From assembly GCA_016350165.1 (NCBI GenBank), contig CP066225.1, forward strand, positions 3,472,001-3,536,000: a DNA stretch of 64,000 bases, read 5' to 3'. The translations under genes and the position numbers were made by a program. The DNA is from Planctomycetota bacterium. GTDB taxonomy: Bacteria > Planctomycetota > Phycisphaerae > Phycisphaerales > Phycisphaeraceae. Shown piece after piece: positions 1-64,000 of this stretch; position 1 is the first letter of the stretch; every line of letters starts with the position of its first letter. The notes beneath the pieces are model-generated. The model was not told the origin of the DNA. It searched no databases and saw only the letters and a list, made by a program, of their open reading frames with translations.

Positions 1-150
1 CTATTCCTCGAGCACACACTTCCATTTATTTTCTACAACAGTATGAGTTACAAAACCTACCACCTCATCATCAACACATCACTCATCACCCTCCCAACCT
101 TAGCCCTCTTCATCATCTACCACCGCACCCTAAAATACCTTCGCCAATAA
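1..150 (+). CDS. C-terminal end of a possible membrane protein (5' end outside window)
   Basis: Reading frame 1 is open from the first base to a TAA at 148-150. The 49 residues contain a hydrophobic stretch (LIINTSLITLPTLALFIIY) followed by a basic tail (HRTLKYLRQ), as expected for a last membrane helix with a cytosolic end. The general look resembles the C-termini of the zinc-ribbon membrane proteins further on (36164-38283), but I see no specific match. The start lies outside the window, so function cannot be stated. Confidence 0.45.
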   Translation, partial: LFLEHTLPFIFYNSMSYKTYHLIINTSLITLPTLALFIIYHRTLKYLRQ

Positions 151-176
151 CAATACTGTAACCAACTAACCAACAC

Positions 177-760
177 ACGATACGTTCTAGTGAAACAATA
201 GTGACATTCAAATTTCCAACTAGACGATACGCTTTAGTGAAAGGACTAACCGCTCACCCCTCAAACCAAAACATCGACGCATCCCCTCAACCCGCCGCCC
301 CATCTTAAGCTCAATTCTTTGCTCAAAACCTCAATGGCCGGTCCGGCCCCATAGAGGACACCGCAATTTATGACTCTTAAAACACTCCCCACAGCAAAAG
401 CCATACCAAATCAACATCAAAACAAAACGCGCGCACAAACACGCAATCACCTAAAAAAAGCGCGCCATTCTTTAACCACTTCTAACCAAACCTAACCCAT
501 TGCGCGCCGTTTCTGCTCATTCTTGACCCATTTCGACCTATTTCCATCTACGGGTAAATCATCAAAATCAAAAAAACGCGCGCACAAAAGCGCATCAAAC
601 TTTCAATTTCCCCTTCATTTTTAGCTCTTTTTTACTCATTCCGCATCATTTCAACTAAAAACCATCAATTCCCATATCAAAACTCAATTTTAAACCCATC
701 ATTTTCACACCTTCCAAAAACCAACTTTCAATCAAAACGTGCGCACAAAGTCGCAAACCA
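177..760 (+). repeat. Dispersed non-coding repeat, longest copy
   Basis: This gene-free stretch holds two copies of a 20-bp motif, ACGATACGYTYTAGTGAAAS, at 177-196 and 224-243. They are followed by a C-rich segment (gctcacccctcaa) and then three palindromic blocks of the form AACGYGCGCACAAA near 427, 573 and 737, separated by A/C-rich sequence almost without G. The same order of parts is found on the opposite strand at 55620-56095. No open frame with convincing coding character lies here. Confidence 0.6.
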
Positions 761-860
761 TAGGGTGATTCACAACCACCGCTCGGGAGATCAACACATG
801 AAACCAACCCCACAACACGAATAATGTTTGTAGACCGCCAATCCCGACAGGAGCCCATAC

Positions 861-1925
861 ATGTCAAACACAAACACGACCAAGAGCACAAACAATAACC
901 CATCACCATCAAACAGCATCACACGTCGCACCGCACTCACCACCATGACCGCAACTCTCGCCACAACCCCACTCCTCATCAATACCGCAAAATCATTCGC
1001 ACAATCCACGATCCCTGCAACACCTTTATCACCATCAAAACCCGTCGACACACTACAAGGTGCAGGTTTCTATCGCTTCAACCTTGGCACCATGCAATGC
1101 GCCATCATTTCCGACGGCCAAAACATGATGCCACCCTCAACCTTCGCGCAAAACATCCCCAAAACCCAAATCGATCAAGTCCTTCACGAAAACTTCCTGA
1201 ACAACAACGAAGTGCCAACACAGATCAACACCATGCTCTGCTGCGATGAAGGCATCAACATTCTCATTGATACAGGGCTCGGCCTCGACAGCGGGCCCGG
1301 CAACGGACTCACCGTTCCACACCTCGAACGCATGGGACTTAAACCCGAAGACATCGGCATCGTTGTCATCACGCATATGCACGGCGATCACATCGGCGGG
1401 CTCTTTGATCACAACGGGCAAAAAACATTCTCCAATGCGGAACTTGTGATTTCACAACAAGCCTTTGATTACTGGTCAAAAGCAAAGCCCGGCACGGGTG
1501 ATGCGCGAATGCAAGGACTCATCACCGGCGCACAAGAAGTACTAGAAAAATACAAAGATAATCTCCGTACAGTCGTCGGCGATGATGAAGTTGTTCAAGG
1601 CATGAAAGTCGTTCCGTTATTCGGGCATACGCCCGGCCATATCGGTTTGCAAATTGCACGTGGTAACGATCAGCTGTTTTATATCGCGGACACGGTTCAC
1701 ATGGTTTACATGCAAATGCCACACCCTGATTGGCAGGTTGCGTTTGATATGAATAAAGAACAAGCAGTCATGACGCGCAAACGTGTGTTTGCGCTTGCCG
1801 CTGAGGAACGATTACTTGTTGCTGGTTCGCATATCCCATTCCCCGCGCTCGGCCACGTTCGCAAACAAGCCCCCGCGTATATGTGGCAACCGATCATCTG
1901 GATCTGGAATCCAACTGTGGAGTGA
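861..1925 (+). CDS. Exported MBL-fold metallo-hydrolase
   Basis: A 354-residue protein of the metallo-beta-lactamase fold. Residues 172-177 read HMHGDH, the dinuclear zinc motif; further ligands are probably H256/H260 (HTPGH), D277 and H324. The N-terminus has a twin-arginine motif (TRRTAL, 21-26) followed by a hydrophobic segment ending in an Ala-rich region, so Tat export to the periplasm is likely. AGGAG precedes the ATG at a normal distance. Motif order fits the lactonase/arylsulfatase-like MBL hydrolases, but the substrate cannot be read from sequence. Codon choice drifts from C-ending to G/T-ending at about base 1550, inside the gene. Confidence 0.8.
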   Translation: MSNTNTTKSTNNNPSPSNSITRRTALTTMTATLATTPLLINTAKSFAQSTIPATPLSPSKPVDTLQGAGFYRFNLGTMQCAIISDGQNMMPPSTFAQNIPKTQIDQVLHENFLNNNEVPTQINTMLCCDEGINILIDTGLGLDSGPGNGLTVPHLERMGLKPEDIGIVVITHMHGDHIGGLFDHNGQKTFSNAELVISQQAFDYWSKAKPGTGDARMQGLITGAQEVLEKYKDNLRTVVGDDEVVQGMKVVPLFGHTPGHIGLQIARGNDQLFYIADTVHMVYMQMPHPDWQVAFDMNKEQAVMTRKRVFALAAEERLLVAGSHIPFPALGHVRKQAPAYMWQPIIWIWNPTVE

Positions 1926-1954
1926 TCGCAATTTTTACAGTTTTTATAGTACTT

Positions 1955-3808
1955 TTATTCTTCTGATTCAGATTCGGCTGTGACTTGTTTGATGTATTGA
2001 TTGAGTTCCTGAAGACTTTTAAACTCGCCGTGCTCGACGAGCAATTGATTCGCCTGTTTGGTCAGATCTATCTTTTTTTCGTCCGCATTTTTGATTTGTT
2101 CATTACTTAATCTGATGAAGTAAACGTTTTCGATGATGAGTTCGCCGTCCAGAATTTCGGGCATGTGCATGTAGGTCATTGCATATTCCGGGGCAGGGCG
2201 GAGGATAACTTCGCCGCGTGTACCTTGTGCTTCAGGTGGTAGTCGGAAAAGATCACGGTTTTTCCAAACCCATCGTCCGGTGCCGGGTTGTCTGTTTGGA
2301 TGTCGCCACGCATTATCTTCACAGTAATCAGAAAAACTTCGTTTGATGACGCGCAGTATGTCGTGTCCATTTTTGAGTTTACGTATGTATTTGTCTTGTG
2401 GGTATTCGATGCCATTAAGTCGAAGAATGATCTGATAACAGAAAGGCCCATCAAGATTTTCGCTCAATGAAATGATCGCGAAGTTGTCTGGCGAATTCCA
2501 GTAATTATTCCTCTCATTTGTGTCGCCTGTCACGACAAAGTTCACGAAGTATTGTTCATTTTTTTTAATTGAATATTGATCGTTGTATCTGTTTCCATGC
2601 CATTGATCGAGTTCGTGGACAGGTTGATGACGTATGGTTTGTGGTGCAAGTGGAGCGCGAGGGCTTTCCTGCATTATTAAATCCGTAAGTTTCATGCTGC
2701 TGACAGGGCGGAGGCTGTTTTGCAGGTGTGCGCGTTTCGTTTCGTCAGTGAGTAACTTTGCTTTGGCATTGTTTTTAACAAATTGAATTTTGTAGGGGCC
2801 GCTGGTGAATTTTGTGTTGAAGCCGAGAACGGATTTGTGAGGTGTGACGGTGATATCGAAATCGAATGTGATTTCATGTTCGCCATATCCGTGTTCTTCA
2901 AATATCTCTGAAATGTTCTTATCTTTTTGCATTTGAATGCGGTAGTGTGCACCACCGCCTGCACCACCAGCACTCATCCAATTGAGTGCTGTCCCAGCTT
3001 CTTTGCCATCAATACGGACGGTTGCCCAAACTTGATTTGTGTTGTCATAAAGTGTGTGTGTGCCTTTGTATTCACTGTCGAGGCCACGAACAGTTCGGCC
3101 TTCGGGTACAAAATCGTGTACCCAGATTTGCATGTCGTTCCATGATTCAGGGGAGACGACAGTTGGCATGCTGAGCCACCAGTGTGTGCGGATAGCTAAC
3201 GCCCATTGTTCTTTTTGTTTTTTGTTGAGATTGCCTGCGAGGAATTGATCCATGATGATGGTTCCCCATTTATCTTGCCAGGGGATGGAGGGATCATTTG
3301 CGAAGTGCAGGAGTGTGTCAATGAGTTCTGGAATGTCTTGTTTGTTGAAAGTTTTATTGTTGATGCGTTTGATTAGCTCAGCGTGGGCTGCATCGAAGTT
3401 TGGACTATAGACAGGATTCTTGATTTCCTGGACTAATAGTGTGTTAGATTTTTTTGATTGCCAATCGATGTCGGATTTGTAAAGGAGGACTGGGGTGATT
3501 GAAAAGAAGAGGCAGAAGAAGCCTATGTATTTCATTTGTGAGTAGTACTTACGGTTACCGATGATGGCGGGTTGGCATGTGTCTTCAGCCCATTCTTTTT
3601 GTCCGACGGCTGTGCCACATTCAGGACAGGTTTTGCCTTTAAGTTCAGATACTGTGGTTTCAGTGATGTTGCTGCCGGTGAGATCATAGCGACATTTACC
3701 ACAGGTTGGGTGTTTGTCGATGCGCCAGCCGCGGTATCCGAAGAAGGTGAGGATGAGGCCGAGGAAGAGGAGGCCGAGGATGATGTATTTTGCGAGATAA
3801 AAAAGCAT
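1955..3808 (-). CDS. Zinc-ribbon membrane protein with large uncharacterised domain
   Basis: 617 residues. A first membrane helix (about 3-24) is followed by a short zinc ribbon with C36, C39, C61 and C64 (CGKCRYDLTG...CPECG), a second helix near 93-110, then about 500 residues with no membrane segment that I do not recognise. The ribbon-plus-helix head is shared with the proteins at 36164-37207, 37252-38283 and 58954-59877, though the large domain is not. The topology suggests a membrane-anchored protein with an extracytoplasmic domain. The gene is convergent with the MBL hydrolase, 29 bp apart. Confidence 0.7.
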   Translation of the reverse strand: MLFYLAKYIILGLLFLGLILTFFGYRGWRIDKHPTCGKCRYDLTGSNITETTVSELKGKTCPECGTAVGQKEWAEDTCQPAIIGNRKYYSQMKYIGFFCLFFSITPVLLYKSDIDWQSKKSNTLLVQEIKNPVYSPNFDAAHAELIKRINNKTFNKQDIPELIDTLLHFANDPSIPWQDKWGTIIMDQFLAGNLNKKQKEQWALAIRTHWWLSMPTVVSPESWNDMQIWVHDFVPEGRTVRGLDSEYKGTHTLYDNTNQVWATVRIDGKEAGTALNWMSAGGAGGGAHYRIQMQKDKNISEIFEEHGYGEHEITFDFDITVTPHKSVLGFNTKFTSGPYKIQFVKNNAKAKLLTDETKRAHLQNSLRPVSSMKLTDLIMQESPRAPLAPQTIRHQPVHELDQWHGNRYNDQYSIKKNEQYFVNFVVTGDTNERNNYWNSPDNFAIISLSENLDGPFCYQIILRLNGIEYPQDKYIRKLKNGHDILRVIKRSFSDYCEDNAWRHPNRQPGTGRWVWKNRDLFRLPPEAQGTRGEVILRPAPEYAMTYMHMPEILDGELIIENVYFIRLSNEQIKNADEKKIDLTKQANQLLVEHGEFKSLQELNQYIKQVTAESESEE

Positions 3809-4606
3809 GCGTACGGATTCCCAGAATGAAATATGAACGCGAATTGACTGATCGTTATTGGGAATAGTGTAGCAAAATGCTTCTATTTAAGGGAGAAGGT
3901 GATGTGAAGATATGAGAAGAGAAGGGGAGTATAAAAAAAGCATTTGGCGGTTACTGCGAGTGGCTGCTCGTAGGAAGTCGTTGTTGTCAGTCAGGTCGCT
4001 GCGGATCGTATCAGATTTACTTTCCCGAAAGCCCAGATTTTTCGTCATACGTTGCTAATGATCTTTTACGCTTGAACGTTAGCGAGACGTATGTGTTATT
4101 GCAGCGATGAACAGTTACAACGCAGTAACCGGCACAAATGCATAGCATGATAAGTTGAATCAATTTTGTTTCTTGCATTGATTGCACGCAAAACTGTGAG
4201 GGGCTTGTTCCGAGTAAGCCCGCCAAGTTGGGCAATGTTGATTGCCTCCTTTGGTTGTTGTAAAGCCACGAGTCGCGCCGCTGATAAACAAGTATCTTTG
4301 ACCTTGTGAAACGTAACCGAGCATTTCACCCTGCTGGAGGTAGGTCGGTGCGGCTTGCTGTGCGGTTGGCTTGAAGTTTTGATTAAAGTAAGTAATCACT
4401 AACATAACGATAATTAATGTAAGTGAATACTTATTTTATGTCAACGCTTTGTTTGTGATTTGGGGCGAAAAAGATAAATATCGTGATGTAAGTATTTGTT
4501 AGTAAATTAGATAGGTTTTTTAAGATTTTTGAGTTTTTTGTTGATTGTGGGAGAAGGGTGTGCGGTTTTGGTTAAGAAAAATCATCTTTGGACGTTCTCT
4601 GGGCTG
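3809..4606. other. Gene-poor gap between divergent genes
   Basis: About 800 bp with no convincing gene. Three overlapping minus-strand frames between 4017 and 4405 are open for 70-80 codons in different phases, which could be the remains of a frameshifted small gene, but no frame has a clear ribosome-binding site or recognisable protein. The stretch 4400-4520 is AT-rich and probably carries the promoter for the esterase gene. Confidence 0.4.
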
Positions 4607-5872
4607 ATGAAAATGAATATGAAAAGGACAATCTCTCGAAGCGTGTTGTGGATCATGGCTGTTGGTATTGGGTTGCTGCTTGTGTTGCCTGCGTGGGGGC
4701 AGGAAGAGGAGCAGATGTGGGCACGGTGGCGAGAGAAGATGAGTGATCATATTGAGAAGGTTGGTGGGAGTGTGACTTGGGATGTGATGTATGCTCAGGA
4801 TGTAGGATTGGATGAGCCTTTGAAAGAGGGTGTGAAAGATAGACGATCATTGGATGTCTATTCAACGGATAGTACTGAGTTACAACCTGTGATGTTGTAT
4901 GTGCATGGCGGTGGTTGGAAGCGTGGTGATAAACGAGCTGTTGGGGCGAAGGCAGGTTATTTTGTTGAAAATGGTTGGGTGTTTGTGAGTGTTAACTATC
5001 GTCTTTTGCCAGATGGTCAATTCCCGAAGAATGCACAGGATGTTGCTGACGCTGTTGTATGGGCACGCGATGCGATTGAAGCGTATGGTGGTGATCCAGA
5101 GCAGATTTATTTGATGGGACATTCAGCGGGTGCGCATCTTGCTTCGGTTGTGGGGACGCATGATAAGTTGTTGGGTAAACGTGAACAGGACCTGTCTGCG
5201 ATCAAGGGTGTTGTTTCGATTGATACAGCAGTGTTAGATTTACCACGTTTGGTAGAGAAGGATGGTGGGGTTTTGTATCAGAAGATATTTGGCGATGATC
5301 CGGAGGTTTGGAAGACGGTGTCGCCGATTAGTTATGTTGAGAAGGACAAGGATATTCCAGCGTTTTTGTTAGTCGTTGCAGGTGATCATGCGGTCAAGCT
5401 GGATCAGGCTGATAACTTTGGTGGCGCATTGCAGGCGGCTGGTGTTGATGTCTGGATTCTGGAAGCAGACGATCAGACGCATTCATCGGTGAACCGTCAA
5501 ATTGGTGATGATGGGCATTATGTGACACAGCAGATCATGGCGTTTTTGGATTTGGTGAAGGCTAGTGATTTTGATGATGAGATTGTGACGACGATTGCGG
5601 AGAGTGCGGCTGAAGAAGAAGTGAAGACTGTTGATGAAGTGGTTGAAGAGATGGTTGATGAGGTTGTTGCTGAAGCTATTACTGAATTGAATGATGAGAT
5701 TGAGGTTGAAACTGAAGCGGTGAGTGAGCCGACTGAAGTGGCAGCAGAGGTTGAAGAGCAGGCTGAGGTAAAGGAAGAAGTTGCTGAGAAAACAGCGGAA
5801 ATGAAGGAAGAAAAAACAGACTCACCTAAGGAAGATGAGTCTGAGAAGATTGCTGAGATTATGTTTGATTAA
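4607..5872 (+). CDS. Secreted alpha/beta-hydrolase (esterase) with Glu-rich tail
   Basis: Numbered from the chosen ATG (421 residues), a signal peptide (about 1-31, ending AWGQ) leads into an alpha/beta-hydrolase of the hormone-sensitive-lipase/BD-FAE type. It has an oxyanion-hole HGGG (100-103), nucleophile S173 in GHSAG, and a probable acid D260 and base H292. After about residue 324 comes a tail of roughly 95 residues very rich in Glu and Val, which is not part of the fold. The frame is open upstream to a TTG at 4529, but the signal peptide starts at 4607 (or the ATG at 4619). Substrate unknown; short-chain or carbohydrate esters are plausible. Confidence 0.8.
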   Translation: MKMNMKRTISRSVLWIMAVGIGLLLVLPAWGQEEEQMWARWREKMSDHIEKVGGSVTWDVMYAQDVGLDEPLKEGVKDRRSLDVYSTDSTELQPVMLYVHGGGWKRGDKRAVGAKAGYFVENGWVFVSVNYRLLPDGQFPKNAQDVADAVVWARDAIEAYGGDPEQIYLMGHSAGAHLASVVGTHDKLLGKREQDLSAIKGVVSIDTAVLDLPRLVEKDGGVLYQKIFGDDPEVWKTVSPISYVEKDKDIPAFLLVVAGDHAVKLDQADNFGGALQAAGVDVWILEADDQTHSSVNRQIGDDGHYVTQQIMAFLDLVKASDFDDEIVTTIAESAAEEEVKTVDEVVEEMVDEVVAEAITELNDEIEVETEAVSEPTEVAAEVEEQAEVKEEVAEKTAEMKEEKTDSPKEDESEKIAEIMFD

Positions 5873-5876
5873 TCGT

Positions 5877-5891
5877 CTAACTTGAGATTAG
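5877..5891. repeat. 15-bp palindrome CTAAC-TTGAG-ATTAG
   Basis: Exact CTAAY-N5-RTTAG copy lying four bases after the esterase stop and overlapping the stop codon of the convergent M14 peptidase gene. Confidence 0.7.
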
Positions 5892-7192
5892 TCGCGTTTA
5901 CGGCGGCTGGTGAGAAGTGGTACGAGACCAACTGAGAGTAGCATGAAGGAGGTTGGTTCTGGTAGTGGGACGATTGTGTCAAAGAAGGCGAGCGCGAATG
6001 ATTCGCCGAGGTCTGTGTAGTAGTCTTGTGAGCGGTTGAGTGAGAACATGGTTTCAAATGTCATGTCGAATTCGGCGTCGAGGAAAGATTCGGCAAAGTT
6101 TGTTGTGTACCAGTTTGTGCCGGTGGAGTTGAGTGCAGCGATTTGAGGTTCGCGATCTTTGAGTGAGAGCCAGAATGGATCGTTGTGATTGTCTTTGTAG
6201 TAGGGGATGTAGCCGAAGTCGGTCTGTGTGCCTGTTGGGATGGTTGAGTGGAAGTCAATGAAGTAGTCGATGTCAGCGTCGGTGTCAGCGATCATTGCAT
6301 CGGCAGTGGTTTTGATATCTTTGTGATCTTGATAAAGAGCTGGATGCCAGAGACGGTTGGGGTCTTCGTCAACGTTTTCGACGGTTGTGCGGTTGTTGCC
6401 AGCATAACGGCCGTCGGGGTTGAGCATTGGGTAGACATAGAAGTCGGCGTGCTGGCGAAGTTTTTTCATGCGTGGGTCATCGGAGACGAGCATGTTGATC
6501 ATGCCTTCGAGTGTGTGGTTGCCGAGCACTTCGTTTGCATGGAGGCCTGAAGTGAGTGCGATTTTCTTTTTAGGTTTTGTCGAGTTGGTGTCAGTGATTT
6601 GGTAGCCGAAGAGGTTCTTGGGTGTGACGACACGGCCGAGGTCATCGACGCCGCCTGGTGATTGGCCGATGACGAGATTTGAGTTGGCGGATTTGGTAGG
6701 TTTGACGTATGGGTTGCCAACTAGTGAGGCGACGTGAGAGGAAGCTTTGCCGTAGGAGTAGGGGAATGAGTAGGCGACGTAGACATCGTTTTGCGTGAAG
6801 TTTGTGTTGTTTGAGAATTTGTAGCCGCCTTCATAGTCGAGGCCGTTGTTGTCGAAGTAGTGCCAATTTTCCTGATCGTATGAGTAGATCATTTTGTGAT
6901 TGGTGAGACGTGAGGAGCCGCCAGCAAAGTCGTCGGAGATCCAGAACTGAGGGTTCTGGTTGACGATGTTAGAGGTTTTGAAGTAGAGCCAACGCCAATC
7001 ATTGCCGTAGTAATTGGTACGGCCACGTAACATGATGTCGCCTGAGACGGAGGAGACGAAGGATTGGGATGCTTTGAGTGAAGCGTGATCAAAGCTGGCG
7101 TCGAGTTGGATTTGCGCGTCGACGTTTTGTGTCAGGAAGAAGGAAGAGCATGCAGCAAAAGCGATTGCTGACAGAAAGTGGGTCTCTCTCAT
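5888..7192 (-). CDS. Secreted M14-type metallocarboxypeptidase with PEP-CTERM anchor
   Basis: Numbered from the chosen ATG at 7192 (434 residues; GGAG seven bases upstream), a signal peptide ends near VDAQ. The M14 zinc site is visible as H218-A-N-E221 and H315, with NPDGR at 258-262 and a glutamate in the late FET segment (E380) as candidate catalytic base. The extreme C-terminus is PEP, a hydrophobic stretch and RRKRD, a PEP-CTERM sorting signal, so the protein is probably processed by an exosortase and kept at the cell surface. About 190 residues before the catalytic domain are unassigned and rich in Asn and Tyr. Confidence 0.8.
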   Translation of the reverse strand: MRETHFLSAIAFAACSSFFLTQNVDAQIQLDASFDHASLKASQSFVSSVSGDIMLRGRTNYYGNDWRWLYFKTSNIVNQNPQFWISDDFAGGSSRLTNHKMIYSYDQENWHYFDNNGLDYEGGYKFSNNTNFTQNDVYVAYSFPYSYGKASSHVASLVGNPYVKPTKSANSNLVIGQSPGGVDDLGRVVTPKNLFGYQITDTNSTKPKKKIALTSGLHANEVLGNHTLEGMINMLVSDDPRMKKLRQHADFYVYPMLNPDGRYAGNNRTTVENVDEDPNRLWHPALYQDHKDIKTTADAMIADTDADIDYFIDFHSTIPTGTQTDFGYIPYYKDNHNDPFWLSLKDREPQIAALNSTGTNWYTTNFAESFLDAEFDMTFETMFSLNRSQDYYTDLGESFALAFFDTIVPLPEPTSFMLLSVGLVPLLTSRRKRD

Positions 7193-7402
7193 GGTGGAAC
7201 TCCATTGGGTAAACGATGCACGATGTAGGAGCATGATGCATTCGTCGGAACTAAAGCTGTCACTCAATTACCCAATGGTCAATTCATTCTAACGAGAGAA
7301 GTTGTTACACAACAGTAAATTGCCCCAAGAATTCATATCTATTTGTAGGTAGATGCGGCAAATCCCAGCGGTCGGGATGATGAGCGGTCAATAAGATCAA
7401 CT

Positions 7403-7798
7403 ATGAGAATGAAAAAGTTAAGATGGGTGGTTGCAGTATCATTGTTAGGTTTGGCTGCGTTATTTGTGGGGTGTGAATCACAGCCATTGGATCAGGAATA
7501 TGTGCTTCGTGATGGGTATTACTATTACGATGGTTGGTATTGGTATGGAGATGACTGGTGGCCATATCCGCCTGAGCCGGACCATCATGAGATCCCAGCA
7601 TATCCAATTCGGCCAGCGCCGGTTGTGCCAGCGACGCCGTTGGAGCCGCCTGTGAGTAATGCTGCACCGGAAGAACCATATGGGCCGGGGAATGTGATGG
7701 AAGAGGAACCGTTGATGCCAGCGGAGCCGTTTGGTGGGGGAGGTGGAGAGCCAGCGAGTGTGCCTGAAACGGGGTTATCGCCTGCTGGGCATCGATGA
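7403..7798 (+). CDS. Small Tyr/Trp- and Pro-rich lipoprotein
   Basis: 131 residues. The signal peptide ends in the lipobox LFVGC, giving lipidation at C24. The mature part opens with a striking Tyr/Trp/Asp cluster (YYYYDGWYWYGDDWW) and then becomes Pro/Glu/Gly-rich and probably disordered. It sits alone and converges on the next gene with a shared terminator. I do not recognise a family; aromatic-rich mature regions of this kind suggest surface binding, but this is only a guess. Confidence 0.65.
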   Translation: MRMKKLRWVVAVSLLGLAALFVGCESQPLDQEYVLRDGYYYYDGWYWYGDDWWPYPPEPDHHEIPAYPIRPAPVVPATPLEPPVSNAAPEEPYGPGNVMEEEPLMPAEPFGGGGGEPASVPETGLSPAGHR

Positions 7799-7823
7799 TG
7801 TGAGATAAAAAATGGGTAAAAGA

Positions 7824-7853
7824 AAAGCGGGGCACGTAAATGTGTCCCGCTTT
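7824..7853. terminator. Bidirectional terminator hairpin
   Basis: The stem AAAGCGGG-CAC / GTG-CCCGCTTT closes a six-base loop, with one internal mismatch, between two convergent genes. A-rich on the left and T-rich on the right, so it can serve both. Confidence 0.7.
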
Positions 7854-7856
7854 GTT

Positions 7857-7871
7857 CTAATCGATGATTAG
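7857..7871. repeat. 15-bp palindrome CTAAT-CGATG-ATTAG
   Basis: Exact copy between the terminator and the stop codon of the leftward exported-protein gene (19 bp away). Confidence 0.7.
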
Positions 7872-7889
7872 TTATTGTTATGGGTTAGT

Positions 7890-9692
7890 TTAATAGAACG
7901 GAGCTGGAGGAGCTTCGTCAGGTTCACCCATAGGGCCCATGTTTTGGCCGCCCATCATTTGCTGCTGAGCCATGAAGGATTTAGCAGTGTTGACGAGGAA
8001 AGTGATGTTGTCGGTTGGGAATGTACCCGTAGCGAGCAGTGAGTCGCCCTCGATGGTCATGCCGGCAGCGATTGGTGAGAGGTTAGCAGGAATCTGAATA
8101 GCAGGCATGCCGAACATTGGGATGAACATGTTGCCCATTTCAGCGATGCCGCCGAGGTTGACGAACATGTCAGCAGATGAGTTAGCTGGGATGCTGTTTG
8201 CACGTGCCTGAGAAACCAGAGGTTGTGTGCCGATACCAGTGTTGGCTTCGGTAGCTTTGATCGCTTCTGTGAGTTGCGCCTGATCAAGTGTCGTGGTTTG
8301 GATGAGGTATTCACCCTTCGCAGCGACGTAGCCGTTGAAACCCTGAGCAAACATCATTGCCATTGGATTTTGCTGAGCCATTTCAGGTGGGAAGTTCATG
8401 GTCATGGAGTACTGTGCAACCTGAGCACCGTCGAGTTCGAGTGCATCAGGGGTCCATGTTGTATCAAAGGTCATGACTGCAGCGTCATCGCCCAGTTCTT
8501 CACCAGCTTTGCCAAGTGCTTCTATGTAGTTTCTGAATGCACCCATCATGTTCTGAGCGTCTTTGCCCTTGGTGATGGTGAGCTGATTGATGAAGTTACC
8601 TGACATGAGAGCCATTTGGTCTGGAACGTACATGACAGTTGCTTGACCTTCACTCGCGTCGAGCAGTGGTCCAATTTTTTCGTAAGTTGCTGCCATGGTC
8701 GGATCGGAATCCTTCATGATGTCAGCAAGTTTCTCAATCATGAGATTCATGTTGAGCGTTTTGAAGTCGAAAGCTGATGCGACGATGTAGTTCTTCGCAG
8801 GGAGCTTATCGAGCAATGCCGCCACGGAGCTCTTGCCACCAGGCAGCCATTTTGAAAGTTCTGAATCTGGCTTGTAACCAACAGCTTTTGCGAAGTTGAT
8901 GCCGTTGTCATTGAGGTTAGCCATGATAGCTGCACCGTTGACATCTTTTTCGACAACAGTAAGCCATTCTTCGATGAGCTTCACACCCATTTGCATCTGT
9001 TGCTTCTGAGCGGGGTCCTGAGCAATCATTGGGTTGTTCAGAGCCATGTTCATCTGCATGGTCATCATTGGGCCGAAGGTTTCAGCGATTACTGGTGCAT
9101 CGACATAGAACATCGCGTCAGCTTTATCGAGATAAGACTCGCCAGCTTTGCCGATGTTTGCGATGTATTTTTCTGAAGCATTACCTGCTTTGTAGTTCTC
9201 AATCGCTACACGTGAAGGTGAGAGAACAGCATAGTTGCCGACCTGCTTCGCGAATGTATCGTTCGTGTCTTGCAGTGACAATGAAGTGATGCCGTTACCA
9301 TCGCCGCCGAGTGCTTCAGCGAATGCAGCATAGTCGTTGACAGGGACAAGCCAGTAGGTCTGATTATCGTTTGGGCCATTCTCATCGATGCCGACAGCGA
9401 AGAGCATTGCTCCGTTGTCGTTGATGCCAGCTTCAATGCCTGTGGCTGCTTTGAACTGAGCTAGCACATCAGTCATCTCAGGTGACATCTCTGCGATGCC
9501 AGTGGTCTGTGCCATTTTTGCAATCTTGCTGTTTACGTCAGCCAGATTTGATACCACAACAAACATTTGGCTGTCAGCTGGTACCTGATCCAGCACCTTC
9601 GGCGAAATCTCAGCCTGTGCTGTTGTCGCACAAAGCACCATCGCCGCTGCAAGCAATGCCTGCCTTGATTTCGGTAACATACTCTTGAGCAT
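7890..9692 (-). CDS. Large exported protein, DUF3352-like
   Basis: 600 residues from the ATG at 9692, chosen because AGGAG stands eight bases before it and it begins a clean signal peptide (MLKSMLPKSRQ...TAQAE). The mature protein opens with SPKVLDQVPADSQMFVVVSNL, which is typical of planctomycete DUF3352-like exported proteins, is Met/Ala/Asn-rich and has no further membrane helix. A Met-Gly-Gln-rich tail ends the protein. Likely periplasmic or outer-envelope; function unknown. Single gene with its own terminator. Confidence 0.7.
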   Translation of the reverse strand: MLKSMLPKSRQALLAAAMVLCATTAQAEISPKVLDQVPADSQMFVVVSNLADVNSKIAKMAQTTGIAEMSPEMTDVLAQFKAATGIEAGINDNGAMLFAVGIDENGPNDNQTYWLVPVNDYAAFAEALGGDGNGITSLSLQDTNDTFAKQVGNYAVLSPSRVAIENYKAGNASEKYIANIGKAGESYLDKADAMFYVDAPVIAETFGPMMTMQMNMALNNPMIAQDPAQKQQMQMGVKLIEEWLTVVEKDVNGAAIMANLNDNGINFAKAVGYKPDSELSKWLPGGKSSVAALLDKLPAKNYIVASAFDFKTLNMNLMIEKLADIMKDSDPTMAATYEKIGPLLDASEGQATVMYVPDQMALMSGNFINQLTITKGKDAQNMMGAFRNYIEALGKAGEELGDDAAVMTFDTTWTPDALELDGAQVAQYSMTMNFPPEMAQQNPMAMMFAQGFNGYVAAKGEYLIQTTTLDQAQLTEAIKATEANTGIGTQPLVSQARANSIPANSSADMFVNLGGIAEMGNMFIPMFGMPAIQIPANLSPIAAGMTIEGDSLLATGTFPTDNITFLVNTAKSFMAQQQMMGGQNMGPMGEPDEAPPAPFY

Positions 9693-9976
9693 TATGTGAC
9701 TCCTTGTTTCAATCCTGATCATGTACCCTCACATCAAATGATTGGCACATTTTACTTCGTTATAATTATGACGCTTCCACACCCAAATAATTTACCTATA
9801 GCGCCATTTTTTAAAATAAATCCGGTTTTTTTACCCATTCCCCTCTCTTAACTCCCATACATTCGCCCAAAACCGCTGTATCACTCATATCTTTACGTTT
9901 GCTCCCGCCCTCGCAACCCAATATATTCGCTCCCCTAACCTCATCGCGGCTAAAATATGTGCGGGTTTAACCATAT

Positions 9977-11158
9977 ATGGGAACTAAACAGTCAAAAAGC
10001 AATAAAAAAGTGCTGGTCGCTATGTCCGGTGGTGTCGATTCTTCCGTCGTTGCAGCCTTACTCAAGTCTGAAGGCTACGAAGTCGTCGGTTGTTTCATGC
10101 GCCTTGGCTCTGATGACTCCGCCGAAGCTGCAGATGGATATGATAACCTGACTAACGCGTCTTGTGACCCAAAAAAAATAAAATTAGGTCATCAAGGTTG
10201 CTGTTCTCTCAATGATGCTTCCGACGCTCGTCTGGTCGCTGCAATGCTTGATATTCCCTTCTATGTCCTCAACTTTAAGCAGGATTTTGGCCGGGTCATC
10301 GACTACTTCGTCACCGAATACAACGCAGGCCGCACCCCCAACCCATGTGTTCGCTGCAACGATTGGCTCAAGTTCGGCAAGCTCCACGCTTACGCCAAGT
10401 CCATCGACGCTGATTACATCGCATCAGGCCACTACGCACGAGTCGATCGTTCAGGCCCCAATCCACGCCTCCTGCGTGGTCTCGATCACAACAAAGATCA
10501 GTCCTACGTTCTCTTCGGCTCAGGTCGCGAGCAACTCTCTCAAATGCTCCTTCCCATCGGCGAACTTGAAAAACCAGCCGTCCGCCAAATCGCTGACGAC
10601 TACAATCTCCCCGTTTTCAACAAGCCAGACTCACAAGAGATCTGCTTTGTTCCAGACAACGACTACGCCAACCTCGTTAAACGTCGTACACCCGAACAGT
10701 TCACCGAAGGCAGCATCGTCGATACCCAAGGTAACGTTGTCGGTACACATGAAGGGCATCAGCACTTCACCATCGGCCAACGTCGTGGCATCGGCGTCGC
10801 GCTCGGTTATCCAATCTACGTCACCCACCGTGACCCCGAAGGCAACACCATCACCGTCGGCCAAAAGCCTGATCTTCTCGCACAAGCACTTCAAGCCGAT
10901 CAAGTGAATTGGCTATCCCCCCCCAATGAGATCGATTCACTTACAGATGATGATGGTTGGATTAAGTGTGAAGCCAAGATTCGCTACAATTCCCCTCCCA
11001 AATCAGCGAAATGTAAATTGGTCGGGCAGAGTGATTCTCAAATTTTAGAAGTACGTTTTGATGATCCGCAAGAAGCGATCACGCCAGGCCAAGCTGTTGT
11101 TTGTTACGCAGACGACCTCGTCCTTGGCGGCGGCTGGATCACCAAAGCCATCGACTAA
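9977..11158 (+). CDS. mnmA: tRNA-specific 2-thiouridylase MnmA
   Basis: 393 residues, normal length. It makes the 2-thio group of U34 in Lys, Glu and Gln tRNAs using ATP and a persulfide relay. The PP-loop SGGVDSS is at 17-23; C124 in NPCVRC is the expected nucleophile and C223 in SQEICFV the second catalytic cysteine; FTIGQRRG stands near 264. An extra segment about 45-80 with CCS is common in bacterial MnmA. A 285-bp AT-rich spacer to the divergent gene at 9692 should hold its promoter. Confidence 0.95.
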   Translation: MGTKQSKSNKKVLVAMSGGVDSSVVAALLKSEGYEVVGCFMRLGSDDSAEAADGYDNLTNASCDPKKIKLGHQGCCSLNDASDARLVAAMLDIPFYVLNFKQDFGRVIDYFVTEYNAGRTPNPCVRCNDWLKFGKLHAYAKSIDADYIASGHYARVDRSGPNPRLLRGLDHNKDQSYVLFGSGREQLSQMLLPIGELEKPAVRQIADDYNLPVFNKPDSQEICFVPDNDYANLVKRRTPEQFTEGSIVDTQGNVVGTHEGHQHFTIGQRRGIGVALGYPIYVTHRDPEGNTITVGQKPDLLAQALQADQVNWLSPPNEIDSLTDDDGWIKCEAKIRYNSPPKSAKCKLVGQSDSQILEVRFDDPQEAITPGQAVVCYADDLVLGGGWITKAID

Positions 11159-11169
11159 TCATCGGATAG
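11155..11169. repeat. Near-copy of 15-bp palindrome: CTAAT-CATCG-GATAG
   Basis: One mismatch in the right half. It overlaps the mnmA stop codon. Confidence 0.45.
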
Positions 11170-11277
11170 ACTGCATAATCAGGATTTAGAGTTGACATGA
11201 TTTGTTGAAGAACATGCCATGGATTATTGTCACACTTTGTCCTTTAATCCGAGTGTACCAGAAGATATACTGAATTG

Positions 11278-11502
11278 ATGCCAATAGTCAGCCTTGTAAT
11301 CTTCATTCTCGGCTTTGCATTTCTCGCCATCGGTGCAACCCTCTTAACCTTCGGTCTCTCTTCATATTGCTTTAACTCAATATGGAATACCGTTGCTCAA
11401 CATTCCAAAATCCCGATACGTGGCAAAGGCATCCTGATCGGAAGTTTTATTCTTTTTCTTGGCTTTGTCGCATTGGCAATCTCTGCTCTACTTAACATTT
11501 AA
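11278..11502 (+). CDS. Small two-helix membrane protein
   Basis: 74 residues from the ATG at 11278, with two hydrophobic helices (about 4-28 and 50-72) joined by a polar loop containing KIPIRGKG. It lies between mnmA and murB on the same strand with gaps of about 120 and 75 bp. No recognised family. A TTG one codon earlier could also start it. The clean topology and C-ending codons like its neighbours favour a real gene. Confidence 0.55.
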   Translation: MPIVSLVIFILGFAFLAIGATLLTFGLSSYCFNSIWNTVAQHSKIPIRGKGILIGSFILFLGFVALAISALLNI

Positions 11503-11577
11503 TCACATCATTTCAGCAATTTATCCCTTTTTTCATAGTCCCTAGACCACAATCCCATCACCCCGTAAACTACTCTC

Positions 11578-12492
11578 ATGCCTACAACCCTCATCCCACA
11601 ACTTAAAACCCTCCTCACCATCACCGGCATCCGCACCATCTACGATGCTCCCATCGGTGAGATGACCTGGTACAAAACCGGCGGCCGCGCATCCGCCCTA
11701 TGCTATCCCTCCTCAGAATTCGAACTCTATTCACTGATTAGTCTCGCCAACACCAACAACATCCCCCTCTACATCCTCGGCTCCGGCGCCAACCTCCTTG
11801 TCCTTAATCAAGGCGTGCCCGGTATCGTCATCTCACTCGACTCACCAAACTGGAAAGAATACTCAGTCAGCGAAAACACCCTCACCGTCAAGGCTGGTTA
11901 CGACCTGATGAAGCTCATTCACGAAGCATCCAAGCGCGGATTAGCAGGCCTCGAACCGCTTGCAGGTATCCCCGCTTCCGTCGGCGGTGCGATCCGCATG
12001 AACGCCGGTGGCGCCTTCGGCGAAATCGGCACTCACGTCACACGTGTCCGCACCATGTCCGTTGATGGCCAAATCACAAACCTCACCAAAGATCAGCTCC
12101 AATTCAACTACCGTTCAACCAACATCACCGATCCCTTCATCCTCGAAGTTGATTTTGAACTCGAACAAGCTGACCCAACCGAGTTGCGTGCCAAAGTCAA
12201 AGAGATTTTCGATTACAAAAAGAACTCTCAGCCCATGGCCGACCGCTCCGCTGGTTGCACATTCAAAAACCCAGTCGAAAAACCAGCCGGTATGCTCATC
12301 GACGAGTCGGGTCTTAAAGGCTACCGAATTGGTACGGCTGAAGTGTCCACCATTCACGCTAACTTCATTGCTGTCGATCGTGAGGACCCAAACGCCGATG
12401 ACGTTGCAGCACTCATCGAGCATGTTCAAAAAACCGTTCTCGATAAGACCGGCATCACACTCCAACGTGAAGTCGTCATATGGCCACAATGA
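11578..12492 (+). CDS. murB: UDP-N-acetylenolpyruvoylglucosamine reductase MurB
   Basis: 304 residues, the length of type II MurB. It reduces the enolpyruvyl group to make UDP-MurNAc for peptidoglycan, using FAD and NADPH. FAD-binding signatures are the segments YILGSGANLLV and PLAGIPASVGGAIRMNAGGAFGE. The position of the catalytic Ser in many MurB proteins reads Cys here (SAGCTFKNP). This is evidence for peptidoglycan synthesis in this planctomycete. Upstream neighbours are unrelated, so it is probably transcribed alone or with the small membrane gene. Confidence 0.93.
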   Translation: MPTTLIPQLKTLLTITGIRTIYDAPIGEMTWYKTGGRASALCYPSSEFELYSLISLANTNNIPLYILGSGANLLVLNQGVPGIVISLDSPNWKEYSVSENTLTVKAGYDLMKLIHEASKRGLAGLEPLAGIPASVGGAIRMNAGGAFGEIGTHVTRVRTMSVDGQITNLTKDQLQFNYRSTNITDPFILEVDFELEQADPTELRAKVKEIFDYKKNSQPMADRSAGCTFKNPVEKPAGMLIDESGLKGYRIGTAEVSTIHANFIAVDREDPNADDVAALIEHVQKTVLDKTGITLQREVVIWPQ

Positions 12493-12966
12493 TTAAACTG
12501 CGTATTATCGAACCCTTCTCTCTTGTGATCCATTTCTATACTTTCCCACCATCAGCGACCGATATCCAAATTTAGTGGGGTCCAGTCTGTTGTTGCTTCA
12601 TAATCGTTTTTTCGATTGTGTATATAGATCAGTCGAACTTTTGTTCGCCTTTTCTATCTCGTTAATCAGTATGTTGCGTGATTATTTTTACAGGTTAACG
12701 AGATACATACGATGTGATGTGTATTAAAAACGTATGTGTTGTTTTGCACCGTGATGAAAATTCTTTTTAGAGAATTTGCATCGATTCACAGGTATTGCTA
12801 CGGTTGTTTACAGCCTGGTTGTATCTTCTAATCAACCGCTGCAATACAAAATTCGGTACTGACAACAAGCGTTGCCAAACGTTATGTCATTGGACTAACA
12901 ATCGATTAGATTGTCTTGTCTAATGTCTTCGCAAATAGTTTGATGACGCATGCAGGAGCTGTATCC
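12493..12966 (+). promoter_or_regulatory. Upstream region of cydAB with two inverted repeats
   Basis: This 474-bp gap has no gene. It carries a perfect 11-bp inverted repeat TATCTCGTTAA / TTAACGAGATA at 12655-12665 and 12695-12705. A second pair, ACATACG / CGTATGT, follows at 12705-12711 and 12731-12737, and there is an AAATTC...GAATTT pair near 12760. An oxygen- or redox-responsive regulator is the obvious guess for a bd-oxidase promoter, but no known binding site is recognisable. Confidence 0.5.
12895..12909. repeat. 15-bp palindrome CTAAC-AATCG-ATTAG
   Basis: Exact copy 57 bp before the cydA start. It is one of the two exact copies not placed at a gene 3' end. Confidence 0.7.
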
Positions 12967-14667
12967 ATGGATTTGGACGTCGTCTTCCTCTCTCGTCTTC
13001 AGTTCGCTTTGACGATCATGTTTCACTACCTCTTCCCGCCACTCACCATCGGGCTCGGCGGCCTCATTGTCATCTACGAAACACTCTACCTCACTAAAAA
13101 AGATACCGCATGGAAGTCCGCAAACGTCTTTTGGATCAAACTCTTTGCAGTCACATTCGCTGTCGGCGTCGCAACCGGCATCGTCATGGAATTCGAGTTC
13201 GGCACCAACTGGGCGAACTACTCCAGATTCGTCGGCGACGTCTTCGGCTCCGCTCTTGCCGCTGAAGGCATCTTCGCATTCTTCCTTGAATCAGGTTTCC
13301 TCGCTGTTCTCGTCTTCGGACGTGATCGCGTCGGCAAAAAGTTCTACTACTTCTCAACATGGATGGTCTTCATCGGGTCCGTCTTCTCATCCGTCTGGAT
13401 CGTCATCGCAAACTCCTGGCAACAAACTCCACGAGGTTCACTCGTCCAACAAATGACCAATCCCAGCACCGGCGAACCTTGGTTCATCGATGGTGCGCCT
13501 CAAATGCGTGCCCAAATGCAAAATTTCTGGGAAGTCGTCTTCAACCCATCAACCATCGATCGCATCACACACGTCTGGGCTGGATGCGCAGTCACAGGCG
13601 GCTTTTTCGTCCTCTCCATCTGTGCATGGTATATCCTCCGCAAGAAGCACATGGACTTTTCAAAACGCTGCTTCAAGGTCGCACTCGTCTTTACCTTCCT
13701 CGGCGTCCTCGCATCCGCAGTCACAGGTGACTCAAACGCACGCATGGTTGCTGAGCAGCAACCAGCAAAACTTGCTGCTTTTGAAGGTCATTACGAAACC
13801 GGCGACGGCCCAACCGCACTTCATCTCTTCGGTATACCCAACGACAAAACCAAAACTGTCGATTACTCAATCGAAATTCCCGGCATGCTTTCATTCCTCG
13901 TATACCGAGAGTTTCCACCTAAAACCCCAGTCATCGGCCTCGACCAATTCCATCCCGACGACATACCACCAACACAAATTCCATTCCAAGCCTTCCATAT
14001 CATGGTTGCCCTCGGTTTTGCCATGCTCGGCCTCACCATCATCGGATTCTTCTTCTGGTGGCGTGGCTCACTCTTCAAACAGCGTTGGCTCATGTACCTC
14101 TTCGTTATTGGTATCCTCGGCGCCATTGCCGCCAATGAACTCGGCTGGGTTACCGCCGAAGTTGGACGTCAACCTTGGATCGTCTACCCCCCAATGCAGA
14201 AAACTACGGATGGTGAAATCCTCCGCAACGCTGACGGTATCATTCAGTTCCAACAGGCAGAATGGCCAACCTTGGAAGGCGGAGCAGTCCTCAAACCAGC
14301 CGGTCTTCGTACGCGTGATGGTCATTCCCAAGCCGTCGTACAAAGCCAGGTTCTTTTTTCAATCATCATGTTCGGCCTCATCTACACGCTCCTCTTCTTC
14401 GTCTGGATCTACGTCCTTAACGAAAAGATACGCAAAGGCCCAGCCCCCGTTGGCGAAGCAGTCACACCACCCGAAGGCTTCATCAGAACTGCAGGCGAAC
14501 ATGCCCACGATTCAATGACCTCACTCCGTGAACAAGCTCAAGACCCAAGCAAACTCCCCGGCACCTCACCGATACCTAAAAAACCTGACAAACCCTCCGA
14601 CACACCCGACGCCTATCACGGCATCTCAAAAATCCTTCGTATGTTCATCGAAAAATTCAAAAAGTAA
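12967..14667 (+). CDS. cydA: Cytochrome bd ubiquinol oxidase subunit I
   Basis: 566 residues from the ATG at 12967, chosen because AGGAG precedes it and the protein then starts like other CydA proteins ([20 protein letters not shown]). Candidate haem ligands and proton-path residues are H20, E100, E108, H202 and M346. The quinol loop has [11 protein letters not shown] near 268, and GRQPW is at 400-404. About 90 residues after the last helix are hydrophilic and Pro/Asp-rich. It forms the membrane oxidase with CydB, reducing oxygen with quinol. The pair is followed by a strong terminator. Confidence 0.95.
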
Positions 14668-14819
14668 ATCCCCTCCTCATAATCTCAATCACACACCACC
14701 CTCAACACATTCACATGCTCACAACCTCATCTCCGCATACCCCCCCCTTCCACGTACCACAACCACTCAGCCTCAATACGCAAAATTTCAGGGAGACAAA
14801 CGAAACAACAACAAATAAC

Positions 14820-14835
14820 ATCCTATTTATAGGAT
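14820..14835 (+). promoter_or_regulatory. Hairpin covering the cydB ribosome-binding site
   Basis: ATCCTA-TTTA-TAGGAT forms a perfect six-pair hairpin. Its right arm contains the AGGA that is placed seven bases before the cydB ATG. Folding would hide the ribosome-binding site, so cydB translation may be tuned relative to cydA. Confidence 0.5.
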
Positions 14836-14841
14836 ATATAA

Positions 14842-15867
14842 ATGACATTTGATCTTAATTTACTGTGGTTTTTGTTAATCGGCGTACTCATGACCGGTTA
14901 CGCAATCCTCGACGGTTTCGACCTCGGCGTCGGCATCTTGCACCTCACCGTCCGCGATGATACTAATCGACGACTGCAACTCAACTCGATTGGCCCGCTT
15001 TGGGATGGAAATGAGGTTTGGTTAGTAACTTTTGGTGGAGCATTATTTGCTGCATTTCCCGAGACCTATGCTACTATCTTTGAAACCTTCTATATACCTT
15101 TCATGCTTTTGCTTTTTGCCCTTATTTTTAGGGCGGTTTCGATTGAATTTCGCAGTAAACAAAAGTACTCAATTTGGCGCGGATTTTGGGATGTTTGCTT
15201 CTGTTTTGCGTCCACACTTGCGACGTTTTTGTTTGGTGTTGCGGTTGGTGTGAGTATGATCGGGATTCCGTTAAATGAGCGGTTTTTGTTTATGGGGAAT
15301 ATCTTTCATTTGCTGCATCCTTATGCTCTTTGTGTTGGGGTTTTGGCGGTGGCTGTGTTTGCGATGCACGGGGCGATTTATCTTTACCTTAAGACTGAAG
15401 GGGAGTTACAGAAACATGCGCGGCGGAACTTTTGGCGGATGTTCTATTTCTTCCTTGTGATGTATCTGGTTGTGACGGTTTATACGCTGATTGCGGTGCC
15501 GCGGGCGATTGATAACTTCACGAACTATCCTTGGTTATGGATTGTGGTGATTTTGAATGTTTTGGCGGTGGCGAATATACCGCGAGCGATGTATTTGGGA
15601 CGCCCGTTGTATGCGTTTATCAGTAGTTGCTGCACGATTGCTGCGTTCGTATTTCTTTTTAGTACAGCACTTTATCCGAATTTGGTGACGAGTAGTGTGA
15701 ATGAGGCGACGAACAGTTTGAATATTTATAATGCGGCTTCGACGCCGCTGACGTTGACGATTATGACGGTGATTGCAGTGATTGGTATGCCGATTGTGTT
15801 GCTGTACACGGCGATTGTGTATTGGACATTTAGAGGTAAAGTGGTTCTTGATGAACACAGTTACTAA
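14842..15867 (+). CDS. cydB: Cytochrome bd ubiquinol oxidase subunit II
   Basis: 341 residues with about eight to nine membrane helices. The conserved CydB opening (LLIGVLMTGYAILDGFDLGVG) and the GPLWDGNEVWLVTFGGALFAAFPETYA block identify it. It partners CydA 174 bp upstream on the same strand. Its coding strand changes abruptly from C-rich to G/T-rich at about base 15000 while the protein stays continuous and conserved, so the composition switch is not caused by a join of two genes. Confidence 0.95.
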   Translation: MTFDLNLLWFLLIGVLMTGYAILDGFDLGVGILHLTVRDDTNRRLQLNSIGPLWDGNEVWLVTFGGALFAAFPETYATIFETFYIPFMLLLFALIFRAVSIEFRSKQKYSIWRGFWDVCFCFASTLATFLFGVAVGVSMIGIPLNERFLFMGNIFHLLHPYALCVGVLAVAVFAMHGAIYLYLKTEGELQKHARRNFWRMFYFFLVMYLVVTVYTLIAVPRAIDNFTNYPWLWIVVILNVLAVANIPRAMYLGRPLYAFISSCCTIAAFVFLFSTALYPNLVTSSVNEATNSLNIYNAASTPLTLTIMTVIAVIGMPIVLLYTAIVYWTFRGKVVLDEHSY

Positions 15868-15905
15868 ATCGTCATTTTCGTGTGATAAAAATGTTGAATG
15901 AATTG

Positions 15906-15942
15906 AACAAACTGTGCGCATCTGCGCACAGTTTGTTTTTTG
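15906..15942 (+). terminator. Strong Rho-independent terminator after cydAB
   Basis: Perfect 15-bp stem AACAAACTGTGCGCA / TGCGCACAGTTTGTT with a two-base spacer, followed by a T run. The stem core contains the GTGCGCA palindrome seen in the repeat that follows. Confidence 0.85.
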
Positions 15943-15944
15943 TT

Positions 15945-16280
15945 TTGGGATGCGCGCGGGCGCATGATTTTGCGTTGTGAAGTGCGTGTATGCGGCGGAT
16001 GAATTTTGTGCGCGCGGGAAATTCGGGCGCGCAAAAAAGCGTATTCTGAGTGCGCGCACGAAAAAAACAGATTGCGTGCATATTGCTTGTAAGTACTGGC
16101 AATCAATGTGATTGCGCGTGCGCGCTTTTGGTGTTGCAGAATTGAGAAAATAGCGAGTTTTGGCTTATAAATGGTCAGAAACGTGAAGAAACGGGTTGGA
16201 ATTGGTTAGAAATCACGAGTTTTGAGGCGCTTTTCGGGAATCGGCGGTTGAGAATCTTACAGAACATGCGCGCGTGTTGT
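15945..16280 (+). repeat. Dispersed GCGCGCAC repeat, copy downstream of cydB
   Basis: The gene-free stretch contains six or so blocks such as TTTTGTGCGCGCG (about 16005), GGCGCGCAAAAAA, GTGCGCGCACGAAAAAA (about 16050) and GCGTGCGCGCTTTT (about 16115). The segment 16003-16075 lines up base by base with 33875-33945 in the same order and spacing (GCGCGCAAAAAA, CGTATT, GCGCGCACGAAAAAA). Confidence 0.6.
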
Positions 16281-16444
16281 GTGTGAATGTGATTTATATT
16301 CATAGACATAGAGGTTACTAATACTGAGATTTGTGGAAGTGATTGGAACTGCTGGCGAGTTTGATCGTCTATATTGTGGATGGGTTGTTGGCTGGGATGT
16401 GGGATTGGGCGAAAATGAAATGAAATATGAATTACGGTGAGGCA

Positions 16445-17812
16445 ATGATGGTGTATCAACAGTTTGTTCGATGGATGTGTGTTGCGGTTCTGTTTTTGGT
16501 TTGTGGTGCTGTTGGGGCGGATGATGGGGGGAGAAGTCAAAACGTTTTTGATATGGAGACGGTGACGTTTGATGAAATGGCGGATCGGATTGATTTGCAT
16601 TTGGATGATTATTGCTGGTACTTGAAGCAGAAGCGGAAGTGGGAGCGAGAGCATGAGGGTGAGTTTGAGGATGAACTTGCGAGATTGAAGGAGAAGCATG
16701 ATCGCGGGGAGATGACGGATGAAGATGAGTTGCGGCGATACAAGAAATTGGTTGGGCAGGAATTGCGCGAGTGGGTTGTTGGTTTGGATGAGATTTTGGA
16801 AGAGGTTTATGAAATGCCCATGATTGATTTAGAGGGAATGGGTGGTGAGGAAGGGGTTGATCGTGTTGTTGAGGTGATTAATCGGATTCGGTTCCGTGTG
16901 AAGGCAAAGGCGACGGGGGAAGATGTTGATAGGCTGAATATTTATGTTGGGGATGAGTATTTGTTTGTGCATGATGCAGCAGTTGCGGCGGAGAAGCTTC
17001 GGAAGAAGATACGGCTGGGGAATGGTGTTGCGTTTGAAACGATGGTTGAGCGGTTTACCAAATGGTTAGAGGGGTATACGGAATATGGTGAGAGGAAGCG
17101 AAAGTTACATGAAAAATATCCAGATACGCACTTCAATTTTGCACTTTATGAAGTGATTGATTTGAAATTGGATTTGGCGTTTGAGATGGATCGTGATGTG
17201 TTGATTGAGCAGGGGGCAGGGGAGGTGATGACGGGGATGTTGAAGTTAGTGAGTGAATGGGAAGAGGAGATGCCTTGGGAGGTGGGTGAACTGTGTATGA
17301 AGATGGAGAAGGTGCTTTTTAAGGTCGGAGATGAAGCGTCTAAGCGCGAGTTAGCTTGGTGGGTTGATCGCGATGAATATGATGTGTTTGATCGTATGAG
17401 AGATTGGTTTGGTGGAGGTGTCAGTGTTATTGGTGGAGATCATTGGCGAGAGATGGTGGATGATGAAAGGTATCAAAGTGAAGTTGCAGCGGGGCAAGTT
17501 GCGTACAAGGAGATGAAGGATTTGATCTGGGGACGAAGAGATGACGAGCTTGATGTTGAGTTGAAGGCGGAGTGGGAGAAGACAGATGGGGGAGGACAGT
17601 TGCATACGCTGATTCGTATTAAGAATAAGTGTGATCATGCTGTGAACATTAAAGGGTATTGGATGCACGAATTTTTGCGGCTATATATGACGAGTGAGGA
17701 TGGTGAACGTTTGCTGTTGGGGCAATTGAATCAGGAAGTGGATTTTATGAAAGCTGGGGTTCTTGAGGTGGGTGAGTCTGAGGATGTGGAGATGGTGTTT
17801 GAGCTAAAGTAA
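16445..17812 (+). CDS. Exported charged protein, paralogue A (C-terminus cut off by a stop)
   Basis: 455 residues from ATG 16445, which has GGTGAGG just upstream; the frame is open to 16427. A signal peptide (VRWMCVAVLFLVCGAVGA) precedes a long, strongly charged, helix-rich region with many Asp/Glu/Lys/Arg. The N-terminus is clearly related to the gene at 18083. The frame stops at TAA 17810-17812, but the same frame continues with the C-terminal sequence expected from the paralogue (see 17813-18040). The product therefore probably lacks its normal end. Function unknown; secreted or periplasmic. Confidence 0.6.
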   Translation: MMVYQQFVRWMCVAVLFLVCGAVGADDGGRSQNVFDMETVTFDEMADRIDLHLDDYCWYLKQKRKWEREHEGEFEDELARLKEKHDRGEMTDEDELRRYKKLVGQELREWVVGLDEILEEVYEMPMIDLEGMGGEEGVDRVVEVINRIRFRVKAKATGEDVDRLNIYVGDEYLFVHDAAVAAEKLRKKIRLGNGVAFETMVERFTKWLEGYTEYGERKRKLHEKYPDTHFNFALYEVIDLKLDLAFEMDRDVLIEQGAGEVMTGMLKLVSEWEEEMPWEVGELCMKMEKVLFKVGDEASKRELAWWVDRDEYDVFDRMRDWFGGGVSVIGGDHWREMVDDERYQSEVAAGQVAYKEMKDLIWGRRDDELDVELKAEWEKTDGGGQLHTLIRIKNKCDHAVNIKGYWMHEFLRLYMTSEDGERLLLGQLNQEVDFMKAGVLEVGESEDVEMVFELK

Positions 17813-18040
17813 GTAGTTCTTGATGATGGTGTGAAGGCAAAGCGATTTGAGGTGTTGGGGGAAGTGTATGGCGAGGATGTGAAAGGCGTTTTATTGAATG
17901 GAAGGGGGAAGTATCGTGTTTATGGGATGCTGAACAATCCTTATTTTTTGGGTAAGGAAATGGCGAAGCAAGAGTATGGTGATGAGAGGTGGGTGAGTTG
18001 GACGGTGAGTGAGCCTGTGGTTGTTGAGATTGATTGGTGA
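17813..18040 (+). pseudogene. In-frame continuation of paralogue A after the TAA
   Basis: Directly after the stop, in the same frame, 75 codons follow without interruption and end WVSWTVSEPVVVEIDW-stop. The downstream paralogue ends WIGWAVSEPVVVKWDG and has QYRVYAVV where this piece has KYRVYGML. The homology shows that the two pieces were one gene and that the TAA is a nonsense change, unless it is read through. Confidence 0.65.
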
Positions 18041-18082
18041 TGTTTGATGTTGGATGAGCTGTAAATGTTTGGCGAGGTTTAA

Positions 18083-19195
18083 ATGATGCTGCAAAAGATT
18101 GTTTGGTGGATGAGTGTTGCGAGTTTGTGTTTGGTGTGTGGTGTTGTTACGGCTGAGGAGACGATGAGGGAATTGATGGATGTGGTTGAAGGGGATATGG
18201 CGGGGCTTATTGAGAAGATTGATGAGAAGGTTTACCAGGAAGATGAGCGAGATGAGATTAGTCAGTTGGAAGATTTTTCGCTGACGTGGTTGGTTGAGAG
18301 GTTATATGAACGGTTGGATGATGAAGGTGGGTTGGATGATGCGATAGAGGAGAAGATGTATGGTTGGCTTGCGGTGTTGGATGAGCGGTCTTTGAGGTTG
18401 GTTGCGTCGGTGTCTTATTTGCCGTTTGATGTTGAGGATATTTTGCTGAGATATGGGAGCGAGGATGCGAAAGCGTTTGTGTATGAGCGTATGGATGATG
18501 ATGTGTATCCGATGCTTGGGCGGCTGGTGAATTATGCGGAAGAGGAATTTGATCGGGAAGTTTTTCGAGCAGATTCGGTTGAAGGGGAGGATGGGTTAGG
18601 GTTGTATTTTGTAACGAGGCGGGATGTGAGTGAACGATACAAGCGGTTTCGCGAGAAGTTGTTTGCGCATCAGGATGAGTCGCTTAAGGTGAAGGTAAGT
18701 GGTGAGTTTAAAGGGGAAGGTAAGACGCGTGAGTTTAATGTGAAGGTTGAGGTGGTTAATGAGGGAGATGAAGTTGTTTTGATTAACCGCGTGCATCGGA
18801 ATTTTGAAATGCACTTGTTTTTTGAGGATATGAATGGTGAGTTGATGTTGCAGAAGCGTTCGTATGGGATTGGATGTTCGTTTATTCCGGGGTTTGAGTG
18901 GGTTGGACAGGGCGAGACAATTGCGTATGAGCGTCGATACCATGTGAGTGATGGTAAGCTGCGAGAGATGTTGGCGACGGATATGTTTGCGCCCTGGCAG
19001 TATTTGGTGCAGCGAAAACAGTATCGGGTGTATGCGGTGGTGAGGCAGTTTGGTTTGAAGCGGTTGTCGCATTTGAAGTTGGATGTGCCTGGGAAGTATG
19101 AGGGGAAGGGGTTGGAAGATGCATGGATTGGTTGGGCGGTGAGTGAGCCTGTGGTGGTGAAGTGGGATGGGGGGGATGACGTGGATGCGGATTGA
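18083..19195 (+). CDS. Exported charged protein, paralogue B (intact)
   Basis: 370 residues. The N-terminal signal peptide (KIVWWMSVASLCLVCGVVTA) matches that of the preceding gene almost position by position, and the C-terminus ends with the shared W-x-x-W-x-VSEPVVV motif. The middle is acidic and helix-rich, followed by a beta-rich part with SGEFKGEGKTREFNVKVEVVNEGDEVV, which looks like an Ig-like or transport-associated beta sandwich. GAGG precedes the ATG. The tandem arrangement indicates local duplication. No function recognised; probably periplasmic. Confidence 0.7.
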   Translation: MMLQKIVWWMSVASLCLVCGVVTAEETMRELMDVVEGDMAGLIEKIDEKVYQEDERDEISQLEDFSLTWLVERLYERLDDEGGLDDAIEEKMYGWLAVLDERSLRLVASVSYLPFDVEDILLRYGSEDAKAFVYERMDDDVYPMLGRLVNYAEEEFDREVFRADSVEGEDGLGLYFVTRRDVSERYKRFREKLFAHQDESLKVKVSGEFKGEGKTREFNVKVEVVNEGDEVVLINRVHRNFEMHLFFEDMNGELMLQKRSYGIGCSFIPGFEWVGQGETIAYERRYHVSDGKLREMLATDMFAPWQYLVQRKQYRVYAVVRQFGLKRLSHLKLDVPGKYEGKGLEDAWIGWAVSEPVVVKWDGGDDVDAD

Positions 19196-19802
19196 TTGTG
19201 GGGGTTTGGTGTTGATTGGACAGGGGAGGGATAGTCATGATGTGGGTTGGGAGGAGTAGGCGGCCGATAATTGGGGGGTATGTGGTGGGGGTGTGGAGGT
19301 TGCTGAGCGTTGTGGAAGTGAGAATCGCGGTTTGAGGGTGATGAGTGGGGATTGGTTGTGCGTAAATTGGTGTGAATGGGGAGATATGTATAGAATTCGG
19401 ACAAAATCATCGGTTGAACGAATTTCGTATGTTCAGTTGAGGATTGATCTGGCGGCGTAAATGTACGGGCACTTCGGTGTCATGGGGTGAGGGAAGGTAA
19501 ATTAGTTATGTGCTAAAAATCGCGTCTGTAAGGGGGATCGTACAGGCCGATGCGGCTATAACTGCTGGGGAATGGTTGTGGAATAGGGGCAGGAGTAGGG
19601 TGCAAAGGTAGTGAGGCGTGGGGATGTAATGTGAATCAAGTGCATATAAAATGTTTTTTATAAGGTACTTAGGGGTTTATGTCGCGAGTAGGCATTAGTT
19701 ATGTGGGGGAGCGAGAGTCTGCAGGTTTGCAGAGGTTGGTTGTATGTGTCAGAATAGGAGGCTCGTACAACGGGCTATTTATAGCGAAAGGTAAGGAATT
19801 CA
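19196..19802. other. Gene-free G-rich gap before rpsU
   Basis: About 600 bp, very G-rich on the plus strand, with no convincing coding frame. The last 150 bp, including AT-rich ATAAAATGTTTTTTATAAGG near 19645, probably hold the rpsU promoter. A frame open through rpsU in another phase is a shadow. Confidence 0.4.
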
Positions 19803-20003
19803 ATGGCGATTCGTATCAAAGCACGCAGCGGGGAAACGGCAGAGCAGATGTTGCGTCGTTTCAAGAAACTGTGCGAAAAAGAAGGTTTAACCAAAGACAT
19901 CAAGAAGCGGGCTTACTTCGAGAAGCCAAGCGAGCGCAAGCAGCGTGCGATGCGGAAGTCACAGAAGCGTCAGGTAACACCTGTACGTGGTGGCCGTCGC
20001 TAA
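19803..20003 (+). CDS. rpsU: Ribosomal protein bS21
   Basis: 66 residues, highly basic, with the bS21 pattern: IRIKARSGETAEQMLRRFKKLCEKEGL followed by a Lys/Arg-rich tail with KKRAYFEKPSERKQR. It binds the 30S platform near the anti-Shine-Dalgarno region. AAGGAA precedes the ATG. It is alone here, not in the rpsU-dnaG-rpoD arrangement of many bacteria. Confidence 0.92.
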   Translation: MAIRIKARSGETAEQMLRRFKKLCEKEGLTKDIKKRAYFEKPSERKQRAMRKSQKRQVTPVRGGRR

Positions 20004-20474
20004 GCAAGAGCCTGTTTAAGAGGCGGGATGACTCAATAGGTACAGGTTGTGCAGATAATTGTGCAATAGACTTCAGTGGTTCCCTCCTGTCCTGCCTGGC
20101 GAGCTGGTTTCATCGGCTTGCGAATAAAGTTGATAAATGGATTGAGACCTGTGGTGTACTGAACGACCTGAAAAGGTCGGGTGGTATACGCAGGTCTTTT
20201 GGAGCGTGTTGTGGTTGCGCCTGTGACACTAGCTATCGTGCTGGTTGTGACGGGCGAGCTTTTTAGGCTTGTCGCTGTCGTGAAAGACAGTCGTGGCTTA
20301 AGGGGCGGGACGCAAGACGCTTTTTTTGATAAATAGACTAATACCGGTTGGCGTGAGCGACAGGAGTGCTGTCGGGTCGCGCTGGTCACGTTTAGGCATT
20401 GAACGGTTAAAACGCAGAGCAAGTGAGAGAGAGCTGCGGATTGATAGGTCGATGCACATTAGGAGACGCTTGAG
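20004..20474. other. Gene-free gap between rpsU and hppA
   Basis: 470 bp with no convincing gene. It contains local hairpins, for example CTGTC-GTGAAA-GACAG near 20275-20290. A structured leader upstream of the pyrophosphatase is possible, but I recognise no known RNA class. Confidence 0.35.
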
Positions 20475-23045
20475 ATGAGGGTGAAACTCCCCCTAATAAT
20501 GCTTGGTGCTGCGATGACCGTAGCGCTTAGCGGACAGGCGATGGCAGCGGATGGCGGTGCAGCCCTTCCGATGGCATACTGGTTGGCACCGGCAGGTGCT
20601 GTTCTGGCTTTGGTAATGGCATTCTTCTTCTACAAGGGCTTCATGGCTCAGGATGAAGGGGATGAGAACATGGTCCGTATCGCTCAGGCGGTGCGTGATG
20701 GTGCTTATGCTTACCTTAAGCGTCAGGCTAAAGTTGTTTACGCTGTTGTGTTCGTCTTGGTCTTGATCCTTGTGGTCATGGGCCTTGCTGGTCTTCAGTC
20801 AGAACTGACTTGGGCTGGTGTTGCGATTGCTTCATTGTTCAGTGGCCTTTGTGGTTACTTGGGCATGAAGACAGCGACCAATGCTTCAGCTCGTACAGCG
20901 AATGCTGCTAAGAACAGTCTTAACGACGGTTTGAAGGTTGCTTTCCGTGCGGGTGCTGTGATGGGCATGTGTGTGACCGGCTTCGCGCTGCTTGACATTT
21001 CAATCTGGTTTGTTGTCCTGACGAAGATTTTCGGCATGGCGACAGAAACCCTGACTGAAATTACAACAATCACACTGAGCTTCGCAATGGGTGCATCTTT
21101 GCAGGCATTGTTTGCTCGCGTTGGCGGTGGTATCTACACCAAGGCTGCTGACGTTGGTGCTGACCTTGTTGGTAAGGTTGAAGCAGGTATTCCAGAGGAC
21201 GATGCACGTAACCCAGCGACAATTGCTGACAACGTTGGTGACAATGTTGGTGACGTTGCAGGTATGGGTGCTGACCTTTACGAATCTTACTACGGTTCGA
21301 TTCTTGCTGCGATGGCATTGGCTGCTGCTGCTGCTTATAGCCTCGGTTTGGAATCAACTGATGCGATCAAGCTTGTTATTGCTCCGGCAGTACTGGCTGG
21401 TCTTGGCATCATCACTTCGATCTTCTCCATCTTCATGGTTAAGGCGAAAGACAATGCAAGCTTCAATCAGCTGCTCAAATCATTGCACTTTGGTGTGTGG
21501 GTCAGTTCAGCATTGATTATTGTTGGCTCATTCTTCCTGCTTAAGACACTGATCGGTGGCGAAGCATTTAGTTCAGTTGGCATTAGCTCACTGGGTATCT
21601 TTGGTTCGATCGTTTCCGGCTTGGTTGCTGGTCTCGTGATCGCTTGGGGTACTGAATACTACACTTCATACGAGCATGCTCCGACGAAGCGTATTTGCGA
21701 ACAATCAGAAACTGGTTCTGCGACCGTTATTATTGCGGGTATCGCTGAAGGTATGATTTCAACTTGGATCCCACTGGTCACAGTTGTTATTGCGATCATG
21801 TGTGCATTCACTTTTGCTGGTGGTAACGAACACTTCCTGATGGGTGTATTTGGCATCGGCATCGCTGCTGTTGGTATGCTTTCAACTTTGGGCATCACGC
21901 TCGCAACTGACGCATATGGCCCAATCGCTGACAACGCTGGTGGTAACGCTGAGATGACTCATCAGCCTCCACAGGTCCGCGAACGTACTGACATGCTTGA
22001 CTCACTTGGTAACACAACTGCTGCTACCGGTAAGGGTTTCGCAATCGGTTCAGCTGCTTTGACAGCTATGGCTCTTCTCGCTGCTTACGTTACAACTGTT
22101 CAAACTAATCTGGACAACCAGATTGTTGAAGGTGTTGCAACACAGGCAGAAGTTGTTGCTTATAGCGATCATGGCCAGTTCACCATCAAGGATGGCCAGA
22201 ACGACAAGGGTGAAGATAAGTTTGTTGGTGGCATTCTTAACAGTGGTAACAACGTTAAGGTTATCGAAGCAATCGAAGCTAACGATGGTGCAACTTTCGC
22301 TGAAGGTAACAACATCATTGATGGCATGAGCTTTGAAGTTATTAAGGTTAAGGAAGCATCACTTCCAGTTCTGCTTAACTTCTACAACGTTACATTGATG
22401 AACCCACGTGTATTGTGTGGTCTGTTCATCGGTGTGATGATGGTTATGGTCTTCTGTGCGATGACGATGAATGCTGTTGGTCGTGCTGCTTACGCGATGA
22501 TGCGTGAGTGTCGCCGTCAGTTCGTGATCATGAAGAGCCAGTTCAAGAAGGATGGTATGAGCGAAGAAGATATCGCAGATCCGATGAAGTGGCCTTTCGA
22601 GGTCAAGGCTGATGGTCATGACTATCCTGACTACGCTAGCTGTGTGAATATCTCCACAGGTAGTGCACTCAAGGAAATGGTTGTTCCTTCAGTGATGGCT
22701 GTTTTGCTTCCGATCGCTGTTGGCCTGATCCTCGGTGTTCCAGGCACAATGGGTCTGCTCGCAGGTACATTGGTCTGTGGCTTCGGCATTGCTATCTTCA
22801 TGGCCAACGCTGGTGGTGCATGGGACAACGCTAAGAAGTACATCGAAACCGGTGCACATGGCGGTAAGGGTTCTGACAACCACAAAGCAACCGTCGTTGG
22901 TGACACAGTTGGTGACCCATTCAAGGACACTTCTGGTCCTTCATTGAACATTCTTATCAAGCTCGTCAGCATCGTGTCTGTCGTGTTTGCTGGTCTTGTC
23001 GTGAAGTTCTCACCAATCATCGCTGCATGGATTGGCCTCGGCTAA
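20475..23045 (+). CDS. hppA: Membrane-bound ion-translocating pyrophosphatase
   Basis: 856 residues with about 16 membrane helices; it couples pyrophosphate hydrolysis to H+ or Na+ pumping. The substrate motif DVGADLVGKVE and the following GIPEDDARNPATIADNVGDNVGDVAGMGADLYESY block are intact. GNTTAATGKGFAIGSA carries Ala/Gly at the positions that mark the K+-dependent subfamily (K+-independent enzymes have Lys there). It is longer than usual because of a roughly 80-residue hydrophilic insertion after about residue 540 (QIVEGVATQ...EVIKVKEA), probably an outside loop. The N-terminus resembles a cleavable signal. AGGAG is at normal spacing. Confidence 0.95.
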   Translation: MRVKLPLIMLGAAMTVALSGQAMAADGGAALPMAYWLAPAGAVLALVMAFFFYKGFMAQDEGDENMVRIAQAVRDGAYAYLKRQAKVVYAVVFVLVLILVVMGLAGLQSELTWAGVAIASLFSGLCGYLGMKTATNASARTANAAKNSLNDGLKVAFRAGAVMGMCVTGFALLDISIWFVVLTKIFGMATETLTEITTITLSFAMGASLQALFARVGGGIYTKAADVGADLVGKVEAGIPEDDARNPATIADNVGDNVGDVAGMGADLYESYYGSILAAMALAAAAAYSLGLESTDAIKLVIAPAVLAGLGIITSIFSIFMVKAKDNASFNQLLKSLHFGVWVSSALIIVGSFFLLKTLIGGEAFSSVGISSLGIFGSIVSGLVAGLVIAWGTEYYTSYEHAPTKRICEQSETGSATVIIAGIAEGMISTWIPLVTVVIAIMCAFTFAGGNEHFLMGVFGIGIAAVGMLSTLGITLATDAYGPIADNAGGNAEMTHQPPQVRERTDMLDSLGNTTAATGKGFAIGSAALTAMALLAAYVTTVQTNLDNQIVEGVATQAEVVAYSDHGQFTIKDGQNDKGEDKFVGGILNSGNNVKVIEAIEANDGATFAEGNNIIDGMSFEVIKVKEASLPVLLNFYNVTLMNPRVLCGLFIGVMMVMVFCAMTMNAVGRAAYAMMRECRRQFVIMKSQFKKDGMSEEDIADPMKWPFEVKADGHDYPDYASCVNISTGSALKEMVVPSVMAVLLPIAVGLILGVPGTMGLLAGTLVCGFGIAIFMANAGGAWDNAKKYIETGAHGGKGSDNHKATVVGDTVGDPFKDTSGPSLNILIKLVSIVSVVFAGLVVKFSPIIAAWIGLG

Positions 23046-23075
23046 TTCGCAATGCTTCGATATAAGATCGAATAT

Positions 23076-23112
23076 AAAAGCCCGGAAGCGTTTTGCTTCT
23101 GGGCTTTTTTAA
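23076..23112 (+). terminator. Rho-independent terminator of hppA
   Basis: The stem AAAGCCC-GAAGC / GCTTC-GGGCTTT with one mismatch is followed by a run of T. Confidence 0.8.
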
Positions 23113-23333
23113 TAGTTAATTTGCGGCAAATGGGGCACAATTATTGATAAAAATACGATTTAGGTGTTATTTGAGCGGCGAAGAGTTTTAATAACAATGA
23201 TGTTGAGTTCTCAAAAGGCAGGTAATGAGAATCATTACAAAATAATGATGGTTTTTGTGCCAATTAGCAAAATCTATACACGTAAAATCTTGAGAAAGTA
23301 TTAATATGCGTTTACACTTTGTCAGGAGAAAGA

Positions 23334-23507
23334 GTGAAGTTGATTGTTAACTTCACAAATAAAAAAGATACAGTTGCAGCAGTTTCGCTGATATGCAGAA
23401 TCATCCAACTTGTCGAGGCTGATTTAAGCGGAACTGGGGGATGGCCTGAAAGGCTCGTACTGTGTGTTTTTGATGAACAATTAACTGTAGCAACTGAGTC
23501 TCGGTAA
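23334..23507 (+). CDS. Possible small protein upstream of rsfS
   Basis: A GTG start at 23334 has AGGAG five to six bases before it and gives 57 residues with a hydrophobic middle (VAAVSLICRIIQLVEADL). It ends 28 bp before rsfS on the same strand. No family recognised. The well-placed ribosome-binding site is the main support; it may be a leader peptide or spurious. Confidence 0.35.
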   Translation: MKLIVNFTNKKDTVAAVSLICRIIQLVEADLSGTGGWPERLVLCVFDEQLTVATESR

Positions 23508-23535
23508 ACGGACAGGTTGTCAGAGTAAGAGTATT

Positions 23536-23955
23536 ATGTCAGAGAATTCGATTGAATCGCCTAACGAGGTGAATAAAGAAGTGGCGGAGACGCCTGAATC
23601 AATAGAGCTGAAGCGGTTTGTGGTTGAATCAGCACGCCTATTAAAAGATACGCACTGTGAGGATGTCATTGTTTTGGATGTTCGCGGTGTCAGTCAGTTG
23701 ACCGATTATGTCATTTTTGCTTCAGGTACATCGGATCGCCAGATGCGTTCTGTCGGTGACGATATTGAGCAATTAGCGAAGAAGCAGTATGGGATGGAAC
23801 GACTTGGCCAAGAGCGTGATCCTTCGATTACGTGGCTTGTCTTGGATTTCAGTTCAGTCATGATTCACTTGTTTGAGCCAGCGACACGCGCACACTACGA
23901 CCTTGAATTGATGTGGGGCGATGGTAAGCGTGTTGCATGGGAACGTGAATCCTGA
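23536..23955 (+). CDS. rsfS: Ribosomal silencing factor RsfS (iojap-like)
   Basis: 139 residues. After a 25-residue acidic leader comes the RsfS/YbeB domain with VIVLDVRGVSQLTDYVIFASGTSDRQM and a late WLVLDFSSVMIHLFEPATRAHYDLE-type segment. RsfS binds uL14 on the 50S subunit and blocks subunit joining under starvation. In many genomes it sits beside nadD or holA; here it is beside an HTH gene instead. Confidence 0.93.
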   Translation: MSENSIESPNEVNKEVAETPESIELKRFVVESARLLKDTHCEDVIVLDVRGVSQLTDYVIFASGTSDRQMRSVGDDIEQLAKKQYGMERLGQERDPSITWLVLDFSSVMIHLFEPATRAHYDLELMWGDGKRVAWERES

Positions 23956-24086
23956 GTGGTGATGGGCCATCATTACATTTTTATGTTTAATCAAAAGAAC
24001 ATTCGAGAGAGCTAGAAAGCCCTTGGGATACATATGTTGAAGGGTTGAAAGCTTCATATCAGAGGGGGTTGAAAGGACTCTAAGTT

Positions 24087-24530
24087 ATGCCAAATATTCA
24101 GCAAATCTTAAAAGAAGAAATTTCACGTCTAGCGCGTAAAGAGATCAAAGTTCAGATGAGCGGCACGATGAAGCAGGTCGCGGGTTATCGTAAAGAAATA
24201 GCTGCTTTAAAACGTGAGATTACAGCATTACAGCGTAAAATCATCACGTTGGAAAAGCAGGAAAAACGTGGCAGAGAAGCAAAGGTTGAAGCCGCTGCTG
24301 ACGGTCAGGTTGCAGTCAAAGGTATCAGTGGTAAGCGTATCGCTTCCAAGCGTAAAGCTCTGAAACTCAGTGCTGCTGATTTTGCGAAATTGGTTGGTGC
24401 TTCAATGCAGTCAGTTTATTTCTGGGAGCAAGGCCGAACCAAGCCACGTGCGACACAACTTGCAAAGCTGCATGATCTCATGACCATCGGCAAGCGAGAA
24501 GCTAATCGTCGATTAGAAGAAATGGAATAA
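24087..24530 (+). CDS. Coiled-coil protein with C-terminal XRE-type helix-turn-helix
   Basis: 147 residues. Residues 1-65 form a Lys/Glu-rich coiled coil (ALKREITALQRKIITLEKQ). The C-terminal part (about 78-135) is an XRE-like helix-turn-helix: GKRIASKRKALKLSAADFAKLVGASMQSVYFWEQGRTKPRATQL. It is a probable DNA-binding regulator or nucleoid-type protein that dimerises through the coiled coil. It stands 130 bp after rsfS and has its own terminator. Confidence 0.75.
   Translation: MPNIQQILKEEISRLARKEIKVQMSGTMKQVAGYRKEIAALKREITALQRKIITLEKQEKRGREAKVEAAADGQVAVKGISGKRIASKRKALKLSAADFAKLVGASMQSVYFWEQGRTKPRATQLAKLHDLMTIGKREANRRLEEME
24502..24516. repeat. 15-bp palindrome CTAAT-CGTCG-ATTAG
   Basis: Exact copy inside the last codons of the helix-turn-helix gene, 12 bp before its stop. 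It codes part of ANRRLEE. Confidence 0.7.
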
Positions 24531-24579
24531 GTAATTCCAAAGGTTGGGGTGGAGTGTGTTTAGCGTTGAAAAAATATTT

Positions 24580-24607
24580 AAGCCCGTCATCTTGGCGGGT
24601 TTTTTTA
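24580..24607 (+). terminator. Rho-independent terminator after the HTH gene
   Basis: The stem CCCG-CA / TG-CGGG with one G-T pair and a TCT loop is followed by seven T. The rest of the gap to 24944 shows no gene. Confidence 0.75.
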
Positions 24608-24944
24608 TATGTGTATTCAGTCGTGTATTGGCAGTGTTTGTTGTGAAATTGAAAGTGAATGCCGCAACATTGTCTAATAGGCGCATTGTCAATAACTTTG
24701 TGGTTAGCGGTATTCAGTGTGTAGCCAACGTCACAGGGGACAGGTGAAGAATAATCAAGATGGGCATAGCTGACGGGCAGAGAGATAGGGTTTCTGATGA
24801 CTGTTTGAATATGGGTTAAGTGGGGTGATTTGTGATATCATCTAGCAGTTAGAAAAGGGGGATAAACCAGGGGAGATACATTTTTCAGGGGGCAGTGAGA
24901 TTTGAGTAAAGGCAATCGCGGCAAAAGGAACAGGGCCAAGACGT

Positions 24945-26165
24945 ATGATCGAGAGAGTACATCCACCGATTACTGAGAAAGGTTTGAAGCCGGCCCTGCT
25001 TTGGGCAGCCTTCTTGGGTAGTAGTTGGACTTGGATCATTGGCATGGTGTTGCCGGTGTTTCTGGTCGCTGATTACGGCTTCTGGGGATGGGTCGTCTTT
25101 GCAGCCCCGAACATCATTGGTGCAGGAGCAATGGGCTTTGTGTTGCCGAATGAGGCGGTTAGTAGACGTGTCAGTGGCAAGCATCGTGATATGTGCTTGC
25201 GTTTTAGTGAAATCACCGTCGTGTTCCACTTTTTCGTCATCGGGTGGCTTTATCAGCTTCTCTTTGGATGGTGGGGCGTTGGTGTTGCATGTGGGCTTGG
25301 ATTGATCGTCTGGATCATGGCTCAAAAACGTACAGGTACGATGATCGCAACGGTTGCAATCACATTGATCTCATTCATCATGGCGGGGATCGGTTTCACA
25401 CAAAGCGGTGCGTGGGAAGGACTCGTCGGCATCGGTGGCGAAGGTTTACGCCTCTCTGCTGATTCACTCTGGTTCTTTGTCCCAGCCAGCGTACTCGGCT
25501 TCCTGCTCTGTCCATACCTTGACCTGACCTTCCATCGTGCAAGACAATCAACAAGCCCAGGCGTTGGCAAAGCGGCTTTCGCAATCGGCTTCGGCATCGT
25601 CTTCTGCACCATGATCGTTTTCTCACTTGCATATGCAGGTTTACTCAGGCCAGCTGTTATTGAAGGTAAGACCATCACACTGCCAACGATTTGGCTTGTC
25701 ATTCTTGCGATACACATGACGATTCAAGCTGGCTACACAATCGGTTTGCATGCTCGTGAAATGAATCTTCGAATGGGTAAAGCTGGCGTGTTGCGTGTTT
25801 TCGTGCTCGGCATTGCAGGTGTTATTGCAGGTTGGATCGCGACTCAAAGTGATTGGTCGATGCAAGTTGGTGACAATGTCATGCGTAGTAGTGAAGTTGG
25901 TTATCGCACATTCCTGATGTGTTATGGCCTCGCATTCCCTGCTTATGTTTGGCTTTGTATGATCCCAACCATCCGCAGGAACATCACATCTCGCGGCAAG
26001 GTTTGGGTCTGGGCACTCGCAACGCTCGGTGGCGCACCGCTTGTCTTCGGCTTCTTCGTCATGAATAAGCTTTGGTGGATGGTGTGGCTAATCGGCCTTC
26101 TGATCATCGCTCGCATCATTATCGAGATGCTTCCTCAGCAAAAAACTGAAACAGAGCAAGCATGA
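24945..26165 (+). CDS. Polytopic membrane protein, possible transporter
   Basis: 406 residues with about 11-12 hydrophobic helices. Conserved-looking cytosolic pieces include NIIGAGAMGFVLPNEAVSRR and LCPYLDLTFHRARQSTSP. The overall layout resembles solute symporters or permeases, but I cannot assign a family. AAGGA lies about 15 bases before the ATG. Strand composition changes from G-rich to C-rich at about 25440, inside this gene. Confidence 0.6.
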   Translation: MIERVHPPITEKGLKPALLWAAFLGSSWTWIIGMVLPVFLVADYGFWGWVVFAAPNIIGAGAMGFVLPNEAVSRRVSGKHRDMCLRFSEITVVFHFFVIGWLYQLLFGWWGVGVACGLGLIVWIMAQKRTGTMIATVAITLISFIMAGIGFTQSGAWEGLVGIGGEGLRLSADSLWFFVPASVLGFLLCPYLDLTFHRARQSTSPGVGKAAFAIGFGIVFCTMIVFSLAYAGLLRPAVIEGKTITLPTIWLVILAIHMTIQAGYTIGLHAREMNLRMGKAGVLRVFVLGIAGVIAGWIATQSDWSMQVGDNVMRSSEVGYRTFLMCYGLAFPAYVWLCMIPTIRRNITSRGKVWVWALATLGGAPLVFGFFVMNKLWWMVWLIGLLIIARIIIEMLPQQKTETEQA

Positions 26166-26206
26166 TCAATCTGAAAGGGGAGGGTCTTTGGGGGAGCTTG
26201 TCGCAA

Positions 26207-26221
26207 CTAATCAATGGTTAG
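26207..26221. repeat. 15-bp palindrome CTAAT-CAATG-GTTAG
   Basis: Exact copy 41 bp after the stop of the membrane protein and 68 bp before the next start. Confidence 0.7.
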
Positions 26222-26289
26222 ATTGCAGATTGATTTTTATTGAATTTCAAGCAGTTCTAATACTGCTCGTGATATAAGGGACGTTGGAT

Positions 26290-27567
26290 ATGGGCTTCAA
26301 GTCGGGACGTGTGACATATTGCCGCTTTAAAGTTATGGGCGATGGGCCCAGTGCTGTTGATGAAGCAGCACTGTCGATCCTTGGTGAACATAAGTTTCAG
26401 GAAGTTGAAATAGGTGCACCTGATGAAGTTGAAGTCGGCTTCGTAACAGGTGACCACATCCTCGATACGCAGTTCAATTACGAAAAAAACGGTTTCGGTA
26501 ACCTGCTCATGTTTGCACTTCGCATTGACACACACAAAGTGCCAAGCGAGATGAAGCAGGCATACAAGATGATGAACGAGCAAGCCGCTGCTGCTGGAAA
26601 TCCAAGTGGCTTTGCATCCAAATCTGACAAACGTGAAGCAAAGGAGCTCTCGCAACGTCAGATTCACGAAGACCTTGCTTCCGGTAAATATCGTAAATCC
26701 AAAATGATTCCTGTTCTATGGGACTTAAAAGGTGGCTACATTTATCTTGGCGGCGCTTCCAATGCGATCATTGAAGAACTTTGTCGTGTGATGCGTCATG
26801 CATTTGCTGTTGATCTCGAATACATGAGTGGTGGCACATACGCAGGCTTTAGCCTTCGTGAAATGAATTCCACGCACGATTACGACGATTTCCGTCCAAC
26901 AAAATACACCAATCCGCCTGCCGCTGCAGCATTGATTCACGATGAAGATTCTGTCGGTGGTAACGAAGGTGCGTATCCTGGTGCGCAAGGTGGTGGTGAT
27001 CCAATTGTCCCTTGGGTTGCAAAGTCAACTGACCTCAAAGATTTTCTCGGCAACGAATGGCTCATGTGGCTCTGGTTCGTCTGTGAAAAATTCGATGGTC
27101 TAATCAACGCTAAGATCGATGGCAATGAAGAAGAAATCTTCGTAGCAATCACCAAATCACTGCAAATGGAATGTGCTTGGGAAGCAGGTGGCAAAGTCTC
27201 CCTTTCAGGTGACGGTGTACGTACTGCAAAAGAAGCAGGTGAAGCACTGACTGAAGGTAAATGGCCTCGTAAGTTTGGCATGATTCTATCCAACGGTGAA
27301 GACACCTTTGAACTTAATCTGCAAGGTGATAAATACGTCGTTGGTTCAGCATTACTTCCCGAAATTCTCGAAGCGGAAACACCGCGCGAGATCATCGAAG
27401 CACGCCTCGATAAAACGATGTCACTGAGCCGCACGCTTGATGCCGTTTATAATGTTTTCCTTGAGCAACGAGCAAACACCGGTAAGTGGGCCAATATTAA
27501 ATCTGAAATGATTAAGTGGATCAAAGAACGCAAAGCACCAAGAGTCGCCGTTGCGGTGACAGCTTGA
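26290..27567 (+). CDS. RdgC-like recombination-associated protein
   Basis: 425 residues from the ATG at 26290 (AGGGA ten bases upstream; a TTG two codons earlier is possible). The order of parts fits the long RdgC-like group: an N-terminal beta region (GRVTYCRFKVMGD), GDHILDTQFNYEKN, a Lys/Arg-rich helix (SDKREAKELSQRQIHEDLASG) and RKSKMIPVLWDLKGGYIYLG. A C-terminal half with LGNEWLMWLWFVCEKFDG follows. RdgC forms a ring on double-stranded DNA and restrains RecA. Assignment rests on pattern memory and needs a profile search. It converges on arginase with 12 bp between. Confidence 0.55.
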   Translation: MGFKSGRVTYCRFKVMGDGPSAVDEAALSILGEHKFQEVEIGAPDEVEVGFVTGDHILDTQFNYEKNGFGNLLMFALRIDTHKVPSEMKQAYKMMNEQAAAAGNPSGFASKSDKREAKELSQRQIHEDLASGKYRKSKMIPVLWDLKGGYIYLGGASNAIIEELCRVMRHAFAVDLEYMSGGTYAGFSLREMNSTHDYDDFRPTKYTNPPAAAALIHDEDSVGGNEGAYPGAQGGGDPIVPWVAKSTDLKDFLGNEWLMWLWFVCEKFDGLINAKIDGNEEEIFVAITKSLQMECAWEAGGKVSLSGDGVRTAKEAGEALTEGKWPRKFGMILSNGEDTFELNLQGDKYVVGSALLPEILEAETPREIIEARLDKTMSLSRTLDAVYNVFLEQRANTGKWANIKSEMIKWIKERKAPRVAVAVTA

Positions 27568-27579
27568 AGTTTATAAAGA

Positions 27580-28500
27580 TCAAGCGAGCCGAGCGACTTT
27601 AAGTTCGGTTCGTTCTGTATGCTCGCAAATCTCTTTACCAAACAATGATAATGTTAATTCAACAGCTAGTTTAGCTGTTTGATTCATGTGGTCCATGATA
27701 GGGTTCACTTCCACAATATCCATCGAACAGCATTTTTCTGTTTTTGCAATCGTTTCAACAATGTAGTGTGCTTCACGTGACGTTAAGCCGCCCGGAACAG
27801 GCGTTCCGACGCCCGGAGCATGTGTCGGATCAATCGCATCCAAATCCAAACTCACGTGAATTCGATCCAGATGTCCAAGATGCTTGAGCGTCAAACTCAT
27901 AATTTGGCTGATCCCCTTCTCATCAATATCACGCATCGTGTAAACATGCGCACCACTGTTGACAACCATTCTTTTCTCTTGTGCATCAAGATCGCGGATA
28001 CCGATTAGCACGACATTACTCGCATCAATCTTCGCACCAGTTCGGCCAATATTGATCATCTCGGAATTACCATGTCCCGTTAGAATCGCCATCGGCATCC
28101 CATGCACATTCCCCGAAGGTGACGTTGCATGCGTATTAAAATCGCCATGCGCATCAATCCAAATTACGCCCGCATTTTTATGATGCGTCGTTCCTCCCAC
28201 AGTGCCAATGGCAATTGAGTGATCGCCACCAATGCAAATAGGAATCGTGTAATCATCAATCGCTTTGCTAACCTTCGAATAGATGCGTTCGCAGGTGTTA
28301 ATGATTTCACTATTAAGGTCATGCTTGGGTATATTGTCACGCACTAAAATCGAAACATCACCCATATCTTTAACATCATAATCGAGTCGTCGTAATTGCT
28401 TACTAATGCCCGCATAGCGAACAGCGTTCGGCCCCATATTCACACCACGACGTTTCTGTCCAAGATCCATAGGTATGCCAATAATCTGCAATGGTTTCAT
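27580..28500 (-). CDS. rocF: Arginase
   Basis: 306 residues. It hydrolyses arginine to ornithine and urea with a Mn2+ pair. Metal ligands are visible in GGDHS (91-95), DAHGD (116-120) and SLDLDAID (217-224); the substrate loop SGNVHGMP follows the second motif. [17 protein letters not shown] at the N-terminus is typical of arginase rather than agmatinase. It is the leftmost gene of a minus-strand set with the propeller protein and dapA, but gaps of about 270 and 215 bp argue against one operon. Confidence 0.93.
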
Positions 28501-28771
28501 ATGTATTCACCAATGAGAAGCGATATCGAGTCTGTAAAAATATCACTGGTGCCTTTCATATAGCTTGATCAAATATTGTGATTTGTTGTTTGCATTGACT
28601 TAAAGATTTGAACTACCCGAAGTATAACCCGGTAAACAGCCTATTTCTTTTGAAGGAAATGATAAATCTAACTTTGCAAAAGTTTAGTGGCTAAGCAGCA
28701 ATAGCCAAGCTACACAAGACTATATTGCCTTTTAACTAAACAGGTCATTTATCAATATTGCTTACAATAGA

Positions 28772-29932
28772 TCACTGAATGAGATCAATCTTGTAGATCG
28801 CATATGGTGCAGAAGGCACGCCGCCTTGATTCAAACGTGATGTTGTAAAGTACAGTACGCCAGTCGATGAAAGCGTAAACGAGTTCGGCCACATCAGCGG
28901 CAACGCCTGGACAACCTTTTCAACCTGACCGTTTGGAGACATGCGTAGAATTGCATTGAACTCAACAGCCGTAATGTAAATCTTCTCATCTGGTCCAAAG
29001 AATAACCCATCCGACGCGCCGCCAGCGCCAACACGCTGAACCGTCTCTGCGACTTTATCAGGCATCAGTCCAAAATTTCGCAACGTTGCAGCAGGAATAC
29101 GATACATCGTTCGCCCTGTTAATGACTGGTAATAAATCAAGTCATTCAGCGAATCGTACGCAATCCCATCAACATTAACAATCGGCGCAAGGCGATCACG
29201 TGTAAATGGTATGCCTTGCACGATCAGCACAAGACCTTCTGATGACGTTGAATAATGGTCGTTCAAAAAACGATGTGCTTCACCTGTCTTTAGGTTCAAA
29301 GAAATAATTGCGCCTGTCGAACCAGCATCTGTGATATAGGCAAAATTATTCTTTACATCAACACGCACATCCGCCATATATGTATCAGGCAGCACAACCT
29401 CAGGTCCCAGTAAATAAACCTTCACCACCTCATTCGTCGTCGGATCAAGCAACACAAGCTTCGCCCCACGCTCAACAATCGTTCGCTGAGGTCGCGGCGC
29501 AGCAGTATCTAAAACCCACATCCGATCCAACGCATCCATATAAACAGATTGAGCGCAAATCCAATGCATCCTTGGATCTTTGCCTGGCTGCCAATTATTC
29601 CACTCCTCATTTGGATACGGCACTACCGCGCCATCTTTTACCTCACCCACAGAAATTGGCACGTTAGCTGACCAGCGAGGAAACGTGACAAATATACGTG
29701 ATGTTTCCTGTGTGATCGCAATCCCCGTCCATTGGCTTTCTGACGTAGCAACCTCATTATAAGAATACTCAAATCGTTCTTGCTGCACTTGTATTGTTGA
29801 GCTTTCGACAATAATCGGCTCGTCTTCAGGCTGAGCATCTAATCTTGCATTAGATAAAGTTAAAACCAATAAACTGGCTATAAAATAAGTACCTGTCGAC
29901 AGGATGGGAGCAAGTTTCTTTTTCATAATCAT
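28772..29932 (-). CDS. Exported major royal jelly protein/yellow-type propeller
   Basis: 386 residues from ATG 29932 (a second ATG at 29926 is equally possible). A signal segment (KLAPILSTGTYFIASLLVLTLSNARLDAQ) is followed by a six-bladed propeller of the MRJP/yellow family: TGIAITQETSRIFVTFPRW, DRMWVLDTAA, YITDAGSTGAIISLNLKTGEAHRFLN, VDGIAYDSLNDLIYYQSLTGRTMYRIP and SDGLFFGPDEKIYITAVEFNAI. In insects the family includes dopachrome-conversion proteins; bacterial members are scattered and mostly uncharacterised. Probable periplasmic enzyme or binding protein. Confidence 0.8.
   Translation of the reverse strand: MIMKKKLAPILSTGTYFIASLLVLTLSNARLDAQPEDEPIIVESSTIQVQQERFEYSYNEVATSESQWTGIAITQETSRIFVTFPRWSANVPISVGEVKDGAVVPYPNEEWNNWQPGKDPRMHWICAQSVYMDALDRMWVLDTAAPRPQRTIVERGAKLVLLDPTTNEVVKVYLLGPEVVLPDTYMADVRVDVKNNFAYITDAGSTGAIISLNLKTGEAHRFLNDHYSTSSEGLVLIVQGIPFTRDRLAPIVNVDGIAYDSLNDLIYYQSLTGRTMYRIPAATLRNFGLMPDKVAETVQRVGAGGASDGLFFGPDEKIYITAVEFNAILRMSPNGQVEKVVQALPLMWPNSFTLSSTGVLYFTTSRLNQGGVPSAPYAIYKIDLIQ
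29839..29853. repeat. 15-bp palindrome CTAAT-CTTGC-ATTAG
   Basis: Exact copy inside the signal-peptide region of the royal-jelly-type gene. It is the only exact copy well inside a coding sequence. Confidence 0.6.
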
Positions 29933-30088
29933 TCTCGCCAAAACATTCAGTACCGATCGCATCGAAAAGAATCAAAACAAAAACGTCAGTAATGATTCGA
30001 TGAATAGTAGTATGGCTTTTCTTCATCTAAAGAAATCTTCAGGGGAAATAGCTAGCGTACCTCGGATATCTAATCAGTATTTATGACA

Positions 30089-30119
30089 TGAAAAAAGCCC
30101 GCAATTATACGGGCTTAGC
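30089..30119 (-). terminator. Rho-independent terminator of dapA
   Basis: On the minus strand, AAGCCCG-TATAATTG-CGGGCTT is followed by a T run. It lies about 30 bp after the dapA stop. Confidence 0.85.
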
Positions 30120-30147
30120 AATACTCTTTAGTTTTGTCTCAATATCT

Positions 30148-31017
30148 CTAACGGATGTTGTGTTCTCTCAGTAAATCTTCAAGCACCGCACGTGATGCCG
30201 TCGGCATCTCACACAGTGGCAATCGCAATTCACCTGTATCACGACCACAAATCGCCATCGCTGTCTTAATCGTGATCGGATTCGTCGCCAGTGTCAGACA
30301 AGCTTTGCATAATGGGAAGATATCGTTGTGATGTTGCAACGCTTCTGCAAACTTTCCTGAAAGTGCTGCATCAGTCAGTGCAACCAACTTTGCAGGAATG
30401 ATGTTCGACAAAACAGAAATCACACCACTCGCACCAATCGACATTAAAGGCAACGTCAATGAGTCATCGCCACTGATAATCGTCAAGTCCGTCAACTGAC
30501 GAATCTCAGATGTCATATCACAAGAACCCGTCGCTTCCTTAATCGCAACGATGTTCGGATGCTTTGACAACCTTGCAACCGTCTGCGCTTCCATCGTAAT
30601 CCCAGTTCGACCCGGAATGTTGTAAAGCACATAAGGTATCTCAACATTGTCAGCCAAGTGCATGAAGTGACGATACAAACCCTGCTGATTTGGTTTGTTG
30701 TAGTACGGATTCACAACAAGTGCTCCATCCGCACCAACATCCTTCGCGTGCTTCGTCAGGTTCAATGCTTCAGTCGTCGAGTTCGACCCTGTACCAGCAA
30801 TCACCTTTACACGACCTGCTGCCTGTTCAACAACACACTTGATCACCTCGCGGTGCTCTTCATGTGAAAGTGTCGGACATTCACCAGTCGTTCCCACTGG
30901 CACAAGCCCATCAATTCCCTGTTCAATCTGATAATCAACATTACTCCGCAAGCGATCGTAATCGACTTCGCCCGCACGGAATGGAGTAATCATGGCGGTA
31001 TATGCGCCCTGTAGCAT
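30148..31017 (-). CDS. dapA: 4-hydroxy-tetrahydrodipicolinate synthase
   Basis: 289 residues, full length. It condenses pyruvate and aspartate semialdehyde in lysine and diaminopimelate synthesis. The Schiff-base lysine is K160 (AIKEATG); the catalytic triad Thr-Thr-Tyr is visible as GTTGE (T43, T44) and Y132 in LYNIPGRTG. GGAG is seven bases before the ATG. With murB elsewhere in the window this supports a diaminopimelate-containing wall. Single gene with its own terminator. Confidence 0.96.
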   Translation of the reverse strand: MLQGAYTAMITPFRAGEVDYDRLRSNVDYQIEQGIDGLVPVGTTGECPTLSHEEHREVIKCVVEQAAGRVKVIAGTGSNSTTEALNLTKHAKDVGADGALVVNPYYNKPNQQGLYRHFMHLADNVEIPYVLYNIPGRTGITMEAQTVARLSKHPNIVAIKEATGSCDMTSEIRQLTDLTIISGDDSLTLPLMSIGASGVISVLSNIIPAKLVALTDAALSGKFAEALQHHNDIFPLCKACLTLATNPITIKTAMAICGRDTGELRLPLCEMPTASRAVLEDLLREHNIR

Positions 31018-31220
31018 GGTTAGGCTCCAAAGTTACAACTATATCTAATGACAAACCCTTCGCCGTCAGTGAGCCCTCACGCACATCGGCAGGCACACCA
31101 CTCGCATACCCATCAGCTTTCAGCGAAGTTCCATCATTTTAGAGCCAGACCACCCCTTCAGACAAATCCCACACTTCCTCACGCGACAATTCCCCCACAA
31201 ATCCCCCAAAAACACTTCAT

Positions 31221-31835
31221 TTACAACGCATTCCGCAAGGCCAAGATCAACTCGATCTTCCCGATATGCTCATTCATCGCCGCCGCGATCTGCTGTGCCG
31301 ACTGCCCCTCATCCGCCATCTGATAGATCTTCGCATGATCCGTCAGCACCACTTCCTGCCTCGATACCATCGGCGTCGCCTCAATCTCATCACGATCAGT
31401 ACCGCTCACCATTTGCTCTGCTTCCGCAACCCCATCCACCTTCTTCACAGACGCCGCGCCCACTTGCTGTTGCTGCTCCATGATCGCCTGATTCTGCTCC
31501 ACCAACTGATTCAGCTGTGCAATCCGTAGCTCCGCCTCATCCAACAATCGTTCCATCGCGATCGTCTTTGCATCAATCTGATGCGACAACCGTTTCCCCA
31601 ATTCCTCAATCTCAACCATCAGCGATTCAAGATCATTCTTCACCGCATGCTTATTCTTCAACCGGTCCAAATGCTCCTGTGCCGTCACATGGCTCGACGC
31701 TTTCATCTTACGCTTACGTATCCCCATCATCAGCGATGCAATGATCAAAATAATCGCCAAAATCAGCAGCGCATTCGTAAACGTCTCCGACACCTCACCC
31801 AACATCAATACGCCATTCACAAAACCAATATTCAT
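31221..31835 (-). CDS. Membrane-anchored coiled-coil protein with HTH-like tail
   Basis: 204 residues: an N-terminal helix (about 16-38, TFTNALLILAIILIIASLMMG), a basic stop-transfer, a long coiled coil (50-125) with many Gln and Leu, an unstructured acidic linker, and a C-terminal helical motif (HAKIYQMADEGQSAQQIAAAMNEHIGKIELILAL) like the HTH end of DUF6115-type proteins. Its ATG overlaps the TGA of the upstream gene by four bases (ATGA), so the two are translationally coupled. Function unknown. Confidence 0.65.
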   Translation of the reverse strand: MNIGFVNGVLMLGEVSETFTNALLILAIILIIASLMMGIRKRKMKASSHVTAQEHLDRLKNKHAVKNDLESLMVEIEELGKRLSHQIDAKTIAMERLLDEAELRIAQLNQLVEQNQAIMEQQQQVGAASVKKVDGVAEAEQMVSGTDRDEIEATPMVSRQEVVLTDHAKIYQMADEGQSAQQIAAAMNEHIGKIELILALRNAL

Positions 31836-32407
31836 GCATCACCCCCATCATCATCCCCATTTCCCTGATTCAGCATATCTACCAAATGACTCGCCGCAGC
31901 ATTCCCAATCTCCTGCACGCGCTTCAGAGATAGTCCATGCTCTTCCGCCAACTTCACCATCGCATCATACTCAGGCTTCGCCGTCACAACCTTCTCAGGC
32001 TCCTCGCTCATCGCCCCCACCTTGATCGGCAACTCACCCAGCGACGTATGCACTCGATGAATCGTTCGCATCAACGTCATCCGTTCATACACCTTAAACC
32101 GCAATCCAAACGACCCCGTTTCCTTTAATAAAGCCTCACCCATCTTTTCCCGATCATCCTCACCCACTAGCACCGACACCGCATACGCAGGTCGACCCTT
32201 CTTCATCACAATCGGCATCCCCCACGCGTCCAATGCCCCTAACTTCATCATCTTCCCAATCACATACCCCAATAACTCACCCGTCGCATCATCCAGATTC
32301 ACAACCATTTCCACAACACGCTCAGCACAACCATCAGCTTTTTTAGCTGTTTTCGCTGGTTCTACCTCATATTGCTTGTCTTCGTGGCCCAAGGGATGCT
32401 CCGTCAT
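31832..32407 (-). CDS. Free-standing LarC C-terminal (LarC2-like) domain protein
   Basis: 191 residues from ATG 32407; the frame is open 25 codons further. The pattern ERVVEMVVNLDDATGELLGYVIGKMMKLGALDAWGMPIVMKKGRPAY...KETGSFGLRFKVYER follows the C-terminal half of LarC, the CTP-dependent nickel-inserting protein that finishes the nickel-pincer cofactor. The larger N-terminal LarC1 half is absent: the upstream gene is tilS on the other strand. It could be completed by a LarC1 coded elsewhere, or have another role. It forms an operon with the following coiled-coil gene. Confidence 0.7.
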   Translation of the reverse strand: MTEHPLGHEDKQYEVEPAKTAKKADGCAERVVEMVVNLDDATGELLGYVIGKMMKLGALDAWGMPIVMKKGRPAYAVSVLVGEDDREKMGEALLKETGSFGLRFKVYERMTLMRTIHRVHTSLGELPIKVGAMSEEPEKVVTAKPEYDAMVKLAEEHGLSLKRVQEIGNAAASHLVDMLNQGNGDDDGGDA

Positions 32408-32522
32408 CGTATACTTGGCAAGTGATGTGAATCTTGTATGGTGATACACAGTGCAAATGACATGACACTGCACATCCCCCACTCGTTCCCCATTTTAACC
32501 CAAAACCATGAGGTTGTGAGCT

Positions 32523-33569
32523 TTGGATTTTAAGAACAGCACGAAATTATCTTATCACCCACTGGTAAGAGCTGTCGCACGCAATCTCAAAACCATCCCC
32601 ACACTTAAATCCAGCAACAACACATCACTTCAAATCCTCATCGCAACCAGTGGCGGCGCCGACTCCGTCGCTCTACTGCTCGCACTCAACCTCCTCAATC
32701 AAAAACGTACCTACAACCTCAACCTCACTGTCGCACACATCCAACATCACCTGCGAGGCGACGATGCCGAAGCCGACGCGCAATTCGTTCAATCACTCGC
32801 ATTAAAACTCAATCTTCCCTTCATCCGCAAAGACATTGATCTATCCAGCGCTAAGAACATCGAAAACGACGCAAGACGCATGCGCTATGACGCACTCACC
32901 CAAATCGCACAAGACATTAACTGTCCATTCATCGCAACCGCACATCACGCAGACGATCAACTCGAAACAATCCTCATGCGCATGCTCCGAGGCACCGCCT
33001 CCAAAGGTCTTCGAGGCATCGCAAAGACGCGATCCATCGCATCCAATATCAAACTCATCCGCCCTATGCTCACCGTCAAACGCGAAGACGTCATCGACTT
33101 CCTTAATACAGCCGATCAACCTTGGCGCGAGGATCACACCAACGCCGATGTCGATCGGTGGCGATCAAAACTAAGACACGAAGTGCTTCCAGTCCTCAAA
33201 GAGATCCGTGAAGATGCAGCCCTCAAAGCTGTTCAGCTCAGCAACGTCATGAGGGATCTCGATAGCGTACTCAAAGATCAGATTCAGCAAGTCCGATCCG
33301 ATAGTGTCCAAGTCATCGGACAGGGCGACTATCACATGATTAGACAGGATTTACGAGATCAACGTAAGCCTGTTCTTATCGGTTTACTCAAAGAACTCGT
33401 TACTTCCCTTGGCGTCGATACTGATCGATCAGGTGAAAAAGAGCTTGGACCAATCGTCAAAGCCATCAAAGATAACCAAGGCGGCAAACGCATCTTTCAA
33501 CTCAACGCAAGCATCGAAGTTCAAGTTACACGTGAAGAAGTTTTAGTACAGAAAACTAGCTCATCATGA
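32523..33569 (+). CDS. tilS: tRNA(Ile)-lysidine synthase
   Basis: 348 residues. It adds lysine to C34 of the CAU-anticodon Ile tRNA. The PP-loop SGGADS is at 43-48; later motifs are VAHIQHHLRG, TAHHADDQLETILMRMLRGTASKGLRG and the RSKLRHEVLPVL core. The start is a TTG: a TGA stands two codons upstream and there is no in-frame ATG before residue 120, while AGGTTG lies just before it. It lacks most of the C-terminal domain of the E. coli enzyme. The last codons overlap the next ORF by ATGA. Confidence 0.9.
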   Translation: MDFKNSTKLSYHPLVRAVARNLKTIPTLKSSNNTSLQILIATSGGADSVALLLALNLLNQKRTYNLNLTVAHIQHHLRGDDAEADAQFVQSLALKLNLPFIRKDIDLSSAKNIENDARRMRYDALTQIAQDINCPFIATAHHADDQLETILMRMLRGTASKGLRGIAKTRSIASNIKLIRPMLTVKREDVIDFLNTADQPWREDHTNADVDRWRSKLRHEVLPVLKEIREDAALKAVQLSNVMRDLDSVLKDQIQQVRSDSVQVIGQGDYHMIRQDLRDQRKPVLIGLLKELVTSLGVDTDRSGEKELGPIVKAIKDNQGGKRIFQLNASIEVQVTREEVLVQKTSSS

Positions 33570-33820
33570 AATATTGGCTCAAATGACTCACCCTCACACT
33601 TCTCATCGGGTTCATCGCCTGGCTCCTCATCAGTATCATCATTTCCCTCACCCTCTGTAGCCTCATCGGTCCTTGAGGCGGCGCACTAGAAACTGTTGAT
33701 GATCAAACCGTCGCAAAAACCCAAACATGGATGATCGCTCTTCGTATTCTCGTCATCATCATTGCCCTAATCATCGGCTGGTTCCGTTCAGCCAAAATTT
33801 TAAACCGAAAACAAAACTAA
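33566..33820 (+). pseudogene. Small two-helix membrane ORF with two in-frame TGA codons
   Basis: An ATG at 33566 overlaps the tilS stop (ATGA), the usual form of translational coupling. The frame runs 84 codons to TAA 33818-33820 and would encode two clear membrane helices and a basic end (WFRSAKILNRKQN). It is broken by TGA at codon 7 (33584-33586, between LK and LTL) and codon 37 (33674-33676, between IGP and GGAL). Codons are C-ending like tilS. Both TGA could be former TGG. Window genes use TGA as a normal stop, so decay is the simplest view. Confidence 0.5.
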
Positions 33821-33825
33821 TCGAG

Positions 33826-33840
33826 CTAATCAACGATTAG
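33826..33840. repeat. 15-bp palindrome CTAAT-CAACG-ATTAG
   Basis: Exact copy five bases after the TAA of the interrupted small ORF. Confidence 0.7.
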
Positions 33841-33869
33841 AACCTGCACTTTCAGACATGTACGTCATT

Positions 33870-34200
33870 GAAAAATTTTGTGCGCACAAAACCGACGGCG
33901 CGCAAAAAACCGTATTTCAAGCGCGCGCACGAAAAAAGCAAATCACATACATCAGTTTTATAACTGCCGTTTTTACACTTGATTACAAGAACAACTTCAC
34001 GTTATCGCAGATCTGAGAAAACAGCACGTTTTGAGCCAAAACGGAATGAAAACAATCAAAAACAATCCAAAACGTGCAGAAATCATCTGAAAACAAGCAC
34101 TTTTCACAGCCTTCACGTTCACACACGACAGCAAACGTGCGCGCTTTAGCACATAATCACGCGATTCATCGACCACGTGCACTTCATATAAAACCAAATT
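33870..34200 (+). repeat. Dispersed GCGCGCAC repeat, copy upstream of the PEP-CTERM gene
   Basis: It contains TTTTGTGCGCACAAAA (about 33877), GGCGCGCAAAAAACCGTATT, GCGCGCGCACGAAAAAA (about 33920) and AACGTGCGCGCTTTAGC (about 34133). Between them is an A/C-rich part with repeated AAAAC and CACGTTTTGAG. The start of this element matches 16003-16075. No gene is present; the remaining bases to 34465 are AT-rich and probably contain the promoter for the next gene. Confidence 0.6.
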
Positions 34201-34465
34201 GATAGGGTTAGTACTATGTATACAAAAGGATACATATAGTTATTTTGCATAAGACGACATATGTATTTCTACTCAGATATTTTTAGTTTCTAAGTTCCGG
34301 TTTATCTAAATCTTTGTTTTATTGCCTGTGCAGATATCGACCAAGGCAACTGCAAATTCAGCAGCAGTTGTCCACGCTATCTTCTGCACATTTCAAGTAA
34401 TAAAACTTTCATTTTTCAAACGTTTTAAACATCTTTCTACTCTTACAGGTATAGGGAGCAAGTCT

Positions 34466-35332
34466 ATGCGCATGCGAACCAAAACTTTACTAGCAAGTGG
34501 TTTATGCATCTTCCTTGTCGGGTCAGCTGACGCTGCTACTCGCAATTATGACGCTGATTTCACATCAAACCCTGCAGTCATCGACGGCATCATCTCCGCC
34601 GGTGAATGGGACGACGCAGCCGTCGGCGGCAACTGGGTCCTTCTACGCGAAAACGGTAAAGCTGACGCAAACAACAACTTCTTCAAAGCCAAGTGGGATA
34701 ACACCGGCATCTATCTTCTGCAAAGCACAAATTACGGCGGTTGGAAGACTTACAGCCCTCCACCTGTCGGTGAAGATGTACCAAACTGGGGCGATGATCA
34801 GATCAACTTCTTCTTCGATCCAAATCTCGATAATGAAGAACTGATTCACGCGAATGTTGAAAACGATCACTACCACGTTTTGCTCAATCAGTATCTTGGC
34901 ACTTCTACTTTTGATGGCATCGCATATAGCAACACAAACGAACACATGCTGGTCGCATCGAACGTCAAACACGGTGAAAGAGTATGGGACGGCCTCGGCG
35001 CAAGTACCCGTATGACAATGGTTAACGACACTAGCGGCGGCGTTTTTGAAATGTTCCTCGCATGGGAAGATTTGAGCTACGGTGCAGACGATCCGGAAAT
35101 CAACGACCTTGCGATTGACGGCGCACCAGCCATCGGCGACGAGTGGATGTTCAACTGCTCACGTATTTCAACTGACGCAAATAACTTCCTGCCAGTCTGG
35201 CAAGATTCAGGTACACAAGTCTTTGTCGGCAGCGAAGTTAACGGCTGGGCGACCATGACATTTACACCTGAACCTACAAGTCTCGCGATCTTTGGTGTTA
35301 TGGGTACGTTATTCCTCAGACGTCGTAAATAA
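34466..35332 (+). CDS. Secreted CBM9-like protein with PEP-CTERM signal
   Basis: 288 residues from ATG 34466, chosen because GGGAG precedes it and a signal peptide (MRMRTKTLLASGLCIFLVGSADA) starts there. The body begins DFTSNPAVIDGIISAGEWDDA and goes on with WDNTGIYLLQ and DDQINFFFDP, a pattern of family 9-like carbohydrate-binding or DOMON-like beta sandwiches. The C-terminus is PEP, hydrophobic stretch, RRRK: a PEP-CTERM sorting signal. Probably a surface-held sugar- or haem-binding protein. A hairpin follows the stop. Confidence 0.78.
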   Translation: MRMRTKTLLASGLCIFLVGSADAATRNYDADFTSNPAVIDGIISAGEWDDAAVGGNWVLLRENGKADANNNFFKAKWDNTGIYLLQSTNYGGWKTYSPPPVGEDVPNWGDDQINFFFDPNLDNEELIHANVENDHYHVLLNQYLGTSTFDGIAYSNTNEHMLVASNVKHGERVWDGLGASTRMTMVNDTSGGVFEMFLAWEDLSYGADDPEINDLAIDGAPAIGDEWMFNCSRISTDANNFLPVWQDSGTQVFVGSEVNGWATMTFTPEPTSLAIFGVMGTLFLRRRK

Positions 35333-35383
35333 ACTTAGGTTTGTCGATCAAAGTGCATAATGAGGAAAGTTTCTCTTTTTGAG

Positions 35384-35413
35384 AGAGGCAGTGGCCATGA
35401 AGCCGCTGCCTCT
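35384..35413 (+). terminator. Hairpin after the PEP-CTERM gene
   Basis: AGAGGCAGTGGC / GCCGCTGCCTCT forms a 12-bp stem with one G-T pair. The following T run is weak, so it may be a processing or stability element. Confidence 0.6.
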
Positions 35414-35426
35414 ATTCATTGGTTAG
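35412..35426. repeat. Near-copy of 15-bp palindrome: CTATT-CATTG-GTTAG
   Basis: One mismatch in the left half. It begins on the right arm of the hairpin, 80 bp after the stop of the PEP-CTERM gene. Confidence 0.4.
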
Positions 35427-35521
35427 GCAGCAATGAATTATTTTCGAACAAGTAAAAAATGCACCAAGATCAATTCAGATTTTGTGCGCACTAGATTTGC
35501 AGATTTTGTTTAAGTGGTTGA

Positions 35522-36079
35522 TTAGTAATTGATTGTGTAAGTAGATTGCGTGAGTCCGGTAGGGAATGAGTAAGTTTCTTCATGTGTAAGCGGGAATGAT
35601 TTCAACAGATTCGAGAACAGCGGAATACCATGCCCAAGAATAATCGGAATGCGGGTAATGATGATTTGATTAAGCAGATTTGCATTTAAAAAATTGCAAA
35701 TAGTGATGCCACCATCGATGTAAATATGATTAAAACCACGTTGCGCAAGCTGATCTAATAGTTGATTAGGTGTCGCGTAACTTGTTTCAACAGTATTTGG
35801 TAAGTTTGCTGGAAGCGGATATGAAGGGTTAGAAGAGAGGATAATGACCGGCTTGTTTTGGTAAGGCCAATGATCCACGTTTTTTAGTACTGTTTCCAGT
35901 GTATTTCGGCCCATAACAAGTGCATCAACTGAATCAAAGAACTTTGCGAAGCCGTAGTCGGTGGGATTGTTTGGATCTTGTGATGAATTAGGGTTTGTGG
36001 TGGCGAGGAAATCGAGTGAGTTATTTTGGCCCGCGATGTAGCCGTCGATGGAAGTTGCGATGTAAGCGGTGGTTTTCAT
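35522..36079 (-). CDS. Dihydrofolate-reductase-like (RibD C-terminal) protein
   Basis: 185 residues. The RibD-C/DHFR-like fold is shown by the opening KTTAYIATSIDGYIAG, the middle VDALVMGRNTLETVL and KPVIILSSNP, and the late FNHIYIDGG and IITRIPIILGHGIPLF. Members are NADPH-dependent reductases of pterin or flavin precursors; the substrate here is unknown. It is not beside riboflavin or folate genes. First in the direction opposite to the PEP-CTERM gene. Confidence 0.82.
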   Translation of the reverse strand: MKTTAYIATSIDGYIAGQNNSLDFLATTNPNSSQDPNNPTDYGFAKFFDSVDALVMGRNTLETVLKNVDHWPYQNKPVIILSSNPSYPLPANLPNTVETSYATPNQLLDQLAQRGFNHIYIDGGITICNFLNANLLNQIIITRIPIILGHGIPLFSNLLKSFPLTHEETYSFPTGLTQSTYTINY

Positions 36080-36163
36080 GGGTTGAATTGTAATAAAGGT
36101 TATTGATGAAAGGAAGGGCGAGCTGAGGTAAGTGATTTATTCGCAGGAGATAATGGGTGCTGG

Positions 36164-37207
36164 TTATTGATGGAGGTGATTCAATTTGGTCATGAAGTTT
36201 TTGTTTAAGCGGCGGTAGAAGAGAAGACTAATCATGCAATAGATATTGAAGATGAGGAAGCCGAGTGCGTAGTAGCTGGGGTTGATGTATTGGTTGAAAG
36301 CAGATGGTTGGCCGCCAAAGTTTTTGGTTGTGCGTCCTAAGTAGGTTACTAAGTCGTCGGGATGTTCGAAGTAAGCGACATTCACATCGGGCTGTATATA
36401 CAATTCTGGTATTTGAGATTGAATGTTGATTGAGTAATCGGTGATTGGCTTTGTTAGCGGCTGAAGATTTGTATCTATTTTATAAGGGGGTTTTAGCAGT
36501 TTAGCCAAGTCGATGTCTGAGATTGGTTTGAAATCAAATAGAGCAATGTTATCGATAATTAGCTGGTCTATAGGTTCAGGTTCAGCCCAATGCGCGTCGT
36601 TCGTGAAGAGGCTTGATGTTTTGTAAAGGTTATGTTTATTGAGGAAGTTAACTGGGATTGGGGCGGCTGTTTGATTGTCGTGGTTGATGATGGTTGGGGT
36701 TGTGTTTTGGTTCAGGTCTTTAGTGAGAATGAAGATGATGGTGTATTGAGGGAGTCCGACTTTACTTTTGTTGGTGTATGGTTTGCTGAGGATGTGTAGT
36801 AAAAGAGCATGCGGTTTTGTGGGTTGGTTTTTGAAAAGGTAATAGCAGGTTTGTGAGTATCGTTTGTCGTTAAAACGGTAAAAAGTATCGTAGACGATAT
36901 TGCGTGTTGCGAAGATGGCGGTGGTTAATATGAGAGCGAAAAAGAGAGCCGCTGCGATGAAGGTGAGTTTGAGTAGTATGGGGAATTTGGATTGTGGTTT
37001 TAGGTAGCCGATTTTTGAGAGGTTGGAGCCGCATTCGGGGCAGGTGTTTGTGGTGAGGTTGTTGATGGGGTAATGGCAGTGGCGGCATTCGGGGTAGAGT
37101 ACGGGGCGGTTTTTAATCGTGCGACAGGCGTAGTAAAAAGCATCGTTTGAACGCGTTGATGCGTAAGTATTGGGTGGGAGTTTGTGCTCTGATTCGGTGG
37201 TATTCAT
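36164..37207 (-). CDS. Zinc-ribbon membrane protein, tandem paralogue 1
   Basis: 347 residues. A cytosolic N-terminus (KLPPNTYASTRSNDAFYYACRTI) leads to a zinc ribbon ECRHCHYPINNLTTNTCPECG, one membrane helix (about 75-100), a roughly 180-residue outside domain and a last helix before a basic end (FYRRLNKNF). The first 90 residues are nearly identical to those of the gene at 37252, but the outside domains diverge strongly, apart from the KPIT and YYLxG/YYALGF segments. Recent duplication with fast change outside is the likely history. Function unknown. Confidence 0.7.
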   Translation of the reverse strand: MNTTESEHKLPPNTYASTRSNDAFYYACRTIKNRPVLYPECRHCHYPINNLTTNTCPECGSNLSKIGYLKPQSKFPILLKLTFIAAALFFALILTTAIFATRNIVYDTFYRFNDKRYSQTCYYLFKNQPTKPHALLLHILSKPYTNKSKVGLPQYTIIFILTKDLNQNTTPTIINHDNQTAAPIPVNFLNKHNLYKTSSLFTNDAHWAEPEPIDQLIIDNIALFDFKPISDIDLAKLLKPPYKIDTNLQPLTKPITDYSINIQSQIPELYIQPDVNVAYFEHPDDLVTYLGRTTKNFGGQPSAFNQYINPSYYALGFLIFNIYCMISLLFYRRLNKNFMTKLNHLHQ

Positions 37208-37251
37208 GGGCTGATTGTAATGAAGGGGAAAAGTAATGGGAAGGTTGTCTG

Positions 37252-38283
37252 TTATTGAGTTTGTTGATGTTTGGCATCGAAGTTGAGAGCGAGGCGGCGG
37301 TAGATGAGTCTGCTAATGATGTAATAGATGATGAAGACGAAAACGCCCGTGAGGTAGTAGATGGGTTTGATGAATTTAGTGTATTGGGGTGTATGTGAGT
37401 AGATGTAAGAGTGCGTTTGCGAGTAGTTTGTTTGGAGTATGTTGCTTGATGATGTTGTGTATGCGAATGGAGGAGTTGAATTTAAAACGTGGTGTTGAGG
37501 ATTTAAGCCGAATGATTCGAGAGGTTTCGCTATTTGGTCTGACTTAATTGAGTCGGGTAAATTTGTGTGTTGAGTAATGATTTTCAGGATATTGGCAGAA
37601 GTAATTGGTTGGCGTGTAATTTCATAATGATGTTGCAAGGGGGTTAAGTTATGTTTATTGAGATTCAAGAAAGGTAATACTGTATCGAGTGTATTTGATA
37701 AATCGGTTTCATCGATCTGGTCGCTCGAAATAACTATGAGTTGTTTGTTGGTGTGATCAAGTATGATCGGTGATACTAATAAACCTGAATATTCATTTTG
37801 AAATGTAATTAGCGAGTATATTGGTGTTGTCGTTAATTGGCTTATTAAATCTTTAGCGTAATAAGTTGTGTAAAGAACTAGCATTGATTGTCTGGGTTTC
37901 GTGTTATTGATTCCATATTTTTGTGTAATGCAAGTGAATATATCGATTTCTTTGTAATAGTGATCGTAGACTTTGTTGTGGGTCGTGAAGATCGTGATGA
38001 TGAGGGTGAGGGCGAGGAGGATGGTTGCTGTTGTGAATGTGTTGTTGAGGAATACGGGGAATTCAGATTGTGGTTTGAGGTAGCCGTAGGCTGAAAGGTC
38101 GGTGCCGCATTCGGGGCAGGTGTTTGTGGTGAGGTTGTTGATTGGGTAATGGCAGTGGCGGCATTCGGGGTATAGGACAGGGCGGTATCTAATCGTGCGA
38201 TAGGCGTAGTAGAGTGCATCGGTTTTGCGCGTCGATGCGTATGTGTTGGGTGGGAGTTTGTGTTTGGCCTCGGAAGTTTTCAT
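37252..38283 (-). CDS. Zinc-ribbon membrane protein, tandem paralogue 2
   Basis: 343 residues from ATG 38283; the frame stays open 28 codons upstream, but only this start aligns with the neighbouring paralogue (MKTSEAKHKLPPNTYAST). It has the same plan: zinc ribbon with two Cys pairs, helix, variable outside domain, terminal helix, basic tail (YRRLALNF). It is 44 bp upstream of its paralogue and probably co-transcribed. No enzyme motif seen. Confidence 0.7.
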   Translation of the reverse strand: MKTSEAKHKLPPNTYASTRKTDALYYAYRTIRYRPVLYPECRHCHYPINNLTTNTCPECGTDLSAYGYLKPQSEFPVFLNNTFTTATILLALTLIITIFTTHNKVYDHYYKEIDIFTCITQKYGINNTKPRQSMLVLYTTYYAKDLISQLTTTPIYSLITFQNEYSGLLVSPIILDHTNKQLIVISSDQIDETDLSNTLDTVLPFLNLNKHNLTPLQHHYEITRQPITSANILKIITQHTNLPDSIKSDQIAKPLESFGLNPQHHVLNSTPPFAYTTSSSNILQTNYSQTHSYIYSHTPQYTKFIKPIYYLTGVFVFIIYYIISRLIYRRLALNFDAKHQQTQ

Positions 38284-38322
38284 GGGGGGATTGTAGTTGA
38301 GGGGATGAGGTAGGGGAAGCGT

Positions 38323-38357
38323 AAATAAAAACGGCCCGTCGAACTTACGACGGGCGT
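38323..38357 (-). terminator. Rho-independent terminator of the LOG-type gene
   Basis: GCCCGTCG-AACTTA-CGACGGGC is a perfect eight-pair stem. On the minus strand it is followed by CGTTTTTATTT, so it stops transcripts coming from 38478-39254. Confidence 0.8.
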
Positions 38358-38383
38358 TTCGCAACAATCAGTCATGCAATGTC

Positions 38384-38398
38384 CTAACTTGTGATTAG
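38384..38398. repeat. 15-bp palindrome CTAAC-TTGTG-ATTAG
   Basis: Exact copy between the LOG-type gene stop (79 bp away) and its terminator. Confidence 0.7.
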
Positions 38399-38477
38399 TT
38401 CATTGCACAACAGCAACAGTAATGTAATGTCCCTTTTAAAAGAGCGTATTTGTAAATAGCTCTAATCAGGGAGGTGA

Positions 38478-39254
38478 TCAGCTTTCGTTAGGTTCGCTGT
38501 TACCGGTGAGTTGTGAGACTTCTGGAGTCACGCGGCCGGTGGCGCCTCTTTTAACTTGCTGAATGATTGGTTCAGGGATGGTAGGTTCAGTGCGTTGTTC
38601 CCATTGATCCTGATTGAACCGTCTAGTGATGTAATCGACAGCATCATCGACATCGTCTGTGATGTGGAAGAGGTCGATATCTTCAGGCGAGATAGTTTTG
38701 TATTTGTCTCGCATGGTGTCTTTGATCCAGTCGAGGAGGCCACCCCAGAAATCTGTGCCGACGAGTACGACTGGGAATGGTTCAATCTTGAGTGTTTGGA
38801 TCAAAGTGATTGCTTCAAAGAATTCGTCCATGGTGCCGAAGCCGCCAGGGAAGATGATGAAGCCACAAGCGTATTTAACGAACATGACCTTGCGTACAAA
38901 GAAGTAGCGGAAGGAAAGTTCATAGTTTTGGAACGGATTAGGGTCCTGTTCCATTGGTAGGTTGATGTTGAGGCCGATGGATTTACCGCCAGCTTCGAAA
39001 GCACCTTTGTTGCCCGCTTCCATGACACCCGGACCGCCACCTGTGATCACAGCAAAGTCTTTTTCGACGATCTTGCGACCGCATTCAACAGCTTGCTGGT
39101 AAACAGGATCATCTGGCTTTGTACGTGCCGAACCAAATACCGAGACCGCAGGGCCGACTTCTGACATGACTTCGAAGCCGTCAACAAATTCGGAGATGAT
39201 TCGAAAGAGTCTCCAAGTTTCACGATTCAACGCCACATCTCTATCTAATGGCAT
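38478..39254 (-). CDS. LOG-family nucleotide 5'-monophosphate phosphoribohydrolase (TIGR00730-like)
   Basis: 258 residues. The Rossmann-like lysine-decarboxylase-type fold carries GGGPGVMEA (72-80) and PGGFGTMDE (136-144), the two LOG signature motifs. Family members release a base from nucleoside monophosphates, including cytokinin ribotides and purine or pyrimidine nucleotides; the substrate here is unknown. AGGAG precedes the ATG. It is about 245 bp downstream of rplT, with a terminator between them. Confidence 0.85.
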   Translation of the reverse strand: MPLDRDVALNRETWRLFRIISEFVDGFEVMSEVGPAVSVFGSARTKPDDPVYQQAVECGRKIVEKDFAVITGGGPGVMEAGNKGAFEAGGKSIGLNINLPMEQDPNPFQNYELSFRYFFVRKVMFVKYACGFIIFPGGFGTMDEFFEAITLIQTLKIEPFPVVLVGTDFWGGLLDWIKDTMRDKYKTISPEDIDLFHITDDVDDAVDYITRRFNQDQWEQRTEPTIPEPIIQQVKRGATGRVTPEVSQLTGNSEPNES

Positions 39255-39410
39255 GAGTCACTCCTTCGATATTACAAAAGAATCAAAAATGAAAAACTGT
39301 AAAAATGGGAAAAGATGAACTACTGATAAAGTTCATGATGTCCTATATTTACAGGGTAAAAAACGTATCTACCTTCACACCAAACGCCCCAGTGTTTAAC
39401 TGGAGCGCGT

Positions 39411-39443
39411 AAAAAACCGGGCTTAAGTTCCCAAAAGCCCGGC
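39411..39443 (-). terminator. Rho-independent terminator of rpmI-rplT
   Basis: CCGGGCTT...AAGCCCGG stem with a ten-base loop. On the minus strand it is followed by six T. Confidence 0.85.
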
Positions 39444-39497
39444 GTATCATTGTACGTATAAACAACTGAATTGTCAGCAGTTTTTTTAGATTGTGGA

Positions 39498-39857
39498 TTA
39501 GCTTTCGATAGCAGCCTTGGCTTTTTCGACGATTGCGTCGAACGCGGCTTCATCATGGATAGCAATCTCACTGAGCATCTTACGGTTAAGCACGATGTTC
39601 GCGGCTTTGAGGCCTTGAACGAAGCGGCTGTAGTTGATGCCTCGCATCTTGCATGCTGCGTTGATGCGGATGATCCAAAGTTTACGGTACTCGCGTTTTA
39701 CGGTACGGCGGTCACGGTAAGCCATGACGCCAGCACGGACGACGGCTTCTTGAACGCGACGCCATTGTGTACGGCGTGAGCCGCGATAGCCCTTAGCCTT
39801 CTTGAAAACACGAACTTTCGCCTGGCGGCGTGCTGCACCTTTTTGTGTGCGTGGCAT
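39498..39857 (-). CDS. rplT: Ribosomal protein bL20
   Basis: 119 residues, very basic N-terminus, with the conserved RVFKKAKGYRGSRRTQWRRVQEAVVRAG and YRDRRTVKREYRKLWIIRINAACKMRGINYSRFV segments. It assembles early on 23S rRNA. It follows rpmI by 124 bp in the usual order rpmI-rplT, but infC is not upstream in this window. Confidence 0.96.
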   Translation of the reverse strand: MPRTQKGAARRQAKVRVFKKAKGYRGSRRTQWRRVQEAVVRAGVMAYRDRRTVKREYRKLWIIRINAACKMRGINYSRFVQGLKAANIVLNRKMLSEIAIHDEAAFDAIVEKAKAAIES

Positions 39858-39981
39858 GGTGTTACTCCTTTTCGCGATGGCGGAGACCTGATCTATGCAT
39901 CAGATACTTAGTTCCCGGCTCGCAGAACGCAGACATGACCGACACCGCAGTCATTCTGCCTGATTCATGAAACGGATTTTT

Positions 39982-40203
39982 TTACTCAGCAGAGTCGATG
40001 GCCTTGAGTGGACGGTGAAGCATGATCTTGAGACGCTTCACATCACCTTTGGTCGCCATAGCAGTGCCGCGAAGCTTACGAAGCTTGTCGCCACTCATGT
40101 GCGAGTTGAGGTGACCCTTAAATGGTTTGTGCCACTTGACCTTACCCTTAGCGGTCACTTTGACGCGCTTGAGCAAACCTTTGTGAGATTTCAGCTTTGG
40201 CAT
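39982..40203 (-). CDS. rpmI: Ribosomal protein bL35
   Basis: 73 residues, with PKLKSHKGLLKRVKVTAKGKVKWHKPFKGHLNSHMSGDKLRKLRG matching bL35, including the usual Lys/His-rich core. First gene of the rpmI-rplT pair. The 324-bp gap upstream (40204-40527) shows no gene and must hold the promoter, in place of the infC gene usually found there. Confidence 0.95.
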   Translation of the reverse strand: MPKLKSHKGLLKRVKVTAKGKVKWHKPFKGHLNSHMSGDKLRKLRGTAMATKGDVKRLKIMLHRPLKAIDSAE

Positions 40204-40527
40204 AACGTACCTTTCCTGAACTTTTCGTGCGTCTTGCGAGTTACTTACTCGATGACCAGTTGGTCGTCACGTTGAAAAAGTGCCTCGCGGCGACCTGCTG
40301 TCGATTATGACAGTAATAAACGCAACAAGTAATGGTGCAAGATGCTCAATCGAGCCAAATATTGTACCCGCCCGGGCTGCTACTGCAAGCTGAGGGGGGT
40401 TGGGGTGGGATGTGGCAGAATGGGGGTGTTGAAGGATGTGAAATGCTGGTGGATTGTGAGAGATGGAAGGGTGGGAAAAGAGGTGTGTATATTTGTTGTA
40501 AGTGTATTATTTAGAGTCGATTAGATC

Positions 40528-42162
40528 TTATTTGCCGCCGAACTGGGTATCGGTTTGTGTGGGTTGGATGGAGACGTGGAGGCTGGAGAAGTGATGGGGG
40601 CGTTGTTCGACGACGAGGTGGGTGTTTTCGGAGGAGTCCCAGTATGGGATGCCGGGAGCGATGGGGTTGAGGAAGGGTTCGCCTGTGGGGATGCCGTCGA
40701 TGAGGAGCTCGAATTTGTCAGATTTTGATGCGACGACAGCAACGTGTTTGCCATCAGGTGAGAGGCTTGGAAGGCTGACTTTCTTGCGCATGGCGAGGAT
40801 CTGGTCGTTGCGAATGAGGCATTCCATGCCATCGAAGAGGGCGACGAAAGCGATGGTGTTGCTGTTGGATGAGACGACGACTGAGTTGGCTTTGATTGCG
40901 TCGTAGGGGCGAGATTGCCAGGGAGTGTGTTTGGGTTTTTGGAGGTCGAGTTTGATGAGGCGCCACTGGCCTCGTGAATCGCGTGCTGCGTAGACGAAAT
41001 CTTTGCCGTTGCGGTGTTCGTTGAAGACGTTGGGTTGCAGGGCGGTAGCGGGCTCACCGAGATTGCCGTCAAGGTAGACGTACCAGAGGCCGTGCCACAT
41101 GACGCCTGCGATGAGTTTGTTTGATGAGGTGAATTGGAGTGAGTTTTGGCCGATGGCTTCGCATGTGAGTGAGAGTTTACCGTTGACGAGAAGATCCCAT
41201 TGATTGTCATCGCGTTTGCTTGTGGTGACAATTTTGGAGCCGTCATGGTTGATAGTGATGGGGCCGGGGTTGAAGGTGTCGTAGATTGGCTCGACTTTGC
41301 CGTTGATTGCGAGTGACCATGTACCGGGTTTGTCTTGTACCCACACCGCAGTTGTTGAACCGTCGTCGGAAATGTGGATCGGTTGACGTGCAATCATATA
41401 CCCCTTTGAAACAAGGGATTGATTGTTTTCAGGGTTGGTTTTGATGATATGCCATTTACCATCTCTAATTGCAAGATAGGCGAGTTGTGCGTTTTGTTTT
41501 GAGGTGACGAGGCTATTGCGAATGGCGACTGAATCGTGATCGATTTTGTCATTTATGACTAAGCGCCAGTTAGGGCCGAAGGATGCACAGTATGCGACAC
41601 CTTTACCATCACTGAGTAGGCGTATTGAGTTGGCATCGATTTTTTCCATTGGTTCGCCAACTTTACCGTCGTAGACGATGGTTTGATGCCGTGCATCTTC
41701 GCCGATGTATGCGATGTGCTGGCCGTCATCCGAGAAGATGGGATTGCTCATTGGACGTCGTACCCAGGCGTTGCGTCCGATGGGTTTGTAGGTTTGAATC
41801 CAGCGGCCGTGGCGTCCACTGATTTGCAGTAGATCGTTGGTTTTAGGAGCGTAAGCAATGGTAGGTTGGAGTGTGTCGATGAGGACGATTTCACCATCCT
41901 GCATGAGGTTCATGTAGCCACGTGGGTGGTGAAGTTGTGAGATGATGCCGACGGCGTGCTGTCCGTCGGTAGAGGCGATGATGGTATCTTGTTTGACGAA
42001 CCATTCGTCGGATGAGTAGACGAGGGGTTTGAACTCATAAAAAAAGGTCAGCGGATCAGCAGCCTCCATCTTAGGCGCGATCAACGCTGACCATGCAATG
42101 ACTGTTAGTGCAATCACAGCACGTTTCGATATTTTCCATCCAAGCCTGCTCCATTCGTACAT
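40528..42162 (-). CDS. Exported WD40/TolB-like propeller protein
   Basis: 544 residues. A signal peptide (about 1-35, ending KMEAAD) precedes a protein made of repeated units such as NPIFSDDGQHIAYIGED, PIHISDDGSTTAVWVQD, ITINHDGSKIVTTSKRD and LPSLSPDGKHVAVVASK, each about 50 residues. This is the S-P-D-G-x-x-hydrophobic pattern of TolB-type propellers. A fair part of each unit is W-x-L-x-I/V-N-G-K. Probably periplasmic and binding or scaffolding; no catalytic motif seen. Confidence 0.72.
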   Translation of the reverse strand: MYEWSRLGWKISKRAVIALTVIAWSALIAPKMEAADPLTFFYEFKPLVYSSDEWFVKQDTIIASTDGQHAVGIISQLHHPRGYMNLMQDGEIVLIDTLQPTIAYAPKTNDLLQISGRHGRWIQTYKPIGRNAWVRRPMSNPIFSDDGQHIAYIGEDARHQTIVYDGKVGEPMEKIDANSIRLLSDGKGVAYCASFGPNWRLVINDKIDHDSVAIRNSLVTSKQNAQLAYLAIRDGKWHIIKTNPENNQSLVSKGYMIARQPIHISDDGSTTAVWVQDKPGTWSLAINGKVEPIYDTFNPGPITINHDGSKIVTTSKRDDNQWDLLVNGKLSLTCEAIGQNSLQFTSSNKLIAGVMWHGLWYVYLDGNLGEPATALQPNVFNEHRNGKDFVYAARDSRGQWRLIKLDLQKPKHTPWQSRPYDAIKANSVVVSSNSNTIAFVALFDGMECLIRNDQILAMRKKVSLPSLSPDGKHVAVVASKSDKFELLIDGIPTGEPFLNPIAPGIPYWDSSENTHLVVEQRPHHFSSLHVSIQPTQTDTQFGGK

Positions 42163-42351
42163 ACCCTATTCATCGGCTGATGCTGGAAGCAGGTTTTCCA
42201 AACCGTCGGCAGGTGTCCAATAAAACGGACTTTCGTGCCGATAGTGCCCTCACATCATGATCATATACATGAAATTCAGCAAACGCCTGTGATTTTGTGG
42301 GTGAATCTGAGATATGTCTTAAAAATTCGCAAATTTAATGTTGATAGTAGT

Positions 42352-42990
42352 TTAAGATTGCTTTTTAGCCAGATTTACAGTCATGAAGTGGACGATGGAT
42401 TCCTTGAAAACCCAGTGGAGCAGGCGGCTGTTGCGTGTTTGAAGGACAGTGAAACCGAGTCGTTTATAGAGTTTTTGAGCGGCTTCATTGCTACCGACGA
42501 CGTGCAATGTGAGTCGATTCGAGCCTAATTGAGCGGCGAAATCCTCGGCATGAGTGATGAGTTTTGTGCCGATACCGAGGCCTCGTGCATTAGGGCTGAC
42601 GGTGATGTGTTCAATGTAGCAGTCGCCTGGATCGACGGATTCTTCGAGGAGGGTGAGGCCAGCGGTCATTTTAAAGATGTTCCAGAAGCCGTAACGTCTA
42701 CAGAGGGTCCAGAGGCTGGCCTCAGTTTTGTGTTTTGGGCGAGATTGGTTGTGCCATTTGAGCTGCATGATGCCGAGGATTTGGCCGTTGGATGTGGCGA
42801 CGAATTGTCCTTGAAGTTGCTGTTCGCCGACGAGGCCCATGTCGAGGAACATGCTTGTAATTTTGTCGAGAGGGAGGTTTGCGAGTTTACAGAATTTTTT
42901 ACCAAAACCTTCAACGAGTATGGTTGCGACAGCTTCTCTATCTTGCGCTTTGAATGGACGAATGATGATGTTCTTGTCTTGCGTGTTCAT
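42352..42990 (-). CDS. GNAT-family N-acetyltransferase
   Basis: 212 residues. The acetyl-CoA loop is VSPNARGLGIGTKLITHAEDFA, followed by LTLHVVGSNEAAQKLYKRLGF. The N-terminal IRPFKAQDREAVATILVEGF is the usual GNAT beginning. The acceptor (small molecule, peptide or protein) cannot be told. It is 107 bp after the sulfatase on the same strand. Confidence 0.85.
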   Translation of the reverse strand: MNTQDKNIIIRPFKAQDREAVATILVEGFGKKFCKLANLPLDKITSMFLDMGLVGEQQLQGQFVATSNGQILGIMQLKWHNQSRPKHKTEASLWTLCRRYGFWNIFKMTAGLTLLEESVDPGDCYIEHITVSPNARGLGIGTKLITHAEDFAAQLGSNRLTLHVVGSNEAAQKLYKRLGFTVLQTRNSRLLHWVFKESIVHFMTVNLAKKQS

Positions 42991-43050
42991 GTTTTAGGTG
43001 CGTGTTGTGAATGATGTTTGGAGTATCTACATAGTATGAGTGACACAACA

Positions 43051-43065
43051 CTAACTATCGATTAG
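43051..43065. repeat. 15-bp palindrome CTAAC-TATCG-ATTAG
   Basis: Exact copy between the sulfatase stop (32 bp away) and the GNAT start. Confidence 0.7.
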
Positions 43066-43097
43066 ATAAATTCTGTATTTTGTGATTTTATTTTCAA

Positions 43098-44573
43098 TTA
43101 CTCAGTGGTTTTGATTTGCCAATATTTGTTGGGGGTGTGCTCACGTTTTGCGACTTCTGTGATCTGCTTAACAATGTCTGGATATTGTTTGCTGAGATCG
43201 TTTTGTTCTTGTGGATCGTTATTGAGATCGAAGAGTTGCCATGGTGAGTTTGGATCTTTGCTGATGTTTTTGCGATAGCCTTTCCAATGCCCGATGCGGA
43301 CTGCTTGTTGGCCGCCGTGTGTGTAATAGAACTCCCAATAGAGTGGGCGTTGTGAAAGTGATTTTGGCTTTTGGCCAGCAAAAACAGGTATTAATGATTG
43401 GCCATCAACAGCGTCGGGAACTTGTTGACTTGTGATGTCACAGAAGGTTGGCATCCAGTCCCAGAAAGCACTGGGTACATCGCTTTTTGTATTTGCGCTA
43501 ATCGTGTTCGGCCAACTGACGATGGTTGGCATGCGTATACCGCCTTCGAGTAAATCCCTTTTAATTCCCTCATATTCTCCGTTGGAGTTGAAGAATTCAG
43601 GATCAGCGCCACCTTCTTTGTGCGGGCCGTTGTCTGAAGTGAGAACGATGATTGTATTTTGTGAGATACCTTGCTTTTCAAGTTCATCGATGATTAGGCC
43701 AACGGTTTTGTCGAGGCGTTGAATCATGCCAATGAAAACAGGGAAGGGCTTTTCGTGTGATTTATAGTGACGACCTTTGTAAGGCTTGCCGGTAAATTCG
43801 TTTTCGTATGGCTTTGAATATTCTTCAGGCACATCAAGCGATGCGTGTGGCAAGGTTAATGCGAGATACATGAAGAACGGCTTGGCTTTGTCACGCTCAC
43901 GAATGTAATCCAATGCGCGTGTTTCAAAGAGATCGTGTGAGTAAACATCGCCTTCATTGCCTAGGTTGTTTTTGTAAGTAATATTACGATCGTTTTCGAC
44001 GAGTATTGGTGGGTAATAGAAGTGTGCTTCACCTTGACTGCGGTAGCCGAAGAATGAGTCAAATCCTTGCTTGTGTGCAGCACTGTCACTGGTTGGGCTG
44101 CCGAGTCCCCATTTGCCGATGGCAGTGGTTTGATAGCCAGCGTTGTGCATGACTTCGCCGAGGGTGATCTGCTCGGGATGAATGGCAAGCTCTTGTCCTT
44201 TGGGAAGCTTGATGCCTTTGGCGCGATTGTGTCTGATCGTTGCATGTCCGGTGTGCTGACCTGTCATGAGTACGCAGCGTGATGGGGCGCTGACTGGAGC
44301 GCCGGCATAATGACTGGTAAGGATCATGCCAGAGGAAGCAAGGCGGTCAATGTTGGGGGTCGTGAAGTTGGTTTGGCCAAGGCACGAGAGGTCGCCGTAG
44401 CCGAGATCGTCAGCAAGGATAAAAACGACGTTTGGACGAGGTGCAGACGATTTTGCATCCACATTCTCTAAATTTTTCCCACACGCCAATCCTCCCAAAC
44501 CGATACCACCGGCCAGCGCAGCGGATATCGAAACAGCTCCAAACCGACGCCGAAATTGCCCAGCTTTACACAT
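43098..44573 (-). CDS. Serine-type sulfatase, probable lipoprotein
   Basis: 491 residues of the arylsulfatase family. ADDLGYGD (54-61) holds metal ligands. The residue to become formylglycine is S95 in SAPSRCVLMTG, the Ser-type motif matured by an anaerobic radical-SAM enzyme. C31 in LGGLACG is a candidate lipidation site, and FRRRF before the hydrophobic segment allows Tat export. A C-terminal GHWKGYRKN and WQLFDLNNDPQEQNDL are typical. Sulfatases are abundant in marine planctomycetes that degrade sulfated algal sugars. The coding strand composition flips at its 5' end. Confidence 0.9.
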   Translation of the reverse strand: MCKAGQFRRRFGAVSISAALAGGIGLGGLACGKNLENVDAKSSAPRPNVVFILADDLGYGDLSCLGQTNFTTPNIDRLASSGMILTSHYAGAPVSAPSRCVLMTGQHTGHATIRHNRAKGIKLPKGQELAIHPEQITLGEVMHNAGYQTTAIGKWGLGSPTSDSAAHKQGFDSFFGYRSQGEAHFYYPPILVENDRNITYKNNLGNEGDVYSHDLFETRALDYIRERDKAKPFFMYLALTLPHASLDVPEEYSKPYENEFTGKPYKGRHYKSHEKPFPVFIGMIQRLDKTVGLIIDELEKQGISQNTIIVLTSDNGPHKEGGADPEFFNSNGEYEGIKRDLLEGGIRMPTIVSWPNTISANTKSDVPSAFWDWMPTFCDITSQQVPDAVDGQSLIPVFAGQKPKSLSQRPLYWEFYYTHGGQQAVRIGHWKGYRKNISKDPNSPWQLFDLNNDPQEQNDLSKQYPDIVKQITEVAKREHTPNKYWQIKTTE

Positions 44574-44945
44574 ACTCAGAACCTTCCCAATGTAGAAATT
44601 TCAGATCGCTTATTTCATTCAAAAGTAATCACCCAGGCGTGAGTGCACAATAATCGAATTGTAATATTTATATCCCCTATGAGAGTAACCATTTACGCTT
44701 ATGTAGCGCTCCGATTTGGCGGTGTCGTATATCTCTCCCCCACTTTTTTTAATTACGGAAATCCTGTGCCTGCAATCATTTCCCCCATTTTTTGGACAAC
44801 CTATCCACTTGTGCTCAGAATCCTCTAGAAAACATGGATTTTCTTGCCCACCAGCTAACCTCAGGGTACTTTGTGGCAGTCTTAAATTAGCTGAAATATC
44901 GCTATTGGGACGTATAGGAACACTTATAAAGAAGGTGCAGAACCC
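44574..44945. other. Gap between sulfatase and dnaN
   Basis: 372 bp between divergent genes, with no open frame that looks coding. It should hold both promoters. Only one poor DnaA-box-like sequence (CTATCCACT near 44808) is visible, so it does not look like an origin. Confidence 0.4.
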
Positions 44946-46046
44946 ATGAAAGTCATCTGTGATCGCAGCGCGCTTGTTGAATCACTCAACCTCGTCGGCG
45001 GCGTCATTGTTAGTCGCACTCCGAAACCCGTCTTAAGTTGCGTTAAAGTGACCGCAACCGATGGCGCACTCACGCTTTGCGGCACCGATATGGAAGTCGC
45101 AGTCAAACTCACAACACCACGCGTCGAAGTTGCAGAATCAGGTGACATGCTCATCCCTTCTGAAAAGCTCATCGCGATTGTTCGTGAATCCATCGATGCG
45201 ACACTCACCATCGAAGCAACTGATGAAGCTGCAAAGATCACTGGTCAAGACTCCAAGTTCACCATCTATGGCTACAACATCGAGGATTATCCACCAATCC
45301 CCGAATATGACGGTGACCCAGATTTTGAAGTCTCTGCTGAAGAACTGCATCGTTTGATCGCAATGACCATCTTTGCAACAGCACGTGAAAACTCCCGTTA
45401 CGCAATCAACGGCGTCCTCGTCGAGCGTGACAAGAATAAACTCTCAGTCGTCGCAACCGACGGCCACCGCCTCGCTCTAGCAAAGGGCATGTGCAACTCA
45501 CACAACGATACGCCTCAATCTGCGATCGTTCCAACTAAAGCACTCAACCTCCTGCTTCGCCTCTTTGATGATGCTGAGCAAACGGTTGCAGTGAAGATCA
45601 AAGACGGCCAAATCATGTTTGCTACCGAAGAAGCAACCCTCTCGACAAACCTTGTCGAAGGTAACTTCCCGCCATATGCAGATGTCATTCCTAAAGACGG
45701 TGACAAGAAAGTTACTATCGCAACCGATGTTCTCGTTTCAGCGGTCCGTCGTGCAGCCCTGCTGACCAATGAAGAGTCCAAGGGTGTTCGCATGGCATTT
45801 GACCAGGCTGGTCTGACCCTTTCGTCAAGAGCTCCTGAAATGGGTGAAGCGGTCATCAAGACTGAGATTGACGAATATGTGGGTGAGGATATCGAAATCG
45901 GCTTCAACCCTCAGTACTTGCTTGATGCACTGAAAGTCGCTGATGAGTCTCAGGTCCACATCGATATGAAGGCTACGAACAAGCCGGGTGTACTTCGCAC
46001 AGGTCCGCAATTCCTTTATGTGATCATGCCGGTCAATCTCCAGTAA
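44946..46046 (+). CDS. dnaN: DNA polymerase III sliding clamp (beta subunit)
   Basis: 366 residues, three-domain clamp. MKVICDRSALVESLNLVGGVI, DYPPIPEYD, ENSRYAINGVLVERDKNKLSVVATDGHRLAL and the end GPQFLYVIMPVNLQ (compare YVVMPMRL in other clamps) identify it. It rings DNA and tethers polymerase III. It is not beside dnaA or recF here. A terminator follows. Confidence 0.96.
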   Translation: MKVICDRSALVESLNLVGGVIVSRTPKPVLSCVKVTATDGALTLCGTDMEVAVKLTTPRVEVAESGDMLIPSEKLIAIVRESIDATLTIEATDEAAKITGQDSKFTIYGYNIEDYPPIPEYDGDPDFEVSAEELHRLIAMTIFATARENSRYAINGVLVERDKNKLSVVATDGHRLALAKGMCNSHNDTPQSAIVPTKALNLLLRLFDDAEQTVAVKIKDGQIMFATEEATLSTNLVEGNFPPYADVIPKDGDKKVTIATDVLVSAVRRAALLTNEESKGVRMAFDQAGLTLSSRAPEMGEAVIKTEIDEYVGEDIEIGFNPQYLLDALKVADESQVHIDMKATNKPGVLRTGPQFLYVIMPVNLQ

Positions 46047-46072
46047 ACCGACATTCCAATCCGAAATTAACG

Positions 46073-46103
46073 AAACTGCGACCATCTCGGCCGCAGTTTT
46101 TTC
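46073..46103 (+). terminator. Rho-independent terminator of dnaN
   Basis: The AAACTGCG / CGCAGTTT stem with an inner GACC/GGCC-like extension is followed by TTTTTTC. Confidence 0.75.
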
Positions 46104-46316
46104 TTATTTTTGCAACTTCTATTCTCACCGATGCCCAAACCTGCGAATAGTGATCCTGATTTTTGCAATCATGCGATAATCTGCAATAGCGTCCGTTACT
46201 TCCCGATTGGGTCAACCGCTCGCATTCGCTACAATAGGGCCATAAACTGTGGAGTCAGTAAACTCACTCAACCCACATTGCAGCGCTAAAAATGCCAACC
46301 TGCCAAGGAAACGCAT

Positions 46317-46592
46317 ATGCCATTTAATACATTTAGTTGGACTGACATTGAGGAAATCTGCATCGGACTTTATGAAAAATATACCGACGTTGATCCTCTG
46401 AAAGTGAACTTCCCTGAGCTACGCGAGATGGTTGAGACCCTTGAGGGGTTCAAGCCTGAGCCGGGGCAATCTGTTAATGAACAGATCCTCGAAGCCATCC
46501 AAGCCGGTTGGTATGAGGAAAAAATGGACGCAACCGACGACAAAGACGATGATGACCAACAGGGCTATCAACCCAATACGCCCTACAGGTAA
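46317..46592 (+). CDS. iscX: IscX-like iron-sulfur assembly protein
   Basis: 91 residues. The first 65 match IscX: WTDIEEICIGLYEKYTDVDPLKVNFPELREMVETLEGF followed by NEQILEAIQAGWYEE. An acidic tail (DDKDDDDQQ) is added. IscX is a small acidic helix protein that binds IscS and may deliver or gate iron. No other isc gene is near, which is unusual because it normally ends an isc operon. Confidence 0.82.
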   Translation: MPFNTFSWTDIEEICIGLYEKYTDVDPLKVNFPELREMVETLEGFKPEPGQSVNEQILEAIQAGWYEEKMDATDDKDDDDQQGYQPNTPYR

Positions 46593-46705
46593 TCAGATTC
46601 ACTAGCCTGTGTTATACTGCTTACTTACCACAGCAGTTAGCACCCTTCCTGGGAATCGGGGATCGGGACCATGGGACACAGGGGATACGGGGAACAAGAG
46701 GTGCA

Positions 46706-47668
46706 ATGGTGACAGAAAGCGAAAAAAATAACGCACACCTCACCGCACAATACGTAGTAACACCCGCGGCAGCGCCCAGTCTGCCTCCAAACCCAGCGAA
46801 TCACGAAGTGAGCAGTATGAAACCAGCCGAAGCAACAGCCGAAGTGAGTAAAGACGAATGCGACGTCGTGAATAACGACACGAATAACGCATTGGCTGAA
46901 GAATCGCAGGCTCAAACCGAGTCATGTGGTTGCTGTCAATCGTCACAAACAGACGCAGCCGAAGAGAACGTCCAGACTGACGCAGAAGTCGAAGCCGAAG
47001 CTCAGACTGAAGATAAAAATGATGCTGAACAAGCTCAGACTGAAAAAGCTGAGCCACGTGTCACTGAAATTAAAATTCCAGCTGTTGAAGAGTCCAGCCA
47101 ATCATGGCTTTCAAAGCTCATCACCAAAGGTGAACGTAAGCTTTCAGAACTCTCATCAAAAAACAACTTTTGGCATCGTCTTACTTCATGGATCTTCCTG
47201 CCGCTCGCTTTCCGTTCAGGTATCAAAATCCATCACGGTGACGTTGGCACATTCTCTGCCATCCTCCCATTCCGTCGCCACAACCGTAACTGGTACTCAG
47301 CCATGGCCGGCGGTGCACTCCTCGCTAACGCAGAAGTTGCAGGCGGCATGTACGTCTTCCAGAAATGTGGTGCAGATTACACCGTCGTCTGTAAACAACT
47401 GACCTACAAATTCCTTCGTCCATGTTACGGCCCAGCCGTCTATCGCATCGAGACTGAAGAAGATATCGACGCACTGATCGCAACCGGCGAAGAGTTCAAT
47501 CTCACCGTCAAAATGAACATCGTGCAGATGGTCAATCCTTCAAATAAACGTCAACGTCGCGTTGGCCGCTCAACCGCTCACTTCCACATCACACCAAAAA
47601 CACACTACCGCAAACGTCGCAGTGTTTGGATGAAGCGTGCAGCCGATGGCAAAGTGAAAAATTCATAA
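46706..47668 (+). CDS. DUF4442 hot-dog-fold protein with acidic N-terminal region
   Basis: 320 residues. Residues 1-130 are low-complexity, rich in Ala, Glu, Thr and Gln, with one CGCC. The C-terminal part, starting FRSGIKIHHGDVGTFSAILPFRRHNRNWYSAMAGGALLANAEVAGGMYV, is the DUF4442/YiiD-type thioesterase-like hot-dog fold. It could act on an acyl thioester, but no catalytic residue can be fixed. A basic end (KTHYRKRRSVWMKRAADGK) finishes it. AGAGG precedes the ATG. Confidence 0.72.
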   Translation: MVTESEKNNAHLTAQYVVTPAAAPSLPPNPANHEVSSMKPAEATAEVSKDECDVVNNDTNNALAEESQAQTESCGCCQSSQTDAAEENVQTDAEVEAEAQTEDKNDAEQAQTEKAEPRVTEIKIPAVEESSQSWLSKLITKGERKLSELSSKNNFWHRLTSWIFLPLAFRSGIKIHHGDVGTFSAILPFRRHNRNWYSAMAGGALLANAEVAGGMYVFQKCGADYTVVCKQLTYKFLRPCYGPAVYRIETEEDIDALIATGEEFNLTVKMNIVQMVNPSNKRQRRVGRSTAHFHITPKTHYRKRRSVWMKRAADGKVKNS

Positions 47669-47711
47669 TTACTTTAGTTATATTACACTTTGTACAAACC
47701 GAATAAAAAAC

Positions 47712-47742
47712 AAAACCGTGATCAATGCGATCACGGTTTTTT
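47712..47742. terminator. Bidirectional terminator
   Basis: AAACCGTGATC-AATGC-GATCACGGTTT is a perfect stem with A run on the left and T run on the right, between convergent genes. Confidence 0.85.
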
Positions 47743-47757
47743 ATTGTCATATAACAT

Positions 47758-47772
47758 CTAACAGTCGCTTAG
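47758..47772. repeat. Near-copy of 15-bp palindrome: CTAAC-AGTCG-CTTAG
   Basis: One mismatch in the right half. It lies three bases after the rmuC stop codon. Confidence 0.45.
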
Positions 47773-47775
47773 CTA

Positions 47776-49404
47776 TTATTCTGAAACATCTTCACTCGGT
47801 TGCTCAAGCATATTCAACTGCTGTTTTTCTTCGCTAACCGTTGACGCAGGCATGTGATCTGTCACTGTACTGTCGATAACCTTCACCTCGCGCGGTTGCA
47901 CCTCAATCGGCTCAATCTGTACCAACTGCTTCTTCGGATCAGCAGCCTCCAACTCCTCAAATCTTCTTGCTTGCACCATCACCTTTGTCTCAAACGAGCC
48001 CACAAACTTATTGAAGTGCGTCACCGTATTGCCAACAGCTTTACCCAGTTTTTCCAGATGGCCTGTGCAAGTCGAAATACGTTTATGCAGTTCCTTACCT
48101 GCATCACTGATCTTTCTCGCATTCTCAGCCAGCGCTTCTTCACGCCAGCCCACTGCAACTGTTTTCAAGAGCGCAATCAACGTTGAAGGCGTCGCAATCA
48201 CAATCCCCTTGTTAAACGCATCCTCAAGCAGTGTTGGTCGCTCCTGTACCGCAGGTTGTAAGAAACTCTCAGCCGGAATAAACATCACCACAAACTCAGG
48301 CGTACGATCAAACTGTGACTTGTAATCTTTCCTGTATAAACTATCAACCTGCGTCAGAATATTCTTCGTATGCCGTTTTAAATGCAGATCCTGATCCGCC
48401 TTCGACACCGCTTCAATTGCCGACAAATACGCATCCAACGGCGTCTTCACGTCAATCACAATATCTCGATCGCTCGTCAAATGTACAACCGTGTCAGGCC
48501 GTAATCGTCCGCCATCCTTCGATACCTGCTTGTCATAATTCAGCCCTTCCCGAAAACCCGCCATCTCAAGCAATTTCTCAAGATGCATCTCGCCCCACTG
48601 ACCTCTCACCTCAGGCCGCTTGAGAGCCGTCACTAATTTCTGCGTCTCATCCTTCAGCATCCGCTGATCATCAATCATCTTCTTCACAGTTGCAGATAAC
48701 TCGCCATAACTCTGCTTTCTCGCACGCTCTAATGCATGAATAGTCTCATCATAAACCTTCAACTTCTCTTTAATCGGATCGACCATATTCTTGATCGCTT
48801 CTGTTCGTTTATCCAACTGCGCCTTTGCGTCTTTCTTTTCACCTTTAAACTTCTCAGTCGCCAACTGCAAGAACTGTTCATTTGTCTTCTTCAAAGTTTT
48901 CCCAGCAATCGACTCAAACAATTCAGTCGATTTACTCTGCAATTCTTCAAACTGCTGTTTGAGTGCCGCTTCACGTTTTGCAAATTCTTCACGTAGCAGC
49001 TGCTCCTGCTTCTTCGCAGCTTCCTGTTTCTCCGTCACAAGCTTCACAAACTCCGCTTCCTTCTCTTGAAGCCGCTTCGCATGTTCACTGTCTTTCTCTT
49101 GCAGCTTTTCGCTCGTCATCTCCTGCAACGTTTCGATCTGTTCCTTCAAATGCTGCTCATTTTGCACCGACAACGCAACCTGCTGCTTATTCGACGCAAT
49201 ATCATTTTTAAACTGCTCAATCTCCGCGCGATAACTATCAACCTGTTGTGCGCTCTCACCAAGCTGTTCAGTTAAATCACTCTTCTCAGTTTCTGCATGC
49301 ACTTTGTCACGATTGGCAGCCGCCAGCTTCACGTAGAAAACAACTGCCGCAGCAATCACAGCCAGCAACAGCACAAGTAGCACAATAGATAGGGTCTCAA
49401 TCAT
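47776..49404 (-). CDS. rmuC: DNA recombination protein RmuC
   Basis: 542 residues. It has an N-terminal membrane helix (about 4-26), a long coiled coil to about 250, then the conserved RmuC nuclease-like domain: RGQWGEMHLEKLLEMAGF, GGRLRPDTVVHL, DIVIDVKTPLDAY, FVVMFIPAESFLQPA and ATPSTLIALLKTVAVGWREE. It limits DNA inversions in E. coli and is probably a PD-(D/E)XK-type nuclease. The C-terminal 60 residues are variable. Confidence 0.93.
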   Translation of the reverse strand: MIETLSIVLLVLLLAVIAAAVVFYVKLAAANRDKVHAETEKSDLTEQLGESAQQVDSYRAEIEQFKNDIASNKQQVALSVQNEQHLKEQIETLQEMTSEKLQEKDSEHAKRLQEKEAEFVKLVTEKQEAAKKQEQLLREEFAKREAALKQQFEELQSKSTELFESIAGKTLKKTNEQFLQLATEKFKGEKKDAKAQLDKRTEAIKNMVDPIKEKLKVYDETIHALERARKQSYGELSATVKKMIDDQRMLKDETQKLVTALKRPEVRGQWGEMHLEKLLEMAGFREGLNYDKQVSKDGGRLRPDTVVHLTSDRDIVIDVKTPLDAYLSAIEAVSKADQDLHLKRHTKNILTQVDSLYRKDYKSQFDRTPEFVVMFIPAESFLQPAVQERPTLLEDAFNKGIVIATPSTLIALLKTVAVGWREEALAENARKISDAGKELHKRISTCTGHLEKLGKAVGNTVTHFNKFVGSFETKVMVQARRFEELEAADPKKQLVQIEPIEVQPREVKVIDSTVTDHMPASTVSEEKQQLNMLEQPSEDVSE

Positions 49405-49519
49405 GCCCCCGATTGTAACAACCTAACACCAAATAGAGCAGGGGGTATACACCACAATTGCTGACATCTTTATGTCATTTACATGCGAATTTACACTTTA
49501 TTTATAGGCACAAATCTAC

Positions 49520-50737
49520 TCAACGTGACTTGCCACCTGCATACTGCTGAAACAGCCCCGCCAGCCGCCTCGCTTCTTGCATCGCATCATGTTTCTCAGC
49601 CACCATCTTTCGACCAACACGCCCCATCTCCTCAAGCTCCTGATCATTTGCATCCATCGACTTACGCATCGCATTCGCAAGCTCTGTCACATTCCCCGCA
49701 GGCACAAGCCAACCATTCATACCATCCTTCACCAACTCCGGTATCCCTGCAACATATGTACTGATCACAGGCCGACCCAACGCAAGTGCCTCCATAATCA
49801 CAACAGGCAGCCCCTCATTAAAGCTCGGCAACACCATCACGCGACTTAACTCTATTGCCTCAACAATCTCTTCACTACTCTGCCACCCCGTTATCTTCAC
49901 GCAATCACCCAACCGATATTGATTGATCAACCTTTCAACATCTTCACGCATCTCTCCATCACCCACCAACAATAACTCACATCCTTGTCCCTCATCTCGC
50001 AACCTTCTCGCTGCCTGCATCAGCAACAACTGTCCCTTCTGTTCACACAGCCGCCCTACGCAAACCATCTTCCGACTCTCCATAATCGGCCGAAGCGGTG
50101 CCTCCAAAAACTTCGCATTCACACCACAATGCACTTCCTTGATCTTCGCCCAATGATCATGATGGCACCACCTAAACAACTGACTCTTACCAAAGCTACT
50201 AATCGCAACACAAAACTCAGCTTCAACAATTTTCCTTGCAAGATGGATCGCCAAAGGCTTATCAAATTCCTCTGGCCCATGTGCTGTAAAACTAAACGTT
50301 GGCCCACCCATCAACTTACACAACATTGCGACCGTCGTTGGATTCGTACCAAAGTGAACATGCACATGCTCAACCTCATCACGCTTCGCCCAACGATAAA
50401 CAACTGCTGCTTCCATCAGATAAACAAAGTGAATCAGCAATCCTCTTTCACTTCGCCATCCAATGCGAAACGCTTCTAATACAGCCTTTATCCAACCAAA
50501 CGGATGTCGCAACTTCACGCATATCATTGCCCACAACATCGCAAACCCACCAGCCGCCAACACAACTCGCGTCTTCTCTTTTTCCTGTTTATCCAGTTCA
50601 TCCACCAAATCATCCGGCGTGTGTCTCACCGAATAACGCTTCACCTCAAAACCCAACGCCTCAAGCGCCGTGATCTCTCGCCTGATAAACGAGTGACTCA
50701 CCTTCGGATATTGATTCGTCAGATACGCAATCTTCAT
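49520..50737 (-). CDS. GT4-family glycosyltransferase
   Basis: 405 residues from ATG 50737 (MKIAYLTNQYPKVSHSFIRREI, a typical GT-B opening); the frame is open 14 codons more. The second Rossmann half shows VGRLCEQKGQLLLMQAARRL, LLLVGDGEMREDVERLI and SFNEGLPVVIMEALALGRPVISTYVAGIPELV, containing the E-x7-E nucleotide-sugar motif. It probably adds a sugar to surface polysaccharide or lipid. No neighbouring polysaccharide genes. Confidence 0.88.
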   Translation of the reverse strand: MKIAYLTNQYPKVSHSFIRREITALEALGFEVKRYSVRHTPDDLVDELDKQEKEKTRVVLAAGGFAMLWAMICVKLRHPFGWIKAVLEAFRIGWRSERGLLIHFVYLMEAAVVYRWAKRDEVEHVHVHFGTNPTTVAMLCKLMGGPTFSFTAHGPEEFDKPLAIHLARKIVEAEFCVAISSFGKSQLFRWCHHDHWAKIKEVHCGVNAKFLEAPLRPIMESRKMVCVGRLCEQKGQLLLMQAARRLRDEGQGCELLLVGDGEMREDVERLINQYRLGDCVKITGWQSSEEIVEAIELSRVMVLPSFNEGLPVVIMEALALGRPVISTYVAGIPELVKDGMNGWLVPAGNVTELANAMRKSMDANDQELEEMGRVGRKMVAEKHDAMQEARRLAGLFQQYAGGKSR

Positions 50738-50902
50738 GGACAAGCTCAGCGATTTCGACTTACTTCCTGATCCATACAAATACGTTTACACAATTTGATA
50801 CATCGACCGCTTCTTCTTTTCACAGGAAAACAAACGACATAATTCCTCTGCAGATCATCATATCGCAGTCATCTCCCCATCAGCCTGATAATACGGGCTT
50901 CC

Positions 50903-51430
50903 CTATGCTTGAATGTCCAAATGCTTATAGGGCGGCAATCCACCTGACTCATCATTCCCCTCTCCCTTCTCTTCCTGAATCTCTTCTTGAGCAACAACCT
51001 TCTGTGCTGGTGAATTCGCAACCGGTGTTGTATAACCGCCAGACTGCTGCCCTAAATTATTCAATAATGCCGCCGCTTGTGGGTCCTGATTTTGACCCAT
51101 CGCCAACCGCTGTGCCTCTGCACTCAAATCAGCAACATCGCTCGCCGCTGACATCGTTTCTTCTCGCACCTTCTTCGTAAGCTTCGACGGTGCATCATCA
51201 ATCAGATCTTCATGATCACGAACCTGCGAATCAACATGCAAGCGAGCCGAGCTCTCCTCGTCGCTGTCGTTCTCCTCAAGCCCCTTGATGTGCGCTTCAA
51301 AAACCTTCAGAACCTTTTCAGTGCTCTGCTGATCTTCACGTACCTTCTTATCTTTCTGTCGTGCCTGCTGTTGACCCTGCAATGCTGTCTGAGCCACACC
51401 AGCGGCTACGCCTGTTCCCATGACGCTCAT
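50903..51430 (-). CDS. Hypothetical acidic protein
   Basis: 175 residues, no membrane helix. The N-terminus MSVMGTGVAAGVAQTALQGQQQARQKDKKVREDQQ is a small-residue helix leading to a charged helix; the middle is acidic and Gln/Ala-rich. It ends GGLPPYKHLDIQA. I do not recognise it. Codon use agrees with neighbours. Stands alone, transcribed leftward. Confidence 0.55.
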   Translation of the reverse strand: MSVMGTGVAAGVAQTALQGQQQARQKDKKVREDQQSTEKVLKVFEAHIKGLEENDSDEESSARLHVDSQVRDHEDLIDDAPSKLTKKVREETMSAASDVADLSAEAQRLAMGQNQDPQAAALLNNLGQQSGGYTTPVANSPAQKVVAQEEIQEEKGEGNDESGGLPPYKHLDIQA

Positions 51431-51979
51431 AACGAAGCTCCGCTACTGCGAACGATTCACTTCCTTCACGACCGTGCCATATCACACGACGACACTACCC
51501 TTTATATCGGCTTCCCCTACCTTATAACTCAAAAAACGCTTTTAACTGTCATCCACGCAAGTATTTATTGGAACCACCTTCAATTTCTACCCCTGTTCAC
51601 CCTCACAACCCTCATCCCTCAAATGTTCACTCATGGAAACATTCGATTTTTCCCATTTTGTAACGGATATGAATATTTACCCCACCCTCAGTGCAGAAAT
51701 CGTCCAATAGACCCTTCCAAACCGCGTAATTCGTACAATGTGTACGCCTCTTATCCACATTATTTTCCCCCGTGAAAAATTTTTTTATAGTGAAAACCCT
51801 TCCTATTCAATTTAAACCTCACTTCTCGAATTTATTTGAAAATCACCTCTTAAATCGCCTTGAATCGAATCAGTTTTATAGACATATTACACACTTCTTA
51901 TATAAGACATTTCGGTCGTCTGGTGACCGAATGCAGCTTCGCAAAAAGATTTAATGCATTGGTAGGAAAGGGCTTAAGT
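51431..51979 (+). promoter_or_regulatory. Upstream region of the lat-like gene with operator-like palindrome
   Basis: This 549-bp gap has no gene. A perfect CGTACA-ATG-TGTACG palindrome lies at 51732-51746. It is followed by a single exact DnaA-box sequence TTATCCACA (51751-51759) and about 150 bp of AT-rich DNA. The palindrome is a candidate operator for the aminotransferase gene. Confidence 0.4.
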
Positions 51980-53311
51980 ATGGCTACGCAAACAACTTCA
52001 CTGCCTGGTCCAAAGTCCGTGGAAGTACTCGACGAACTCCAGAAGTACATCATCGTTGATCCACACCCATACGCTGTCGATCTCGCAGCATCTAAGGGTA
52101 TGTACCTCGCAACCGTCGACGGCGACATGCTCTTCGATTGGGGCGGCTACTACGGCGCAAAACTTCTCTCCCACAACCATCCCGGCCTCTTCGAGGAAGA
52201 TTACCTCAAAGAACTCACAATGGTTGCCAATCATAAGATCGCCAACCCAGACTTCCTCACACCTCAGTGTCTCGAGTACTACCGCCTGATGCGTGAACTC
52301 GCACCGAAGTGCATGGAAAATCCAAATCTCGAACTCTACGTCGTCAACTCAGGTGCTGAAGCAGTTGAAAATATGCTCAAGTACCTCATCAACATGCACG
52401 ACGCGAAACGCAAAGCACAAGGCCGCACACCCGGCATCCGTCGCTTTGTCTACTTCGATTGCGCCTTCCATGGCCGTACCGTCTTCGCGCTCAATATCAC
52501 TCAGCTCCGTCACGACCCCGTCATGACCAAGGGCTTCAAAGGTATGGTCCCCGCGAACATCGAAATCCCATTCCCTGCCATCGACAACTCGCAGCCTGAA
52601 GAAGAAAACCAACAGAAGATGGAGCAGGCGCTCAACTTCCTCGAAGCACAACTAAAGCTCTTCGGCGACGAAATTGTTGGCATCATTTTCGAACCAATCC
52701 AAGGTGCAGGCGGCCATCGTCTCGCCTACCCAGAGTTCTATCGCAAGCTTAGTGAACTCGCACACAAGTACGACACATACCTCGGCGTCGACGAAGTTCA
52801 AACCGCAGGTGGCCAAACAGGCTCAATGTTCTGCATGGACCAGTTCGATCTCCCGTATGCACCACAAGCAATCGCAGTTGCCAAGAAGTTCGGCAACGGT
52901 GTCCTCTACATGAAAGAATCAATGACCGACGAAGGTGTTCTCGACTCCACATGGGGTGGCTCACTCGTCGACATGGTTCGCGTTTCACAGGAAATGAAGA
53001 TCATCCAACGTGAAGGCTACGTCGAGCAAATTCCTGAAAAGGAAAAACACTTCGTCGCTGTCATGAACGATCTCTGTGATAAATACTCAGACATCATCTA
53101 CAACATGCGTGGCATGGGTGTCTATCAAGGTGTTAGCTTCCACGAAGCTGCAAACAAAGGTAAATTCGTCGGCAAGATGCTCAAGGAACAGGAAACAATC
53201 CTGATCGGTGCAGGCACAGACACCATCCGTTTCCGTCCACCAATTGACGTCACAACCGAAGACATGGACAAACTCTACGATAAGTTCGATCAAGCACTCG
53301 CAACGTTTTAA
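51980..53311 (+). CDS. L-lysine 6-aminotransferase-like class III aminotransferase
   Basis: 443 residues from ATG 51980, after AGGAAAGGG; the frame is open further upstream without such support. Class III PLP fold: VNSGAEAVENMLKYL, FHGRT, EPIQGAGGHR, DEVQTAGGQTG, and the PLP lysine probably within AVAKKFGN. STWGGSLVDMVR and GAGTDTIRFRPPIDV resemble lysine 6-transaminase (Lat), which makes 2-aminoadipate semialdehyde in lysine breakdown. An acyl or other omega-amino substrate cannot be excluded. Single gene with its own terminator. Confidence 0.75.
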   Translation: MATQTTSLPGPKSVEVLDELQKYIIVDPHPYAVDLAASKGMYLATVDGDMLFDWGGYYGAKLLSHNHPGLFEEDYLKELTMVANHKIANPDFLTPQCLEYYRLMRELAPKCMENPNLELYVVNSGAEAVENMLKYLINMHDAKRKAQGRTPGIRRFVYFDCAFHGRTVFALNITQLRHDPVMTKGFKGMVPANIEIPFPAIDNSQPEEENQQKMEQALNFLEAQLKLFGDEIVGIIFEPIQGAGGHRLAYPEFYRKLSELAHKYDTYLGVDEVQTAGGQTGSMFCMDQFDLPYAPQAIAVAKKFGNGVLYMKESMTDEGVLDSTWGGSLVDMVRVSQEMKIIQREGYVEQIPEKEKHFVAVMNDLCDKYSDIIYNMRGMGVYQGVSFHEAANKGKFVGKMLKEQETILIGAGTDTIRFRPPIDVTTEDMDKLYDKFDQALATF

Positions 53312-53318
53312 ACCGACT

Positions 53319-53333
53319 CTAACGCACTGTTAG
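53319..53333. repeat. 15-bp palindrome CTAAC-GCACT-GTTAG
   Basis: Exact and fully symmetric copy (CTAAC/GTTAG) seven bases after the stop of the aminotransferase gene. Confidence 0.7.
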
Positions 53334-53442
53334 TAGGTGATTGATGGCTTGTATTGTAGACCAGATCTCACTTAGTGCGAGAACCCCGCGTTCCATTTCT
53401 AAACCAAACCAAAACCAAACACAACGCGCTCGCATCAAGCAT

Positions 53443-53478
53443 AAAAAGACACCGGCCTCGGCCAGTGTCTTTTTTTTA
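53443..53478 (+). terminator. Rho-independent terminator
   Basis: AAAGACAC-GGCC / GGCC-GTGTCTTT stem with one mismatch and a T run, 135 bp after the aminotransferase stop. Confidence 0.85.
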
Positions 53479-53503
53479 TGTCCCAACCCAAATACTCCTA
53501 TTA

Positions 53504-53620
53504 ACGATACGTTTTAGTGAAACATCTCCCCAATAGCCGGCGAGCCACGCTCGCCGTGCTCACCCCACATCCCTCACCCATCGCTCATCATTACCCCTCA
53601 AAAAATAGTGCAGCGAGCGC
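53504..53620 (+). repeat. Dispersed repeat, short copy with the 20-bp leading motif
   Basis: It starts with ACGATACGTTTTAGTGAAAC (53504-53523), the motif found twice at 177-243, and continues with GCCGGCGAG-CCACG-CTCGCC and GTGCTCACCCCACATCCCTC. The opposite strand of 55990-56095 gives a similar order (GTCGGCGAG, CGCTCACCGTGCCCACCCCTC). The GTGCGCAC blocks are missing here. Confidence 0.5.
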
Positions 53621-53644
53621 TAACCCGCTGCACTTCTATCAACA

Positions 53645-54589
53645 CTACAGCTTCAAATCGATTGAACACACCCCCGTCTTAATCAGCGCTAAAGACACTA
53701 CCGATACTGTCATCCATAGCGCGACTGCCATCACTAACACCTTCCCGCCTATTGTTTTCAATGATTCTTTTGTTAACCCTGCGCCAATAAAAAACAAGGC
53801 AAGAATCATCAGCTGCTTCCCAATGTGATTCAAACTTAACCACCATGAATCCTGATCCGGAAACAAAGACCGTATCGCAGCAGCAAGCACAAAACCCAAT
53901 AAAAACAAAGGGAATTTCGCACGCGCGTTACGCTTATTCGTAAGCCGTGTACCAATAAACGACACAGGCATAATCCATAATGCGCGTGTTAGTTTCACTG
54001 TTGTCCCAATCGCAAGTGCACCCGCGCCATACGTCGCTGCCGCGCCCACAACACTGCTCGTATCATGAATCGCCAGCGCCGACCATAACCCAAATTCATT
54101 TTGCGTTAAACCCACAAGCTGTCCTACAGGTGGAAACACAAACAGCGCAATCCCGTTTAATAAAAACACAACTGCGAGCGAAACACCCATCGCATTTTCA
54201 CTCGCATTAATTGAAGGTCCCATCGCCGCGATCGCGCTCCCGCCGCAAATCGCCGTTCCACTACTCGTAAGCAATGCAATCTCACGATCAACCTTCAACC
54301 ATTTCCCGATCAGCATCCCAACAAGTAACGTACTCGTAATACTGACCGCAGTAATACCAAGCGATGCAAAACCCACTTTGAGTATCACACCAATCTGCAA
54401 CCCAAACCCCAGCAGTATCACCGCCAACTGTAAAAACTGCTTCGAAAACTGTCCCGTAATCTCACGATTTCGATTCCCAAAAACCAGACTCGCAGCCGTC
54501 CCTAAACACAACGCCACCGCCGGCGACGTCACCAACGCCGCAATCCCAATCCCCGTAACCAACCAAATTGCATGTTTTTTGTATTTCAT
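53645..54589 (-). CDS. yeiH: YeiH-family (UPF0324) putative membrane exporter
   Basis: 314 residues from ATG 54589 (MKYKKHAIWLV), with about nine or ten helices. LLGFGLQIGVILKVG, SSGTAICGGSAIAAMGP and SALAIHDTSSVVGAA are the family signatures. The family is annotated as putative sulfate exporters on limited evidence. It is divergent from a LysR gene, 114 bp apart, the same arrangement as yeiE-yeiH in enterobacteria. Confidence 0.88.
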   Translation of the reverse strand: MKYKKHAIWLVTGIGIAALVTSPAVALCLGTAASLVFGNRNREITGQFSKQFLQLAVILLGFGLQIGVILKVGFASLGITAVSITSTLLVGMLIGKWLKVDREIALLTSSGTAICGGSAIAAMGPSINASENAMGVSLAVVFLLNGIALFVFPPVGQLVGLTQNEFGLWSALAIHDTSSVVGAAATYGAGALAIGTTVKLTRALWIMPVSFIGTRLTNKRNARAKFPLFLLGFVLAAAIRSLFPDQDSWWLSLNHIGKQLMILALFFIGAGLTKESLKTIGGKVLVMAVALWMTVSVVSLALIKTGVCSIDLKL

Positions 54590-54703
54590 AGCGGAAAACC
54601 CATTCACAACACAGGTTTCCAAAAAATTAACTTAACGGCCCAAGCATAGACCCGATATAATCATGAATCCAATTGATTAAACTAATAATGACGATCAGAA
54701 AAA

Positions 54704-55615
54704 ATGATGAATCAAGAAATCACAATTCGCCAACTCGAAGTCTTCGTCGAAACCGCGCGAACAGGTAATATCACACAGGCGGCGGAGCAGTTAGAACTCA
54801 CACAATCAGCAGCGAGCATGTCGCTCAAACAGCTGGAAAACACGTTGGGGTATGCGCTGTTTAGCCGAATTGGAAGGGGGTTGGTTCTGAATGATTTAGG
54901 GCGGCAGATGTTGCCGAAGGCGCAACAGGTTTTGGCACAGGTTGAGGCGATGGTCAGTGGGGTATATGACCAGGAGGATGTGCCGACGGGGCATCTGGTT
55001 TTGGGATGCAGCACGACGATCGGGAATTATCTGTTTCCTCAATATTTGAAAGAATTTTTGGATGAACACCCGCACATCACGATTGCGCTGCGGGTTGGGA
55101 ATACGGATGCGATCGCACGATCGGTGCGCGTGGGTGAAGTTGATTTGGGTTTGATTGAAGGGGAATTGAAAGTTGATGATCTGTATGAGGAGAATTGGTT
55201 GCGGGATCAGTTGATGGTGTTTGCGTCGCCGGTGCATGAGTTGGCGGGGAAAAAACGGGTGACGTCGGCAATGCTGGCGAAACAGCAGTGGGTGATGCGG
55301 GAACGGGGTTCGGGTACACGATCGACAGTTGAGAATGCAATCACGAAGCGCGGGATTGAATTGAATGATGTGGTGGAGATTGGGCATACAGAAGCGATCA
55401 AGCGAGCGGTTGAGGCGGGGATGGGGGTGTCGTGCCTGAGTGGGTTGGCAGTGCGGCGAGAATTGGCTGTGGGGCGTTTGAAGGCGTTGCCTGTGGATCT
55501 GGGGCTTGGGAGATGGTTTCGCTTGATCGGGCTGGACGGGGATTCAATGACGCCTTTGGTTGGGTATGTGGCGCAGTGGTTGCGGGATTTGGCGATGGAG
55601 TTGTCGGAAGTGTAA
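54704..55615 (+). CDS. LysR-type regulator divergent from yeiH
   Basis: 303 residues. The N-terminal winged HTH is IRQLEVFVETARTGNITQAAEQLELTQSAASMSLKQLENTLGYALFSR; the effector domain follows from about 95. Divergent placement implies it controls yeiH, as LysR regulators usually bind T-N11-A sites in the shared promoter; candidates lie in the AT-rich 54650-54690. Composition of the coding strand changes sharply from C-rich to G-rich at about 54830, in the linker after the HTH. Confidence 0.88.
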   Translation: MMNQEITIRQLEVFVETARTGNITQAAEQLELTQSAASMSLKQLENTLGYALFSRIGRGLVLNDLGRQMLPKAQQVLAQVEAMVSGVYDQEDVPTGHLVLGCSTTIGNYLFPQYLKEFLDEHPHITIALRVGNTDAIARSVRVGEVDLGLIEGELKVDDLYEENWLRDQLMVFASPVHELAGKKRVTSAMLAKQQWVMRERGSGTRSTVENAITKRGIELNDVVEIGHTEAIKRAVEAGMGVSCLSGLAVRRELAVGRLKALPVDLGLGRWFRLIGLDGDSMTPLVGYVAQWLRDLAMELSEV

Positions 55616-55619
55616 GGGA

Positions 55620-56095
55620 GGGCGATTCGTTTTTGTGCGCACGTTTTGAGCGGAAGTTGGTTTTGAGATGGTCTTAAAAAGGGGATTTTGAAATGTAGTT
55701 GTGCGCGTTGTGATCAAGTTGATGAGCGGTATTGTTAAGTTTGGCGAAAAATAAAGGAGTTATGAAAAGGGGGAGGCGCGTTTGTGCGCACGGATGTGAA
55801 AGTTGATCGATTTTCGGTGACTTTCCCTGATATGGAAATGGACAGGTTTGAGCAATTTTGGGTTGGAATGAGTTGGTTTTGAGATGGTTTGGGTTAGAAA
55901 TGATCAGGTTTTGAGAGGGGAAAATCGGTTTTGTGCGCGCGTTTTGATAGAGGGTTGGGTTTGGTATGGGGTTTGCTGTGCGGTTTGTGAATTGTGAGCA
56001 ATGGGAGATTGGTGAGGGGTGGGCACGGTGAGCGCGGCCTTTGAACTCGCCGACTGTTGGGTTGTTGTTTTACTACAGCTCGTTGGTTGGACTCA
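55620..56095 (-). repeat. Dispersed non-coding repeat, inverted long copy
   Basis: Read on the minus strand, this has the same parts as 177-760. A degraded ACGAGCTG-TAGTAAAAC leader and GGCGAG/GCTCACC segment come first (56095-55990). Then come four GTGCGCAC/GCGCGCAC blocks at about 55930, 55778, 55699 and 55633, with CAAAACC spacers. AACCAACTT-(6)-CAAAACGTGCGCACAAA occurs in both copies. The rest of the gap to 56338 shows no gene. Confidence 0.6.
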
Positions 56096-56338
56096 AATTA
56101 TTTGATGTTTCTGAGTGTTTGAATTTATATATAAAGAAATACTACTCGCGAGGTTCGTATTCGGATTAAACAAAACCATCTTAGGTTCGTTCGAATGCAC
56201 AGGGGGCGGGGTGTCTAGGTATGGGATGATGTCGGGGATGAAATGGTTTTTAAATACATGTCTAAACGGGATACAATCGTGTAGTTATGACTTTGTGTCT
56301 CAATGTTGATTGAAAAAATTTTGACGAGGGCAATATTG

Positions 56339-57193
56339 ATGTATCAGAAAATTGATGTGCAATTTGAATGTGATTGCGGAGAGTTTATTGAAGAGACAGT
56401 AGATGCCCCATATCCAGATTTTTCGGCGGAAAAAACAAGAGATAGTGTAAATGAGTTGGATCAGTATGTGAGTTGTCCTGCCTGTAGTGTGGAGCATACT
56501 TTGACCGTAATGGTTTCATTTAATGATGCATCTTGTTATCGAGGCGAATGCATTGAGGTGATGTGCGATTTGCCTTATGACCCTGATAGAGAGGCTGAAG
56601 AGATAACATGGGCAATAGAAAAAAATGAACAACCCGAAACATTCCGCTTTCATATGAATAATGTATGTAAAATTCTAGATTTAGACGCGACTGTGGAATG
56701 CGAATTTAGTTTAAATGTTATGGTTCACGGTTATTTAATCGCTGCTATTGAATCATACTTAAGTACCACGTTTATTTTTTTTGTGACTTCACATAAAGAA
56801 CTTATGAGTAAGCTGATTACTACCGATCCTGTTTTTGCTAAAAAGAACATCAAATACAAGGATTTGATTGTTGAGTATGAAAATTTGAAAGTCACAGTTG
56901 CCAGTTATTTAAACGATTTGATTTTTCATAAAATTGATAAGGTACATTTGCTTTATAAAAATGTATTAGGTATTGACATTGAAGATATTGGATGGCTGTA
57001 TCGTGCGATTTCGATAAGACATGATTGTGCTCATCGGGCAGGATATAGTAAAGATGGTAAGCCTGTAGAAATATCAAAAAAATCGTTGTTTGAACTGAAA
57101 GGTAATTTAGAACGTTTAGTTGATACAGTGCAGGCCAATGTATATAACGTTGTCCCTAATACTAAAAGCGTAGACGATAGCCCATTTATTTGA
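56339..57193 (+). CDS. AT-rich zinc-ribbon protein with HEPN-type Rx4H motif
   Basis: 284 residues from ATG 56339 (GAGG ten bases before); an ATG at 56303 is also possible. C11, C13, C46 and C49 suggest a small zinc ribbon. The C-terminal half is helical and contains RHDCAH (227-232), the R-x4-H arrangement of HEPN RNase domains, followed by RAGYSKDGKPVEISKKSL. One counted line is 33% G+C against about half in neighbours, with AT-ending codons, suggesting recent transfer. HEPN proteins are common in toxin and phage-defence systems; no antitoxin partner is visible. Function is inference. Confidence 0.55.
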   Translation: MYQKIDVQFECDCGEFIEETVDAPYPDFSAEKTRDSVNELDQYVSCPACSVEHTLTVMVSFNDASCYRGECIEVMCDLPYDPDREAEEITWAIEKNEQPETFRFHMNNVCKILDLDATVECEFSLNVMVHGYLIAAIESYLSTTFIFFVTSHKELMSKLITTDPVFAKKNIKYKDLIVEYENLKVTVASYLNDLIFHKIDKVHLLYKNVLGIDIEDIGWLYRAISIRHDCAHRAGYSKDGKPVEISKKSLFELKGNLERLVDTVQANVYNVVPNTKSVDDSPFI

Positions 57194-57205
57194 TTTTTGT
57201 TAGGC

Positions 57206-57238
57206 ATAAAAAAACCTGCTGGGTTGCAGCAGGTTTTG
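57206..57238. terminator. Bidirectional terminator between HEPN gene and nusG
   Basis: AACCTGCTG-GGTTG-CAGCAGGTT is a perfect nine-pair stem with A run left and T run right. Confidence 0.85.
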
Positions 57239-57264
57239 GGATGGTCTTTGTTTTTGTGTGAATA

Positions 57265-57957
57265 CTACTCTTCGAATTTTTCGATGAGCCAGTATTCGAG
57301 TTCGACTGGTGTTGCACGGCCGAAGATGGTGACGACGACGCGAACTTTGCCTTGGTCTGGAAGAAGTTCGTCGACTGTCGCTTCCATGTTTTCGAATGGG
57401 CCGCCGGTGATCTTGACGTGATCGCCAGGAGTGAACTCCATCTTGACGGTTGGCTGTTCTTCGGCTGGCTTGGAAGCGGCCTGCATCTTTTCAATCTCTG
57501 GGATTGACATAGGTGATGGGCGGCCTGCTGTGCCGATGAAGTCGCCGACGCCTGTGGTTTCCTTAATGAGGAAGAAGACGTCTTGCGGGATACGGCCATC
57601 GTTTTCGAGACGCATCTCGACGAAGACGTAGCCGGGGTATAGTTTCTTTTCGATGATCTTTTGCTTGCCAGCCTTGATGGTCTTTTCTTTCTCGGTTGGA
57701 ACGAGAATGCGGTTGACCAAGTGTACGTAGCCTTCGATCTTGATCTTAGAGAGAAGGGTTTGGCGGACGTAGTCTTCTTTGTTTGAAGCGACACGCAGGA
57801 CGAACCAGTTCATGCCTGGGTAGACCATTGGTTCATCTTCAGGAGCGATATCGTCGCCGGGCTTAGGGCCTTCGGGGAGAGTTGGCGTGAATTGCTCATC
57901 AGAAACGACTTCGTCGTTTGAGTGTTCTTCTGTTGTTGGATTGTCCTGCTCGCTCAT
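57265..57957 (-). CDS. nusG: Transcription termination/antitermination factor NusG
   Basis: 230 residues. An acidic 48-residue extension precedes the NGN domain (NWFVLRVASNKEDYVRQTL, YPGYVFVEM, TTGVGDFIG); the C-terminal KOW domain has FTPGDHVKITGGPFENMEATVDEL. NusG links RNA polymerase to Rho or the ribosome. It is 60 bp downstream of secE, as usual. The genes normally following (rplK, rplA) are absent: the leftward neighbour is the HEPN-type gene on the other strand. Confidence 0.96.
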   Translation of the reverse strand: MSEQDNPTTEEHSNDEVVSDEQFTPTLPEGPKPGDDIAPEDEPMVYPGMNWFVLRVASNKEDYVRQTLLSKIKIEGYVHLVNRILVPTEKEKTIKAGKQKIIEKKLYPGYVFVEMRLENDGRIPQDVFFLIKETTGVGDFIGTAGRPSPMSIPEIEKMQAASKPAEEQPTVKMEFTPGDHVKITGGPFENMEATVDELLPDQGKVRVVVTIFGRATPVELEYWLIEKFEE

Positions 57958-57982
57958 GGAGCCGACCTCTCTAAATTTAGTG

Positions 57983-57997
57983 CTAATGTTTGGTTAG
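57983..57997. repeat. 15-bp palindrome CTAAT-GTTTG-GTTAG
   Basis: Exact copy in the 60-bp spacer between the secE stop (20 bp away) and the nusG start. Confidence 0.7.
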
Positions 57998-58017
57998 TAC
58001 TGGTGTTTTTGGAGGGG

Positions 58018-58413
58018 TTATTTTTGAAGAACGCCCATCCAAGTGAAGATCCAAGCAAAGCTGATGTTGATGACGAAGAGGATGGCCGCGAGGAGAGCGG
58101 TACCACCGATGACAACGATGGTGGAGCCGTAGACTTCCTTTTTGGATGGCCAGTTGACCTTCTTCATTTCAGCTTCAGTGGCGATCATGAATTCAGCGAC
58201 GTTAGGCTTGTTCATGATCCAGAAGAGGAATGTGCCAAAGACAACAACCATAGCGAGGGCCATTCCGCCCTGCCAGTAGAGGGTGTTGGTTTGGATGTAT
58301 TCCATCTGGTCCCAGATGTAGAGGATTCCAGAGAGGACGAGCGTGCCAGAACCGATCCATGTCAGTGTGCGCGTCCAGTACCCCTCGCCGGGTTTGTAGA
58401 TTTTGAAAGCCAT
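58018..58413 (-). CDS. secE: Preprotein translocase subunit SecE
   Basis: 131 residues with three hydrophobic helices: two N-terminal (about 18-36 and 47-66) and the conserved C-terminal one after EAEMKKVNWPSKKEVYGSTIVV, the SecE hallmark. Many bacteria have only one helix; the three-helix form is like E. coli. It clamps SecY in the translocon. Between tRNA-Trp and nusG in the standard order. Confidence 0.95.
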   Translation of the reverse strand: MAFKIYKPGEGYWTRTLTWIGSGTLVLSGILYIWDQMEYIQTNTLYWQGGMALAMVVVFGTFLFWIMNKPNVAEFMIATEAEMKKVNWPSKKEVYGSTIVVIGGTALLAAILFVINISFAWIFTWMGVLQK

Positions 58414-58626
58414 ATTTTTCTTACCGAATCTTTGACTTGGGTGACCGAAAGATCAATCAACCCCCCGTTGATCGCGTTATGTCGAGGTCACGTTCCCACA
58501 AAATACTGATGTAAACCCATGAACCGCAATAATTAAGAGCGAATCATGCGTTTTGTGGTGGGAATGAGCGTGATCGCATGTCGCGTTTCAGATGTATCGA
58601 AAGTCGAGTCATCTGAAAAAAGGAAA

Positions 58627-58699
58627 CACGGGTGAGAGGACTTGAACCCCTAACCTGCTGATTTGGAATCAGCTGCTCTGCCAATTGAGCTACACCCGT
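58627..58699 (-). tRNA. tRNA-Trp (anticodon CCA)
   Basis: The minus strand folds into a cloverleaf: acceptor ACGGGTG / CACCCGT, D arm GCTC...GAGC, anticodon stem GCTGA / TCAGC around loop TTCCAAA (anticodon CCA), and T arm with GGTTCAAGTCC. No CCA tail is encoded. It precedes secE, as in many bacteria. Confidence 0.95.
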
Positions 58700-58953
58700 A
58701 TGAGGTGTTGTCATGAGGAATGGTTAGATCCCTATATGACAAGCCCTCCGGACTGGAGGGCACAGGAATATATTACAGGGGATGTGGGCTGTGCGTCAAG
58801 TTTCAAGGATTTATCAACGAGATTGGATGGGGATATTTGGGGGTATGGTCATGGGGAGGAAAAGTGGTAGAAAGTGGTGGTGCTAATCATGTGAGGAGTG
58901 ATTATGATGGTTGGCTTGATAAGAAAGTCGCGTCTGTGCCGGGAGTATTTTTG

Positions 58954-59877
58954 ATGAGTGAAGATCTTACTGATGAGTATGAGGCGAGTGTTGGAGGTGA
59001 GGGGGACAGGGAGGGGCGGCTTGAGGTGGACGTGTATTGCGTGCACTGTGAGTACAACTTGAGGGGGGCGAAGGCGAGCGGGGCGTGCCCTGAGTGTGGG
59101 GCTAGTGTGGCGGAGTCATTGGAAGAGCGGACGCTGATGTTTGCGCCGAGTGAATATCTGAAGGTATTGCGAACGGGGTTTTTGTGGCTGCTGGTGAGTT
59201 ATGTGTTGGGAATGCTTGTGATGGGTGTGGGTTTTTTAGTGAATTTGTTTACGGCTTATCAAGGTCGTGCTGGGATACAAGGGATTCATGGTTCGCAGAT
59301 GGTGTTGATGGTGATTGGTCTGTTGCCGATTGCAGTATATGTGTTTGGTGCGTTGAAGGTGTTGATGTCGCATCAGTATGGCGCAGATGCGACAAGGTCA
59401 CGCGTGACGGGGCACTATGCGATGATTGTAGTGGGTGTTGCGACAGTGCTTGGGGTTGTGATGCATATTGGATTGCTTGCAGGAAGTGTGACGCCTGGTA
59501 TTGGGGTGACGATTGCAAGAACAGGGATGGGTATTGTGAATACAGTCGCGTTATTGGTTGCAGCGTATACGTTGGCGTATTACGTGTGTCGTTTTCAAAC
59601 GGGGATGCCATTCTCGCCGCATAGATCGTTTCGCTGGTTGCCGGGGTTTGTTTTATTTGTGCAAATCATACCGATCATCATTTCGTTTATTTCGTTATGG
59701 ATAATGCTGCAAATACAATCGGGTACGCCATTCATGGATTTGAAAGGATTTTTGATCATTAATGCAATTATTGGTGGTATATCAGGTTTGCTAATGTTGA
59801 TTGCGGCGATTATGAATATTGTTTTGTATTCACGATTGCTTGCGGCGGTGGGCGGTATATTGGGAGACAGGGTCTAA
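58954..59877 (+). CDS. Zinc-ribbon polytopic membrane protein
   Basis: 307 residues from ATG 58954, chosen for GGGAG eight bases before; the frame is open to 58720 but that part overlaps the tRNA surroundings and has no coding character. A zinc ribbon (C29, C32, C45, C48; YCVHCEYNLRG...CPECG) is followed by five or six helices. It is related in the ribbon to the zinc-ribbon proteins at 1955 and 36164-38283. It is inserted, in opposite direction, between rpmG and tRNA-Trp. Function unknown. Confidence 0.68.
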   Translation: MSEDLTDEYEASVGGEGDREGRLEVDVYCVHCEYNLRGAKASGACPECGASVAESLEERTLMFAPSEYLKVLRTGFLWLLVSYVLGMLVMGVGFLVNLFTAYQGRAGIQGIHGSQMVLMVIGLLPIAVYVFGALKVLMSHQYGADATRSRVTGHYAMIVVGVATVLGVVMHIGLLAGSVTPGIGVTIARTGMGIVNTVALLVAAYTLAYYVCRFQTGMPFSPHRSFRWLPGFVLFVQIIPIIISFISLWIMLQIQSGTPFMDLKGFLIINAIIGGISGLLMLIAAIMNIVLYSRLLAAVGGILGDRV

Positions 59878-59888
59878 TCAAAAGATAG
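59874..59888. repeat. Near-copy of 15-bp palindrome: CTAAT-CAAAA-GATAG
   Basis: One mismatch in the right half. It overlaps the stop codon of the zinc-ribbon gene. Confidence 0.4.
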
Positions 59889-59891
59889 TAA

Positions 59892-59926
59892 AAAAAAGCC
59901 ACACGTTTTAGGGCGTGTGGCTTTTT
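59892..59926. terminator. Bidirectional terminator
   Basis: AAAAAGCCACACG-TTTTAGGG-CGTGTGGCTTTTT is a perfect 13-pair stem between convergent genes. Confidence 0.9.
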
Positions 59927-59932
59927 ATGTTT

Positions 59933-60631
59933 TTATGAATCGTTATCTTTGTCGCGGTCAGCATCGCTGTCTTTTTTACTTTTTTCATCGGCTTTTTCTT
60001 TGTCAGCGGGTTTTTTGCCGTTGAGTTCGTCGTCTTGCTTGAATGTTAAGCCAGAGACGTTGCCGGTGAGGATGAAACCTTTGTCGGCGAGTTCGTAGAT
60101 TTTGATGCCGTTGGTGAAGCCAGCGTCTGAAGCGTTTGCGCCTTCGTCTTCATTACCTTCTTCTTGGTCTTTGTTTTTGTCTTTTTCACTTTTGAAGGTT
60201 GCGCTACCTTCGCCGCCCCATGTCCAGCCGTTGTCTAGTAAGTCTTCCATGACGCCTTCTTTTTCAAAGACGATGACCATTTTAAAGTCACGTGCACCAG
60301 CGCCGATGCCACCGCCCCATTGTTCGACGTTCATATATGTGTTTTGATCGGTTTTGTTGTTGTGTATGAGGCCGAAACCGTTGCCCCAGTTTGCGATGAT
60401 GACGGTGTAGCCGACGTTTGAGAAGACGCCGTAACCGGGAGCGTCAGCGATTTCTTTTTTGGTGTCTGGGATATCTTTGTATAAACGATCGAGTGTTTCA
60501 CGCTGCATTTTGAGAATGTCTGCGCGTTTGTCGGCAACGTCTTCGCCTTCTGGTGCGGCGGCGCAGCCGATGGTGAGTGTGATGAAAGCAAGTAGTGTAA
60601 TGAAGCTAAGTGTTTTGATTGAAGTAAACAT
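59933..60631 (-). CDS. SYLF/Ysc84-domain lipoprotein
   Basis: 232 residues from ATG 60631 (AGGAG upstream). The signal peptide ends LTIGC, so C23 is lipidated. ADILKMQRETLDRLYKDIPDTKKEIADAPGYGVFSNVGYTVI and GGGIGAGARDFKMVIVFE match the lipid-binding SYLF (Ysc84/DUF500) domain. An unusual Lys/Asp/Glu insertion (SEKDKNKDQEEGNEDEG) interrupts the domain, and the tail is again Lys/Asp-rich. An in-frame upstream extension would cross the rpmG terminator, so it was rejected. Envelope location likely. Confidence 0.82.
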   Translation of the reverse strand: MFTSIKTLSFITLLAFITLTIGCAAAPEGEDVADKRADILKMQRETLDRLYKDIPDTKKEIADAPGYGVFSNVGYTVIIANWGNGFGLIHNNKTDQNTYMNVEQWGGGIGAGARDFKMVIVFEKEGVMEDLLDNGWTWGGEGSATFKSEKDKNKDQEEGNEDEGANASDAGFTNGIKIYELADKGFILTGNVSGLTFKQDDELNGKKPADKEKADEKSKKDSDADRDKDNDS

Positions 60632-60713
60632 GACGTCATGCTCCTGTTGTATATGGACCCCGTGAGTCGGTGAATGATAGGCAAGGGGGTTGGGTGGGAG
60701 AGAGGAAATGCGC

Positions 60714-60747
60714 ATAAAAAAACCGTAAACCTGACGGTCTACGGTTT
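60714..60747 (-). terminator. Rho-independent terminator of rpmG
   Basis: AAACCGTA / TACGGTTT stem with a 12-base loop. On the minus strand it is followed by T7. Confidence 0.75.
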
Positions 60748-60849
60748 GATACTCAATATTAGTCTGTATGTTTGCTAGGTGATCCTATGTATAACCAGAG
60801 CATGCAGTAGCAGCTGTGGAAGATTGTGGATCATCGCTCAAGCGGTCAA

Positions 60850-61029
60850 TTATTTACGCTTGATTTTGTGAAGGATGTGCTTGCGTTCACGAGGGCAGTA
60901 CTTTTTGAAGCCTGCTTTGACTTTTTCATCGATGCCGCCCTTGACGTTAACGGGCGTACGATAGTTCAAATCTTTGCATTCAGTACACTGAAGCCATACG
61001 TATTCGACTGCACCGGCTTTCTTTGCCAT
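60850..61029 (-). CDS. rpmG: Ribosomal protein bL33
   Basis: 59 residues from ATG 61029; the five codons before it have no support. MAKKAGAVEYVWLQCTECKDLNYRT and KYCPRERKHILHK match bL33. C15, C18 and C45 are present, but the fourth zinc position is Glu (E48), so zinc binding is doubtful. It follows tuf as in the common tuf-rpmG-tRNA-Trp-secE-nusG order, but has its own terminator and two other genes before tRNA-Trp. Confidence 0.93.
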   Translation of the reverse strand: MAKKAGAVEYVWLQCTECKDLNYRTPVNVKGGIDEKVKAGFKKYCPRERKHILHKIKRK

Positions 61030-61203
61030 GATTCTTAACCCCATCTTGTATAAGGGTGAAATTCGTCAGTTTCATCTCATTCGTAGATTGCTCACATCAA
61101 AATCTGCAATCCTGAGACGGTCGAGCTCCACGCTGCGTGGTGTTGTTCATCGTTTGAGATGAAGTGGTGCAGGGGAGTTAAGTTGTGTGGCTCGGGGGGA
61201 GCC

Positions 61204-61236
61204 GAAAAACTGGGCCTTGGGCTTTCACCCAAGGCC
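61204..61236. terminator. Terminator of tuf
   Basis: GGCCTTGGG-CTTTCA-CCCAAGGCC is a perfect nine-pair stem; the minus-strand side continues CAGTTTTTC. Confidence 0.8.
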
Positions 61237-61257
61237 AGCGAATTTTTATTTTCGTGA

Positions 61258-61272
61258 CTAACAGTTAGTTAG
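61258..61272. repeat. 15-bp palindrome CTAAC-AGTTA-GTTAG
   Basis: Exact, fully symmetric copy (CTAAC/GTTAG) between the tuf stop (23 bp away) and its terminator. Confidence 0.7.
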
Positions 61273-61295
61273 TCGGGATCGTTGAGGAGTCAAGA

Positions 61296-62501
61296 CTACT
61301 CAATGATCTTGGTGATGACACCAGCACCGACGGTGCGGCCACCTTCGCGAACTGCGAAGCGGAGACCTTCTTCCATAGCGATTGGCTTGGCGCCGAGGTC
61401 AACCTTCATGTTGATGTTGTCGCCAGGCATACACATTTCTGCGCCACCCTGCAGCTCGATGCCGCCGGTAACGTCAGTTGTGCGGAAGTAGAACTGTGGC
61501 TTGTAACCGTTGAAGAATGGGCTGTGACGGCCACCTTCTTCTTTGGTGAGCACATAGACTTCGCCTTCGAAGATCTTGTGAGGAGTGATTGACTTAGGAG
61601 CAGCGAGGACTTGGCCACGCTCGATGTCAGTCTTCTCAATACCGCGGAGCAGGCAGCCAACGTTGTCGCCAGCTTGACCGTGGTCCATGGATTTGTTGAA
61701 CATTTCAACACCAGTGACGGTGGTTTCTTTGGTGTCGCCGAGGCCGACGATTTCAACCTTGTCACCAACGTTAACTGTGCCACGCTCAATACGGCCAGTT
61801 GCGACGGTGCCGCGGCCCTTAATTGAGAAGACGTCTTCGATTGACATCAGGAATGGCTTGTCAGTTTCACGTTCTGGTTCTGGGATCCAAGTATCGATCG
61901 CGTTCATCAGGTCACCGATGCATGCGCTAGCAGCTTCGTCTGATGGGTTCTGGAGAGCTGGGAAAGCTGCACCGCGAACGATTGGGGTGTCTTCTTCGAA
62001 TTCGTACTTCGTGAGAAGTTCCTGAACTTCGAGTTCAACGAGTTCGATCAACTCTTCATCGTCGACGAGGTCAACTTTGTTGAGGAAGACGACAAGTTTA
62101 GGCACATTTACCTGGCGAGCGAGAAGCACGTGTTCACGAGTCTGAGGCATAGGGCCGTCGTCAGCCGCTACAACCAGAATCGCGCCGTCCATCTGAGCAG
62201 CACCAGTAATCATGTTCTTAACGAAGTCGGCGTGACCTGGGCAGTCAACGTGAGCATAGTGACGGTTGTCAGACTCATACTCAACGTGTGATGTTGCGAT
62301 GGTAACGATCTTGGTTGCGTCACGACGCCCATCTGATGCTGATGCTTTAGCAACTTCATCATATGGCTTGTGCTCAGCCAGACCTTTAGCACCCTGTACA
62401 GCGGTGATTGCTGCGGTGAGTGTGGTTTTACCATGGTCGATGTGACCGATCGTGCCGACGTTGACGTGCGGCTTTGTACGTTCGAATACGCCCTTTGCCA
62501 T
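61296..62501 (-). CDS. tuf: Elongation factor Tu
   Basis: 401 residues. It delivers aminoacyl-tRNA to the ribosome as a GTPase. The P-loop is GHIDHGKT (19-26), DCPGH is at 86-90 and NKVD at 141-144. Switch I is unusual: where most EF-Tu have PEEKARGITI, this one has a few extra residues and [13 protein letters not shown] (57-68); the Mg2+-binding Thr is kept as T67. I believe similar forms occur in other planctomycetes. Between tRNA-Thr upstream and rpmG downstream, all leftward. Confidence 0.97.
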
Positions 62502-62696
62502 TGTTTGCGAACCTCCGCCAAATTGAACTTCAATTCGGCATTATCTGGATGAATACGGGCTCTTCAACGTCTAGAATCGCCCAAACGCGTTTCAGTAAGC
62601 TGTAAGGATACGCCTTTACAGCCAATTTTCACATTCTACTGATCTCAGCCCAACGGCAGCACCATTTTAGGCTACTACTGTGCTGATATCAGAAAA

Positions 62697-62769
62697 AGCC
62701 ACCCATGGGACTTGAACCCACGACCTCACCCTTACCAAGGGTGTGCTCTACCAACTGAGCTAGGGTGGC
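62697..62769 (-). tRNA. tRNA-Thr (anticodon GGT)
   Basis: Minus-strand cloverleaf: acceptor GCCACCC / GGGTGGC, D arm GCTC...GAGC, anticodon stem CACCC / GGGTG around loop TTGGTAA (anticodon GGT), T arm GGGTTCAAGTCCC-like. It lies about 195 bp before tuf, a common bacterial arrangement. Confidence 0.95.
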
Positions 62770-63693
62770 ACAACTTAATATTCAGTTGAAGATTGCCGAG
62801 GCAATCTGGCTTTGGCAACGTTTAAGAAGCTTCATGAGGGCTAGCTTAAGGTTGCCGGAACTGCATTTAGCCGATTACGGGCACGTCGCAGGTCGTTTTT
62901 ATATTTTTCTGAGTGCATCAAAATTGATGCTCACATCCCAGCCACCCAAAGTGATCCACCGCCTCTTGGTTGCGCAATGCCAAACGAAGCCATATCGTCA
63001 ATCGGTTGGCTGTAGCTGAAAAAAGTAACAACCCCCTCCGATCAAGTCAAACCCACCCAGCGTGATTGGGGGAAAAATCTTGATTATTTTTCGATTCTCA
63101 ACCCCCATAATCCCATTAGTTTAGCTAAGAGTGCAATATGGGTGGGGCGAGCTGTGATTTTGTTGTTTTCCTGTGTATTTCCTGTGCTGAGAGATGCTGG
63201 GGGAAGGCATGAAATGAAGTGGGCTGACATGAGGCTCTGCTGAGGGTGATGATGGTGAGTGAACTTTATTATGGATGGTCGAGTATTGTTTAGGGTTGGT
63301 GTTATAGATTAATTGATAATTGGATATCAATTGGAATTATTTAGGGAATTTTGGGCGGGGTACAGTATTTGTACTATTGTGGCTGAGCACGGTTTCCCAC
63401 CATAAAAGAGTGGTGTATGGAAATCATGTGCAGCAGTTGTGGATTGCTTGGAATATCGTAAGGCTATAAACCAGTTGTGTTTATAACGTTTGGTCTGAAT
63501 GTGTTGGTCTGGTGGTATGTGCGACTCGAATTTGAGTAGTTCGTAAAATTCGAGACATAATCGGCATTGTTCCAGATGACATGACAGCCTATGATATTGA
63601 CACAGCAAGTAACTCAAACACGCAGCATATAGCTGCGAGAGCGATCTACGCACTTGTGCGAAACTCGCTCCCATAAATGATTTAGAGGGAAGT
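62770..63693. other. Gene-free gap before the NifU-like gene
   Basis: About 920 bp. Frames of 60-115 codons exist on both strands, but none has a ribosome-binding site, recognisable motif or codon use like neighbours. Near 62950-63080 it is C-rich, then G-rich to 63300. Confidence 0.4.
63639..63670 (+). promoter_or_regulatory. Two-part hairpin just upstream of the NifU-like gene
   Basis: GAGCGA-TCTA-CGCAC-TT-GTGCG-AAAC-TCGCTC gives an outer six-pair stem and an inner five-pair stem separated by a 4x4 internal loop, ending 23 bases before the start codon. A smaller CGCAGC...GCTGCG hairpin lies just before it (63621-63637). Candidate RNA control element. Confidence 0.45.
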
Positions 63694-63963
63694 ATGAGTC
63701 AGCAAGCCCCTGAAAATGCAAGCGACAATGCTCGCAGCGTACACGATCAGGTCGAGGAAATCATCGAACGCATCCGTCCAGCAATTCAGTTGGATGGCGG
63801 CGACGTTGAACTCGTCCGAATCACCGATGACAATGTTGTACTGGTTAGATTACACGGTGCATGCATCGGTTGCCCCTCGGCGAATATGACGCTGCAAATG
63901 GGGATTGAGCGCAATGTGCGTGAAAAAGTGCCTGAAATCGTTGGCGTTGAACAAGTGCCCTAA
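63694..63963 (+). CDS. NifU-like (C-terminal domain) iron-sulfur scaffold
   Basis: 89 residues. The NifU C-terminal/Nfu domain is complete: VEEIIERIRPAIQLDGGDVELVRI, then HGACIGCPSANMTLQMGIERNVREKVPEI, with the cluster-binding CxxC. It assembles or carries [4Fe-4S] clusters to target proteins. AGAGGGAAGT precedes the ATG. With iscX at 46317 it is the second Fe-S assembly gene in the window, the two not being linked. Confidence 0.93.
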   Translation: MSQQAPENASDNARSVHDQVEEIIERIRPAIQLDGGDVELVRITDDNVVLVRLHGACIGCPSANMTLQMGIERNVREKVPEIVGVEQVP

Positions 63964-64000
63964 TGCGATATTCGGCCTTGAATCAGAGTTCGTACTCTAA

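What the first reader, a model, noticed from the sequence alone, without database searches (positions are those of the whole stretch)
33566..33820. Small membrane-protein ORF with two in-frame TGA codons, coupled to tilS
The ATG overlaps the tilS stop as ATGA, codon bias matches the region and the frame makes two clean membrane helices over 84 codons, yet TGA occurs at codons 7 and 37. Reading both as Trp would give LKWLTL and IGPWGGAL. Other genes here end in TGA and code Trp by TGG, so this is either a young pseudogene or a case of stop-codon recoding.
Basis: partly seen in the sequence, partly recalled or inferred. Interest (0 to 1): 0.6.

Follow-up and report, generated by a model that had tools for sequence, protein, structure and literature searches.

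The report
Recently broken small membrane-protein gene
A small gene for a two-helix membrane protein, sitting right behind the tRNA-modification gene tilS in a deep-sea bacterium, carries two internal stop codons and is most likely a recently inactivated gene rather than a case of unusual decoding.

Summary
In detail: window 33566-33820 is an 84-codon frame overlapping the tilS stop as ATGA, with TGA at codons 7 and 37. It was once a real gene: with both stops masked as X it aligns to small two-helix proteins without internal stops in two relatives, and 0 of 2000 shuffles reach either score. Both relatives have TGG at codon 37. At codon 7 the one relative that covers it has AGA (Arg), so Trp there is unsupported. 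The one other genome of the genus held has no match, and its tilS abuts a RibD_C gene.

No means of recoding was found: one ordinary tRNA-Trp(CCA), no UCA anticodon among the 43 tRNAs found, RF2 present, no tRNA-Sec over the cut-off; TGA ends 12 of 37 window genes. Best reading: young pseudogene (0.78). Intact codon bias, no indels and both stops being TGA leave low-level UGA readthrough open (0.12); record error 0.07.

A side observation is more surprising: prfB here, and in 15 of 20 family relatives fetched, has its frameshift site as CTT-TAA-C instead of CTT-TGA-C.

The parts
33566..33820 (+). Interrupted 84-codon ORF of a small two-helix membrane protein (pseudogene)
   Evidence: Frame and stops; homology with X at the stops; codon bias; helices
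33584..33586 (+). In-frame TGA, codon 7, followed by C
   Evidence: aligned residue Arg (AGA) in G009
33674..33676 (+). In-frame TGA, codon 37, followed by G; conserved Trp (TGG) in both relatives
32523..33569 (+). tilS, upstream gene; its TGA stop overlaps the ORF's ATG as ATGA
   Evidence: PF01171 E 1.5e-50; relatives in 59 of 61 genomes
35522..36079 (-). RibD_C gene; directly behind tilS in the same-genus genome G001
   Evidence: PF01872, L033
58626..58700 (-). The one tRNA-Trp found, anticodon CCA, 5-bp anticodon stem, A9 and G24 unmutated
   Evidence: stem and positions read by eye

Best explanation
Shown: the frame descends from a real gene for a small two-helix membrane protein of a rare family (3 members found; the other two have no internal stop in the stretch held), and the copy here is interrupted by two TGA codons. 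Inferred: it is a young pseudogene. Ribosomes finishing tilS may re-initiate at the overlapping ATG but stop after six codons; the next in-frame ATG/GTG/TTG is the ATG at codon 56, so no two-helix product is made. The gene looks like an optional accessory (no match in the one other genome of the genus held; a different neighbour in each genome that has it), so its loss was tolerated. The two nonsense changes are recent, because codon usage has not decayed and no frameshift has accumulated. Either stop could have come first; the other is then neutral.
For: Homologues without internal stops and with TGG at codon 37. No match in G001, where tilS abuts RibD_C. Three members in all 51 family genomes held, no further strong member in samples of 400 order, 397 class and 392 phylum genomes. 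One tRNA-Trp, CCA, and no UCA anticodon among 43 tRNAs. RF2 gene present. TGA ends 63 of 256 genes. Two stops in series would multiply any low readthrough (inference).
Against: Neutral decay fits only if both hits came early: in simulations 3-5% of runs keep a coding score this high, 6-8% have TGA twice, 5-7% have no indel at an assumed indel:substitution ratio of 0.1; with the ORF's own codons P(two TGA) is 0.10-0.16. The ORF's codon bias is as good as an intact gene's.
Confidence: 0.78

Rival explanations
1. The gene still works at a low level: near-cognate tRNA-Trp(CCA) misreads the UGA codons, a trace of full-length protein with Trp at those positions is made, and the stops only turn expression down.
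For: Both stops are TGA, codon 37 is Trp in both relatives, no indel, intact codon bias. Codon 7 is TGA-C, a context that only 3 of 63 TGA-ended genes use. A second in-frame stop follows within 5 codons in 30 of 63 TGA-ended genes against 40 of 156 TAA-ended ones (Fisher P 0.002), falling to 19 of 44 against 32 of 117 (P 0.06) for genes 60 or more bases from the next ORF: a hint that UGA leaks here. In-frame stops under purifying selection are reported in bacteria (PMC7918605, abstract read).
Against: Two stops in series; codon 37 is TGA-G; tRNA-Trp has a 5-bp anticodon stem and neither A9C nor G24A (read), the changes linked to UGA reading in PMC13092985 (passages read); codon 7 is Arg in G009; no match for the gene in the one other genome of the genus held.
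Confidence: 0.12
2. One or both TGA are errors of the deposited sequence and the gene is intact.
For: Intact codon bias and no indel. The raw reads could not be examined here.
Against: The genome was made with Illumina as well as Nanopore reads (PMC10945688, passages read). Two independent substitution errors within 91 bases are unlikely (inference).
Confidence: 0.07
3. The organism recodes UGA generally, as Trp or, at special sites, selenocysteine.
For: None beyond the frame itself.
Against: TGA ends 63 of 256 genes; RF2 gene present; no UCA anticodon among 43 tRNAs, of which the search scored 150 of 264 candidates. The ten tRNA-Sec model matches are all under the cut-off (best 45.5 against 47 bits) and all lie on other tRNA genes found by ARAGORN (150 of 428 candidates scored). 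In 464 kb, 9 high-scoring frames split by one stop were flagged, 6 by TAA and 3 by TGA, this ORF among the 3; the other two gave no protein that I recognise by eye.
Confidence: 0.01

Closest known systems
Bacterial pseudogenes by nonsense mutation
   Same: Conserved relatives without internal stops, in-frame stops here, no means of decoding them found, no match in the one other genome of the genus held
   Different: No frameshift or codon-bias decay yet; both stops are TGA; starts on the stop of an intact upstream gene
Two-helix proteins of G009 (beside pth) and G036 (overlapping sua5/tsaC), no Pfam or NCBIfam family reached
   Same: Length, two hydrophobic segments, C-x3-GPWG-x2-LE after the first one, a co-directed translation-related gene next door
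   Different: The window copy carries two internal TGA and lies behind tilS; the G036 copy is cut at its 5' end by the contig end
UGA=Trp codes (NCBI table 4 kind)
   Same: TGA at a position that is Trp in relatives
   Different: No UCA tRNA found, RF2 present, TGA is an ordinary stop

Membership tests
Pseudogene by nonsense mutation | Homologues without the internal stops | tested here: met
   G009 and G036; G036 is cut at its 5' end, so codon 7 is covered by G009 only
Pseudogene by nonsense mutation | No decoding machinery for the stops | tested here: met
   43 tRNAs without UCA, normal tRNA-Trp, RF2 present, no tRNA-Sec over the cut-off; candidate lists were capped
Pseudogene by nonsense mutation | Relaxed selection (decayed codon bias, indels, dN/dS near 1) | tested here: not met
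   Codon bias intact, no indel; dN/dS not testable, since no close relative carries the gene. Not required of a very young pseudogene
UGA=Trp genetic code | tRNA-Trp able to read UGA (UCA anticodon, 4-bp anticodon stem, A9C or G24A) | tested here: not met
   tRNA-Trp CCA, 5-bp stem, A9, G24
UGA=Trp genetic code | UGA not used as a stop, RF2 lost | tested here: not met
   63 of 256 genes end in TGA; prfB over its cut-off
Selenoprotein | tRNA-Sec in the genome | tested here: not met
   Ten matches, all under the cut-off and all on other tRNA genes
Selenoprotein | SelA/SelB and a SECIS behind the TGA | not tested
   Not searched
Gene expressed by UGA readthrough | Protein product crossing the stops | not testable with these tools
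   Needs proteomics or a reporter

The most novel reading that the evidence does not exclude
UGA is naturally leaky in this planctomycete, and the ORF is a working gene whose two UGA codons are both read by the ordinary tRNA-Trp(CCA), so that the tilS transcript yields a trace of two-helix protein that rises when RF2 runs short. The UAA-type prfB frameshift site of this clade would change how RF2 supply is sensed and could tie such readthrough to release-factor level.
Probability: 0.08. Interest if true: 0.6.

Novelty: new member of a known kind. Interest (0 to 1): 0.22.

Why it matters
As a pseudogene it is ordinary, but it is a useful control for claims of stop-codon recoding: two TGA in one gene-like frame, one of them at a conserved Trp, look like recoding, yet no means of decoding them was found. 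It also shows a small rare membrane-protein family whose three members each lie next to a translation-related gene (tilS, pth, sua5). The side observation on prfB may matter more: a 2025 survey holds that TAA in the RF2 frameshift site has not become broadly fixed in particular clades, while in the relatives sampled here it is the common state.

Tried and rejected
General UGA=Trp: rejected. Selenocysteine: no tRNA-Sec over the cut-off; SelA, SelB and SECIS not searched. Restart after codon 7: no in-frame ATG/GTG/TTG lies before the ATG at codon 56 (read), so restart could give only a one-helix remnant; rarer start codons were not considered.

Known family: best Pfam match TcpE, 15.4 bits against a cut-off of 29.9; best NCBIfam match MPN565, 14.6 against 130. 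PHROGs, PADLOC and PDB sequences were not searched. Viral contigs: 44 stretches matched a pattern, none confirmed. Phage, plasmid and metagenome collections were not searched.

Rows left out of the family: 33 of 61 genomes matched at E up to 1; own, G036 and G009 were below 1e-6 and the next best was 0.0031. Profile matches in G019, G065, G071, G898, G938, G781 and G776 (19-25 bits, open frames of 122-1080 aa) were dropped as chance against 117-134 bits for the three members; of these seven I looked at the DNA or ORFs of two only.

Insertion marks: a 19-nt inverted pair (33873-33891 / 35480-35498) lies around the PEP-CTERM-like ORF, not the broken ORF; other repeats are short. Structure: two helices (2-34, 46-83) but pLDDT 68, pTM 0.37 from 3 sequences, too weak for a fold search, so none was run. 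The search of named genomes with tilS found one relative only (L031; ORFs listed).

Full report
WHAT THE WINDOW IS. It is bases 3472001-3536000 of a single 5,234,020-base contig. That length equals the published genome of Poriferisphaera heterotrophicis ZRK32, a cultured deep-sea planctomycete sequenced with Illumina and Nanopore (PMC10945688, passages read). The one other genome of the genus held, G001, has 4,291,168 bases, the length that paper gives for P. corsica KS4. Both identifications rest on these lengths.

THE OBSERVATION. Window 33566-33820 has 84 codons, TGA at codons 7 and 37, TAA at the end, and an ATG overlapping the tilS TGA. Two hydrophobic segments lie at residues 8-26 and 55-73. 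Codon use is gene-like: 73rd percentile of 3000 gene windows, reached by 0.28% of 6000 out-of-frame windows. One antisense frame scores 0.220 against 0.264, so this alone is not proof.

IT WAS A GENE. Searching 60 relatives and the own genome gave two real matches. One is G009, a 95-aa frame starting 15 bases behind pth (PF01195). The other is G036, a 73-aa frame whose stop overlaps the start of sua5/tsaC as ATGA (PF01300, PF03481) and whose 5' end is cut by the contig end. With X at both stops the window frame scores 96 and 90 against them; 0 of 2000 local shuffles and 0 of 545 hydrophobic segments of this genome reach either score. The three share C-x3-GP-x-G-x2-LE behind helix 1, and codon 37 is TGG in both relatives. 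Codon 7 aligns with AGA (Arg) in G009 and is not covered in G036. So Trp at codon 37 is supported and Trp at codon 7 is not.

IT IS RARE AND LOOKS OPTIONAL. A profile of the three found no further strong member in the 51 family genomes held or in samples of 400 order, 397 class and 392 phylum genomes; the samples overlap. In G001 there is no match, and tilS is directly followed by a convergent RibD_C gene. In the window the matching RibD_C gene lies 1.95 kb further on, behind the ORF and a PEP-CTERM-like ORF. The neighbours tilS, pth and sua5 are all tRNA or translation genes; this is a post-hoc pattern from three cases.

CAN THE STOPS BE READ? Of 43 tRNAs found (150 of 264 candidates scored; the paper counts 45) none has a UCA anticodon. 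The one tRNA-Trp (CCA, window 58626-58700) has a 5-bp anticodon stem, A9 and G24 (stem read by eye). An RF2 gene is present. The ten tRNA-Sec model matches are under the cut-off and all lie on other tRNA genes. Of 256 genes of 150 codons or more in 464 kb, 156 end in TAA, 63 in TGA and 37 in TAG. A scan of the same 464 kb for high-scoring frames split by one stop flagged 9 places, 6 TAA and 3 TGA, this ORF among the 3. There is no sign of a general recoding.

HOW YOUNG? In neutral simulations on 84-codon segments of 195 genes of this genome, two stops arise after a median of 46-61 substitutions, depending on the mutation spectrum. Of the runs, 3-5% then still score as high as the ORF, 6-8% have TGA twice, and 5-7% would lack an indel at an assumed indel:substitution ratio of 0.1. 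With the ORF's own Trp-rich codons two nonsense changes are both TGA with P 0.10-0.16. The pseudogene reading therefore needs both hits to be early. That is possible, but it is the main tension, and it is why readthrough keeps 0.12.

IS UGA LEAKY HERE? A second in-frame stop follows within 5 codons in 30 of 63 TGA-ended genes against 40 of 156 TAA-ended ones (Fisher P 0.002). For genes 60 or more bases from the next ORF it is 19 of 44 against 32 of 117 (P 0.06), and for closer ones 11 of 19 against 8 of 39 (P 0.007), so gene packing explains part of it. TGA-C ends only 3 of 63 genes; codon 7 is TGA-C and codon 37 is TGA-G. This is compatible with some leakiness but does not show that the ORF uses it.

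VERDICT. Young pseudogene 0.78, inefficient readthrough 0.12, record error 0.07, general recoding 0.01. Shown: homology, stops, no match in the one other genome of the genus held, ordinary decoding genes. Inferred: loss of product, order of events, youth.

SIDE OBSERVATION, prfB. Checking RF2 showed that prfB here has its programmed frameshift site as CTT TAA C...RDSL-stop, then NYDTQSERL in the +1 frame. I fetched the prfB starts of 20 of the other 50 family genomes, mostly those whose profile match began near the site. Of the 20, 15 have CTT-TAA-C, 4 have CTT-TGA-C (G024, G023, G002, G030) and 1 (G014) has no such site. The pattern CGNGAYTCNCTTTAAC occurs in 56 of 98 sampled genomes of the order (family included) and in 12 of 299 others of the class; the reversed control pattern in 2 of 98 and 10 of 299 (split by hand from its rows). 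Matches outside the fetched genomes were not checked to be prfB.

Noticed in passing
Own genome C1:4284726-4285766 (L114:1458-2574); relatives L156-L175: The prfB programmed-frameshift site is CTT TAA C, not the textbook CTT TGA C, here and in 15 of 20 family relatives fetched (4 TGA, 1 without the site). The matching DNA pattern is in 56 of 98 sampled genomes of the order against 12 of 299 others of the class (reversed control 2 and 10). A 2025 survey reports TAA in 1.4% of genomes and as not fixed in clades.
   Followed up: partly
20 stretches L124-L143 plus the window: Genes ending in TGA have a second in-frame stop within 5 codons more often than genes ending in TAA (30 of 63 against 40 of 156; 19 of 44 against 32 of 117 when 60 or more bases from the next ORF), and TGA-C is rare (3 of 63): possible safeguard against leaky UGA.
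   Followed up: partly
window 33570-35520: About 1.95 kb separates tilS from the RibD_C gene here, while the two are adjacent in G001 (L033). It holds the broken ORF and a PEP-CTERM-like ORF (34466-35332; label recalled, no Pfam match), the latter bracketed by a 19-nt inverted pair at 33873-33891 / 35480-35498.
   Followed up: partly
L002, L003 and window 33566: The three family members each lie next to a co-directed tRNA or translation gene (sua5/tsaC, pth, tilS), two of them with an ATGA overlap; post hoc, three cases.
   Followed up: no
L130:7411 and L132:902, minus strand: Two other gene-like frames in this genome are split by one TGA; their translations were not matched to any family.
   Followed up: no
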